This document shows, piece by piece, positions 1 to 10,992 of a stretch of DNA of 10,992 nt. The stretch covers positions 1-10,992 of the forward strand of contig CATPBU010000235.1 in the NCBI GenBank assembly GCA_955652455.1. Reading direction: 5' to 3'. A program made the translations under genes and the position numbers. The stretch's first letter is position 1, and the number at the start of each line of letters is the position of its first letter. Below the pieces are notes generated by a model, which did not search any database, was not told the origin of the DNA, and saw only the letters and a program-made list of their open reading frames with translations. This DNA is from Candidatus Dormiibacterota bacterium (GTDB lineage: Bacteria; Chloroflexota; Dormibacteria; UBA8260).

Positions 1-419
<419 letters not shown>

Positions 420-440
420 CCCTGTCAACCGACATGTCCC

Positions 441-444
441 GGAG
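441..444 (+). promoter_or_regulatory. Ribosome binding site deciding the lipoprotein start
   Basis: A GGAG core lies 7 bases before the ATG at 452. Together with the signal peptide beginning right after that ATG, it favours 452 over the earlier in-frame GTG at 416, which overlaps the previous stop codon, and over the ATG at 434. Confidence 0.55.
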
Positions 445-451
445 AACCCGT

Positions 452-1231
452 ATGCCATCGCCGACGAAGCTTCTTCTCTGCTGTTCAGTGATCGCCGTCG
501 CCGGCTGCGGCGGCGCAAGCGCCAGCAACGGCCCTGCCGGCGCGGCCACCCCGTCCGCCTCGGGACGTGCCGGCGCAGGCACGGCCGGCCAGCTGGTCAA
601 GGTGAGTGGTACCAGCCTAACCCTGAGCACGACCAACGGTGATGTCTCCGTGGCGTACACCAGCGCGACGGCCATCACCACGACGAGCACCAGTTCCCCG
701 GGCGACATCGTCCCGGGCACCTGTGTCGCAATCGTCGGTCAGAAGGATTCGACGGGTGCGGTGACCGCCAGCACGGTGCGGCTCAGCCGGCCGGTCAACG
801 GCTCGTGCGCGGTCGGCCGGCAGGCGGGCTTGGGCGGCCCCAACGGATCGCCCCGCGCGTTCCCGTCCGGCGGCGCCCGCCCCTCGGGGGCGCCGGCCTT
901 GAAACCCAACACGGCTGTCGTCAGCGGCATGGTGACCGCGGTGACCGGAACCACCGTGACGGTCCGGACAACCGCGGGCGCGGCGAGCTCTGCAACAGTG
1001 CCGACCACGCTGTCCGTCACCGAGTCATCGCCGGCGACCGCGGCTGACCTCACCCTGGACAGCTGCGTTCGCGCCATCGGCCGCAAGGATGCGCAGGGAG
1101 TGGTCCAGGCCACGGCTCTGACGATTCAGCCGGCCAACGCCAGCGGCTCGTGCACCTTTGCCGGAGGCGGAGGCTTCGGGTTCGGCGGCGGCCGCGGGTT
1201 CGGTGGCGCGGTGCCGACACCGGGCGCCTGA
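452..1231 (+). CDS. Secreted lipoprotein with two DUF5666-like repeats
   Basis: The protein has 259 residues. It begins with a lipoprotein signal peptide: Lys6, a hydrophobic stretch and a perfect lipobox VAGC ending at Cys19, so the mature protein should be lipid-anchored outside the membrane. A low-complexity Ala/Ser/Gly linker follows. Two copies of a small beta-rich repeat come next, at roughly residues 46-119 and 157-234. Each has a GTxxTV-type strand opening, then a Cys, then an (I/A)(V/I)G(Q/R)KD turn, then a second Cys 28-29 residues after the first (Cys91/119 and Cys205/234). The matched Cys pairs suggest one disulfide per repeat. This pattern resembles DUF5666, a family of unknown function common in exported proteins of high-GC soil bacteria. 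The C-terminus (about 236-252) is Gly/Phe-rich. The start is set by a GGAG site; a GTG at 416 would add 12 residues. It directly follows the MacB-type permease, so it may be that transporter's extracytoplasmic partner or cargo, which is an inference from position only. Confidence 0.8.
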   Translation: MPSPTKLLLCCSVIAVAGCGGASASNGPAGAATPSASGRAGAGTAGQLVKVSGTSLTLSTTNGDVSVAYTSATAITTTSTSSPGDIVPGTCVAIVGQKDSTGAVTASTVRLSRPVNGSCAVGRQAGLGGPNGSPRAFPSGGARPSGAPALKPNTAVVSGMVTAVTGTTVTVRTTAGAASSATVPTTLSVTESSPATAADLTLDSCVRAIGRKDAQGVVQATALTIQPANASGSCTFAGGGGFGFGGGRGFGGAVPTPGA

Positions 1232-1251
1232 GCCGGCGAGGCGGCTGGCTC
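1230..1251. terminator. Hairpin between convergent genes
   Basis: GAGCCGGC (1230-1237) can pair with GCTGGCTC (1244-1251) around a 6-base loop, with one G-U pair in the + strand transcript. It overlaps the stop of the lipoprotein gene and reaches the stop of the HisKA gene, which lie 18 bp apart. There is no T-tract, so intrinsic termination is uncertain; it could be a weak bidirectional terminator or an RNA 3'-end stabiliser. Confidence 0.4.
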
Positions 1252-1489
1252 AGTCCCGGTCGGCGATGCGGTTGATGATCTCGTTCATGGCATCGAGGCG
1301 ATCGGCGACGGTGCCGAGCACCGCCTTCGCCTCGGGCGGCAGGGCACCGAACGTCCCGTCGTCGAGCATGGACACGTAGCCGACGGCGACGACGAGAGGC
1401 TGGCGGAGCTCGTGGCAGAGCAGCCCGAGCGAGTCGGGGTCGCGCACCGCCGGCGTGGCCGCGGGTTCCTGGCTGGAGATCTCTCCCAC
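1250..1489 (-). CDS. Stand-alone HisKA (histidine kinase phospho-acceptor) domain protein
   Basis: This small protein of 79 residues contains a classic H-box, CHELRQPL, with the phosphorylatable histidine at residue 26. GYVSMLDDG follows to complete the first helix, and the second helix of the DHp hairpin runs from about PPEAKAVL to NRIADRD. The protein stops there. The HATPase_c domain (N, G1, F and G2 boxes) that normally follows is absent, and there is no room for it before the convergent lipoprotein gene. No membrane helix or sensor domain is seen. It could therefore dimerise and carry a phosphoryl group but not phosphorylate itself. It could be a phosphotransfer or decoy partner for a kinase elsewhere, or the remnant of a truncated kinase. 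The start is taken as GTG 1489 because a -10-like TATCAT lies just before it. A GTG at 1543 gives a 97-residue form with a basic extension (MRRLPQWRRPR) and cannot be excluded. Confidence 0.72.
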   Translation of the reverse strand: MGEISSQEPAATPAVRDPDSLGLLCHELRQPLVVAVGYVSMLDDGTFGALPPEAKAVLGTVADRLDAMNEIINRIADRD

Positions 1490-1499
1490 TGTGCCACCG

Positions 1500-1505
1500 A
1501 TGATA
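1500..1505 (-). promoter_or_regulatory. Candidate -10 box for the HisKA-only gene
   Basis: Read on the minus strand, the hexamer is TATCAT, fitting TANNNT. It ends 10 bases before the GTG at 1489, so transcription would start about 3-4 bases before the start codon, giving a near-leaderless mRNA. No convincing -35 is visible at 16-18 bases upstream. Choosing GTG 1543 as the start would put this box inside the gene. Confidence 0.35.
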
Positions 1506-1572
1506 ACCGTGCGTGGTCGGCGCCATTGGGGCAGGCGCCGCACCTCGAGGGTGGGTTCGGCGGAGGCGTCGA

Positions 1573-1578
1573 TATACT
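1573..1578 (+). promoter_or_regulatory. -10 box of a leaderless promoter for the MMPL gene
   Basis: TATACT is a near-consensus -10 hexamer. It is followed by exactly 6 bases (cgcgcc) and then GTG 1585, so the expected +1 coincides with the first base of the start codon. This is the usual geometry for leaderless mRNAs in Actinobacteria and related high-GC lineages. No clear -35 is seen. An AT-rich hexamer stands out in this GC-rich background, and its position also argues for 1585 as the true start. Confidence 0.6.
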
Positions 1579-1584
1579 CGCGCC

Positions 1585-3819
1585 GTGCACCGGTGGGGTC
1601 GCTTCGTGTACGCGCGCCGCCGCAGCGTGCTCGGCCTCAGCCTTGTCGGCTTCGTCCTCTCGATCGTGGCCATCGCCACCGGTGGCGAGCCCAGGAACGC
1701 CAATAGCTTTGACTTCGAGTCGGCGCGCGGCTTCACCCTGATTGGCGACCAGCTGCCCGCGAACGGTGTCAACTTCACGCTCATTCTCAGCGACAGCGGC
1801 AGAGTCGCCGCCGACCCGGCCTTCCACGGGGAGGTGGCCCAAGCCCTTGCTCCGCTGGCCGCCGATCATCGCGTGGCCGGCATTCAGACGCCCTACACGG
1901 CGCCCGCTGCCACTGCGGCGCAGATGGTGTCTGCGGATGGCCACAGGATCCTGGCAGTGGTCTCGCTCAGCCCCGATTTCACGAACGCGCGCAAGCAGTT
2001 CGGCGAGCTGCGCGCCGAGGTCGCCGCGCCGGCTGCGCTCAACGTCGTCGCCACCGGTGACGTGCCGCTCGCGTACGAGTTCGACACCCTGCTCGCCGCC
2101 GACCTCCAGAAGGCCGAGATCGGCTCGTCATTGGTCGCACTGGTGCTGTTGCTCATCGTCTTCGGCACCGGCGTCGCGGCGCTGGTCTGCCTCGCCATCG
2201 GCCTGCTCGCGGTGACCGGTGGTGTCGGTGCCGCGCTGCTGCTGGCTCATGTCACCGACGTGTCGACCTACGCGCTCAACATCGTGACGCTGATCGGGCT
2301 CGGGATCGCCATCGACTACTCGCTGTTCATCGTCAGCCGGTTCCGCGAGGAGCTGGCGGCGGGTAGGGAGGTTGCCCAGGCCGTGTCCATCGCGATGGCC
2401 ACGGCGGGGCGGGCGATCCTCTTCAGCGGCCTTACGGTCGCGATCGGCCTGTCGGCGATGCTGTTCTACCGCGGCACCTTCCTGGTGTCGATGGGCATCT
2501 GCGGCGCGATCGTCGTGGCCGTGTCCGTGCTGCTGGCACTCACCTTCCTCCCCGCTGTGCTCTCGATGCTCGGCCACCGCATCAACCGTCTGACGGTGCC
2601 CATCCTCCGGCCCCGACCGCAAGGCCAGGGGATCTGGCACCGCATCGCGGTCGCGGTGATGCGGCGTCCCGTGTTGGTGCTGGTGCCGACCATCGCGGTG
2701 CTCCTCGCTGCCGGGTCGCCGTTCCTGCACATGCAGCTGGCCAGCACCGACGTCACCCAGCTGCCCCCGGACGCCGAGGCCCGTCAGGGTGCCGAGCTGA
2801 TTGCGTCGGCGTTCCCCAGCCAGGGCGCCAACATCATCGAGGTCGTCGTCGACTTCAAGAGCGGATCGCCGCTCTCGCCAGCCAATGTGGCCATCGCCGC
2901 CGAGATCAGCAAGCGGCTGCGCTCGACACGCGGCGTCGCCGCAGTGCGCAGCTACGTCGACGTCGATCCCGACCTGTCGGTGGCCGCGTACCAGCAGCTC
3001 TATGGCGGCGGCGCCGGCGGCTCGCTCCCGGCCGCTGCGCGTGACGAGGTGACGCGCAGGACGGGGCGCAGCATCGCTGTGCTCGACGCGGTCGCGCCCT
3101 ACCTGCCCGCCAGCGCGCCAGCGCACGACCTGGTGCGGACCATCCGCGGCGAGAGCGGCGTCGCGGGCGCCGACGTGGCGGTGACCGGCGACACCGCGTT
3201 CGACATCGACTTCGTCGGCTACATCGTGCACCAGAGCCCGCTCGCGGTCGGCTTCGCGATGGTCACCACCATAATCGTGCTGTTCTTCCTACTCCGCTCG
3301 TTGATCCTGCCCATCAAGGCCGTGCTGATGAACCTGCTCTCGCTGAGCGCTGCATTCGGGGCGATGGTGTGGATCTTCCAGGACGGCCACCTCTCAGGCC
3401 CGCTCAACATCACCGCTGGCGCCATCGATCCAACGCTTCCTGTGCTGCTGTTCTGCGTTGTCTTCGGGCTGTCAATGGACTACGAGGTCTTCCTGCTGAC
3501 GCGCATGCAGGAGGCCTGGCACAGGACCCACGACAACCGGCTCGCGGTGGCCGACGGCCTCGAGCGCAGCGGCCGTCTGGTGACCGGTGCGGCGGCGATC
3601 ATGATCACCGTCTTCGTCGCATTCGGCCTGGCGCGCGTGGTCACCATCAAAGCCACCGGGGTCGGCCTGGCCGTCGCCGTGCTCGCCGACGCCACCCTGG
3701 TGCGTGCGCTGGTGGTTCCGGCGCTGATGCGCCTGCTCGGCGGCGTCAACTGGTGGGCCCCGAGGTGGACGCGGCGGCTACCGGGCCGCGCCGTCGAGGA
3801 TGAGCCGGCAGCCGCCTGA
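1585..3819 (+). CDS. MMPL/RND-family transporter
   Basis: This is a 744-residue inner-membrane protein with the full twelve-helix MMPL plan. One N-terminal helix (about 14-34) is followed by a first extracytoplasmic domain (about 35-178). A five-helix bundle (about 180-335) comes next, then a helix at about 360-380, a second extracytoplasmic domain (about 381-548) and a final five-helix bundle. Both proton-relay Asp-Tyr pairs of the family are present: GIAIDYSLF with D244-Y245 and GLSMDYEVF with D632-Y633. The transporter should therefore be an intact proton-driven exporter. The end, NWWAPRW followed by a short basic-acidic tail, is typical of actinobacterial MMPL proteins. Known relatives export lipids, siderophores or small molecules; the substrate here cannot be inferred. 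GTG 1585 is chosen because the RWGRFVYARRR motif that usually opens these proteins begins right after it and a -10 box sits just upstream. An in-frame GTG at 1513 would add an Arg-rich 24-residue leader and is unlikely. The gene is monocistronic, divergent from the HisKA gene and convergent with the pyrophosphorylase fusion. Confidence 0.93.
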   Translation: MHRWGRFVYARRRSVLGLSLVGFVLSIVAIATGGEPRNANSFDFESARGFTLIGDQLPANGVNFTLILSDSGRVAADPAFHGEVAQALAPLAADHRVAGIQTPYTAPAATAAQMVSADGHRILAVVSLSPDFTNARKQFGELRAEVAAPAALNVVATGDVPLAYEFDTLLAADLQKAEIGSSLVALVLLLIVFGTGVAALVCLAIGLLAVTGGVGAALLLAHVTDVSTYALNIVTLIGLGIAIDYSLFIVSRFREELAAGREVAQAVSIAMATAGRAILFSGLTVAIGLSAMLFYRGTFLVSMGICGAIVVAVSVLLALTFLPAVLSMLGHRINRLTVPILRPRPQGQGIWHRIAVAVMRRPVLVLVPTIAVLLAAGSPFLHMQLASTDVTQLPPDAEARQGAELIASAFPSQGANIIEVVVDFKSGSPLSPANVAIAAEISKRLRSTRGVAAVRSYVDVDPDLSVAAYQQLYGGGAGGSLPAAARDEVTRRTGRSIAVLDAVAPYLPASAPAHDLVRTIRGESGVAGADVAVTGDTAFDIDFVGYIVHQSPLAVGFAMVTTIIVLFFLLRSLILPIKAVLMNLLSLSAAFGAMVWIFQDGHLSGPLNITAGAIDPTLPVLLFCVVFGLSMDYEVFLLTRMQEAWHRTHDNRLAVADGLERSGRLVTGAAAIMITVFVAFGLARVVTIKATGVGLAVAVLADATLVRALVVPALMRLLGGVNWWAPRWTRRLPGRAVEDEPAAA

Positions 3820-3827
3820 GCCGGCAG
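3801..3827. repeat. Direct repeat and hairpin at convergent gene ends
   Basis: TGAGCCGGCAG occurs at 3801-3811 and again at 3817-3827; the second copy contains the MMPL stop codon. The GCCGGC cores (3804-3809 and 3820-3825) are palindromic, so they can also pair with each other around a 10-base loop. This sits 6-30 bases from the stop codon of the convergent pyrophosphorylase fusion and could stop or stabilise transcripts from both sides. No T-tract is present, so a terminator role is only plausible. Confidence 0.4.
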
Positions 3828-3833
3828 AGGGGG

Positions 3834-6350
3834 TCAGTCGCTTGGGGTTGTGTCGACGACAGCCGCTGTCTCGGCGTGGCCGTTGACACCCTGCGCGACT
3901 CGGACCTTCTCGAGGTACTCGGCGACGAGGCGCCGTGCGGTCGCCTCGTCGCCGACGCTGGCGACGACGTGGTATGAGGGCTCGTCGGGGTCGGGGCGCA
4001 CCAGGACGAAACCACCGTCAACGAAAACCTTGAGACCGTCGACGAGGTCGACGTTCTGGCCGTGGTGATCCTCGAGCAACCGGCGCATCACCTTGCCCTT
4101 CGCCTCCCAAGGGCAGAACTCCGTGGCTGTGATGTAGGTCGAGGTCGGCAGCCGGCGGCGCATTTCGCTCAACGGGGTCTGGAACACGGCGCGCATCTCG
4201 AGCAACTTGACCAGGGTGTACATGGCGTCGTAGGCGCCGAAGAAGTACGGCCAGATGAAGCCGCCGTCGCCGTCCGCGGCCAGGCACGTGCTCGGCGCCG
4301 CCGAGGCACGCAGAACCGCCGAGGCCTCGGCGGGGGTCGCGGTGAACGAACCACCGAGTTCCTCGACCAGGGAGGCGATCCACTGTGGTGTGGTCGCCGG
4401 CGCCAGCACGATGCCAGGATGCGTCTGCATCCACCAGCTGACCAGGACACCGAAGGCTTCGTATGGGGTGAGGACCGTGCCCTCATCATCGATGAAGGTT
4501 ATCCGCTCGCCGGTGGCGTTGATCATGCAGCCCACGTCGGCGTGCACCGTCTTGCTGATCAGCGCCGTCTCGTCGGGCACGGTGCGGTGGTGCGGCTGTT
4601 CGTTGAGGCCAGCGTTGAGCGGGATGGCGGTGACGCCGAGCTCGTTGAGAATTCCCGGCAGCATCATCGACGCATGGCTGTAGTCGTAGTCGATGAGCAC
4701 GCGGAACCTGGCGGACCGGATGGCGGTGGCGTCGACGCTGGTGAGCAGGTGCTGCCGGTACTCGGCCTGAGGATCCAGGTACTCTATGTCACCCATCTCG
4801 TAGAACGCGGCCCGGCGAAAATCCTCGCGGAAGAACAGGCTCTCGAATTTGCGCTCAGCACGCTTGTCGATCTGCAACCCCTCGCCGTCGAAGAATCGGA
4901 TATCGGCGCTGCGCTGGTCGAGCGGTGAGACGAGCACGTGCACCCCGGCGTCGCAGTGGCCGACACGCGTCGCGAACTGGGTGACCGGGACAGGCACCTC
5001 ATTGAGGTCGCGCACGCAGGCGCCCGCACTCATCAGTCCCGACACCAGCGCACGCTTGATCATCCGCGAGCTCCGGGCGTGGTCGCGCGACACAGCGATG
5101 GTGGCGTTGCGCGGAAGCGTGGCGGCGAACGCGGCCCCAAGCCGGGCACAGAACTCCGGGGTGAGTTCGACGTTGATCAGGCCGCCCATGCCGTACGACG
5201 AGAACAGTCCCCGCCGCCACTCCCCTGCCCAGATCACGGACTCGTTGACCGTCGACCCCGGCTCCACCTCCTTGTGCGGCCAGATCTTGACCCCCGAGCG
5301 CACCCGCGAGCCGACACCGATGACGCAGTCGTCGCCGACGACGGTGTTCTCCTCGAGGAGGCTACCGTTCTTGACGGTGACGTTGCGGCAGATGATGCTC
5401 TGGCGGAGCCTGCAGTTCTCCCCGATATAGGAGTGCGGCCAGATCACCGTGTTGGAGACCTTGGCGTTGTCGTCGATGATCGTGTACTTGTCGATGACGG
5501 CGTGGCCGTTGATGAATGCCCCGGCCTTGAGCTTCACCTCGTCACCGATGAAGGCTGGACCCTCGAGCTGCACGCCGATGCCGAACTCGACGCCGTCGCC
5601 GATCCAAACGTTGCCCTCACGCCGGCCCGGGATGTGCAGGCGCACGTTGCCCTCGAGCGCATCCCAGTTGGCCTGCATGTAGGACTGGATCGACCCGATG
5701 TCACACCAGTAGCCCTCGGCGACGATGCCGAATAGGGGCTCCTTCCTGCGCAGCATCCGCGGGAACACATCCTGCGACCAGTCCACTGAGATGTCCGGCT
5801 TGATGTGCTCGAGGACGGACCGCTCGATCACGTAAATGCCAGTGTTGGCGTGGTCGCTGAAGACCTCTCCCCAGGACGGCTTCTCGAGGAAGCGCTTCAC
5901 CCGGCCGTCGGACTCGGTGACCACCACCCCGTATTCGAGCGGGTTGGGCACGCTCTTGAGCACGATGCTGGCATGGCTCTGGCGGCGGCGGTGCTCCTCG
6001 ATCACCCAGGTCAGGTCGAAGTCGGTGAGCGCGTCGCCGCTGATCACCAGGAAGGTGTCGTCGAGCAGGTGAGCGGCGTTGCGGACGCTCCCGGCCGTGC
6101 CCAGCGGCTGATCCTCGACCACGTACTCGACCTGCATGTCGAGGTCGGAGCCGTCGCCGAGGCGGTTGCGGATCTCGGCACCCAGGTACTGCAGGGTGAG
6201 GATCACCTCGGTGATGCCATGGTCGCGGAGCAGCCGGAGGATGTGCTCGACCACCGGTGTCCCCACCACCGGCACCAAGGGTTTGGGGTACTGGCTGGTC
6301 AGGGGCCGCAGCCGCGAGCCCTCGCCGCCGGCCATGACCACCGCCTTCAT
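3834..6350 (-). CDS. Sugar-1-phosphate nucleotidyltransferase / beta-helix / degenerate phosphomannomutase fusion
   Basis: The protein has 838 residues. Residues 1 to about 235 form a nucleotidyltransferase of the mannose-1-phosphate guanylyltransferase / glucose-1-phosphate thymidylyl- or uridylyltransferase type. It has the NTP-binding loop [11 protein letters not shown] (8-18), YPKPL with Lys23, GTAGS (84-88), the metal-binding SGDALTDFD with Asp106, EYGVV, FLEKP, NTGIYV and WCDIGS; all look intact. Residues about 240-375 are hexapeptide repeats of a left-handed beta-helix. From about 390 to 825 the protein follows the phosphoglucomutase/phosphomannomutase fold. Its active-site serine (Ser475 in VSPLD) is kept, but TASHNP is lost. 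The metal loop DGDGDR is NATGER (611-616), and the C-terminal phosphate loop RPSGTEP is RPDPDEP (785-791). The C-terminal half is therefore probably not a normal mutase. Similar fusions are known in cyanobacteria and high-GC bacteria, often annotated as mannose-1-phosphate guanylyltransferase. The expected role is making an NDP-sugar for the upstream glycosyl enzymes; which nucleotide and sugar is not determined. Confidence 0.9.
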
Positions 6351-6395
6351 GCCCGATCCGCTCGTTCGGCCTCAGACGAATTCATCAGCGCGGCA

Positions 6396-6401
6396 ATCAT
6401 A
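6396..6401 (-). promoter_or_regulatory. Candidate -10 box before the pyrophosphorylase fusion
   Basis: On the minus strand TATGAT lies in the 91 bp gap between the GH57 fusion and the pyrophosphorylase fusion. It would start transcription near 6389, giving a leader of about 39 bases. A TCGACA resembling a -35 exists upstream but at 21 bases, which is too far. An out-of-frame ATG at 6385 lies in the leader. The gene may thus have its own promoter besides read-through from upstream. Confidence 0.35.
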
Positions 6402-6441
6402 GGCGCAGCCGGGTGCGGCGACTGTCGATCGAGGGCTCGGC

Positions 6442-9090
6442 TCAGGGACCGGATCGACGGCGGGCCAGGGCGGCGTCGTAGACCTGGGCGAGCGTTCCCT
6501 GGCGCGGCCTCTGCTCGACGACGGTGGCGACGTGACGGCCGAGATCGATGAGGTCGACCTCGCCCGTGCCGACCCCGCCGACCCCGGCTCCTGCCAGCGT
6601 GGCGGCATCGACAACGTACCCTGGCGACCCGTCGCCGATGCTGAGGACGCTCGCCGGTGGCGAAGGCAGGGTCGCGAGCCGCGCCAGCAGCGCCGCCGTC
6701 TGCCACTCGAAGCCGTGCACGACGTCAGGGGCGAAACCGGTTGCATCGATCAGCGTGCAGGCGAGCACGCAGAACGCGAGGTAGCGCTCGCCGTCATCGA
6801 GGGCGCCGTAGACGGCATCACGATCGAACCAAGCGGGGGCATCGATGCTGAGACTTGGCGTGTTGCTGTCGCCCAGGGCTCCCTGGACAGCTCGCGCGTC
6901 GAGGGTCGAGCCCCAGGCCGAGGCTGCCAGGCGTGCGATGCGCACTCCTGGCGACCGGCCGAACGCCGCGCCGCGGTGATGCGGGATGACGACGACGACG
7001 TCGTGACCCAGCCCGGCGGCGTCGGCCGCGGTCGCGGCGACGAGCGCAGCGAGGTCTCCGGCGACGGCGATAGGTGCGCACTCCGCGGCAACGATCAGCA
7101 CTCGCAGCCGGGAGTCGATGCCGTCGCCGGGGTTGGCCACGTGGAGCGAGCCGTGCAGCGGGACGCGCTCGGTGCCGCGCCCGGCCTCTTCAAGGGTGAT
7201 CGCGAAGTCGAGCAGACCCGTGACCGGCGTGGCGACCGAAAGGCTGCGCGCGGCGCGCTCGACGACCAGGGTGCCGACGGCGCCTGCGTCGATGACCACG
7301 CGGTCAAACCGAGGCGTCCCATCGCCGAAGCGGATGTGCAGGCGACCACCGCCGGCACCGTAGAGAATGCGAGCGACGCTGCTCGCCGGAGGTCGCATCG
7401 CCCCGTACACAGCGCCAACCTCCGCGATCCCGGCGCTCTGCCACTCGAGCGGACCGCGGCTGACGGGGTCGATGCGGCGCAGCGGCGCGCAGTCATGACC
7501 AATCGCGGTCGACGCGATCACCGGCTCGTCGACTCGGGCTGGTACGGCAAGGCCGGCGAGCGTGTGCGCGTTGCGCAAATGGGTGCGGAACAACTCGTCC
7601 CAGGACGCGTCGAACCCGGAGTCGTGGTGCTCGCCGAACCACCAGAACCAATCAGAGGCCTCGGCGATGAGCACCTCGTCCCAGGCTCGGGGATGCGCTG
7701 ACGGAGCATCGATGCCAAGCAGCGTGTCCCGGGTCGCTGCCAGCAGCGTCCACGCCTTCGTATGCGCCTCTTCGCCGATCCATGTGCGCAGGTCGGCGTC
7801 AATCCATGAACCTGTCCACAGAGGTGGTAGCACCCCAAGCGAGGCTTCATTGCCGTCGAGGAAGCTGCCGACGTGGGTGGGCTGCAGCTCGGCGCTCGCC
7901 ACAAGCCCCGCGTACAGCGCCTCCAGGAACGGGGTTGCGTTCTCCGCATAGAAGTCCTTGAAGTTTTCGCCGTCGAGCGCGATCGTCACCAGGGGTGCCA
8001 CCCGGTCCTCGGGCTGGACCTGCGCGATGGCCACCAGCCGCGCCAGCAGGTCCGAGGCCGCCTCCTCGCCCGTCATTGACTGGTACGTGAAGCCGATGAG
8101 GTTGCTCAATACAGCGTCGCGGAACACCAGGGACAGCCCGCTTGCGTCTGTGTGGGCGCGGTACAGCTCTCCGGCGTCACGGGCGCCGTGTCCCAGCGTG
8201 CGGCTCAACACCAGCTCGTCGCTGATCGCAAAGCGCAGGCCACAGCCCCGCATCAGCGCAGCCGCTTGGGGTGACACCGCGCACTCTGGTGGCCACATTG
8301 CCACTGGCCGGCGCCCGACGACGCGCTCGAAGCTGTCGAGGCCGCGGCGAATGTGTTCGAGTGCGTCCCGCTCGGCGCGCAGCGGCGGCTCGGCAAGGGC
8401 GATGCCCGGCGAGGCCACCCCTGCCGACGTCGCGTCGATGAGCAACGGCAGGATGGGGTGGTGAAACGGGCTCGTCATCGGCTCCACCCGTCCGGACGAC
8501 ACCGCGTCCCGGTAAGCCGGGATGACGGCGCGGAGCAACGCCAGCTGGGCGTGGTCGACGGTGTGCTTGTCGTGTTCGGTGAAGCCGCGTCCGCGCTGCG
8601 CGAGCGCCAGCAGCAAGGGGTCGGCACGGATCTGGTCCGGGTCGATCCACGCCAGGAGTGTCCAGAGCTGCAGATCACGGATGTCATCCACTCCGGCCGC
8701 AGCGGCGTCACCGGCGGCGAGACGGTCGACCAGCTCGATGTATGGGGATAGCAGCGCCACGCGGCGCCCGTAGTCGTCGTGCGCCGCGCCCGCCACCAGG
8801 AAGTCCCGTTCGGCCTTGGTCAGCTCGGAAGCGCTGCGCAGGCAGAGGTCGCGATCGGCGTCGGAGACACTGCCGTCGCTGTACAGCTCCAGCTGAGCGA
8901 GCAGGGACGGGACCATGTTGATGGTCACGCGCATCTCCGGGTGGCGCTCGAGCACCTGGAGCATGTGCAGGTAGTCCTTGGCTGCCCGGCGCCGCACCCA
9001 GGGCAGCACGAAATGCCCGGCGACGTCGTCCCGGTACCACGGCTGGTGCATGTGCCAGACAAGCGCGACGGCAAGGGGTCGCGCCGGCAT
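6442..9090 (-). CDS. GH57 alpha-glucan enzyme fused to a truncated starch-synthase (GT5) N-domain
   Basis: The protein has 882 residues. Residues 1 to about 515 form a GH57 enzyme of the amylopullulanase/glucanotransferase type, with the conserved regions in order: HMHQPWY (13-19), SPFHHPILPL (207-216), WPPEC with the likely nucleophile Glu269, IALDGEN with the likely acid/base Asp373, and DWFWWFGEHHDSGFD (480-494) leading to LFRTHLRNAH. The catalytic residues look intact. Residues about 520-655 are a beta-rich linker domain as in amylopullulanases. From residue 661 (RLRVLIVAAECAPIAVAGDL) the chain resembles the start of glycogen/starch synthase. It includes GHDVVVVIPHHRG (695-707) and PDVVHGFEWQTA (788-799), but the KTGG glucosyl-nucleotide loop reads VAGD. 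The chain ends at 882 without the second Rossmann domain, so it cannot be a normal synthase. The start codon ATG shares one base with the preceding stop (TGATG), suggesting translational coupling. It is cytoplasmic with no signal peptide. GH57 enzymes hydrolyse, branch or transfer alpha-1,4/1,6 glucans; which activity applies here is unknown. Confidence 0.9.
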   Translation of the reverse strand: MPARPLAVALVWHMHQPWYRDDVAGHFVLPWVRRRAAKDYLHMLQVLERHPEMRVTINMVPSLLAQLELYSDGSVSDADRDLCLRSASELTKAERDFLVAGAAHDDYGRRVALLSPYIELVDRLAAGDAAAAGVDDIRDLQLWTLLAWIDPDQIRADPLLLALAQRGRGFTEHDKHTVDHAQLALLRAVIPAYRDAVSSGRVEPMTSPFHHPILPLLIDATSAGVASPGIALAEPPLRAERDALEHIRRGLDSFERVVGRRPVAMWPPECAVSPQAAALMRGCGLRFAISDELVLSRTLGHGARDAGELYRAHTDASGLSLVFRDAVLSNLIGFTYQSMTGEEAASDLLARLVAIAQVQPEDRVAPLVTIALDGENFKDFYAENATPFLEALYAGLVASAELQPTHVGSFLDGNEASLGVLPPLWTGSWIDADLRTWIGEEAHTKAWTLLAATRDTLLGIDAPSAHPRAWDEVLIAEASDWFWWFGEHHDSGFDASWDELFRTHLRNAHTLAGLAVPARVDEPVIASTAIGHDCAPLRRIDPVSRGPLEWQSAGIAEVGAVYGAMRPPASSVARILYGAGGGRLHIRFGDGTPRFDRVVIDAGAVGTLVVERAARSLSVATPVTGLLDFAITLEEAGRGTERVPLHGSLHVANPGDGIDSRLRVLIVAAECAPIAVAGDLAALVAATAADAAGLGHDVVVVIPHHRGAAFGRSPGVRIARLAASAWGSTLDARAVQGALGDSNTPSLSIDAPAWFDRDAVYGALDDGERYLAFCVLACTLIDATGFAPDVVHGFEWQTAALLARLATLPSPPASVLSIGDGSPGYVVDAATLAGAGVGGVGTGEVDLIDLGRHVATVVEQRPRQGTLAQVYDAALARRRSGP

Positions 9091-9464
9091 CAGCTGCCGG
9101 ACGCGGAGGGGACGGTGCGGTCCTCCAACCAGCGAGTGAACGCCGCGGCGTCACCGTCGCCGGCAAGGCCGCGGATCATCCCGACGATCACCCCCTGCGG
9201 CGCCAGCAGGATGAGCCTATCGAAGGCCAGCGCGCAATGCAGGATGAGGAGGGCGGTGTGCAGCGGGACCGCTGTGAACGCGTTGCCGCGGAGCAGGGAT
9301 GCGACCAGCGCCGCCGCACGCTCGAGCGCTGTGTCCTGCGTGGCGGCGTCGAGCGCCGCCGCCAACGCGCCGCCATCGACTGGCGGCGGTTCGGCGTCAG
9401 TGAAGCGGCGGGCGGCCACGCGATTGATGAAGCAAAGGTCAGTCGCGGTGAGGCGCGAGCTCAC
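9090..9464 (-). CDS. Doc/Fic-fold protein with a lost catalytic motif
   Basis: The protein has 124 residues and starts at GTG. The layout follows Doc-type Fic proteins: an N-terminal LTATDLCFINR helix (compare the LxxxDLxxIH opening), a middle DGGALAAALDAA segment (compare LxSALxRP), then ERAAALVASLLRGNAFTAVP and LHTALLILHCALAFD. The last part matches the Fic core helix pair in which the motif HxFx(D/E)xNxR is followed by TAL. Here the motif positions read NAFTAVPLH (61-69), so the catalytic His, the acidic residue, Asn, Lys and Arg are all replaced. A conserved-looking tail AAAFTRWLEDR closes the fold. AMPylation or kinase activity is therefore not expected, and a structural or regulatory role is more likely. 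It overlaps the small upstream gene by 4 bp (GTGA) and the GH57 fusion by 1 bp (TGATG), placing it firmly in the carbohydrate operon. Assignment rests on pattern comparison by eye; an unrelated helical protein is possible. Confidence 0.72.
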   Translation of the reverse strand: MSSRLTATDLCFINRVAARRFTDAEPPPVDGGALAAALDAATQDTALERAAALVASLLRGNAFTAVPLHTALLILHCALAFDRLILLAPQGVIVGMIRGLAGDGDAAAFTRWLEDRTVPSASGS

Positions 9465-9616
9465 TGGGTCAGCTCGAACAGCGCGTCCTCGAAGCGCACC
9501 AGGCCACCGACCAGCGTCTCGTCGAGCCCGGCCGTGATCTCGGCACGCGCTGCGATGAGCTCCTCGACGCTCAGGCCGAGCTCGCTGGCGATCGAGGCCA
9601 CACGCCGGTCATCCAC
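9461..9616 (-). CDS. 51-residue helical protein, antitoxin-like partner of the Doc-fold protein
   Basis: This short gene reads from GTG 9616 to TGA 9461. A TAA lies four codons upstream in frame, so GTG 9616 is the only start that can serve. The protein begins MDDRRVASIASELGLSVEEL, is acidic, and is predicted helical. It ends with EDALFELTQ, and no cysteine, membrane segment or signal is seen. The stretch VASIASELGLSVEELIAAR resembles the short helix-turn-helix or degenerate DNA-binding helices of small regulators, but it is too short to assign. Its stop overlaps the GTG start of the Doc-fold gene by 4 bp. That order and spacing (small acidic partner, then Doc protein) is the usual one for phd/doc-like toxin-antitoxin pairs. 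A TAAGCT -10-like hexamer ends 6 bases before the start. I do not recognise the family; the function is unknown. Confidence 0.7.
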   Translation of the reverse strand: MDDRRVASIASELGLSVEELIAARAEITAGLDETLVGGLVRFEDALFELTQ

Positions 9617-9622
9617 CGCCGC

Positions 9623-9628
9623 AGCTTA
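9623..9628 (-). promoter_or_regulatory. -10-like box giving a leaderless transcript for the 51-residue gene
   Basis: Read on the minus strand, TAAGCT (TANNNT) is followed by 6 bases (GCGGCG) and then the GTG at 9616. This is the same geometry as the MMPL promoter at 1573-1578. Its first three bases are also the in-frame TAA that bounds the small gene. It lies in the 49 bp gap after the GT4 gene, so the downstream three genes could be expressed apart from it. No -35 is evident. Confidence 0.4.
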
Positions 9629-9665
9629 TCCACTGCCACCCCGTCTGGCGTCCTGTCCTGCCCAC

Positions 9666-10961
9666 TCAGCCCGCCGCGGTCGGTTGCGGGACCGCCACGC
9701 GCTGTCGGGCAGCGATGTAGCGCATCCGCTCCAGGAGCCCGTCAATGATCTCCGGCCAGGCGTAGTCGGCGGCGTCCCTGCGTGCCGCAGCGCGGAGGCG
9801 CCGCGAAAGGTCTGGGCGCTCGACGAGCCCGCTGAGCGCGCTGGCCAGCTCGGTTCCCTCGGCCGTCTCGACCACGATGGCGTTGCCGTAGGGGCGGGCG
9901 TATTCCTCGCCGGTGGCGCCGACGACGGCGACGCCTCCGGCGGCCATCGCCTCGAGGCCGACCAGGCCGAAGGGCTCGTGGCCGGAATTGGCGAGAACGG
10001 CGGCCGAGGCAAGCGAGACCGCCGGCAGCACCGACTCGGGAAGGAAGCGGCGCAGGTTGACGATCGCGGCGGTTCCGGTCTCCGACAGCGACCGCGCCAC
10101 GTCGGCCGCGCCCGCGATGGGCTCGTTCCAATCGGCGACGTCGAGGGAGAGCTGGCGGGCGTGACCTAACACGCCGTGACCGAACGATTCGATCCCACCT
10201 CGCATCAGCAGGCGTGCGCGCAGCCCGCGGACGCGCAGCTCGGCAATGGCGTCCAGGCTCTGGTGCCATCGCTTGTCTGGGCTAAAGCGACCGATCTTGA
10301 AGGTCAGACAGGCTGACCCGGCGGCGTCGCTGATCAGCCTGGCCGCGTCCGGATCAACGGGTTGCAGCGCCTCTGCCGGGATGCCGTTGGGGATGACCAC
10401 CGGGTTGACGCCGTGAGGCCACATCAGGTGCTTCATGTAGCGGCTGACCGTTGTCACGGTCGCGGCACGCTCGAGTGCGCGCCAGTTCATGTTGTCGAAC
10501 CCGAAGTGGTTGTTGGCATTCCACAGGATGACGCAGCGGTCGCGCATGCCGATCTCTCGCAACCCGCGGTCGAGGATCTCGACGAAGTCGGCTGTCTGCC
10601 ACTCCTCACACAGGATGGCCAGCACTCGTCCGGCGGCTGCCGCGGGTCGCACCGAACCGTCGCGGATCATCGGTGGCAGCTCGTGCCACATGGTTTCGAT
10701 CTTCTCCAGCTCGCCGTCGTAGACACCGGCCGGGTGGCGGCGGCTCACCGCCTGACAGATCCGCACCAGTCGGACTCCATCAACTGTCTCCTCGGCCGGC
10801 TTGCCGGGGTCACCGACGAAGTAGAGCGAGGTGCGAAAGCCCATCGTTGCGAACGCCCGGCACATCTCCTTGGCCCGAACCCCGAGGCCGCCCGCCTGGC
10901 TGTACTGGTCGGGCCCTTCGAACGAGACCATGACCACGTCGAGGTTGCGAGGAGTGAACAT
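9666..10961 (-). CDS. GT4-family glycosyltransferase
   Basis: The protein has 431 residues with the two-domain GT-B fold. The N-terminal acceptor domain opens with LDVVMVSFEGPDQYSQAGGL, whose Gly-Gly-Leu-Gly loop (24-27) followed by an RAKEMCRAF helix is typical. TVSRYMKHL and VIPNGI (190-194) mark the link between domains. The C-terminal nucleotide-sugar domain starts at FKIGRFSPDKRW (221-232). It contains the retaining-GT4 EX7E motif within HEPFGLVGLEAMA, with Glu329 and Glu337, followed by GGVAVVGATGEEY. All key elements are present, so it should be an active retaining glycosyltransferase that uses an NDP-sugar donor. There is no membrane helix, so it acts in the cytoplasm. Unlike GlgA it is not a GT5 enzyme, though the SQAGGLG loop is reminiscent. 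ATG 10961 is the first credible start; no strong ribosome binding site is seen before it. It is the first gene in the window of the minus-strand carbohydrate operon, 49 bp upstream of the 51-residue gene. Donor and acceptor are not determined. Confidence 0.92.
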   Translation of the reverse strand: MFTPRNLDVVMVSFEGPDQYSQAGGLGVRAKEMCRAFATMGFRTSLYFVGDPGKPAEETVDGVRLVRICQAVSRRHPAGVYDGELEKIETMWHELPPMIRDGSVRPAAAAGRVLAILCEEWQTADFVEILDRGLREIGMRDRCVILWNANNHFGFDNMNWRALERAATVTTVSRYMKHLMWPHGVNPVVIPNGIPAEALQPVDPDAARLISDAAGSACLTFKIGRFSPDKRWHQSLDAIAELRVRGLRARLLMRGGIESFGHGVLGHARQLSLDVADWNEPIAGAADVARSLSETGTAAIVNLRRFLPESVLPAVSLASAAVLANSGHEPFGLVGLEAMAAGGVAVVGATGEEYARPYGNAIVVETAEGTELASALSGLVERPDLSRRLRAAARRDAADYAWPEIIDGLLERMRYIAARQRVAVPQPTAAG

Positions 10962-10992
10962 GGCCGCACAGTGTCCTAAACGGCTACGTGCC

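Follow-up and report, generated by a model that had tools for sequence, protein, structure and literature searches.

A predicted Doc-fold protein without the Fic/Doc motif, paired with a short helical protein in a glycan operon of Dormibacterota

The Doc toxin arrests growth by phosphorylating EF-Tu, and the antitoxin encoded with it in phd-doc systems carries a DNA-binding domain. Helices of the antitoxin, Phd, complete the core of Doc, a case of fold complementation, and the residues of the Fic/Doc motif, HxFx(D/E)GNKR, are those that the toxin needs to work. AvrB has the Fido fold without this motif (PMC2686095); delivered as an effector by injection, it acts as a UDP-rhamnose transferase (PMC10866546). 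The FIC domain of BepC acts without catalysis, by binding alone (PMC7842960), and clade F6 of a published Fic/Doc tree is described as having no conserved Fic motif (PMC4454073).

Here we analyse a stretch of 10,992 nucleotides from a Dormibacterota contig, which we refer to as the window. On its minus strand the genes follow the order GT4, p51, pDoc, GH57 and NTP transferase/phosphomannomutase (PMM) fusion (Table 1). An initial annotation had reported the pDoc open reading frame with NAFTAVPLH in the place of the motif; both are present, and the protein belongs to a family of 127 proteins, the window's own included, with identities to the window's pDoc down to 37%; at E ≤ 0.01 the family extends to 208 proteins.

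Table 1. Positions of the genes, junctions and conserved segments in the window
Feature	Position	Strand	Basis
GT4 glycosyltransferase, constant upstream neighbour	9666..10961	-	family match, neighbourhood
p51, helical protein of 51 aa, constant partner upstream of pDoc, where an antitoxin gene would stand	9461..9616	-	neighbourhood comparison
GTGA overlap, p51 stop / pDoc start	9461..9464	-	GTGA or ATGA in 8/8 loci
pDoc, 124 aa, predicted Doc fold, without the Fic/Doc motif	9090..9464	-	ORF, GTG start
NAFTAVPLH, residues 61-69, replaces HxFx(D/E)GNKR	9258..9284	-	profile alignments, family counts
APQG, residues 88-91; P89, Q90 and G91 invariant in 127/127	9192..9203	-	family alignment
RWLEDR, residues 111-116; W112 and D115 invariant in 127/127	9117..9134	-	family alignment
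TGATG junction, pDoc stop / GH57 start	9088..9092	-	3/3 loci where GH57 follows
GH57 domain with N-terminal GT5 part, facultative neighbour	6442..9090	-	family match, neighbourhood
NTP transferase / left-handed helix / phosphomannomutase fusion, constant downstream neighbour	3834..6350	-	family match, neighbourhood

Structure prediction gave a confident Doc fold for pDoc, and the Fic/Doc helical core that had been proposed from the sequence is present in the model. Within it, a helix spanning residues 67-81 begins at the old motif, followed by a strand (84-86) and a further helix (90-101). The family that the most pDoc members matched was NCBIfam TIGR01550 (DOC_P1), found weakly in 14 of 52, with a best E of 7.9e-4. 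The window's pDoc alone gave no match in Pfam or NCBIfam at E ≤ 10, Pfam Fic (PF02661) was matched by none of the 52 members, and a PF02661 search of seven genomes that carry pDoc did not pick up pDoc itself. The family profile gave no match to PDB sequences at E ≤ 10, and Foldseek against the PDB gave none at E ≤ 0.001, the best being 7.1e-3. Among the matches listed in the open-licence literature there was no paper on the family. Seventeen of 75 family proteins (P0002-P0075) carry the JGI label 'prophage maintenance system killer protein', none of them with the motif. This name is probably a transferred one, and the findings suggest that it is misleading for the pDoc family.

In a search of 400 genomes of the phylum, 31 matched the pDoc profile at E ≤ 1e-3, mostly weakly and as other Fic-family proteins; one Fic-family match with the sequence HGFVDGNKRT reached an E of 2.7e-9. 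Ten such relatives were tested, and PF02661 was found in all ten. The motif is intact in five (L012, L013, L016, L026 and L046), one (L045) reads HGFVDAKKRT, and the other four (L020, L023, L030 and L034) form a separate degenerate group. The pDoc family profile matches nine of the ten relatives, and eight of these nine alignments, those listed, cross the motif without gaps. From the gap-free alignments to relatives recognised by PF02661, together with the weak DOC_P1 matches, we conclude that pDoc is homologous to motif-bearing Docs and has a Doc as its ancestor.

Two departures from the motif were also seen elsewhere in the phylum. In the Fic-family protein of genome G170 (L045:9102-9503) the GN of the motif has become AK. 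The degenerate group, a second set of Doc-like proteins from the same search, has (H/R/Q)PF...NE(A/T)TA instead of HPFxDGNKRTA; it comprises the four relatives named above, whose neighbours were read, and L022 and L028, seen as proteins only, with the matches near locus position 1300-1760. Each of the four loci read has a small ORF (~72-118 aa) ahead of the Doc-like gene, preceded in L020, L023 and L034 (three of three tested) by tRNA-synt_2; on the 3' side L020 and L034 have an epimerase and L023 a biotin ligase. This group is possibly an independent parallel to p51-pDoc.

Because the profile alignment to motif-bearing Docs crosses NAFTAVPLH without gaps, the replacements can be assigned residue by residue: H to N61, D/E to A65, G to V66, N to P67, K to L68 and R to H69. 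It had been claimed that every motif residue was replaced; this holds for these six, whereas the F of HxF survives as F63 and is kept in 112 of the 127 members. Across the family, histidine occurs at position 61 in 22 of the 127 members and D or E at position 65 in three, N67 and R69 occur in none, and no member among the 127 examined combines more than one of H, D/E, N and R. A search for relatives with an intact motif found HxFx[DE]xNxR in none of the 127. The positions of the old loop (59, 60, 61, 64 and 65) vary widely, the commonest residue being present in 36-68 of 127. In the alignments of Docs with pDoc that cover the part ahead of the motif, pDoc is without ~8 residues, a loop that we take to be the counterpart of the flap with which Doc positions its target. 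The missing motif suggests that pDoc is non-catalytic.

Judging from the helix order, the conserved PQG and the former active site should sit at opposite ends of the fold. Together with the missing loop and its presumed role as a flap, this position of PQG speaks against the main alternative, that the Doc fold has gained a new active site from its own conserved residues, perhaps using a nucleotide sugar of the neighbouring pathway in the manner of AvrB, and we consider such an enzyme unlikely. In its favour, polar residues (for example D9, R20, Q90, E114, D115 and R116) are conserved in 121-127 of the 127 members, and the neighbouring genes make and use sugar nucleotides. Non-catalytic action and a new enzymatic role each have precedent, the former in BepC, which acts by binding alone (PMC7842960), and the latter in AvrB, a glycosyltransferase that lacks the motif (PMC10866546; PMC2686095).

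The constant partner of pDoc is p51. In eight of eight loci, the window and seven related ones, the two genes occur together with a 4-nt overlap (GTGA or ATGA), which gives the gene order of a phd-doc operon, a small gene directly upstream of the Doc-like one. The length of p51 is 50-52 aa across its members. None of 14 p51 members matched a Phd family, and no DNA-binding family was recognised in p51. In one pDoc relative, P0117, p51 and Doc are naturally fused into a single protein, and in its predicted structure the p51 part is ordered, with a pTM of 0.85 that scores the whole fusion and bears only indirectly on the contact between p51 and Doc. This prediction used an alignment (A4) picked among several row sets, and one of the five models was poor (pLDDT 69.3). 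We infer that p51 and pDoc would form a complex by fold complementation, as Phd and Doc do.

The pair occupies a fixed site between GT4 and the nucleotidyltransferase/PMM fusion. A first scan of contigs gave four loci, three from Dormibacterota and one from Candidatus Amunia macphersoniae, all of one class. In this class pDoc was found at E < 1e-30 in 7 of 110 genomes; two weaker matches (E 1.5e-14 and 2.0e-11) belong to other members of the Fic family. The order GT4, p51, pDoc holds in all seven genomes, and in five of them (G001, G412, G218, G004 and G413) 50-134 nt separate pDoc from the transferase/PMM gene downstream. In G003, whose contig breaks off within GH57, the transferase gene was located on a separate contig, next to the terminal part of a GH57 gene. 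G001, G002 and G003 also carry a GNAT-like gene (L038:9348-9842, L039:8541-8975 and L040:7958-8392) between GT4 and p51; the window has none, and its GT4 and p51 are 49 nt apart. The annotation's view of pDoc, a Doc fold lacking the catalytic motif and retained in a carbohydrate operon, is borne out by the predicted fold, the family-wide motif counts and the neighbours. DNA context comes from eight loci, the window included, and the majority of the 127 members are known as proteins only.

As a comparison we took 20 further loci of the class, those whose GT4 is closest to that of the window once the seven are set aside, and neither p51 nor pDoc was found in any of them. Both flanking genes were found in 16 of these 20 loci, with their aligned ends ≤127 nt apart in 13 of the 16. 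Across the 110 class genomes GT4 is present in 95 and the transferase in 92, also where the p51-pDoc pair is missing, and the 27 loci contained no broken copies of pDoc at the site. In G403 (L054:3502-4905) the interval from GT4 to the transferase carries an unrelated 467-aa ORF on the opposite strand, so the site accepts other inserts too. On a tree of GT4 and the transferase (28 rows) the eight rows with pDoc fall into two supported groups, requiring two changes against a mean of ~7 after shuffling, with none of 500 shuffles as low. Two changes fit two gains and one gain with losses alike; the shared site and overlap favour a single gain. Most of the genomes are MAGs and possibly incomplete, which makes absences of genes soft.

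This setting bears on the proposal that pDoc is an immunity decoy, sequestering some part of active Doc machinery at other places in the cell or competing with it. Fic-family matches do occur elsewhere in two of the seven pDoc genomes (two in G001, one in G413) and related genomes have intact Docs, but the other five pDoc genomes gave no Fic-family match, and a decoy calls for neither a constant position within a glycan operon nor a dedicated p51. We regard it as improbable.

The initial annotation had also pointed to GH57, expecting pDoc to be made in fixed ratio with it and perhaps to bind it. Both couplings on which this drew exist, GTGA or ATGA upstream in all loci and TGATG downstream in 3/3 loci where GH57 follows, so pDoc could be conceived as a subunit dedicated to the GH57 fusion. 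GH57, however, lies directly 3' of pDoc only in the window, G002 and G003. At E ≤ 1e-60 the fusion was found in 59 of the 110 class genomes, two of the seven with pDoc and 57 without it, and it was not found anywhere in G001, G412, G218, G004 and G413, which are mostly MAGs and maybe incomplete. A general joint role with GH57 is therefore unlikely and a constant partnership is not supported; the expected conservation of synteny applies to p51 instead, and a GH57 subunit is very improbable. The window's GH57 fusion (882 aa) stops after part of its GT5 domain (positions 1-149 of 239), and many of its relatives in the class have open frames of ~1,220-1,260 aa. The final part of this protein may have been lost in the lineage that the window represents.

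The pair is under purifying selection. Between four loci (NG86), dN is 0.18-0.34 and dS 1.03-1.58 for pDoc, and dN is 0.13-0.37 and dS 0.62-0.95 for p51. Within the window's group pDoc changes faster than GT4, with identities of 57-72% against 77-83%. A dead toxin gene awaiting deletion might look like this in its lost motif, its patchy distribution (7/110 genomes) and its faster change, but is hardly credible given frames open in 8/8 loci, dN < dS in 12/12 pairs tested and invariant residues kept across 127 proteins as far apart as 37% identity.

We consider it probable that p51-pDoc is an exapted, non-catalytic heterodimer of a Doc and its antitoxin counterpart, perhaps with a scaffolding or regulatory role in glycan synthesis. 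A phd-doc-like toxin-antitoxin pair would have been captured into a glycan operon of a Dormibacterota lineage and put to a new use. The toxin would have retained the Doc fold while losing the transfer motif and the ~8-residue loop before it, and the short helical p51 would have taken the place of the antitoxin, its helices packing on the Doc core like those of Phd to give a heterodimer by fold complementation. The complex would transfer nothing and would bind or organise a client protein, with GT4 or the sugar-nucleotide enzyme encoded next to it as the most plausible candidates. This reading draws on computed results, namely Doc homology, the predicted fold, the family-wide loss of the motif, the pairing with p51, the fixed site and purifying selection. 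Against it stand the indirect pTM of the fusion with its one poor model and its selected alignment, the tree that fits two gains equally well, the faster change of pDoc than of GT4, the lack of Pfam recognition and the presence of the neighbours also without the pair.

A more specific and rather speculative version is that p51-pDoc is a Fido-fold module in primary glycan synthesis, which binds a nucleotide sugar or glycan enzyme through a conserved surface facing away from the former toxin active site and thereby controls how active GT4 or the NTP transferase/PMM is. If this is true, a toxin-antitoxin pair would have become a metabolic subunit in which the old antitoxin is a permanent structural half. 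More generally, the analysis suggests that a toxin pair has been turned into a structural or regulatory part in certain uncultured Dormibacterota from soil. A motif absent in every member seen, a constant and once-fused partner and a fixed biosynthetic home would make the pair a concrete, testable exception.

Among known systems, clade F6 resembles pDoc in its described lack of a conserved Fic motif (PMC4454073). AvrB has in common with pDoc a Fido fold without the motif, predicted in the case of pDoc; it is an injected effector, and it was not among the structure-search matches listed for pDoc. BepC differs in that most of the motif is kept (HxFxKGNGRxxR) and in being a secreted multidomain effector. 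The comparison with Phd-Doc of phage P1 (PDB 3k33, 3kh2 and 3dd7) is one of shared gene order and predicted fold with clear differences: pDoc has no HxFx(D/E)GNKR and is missing the loop of ~8 residues, p51 is not recognised as a Phd, and pDoc has its fixed place in a biosynthetic operon.
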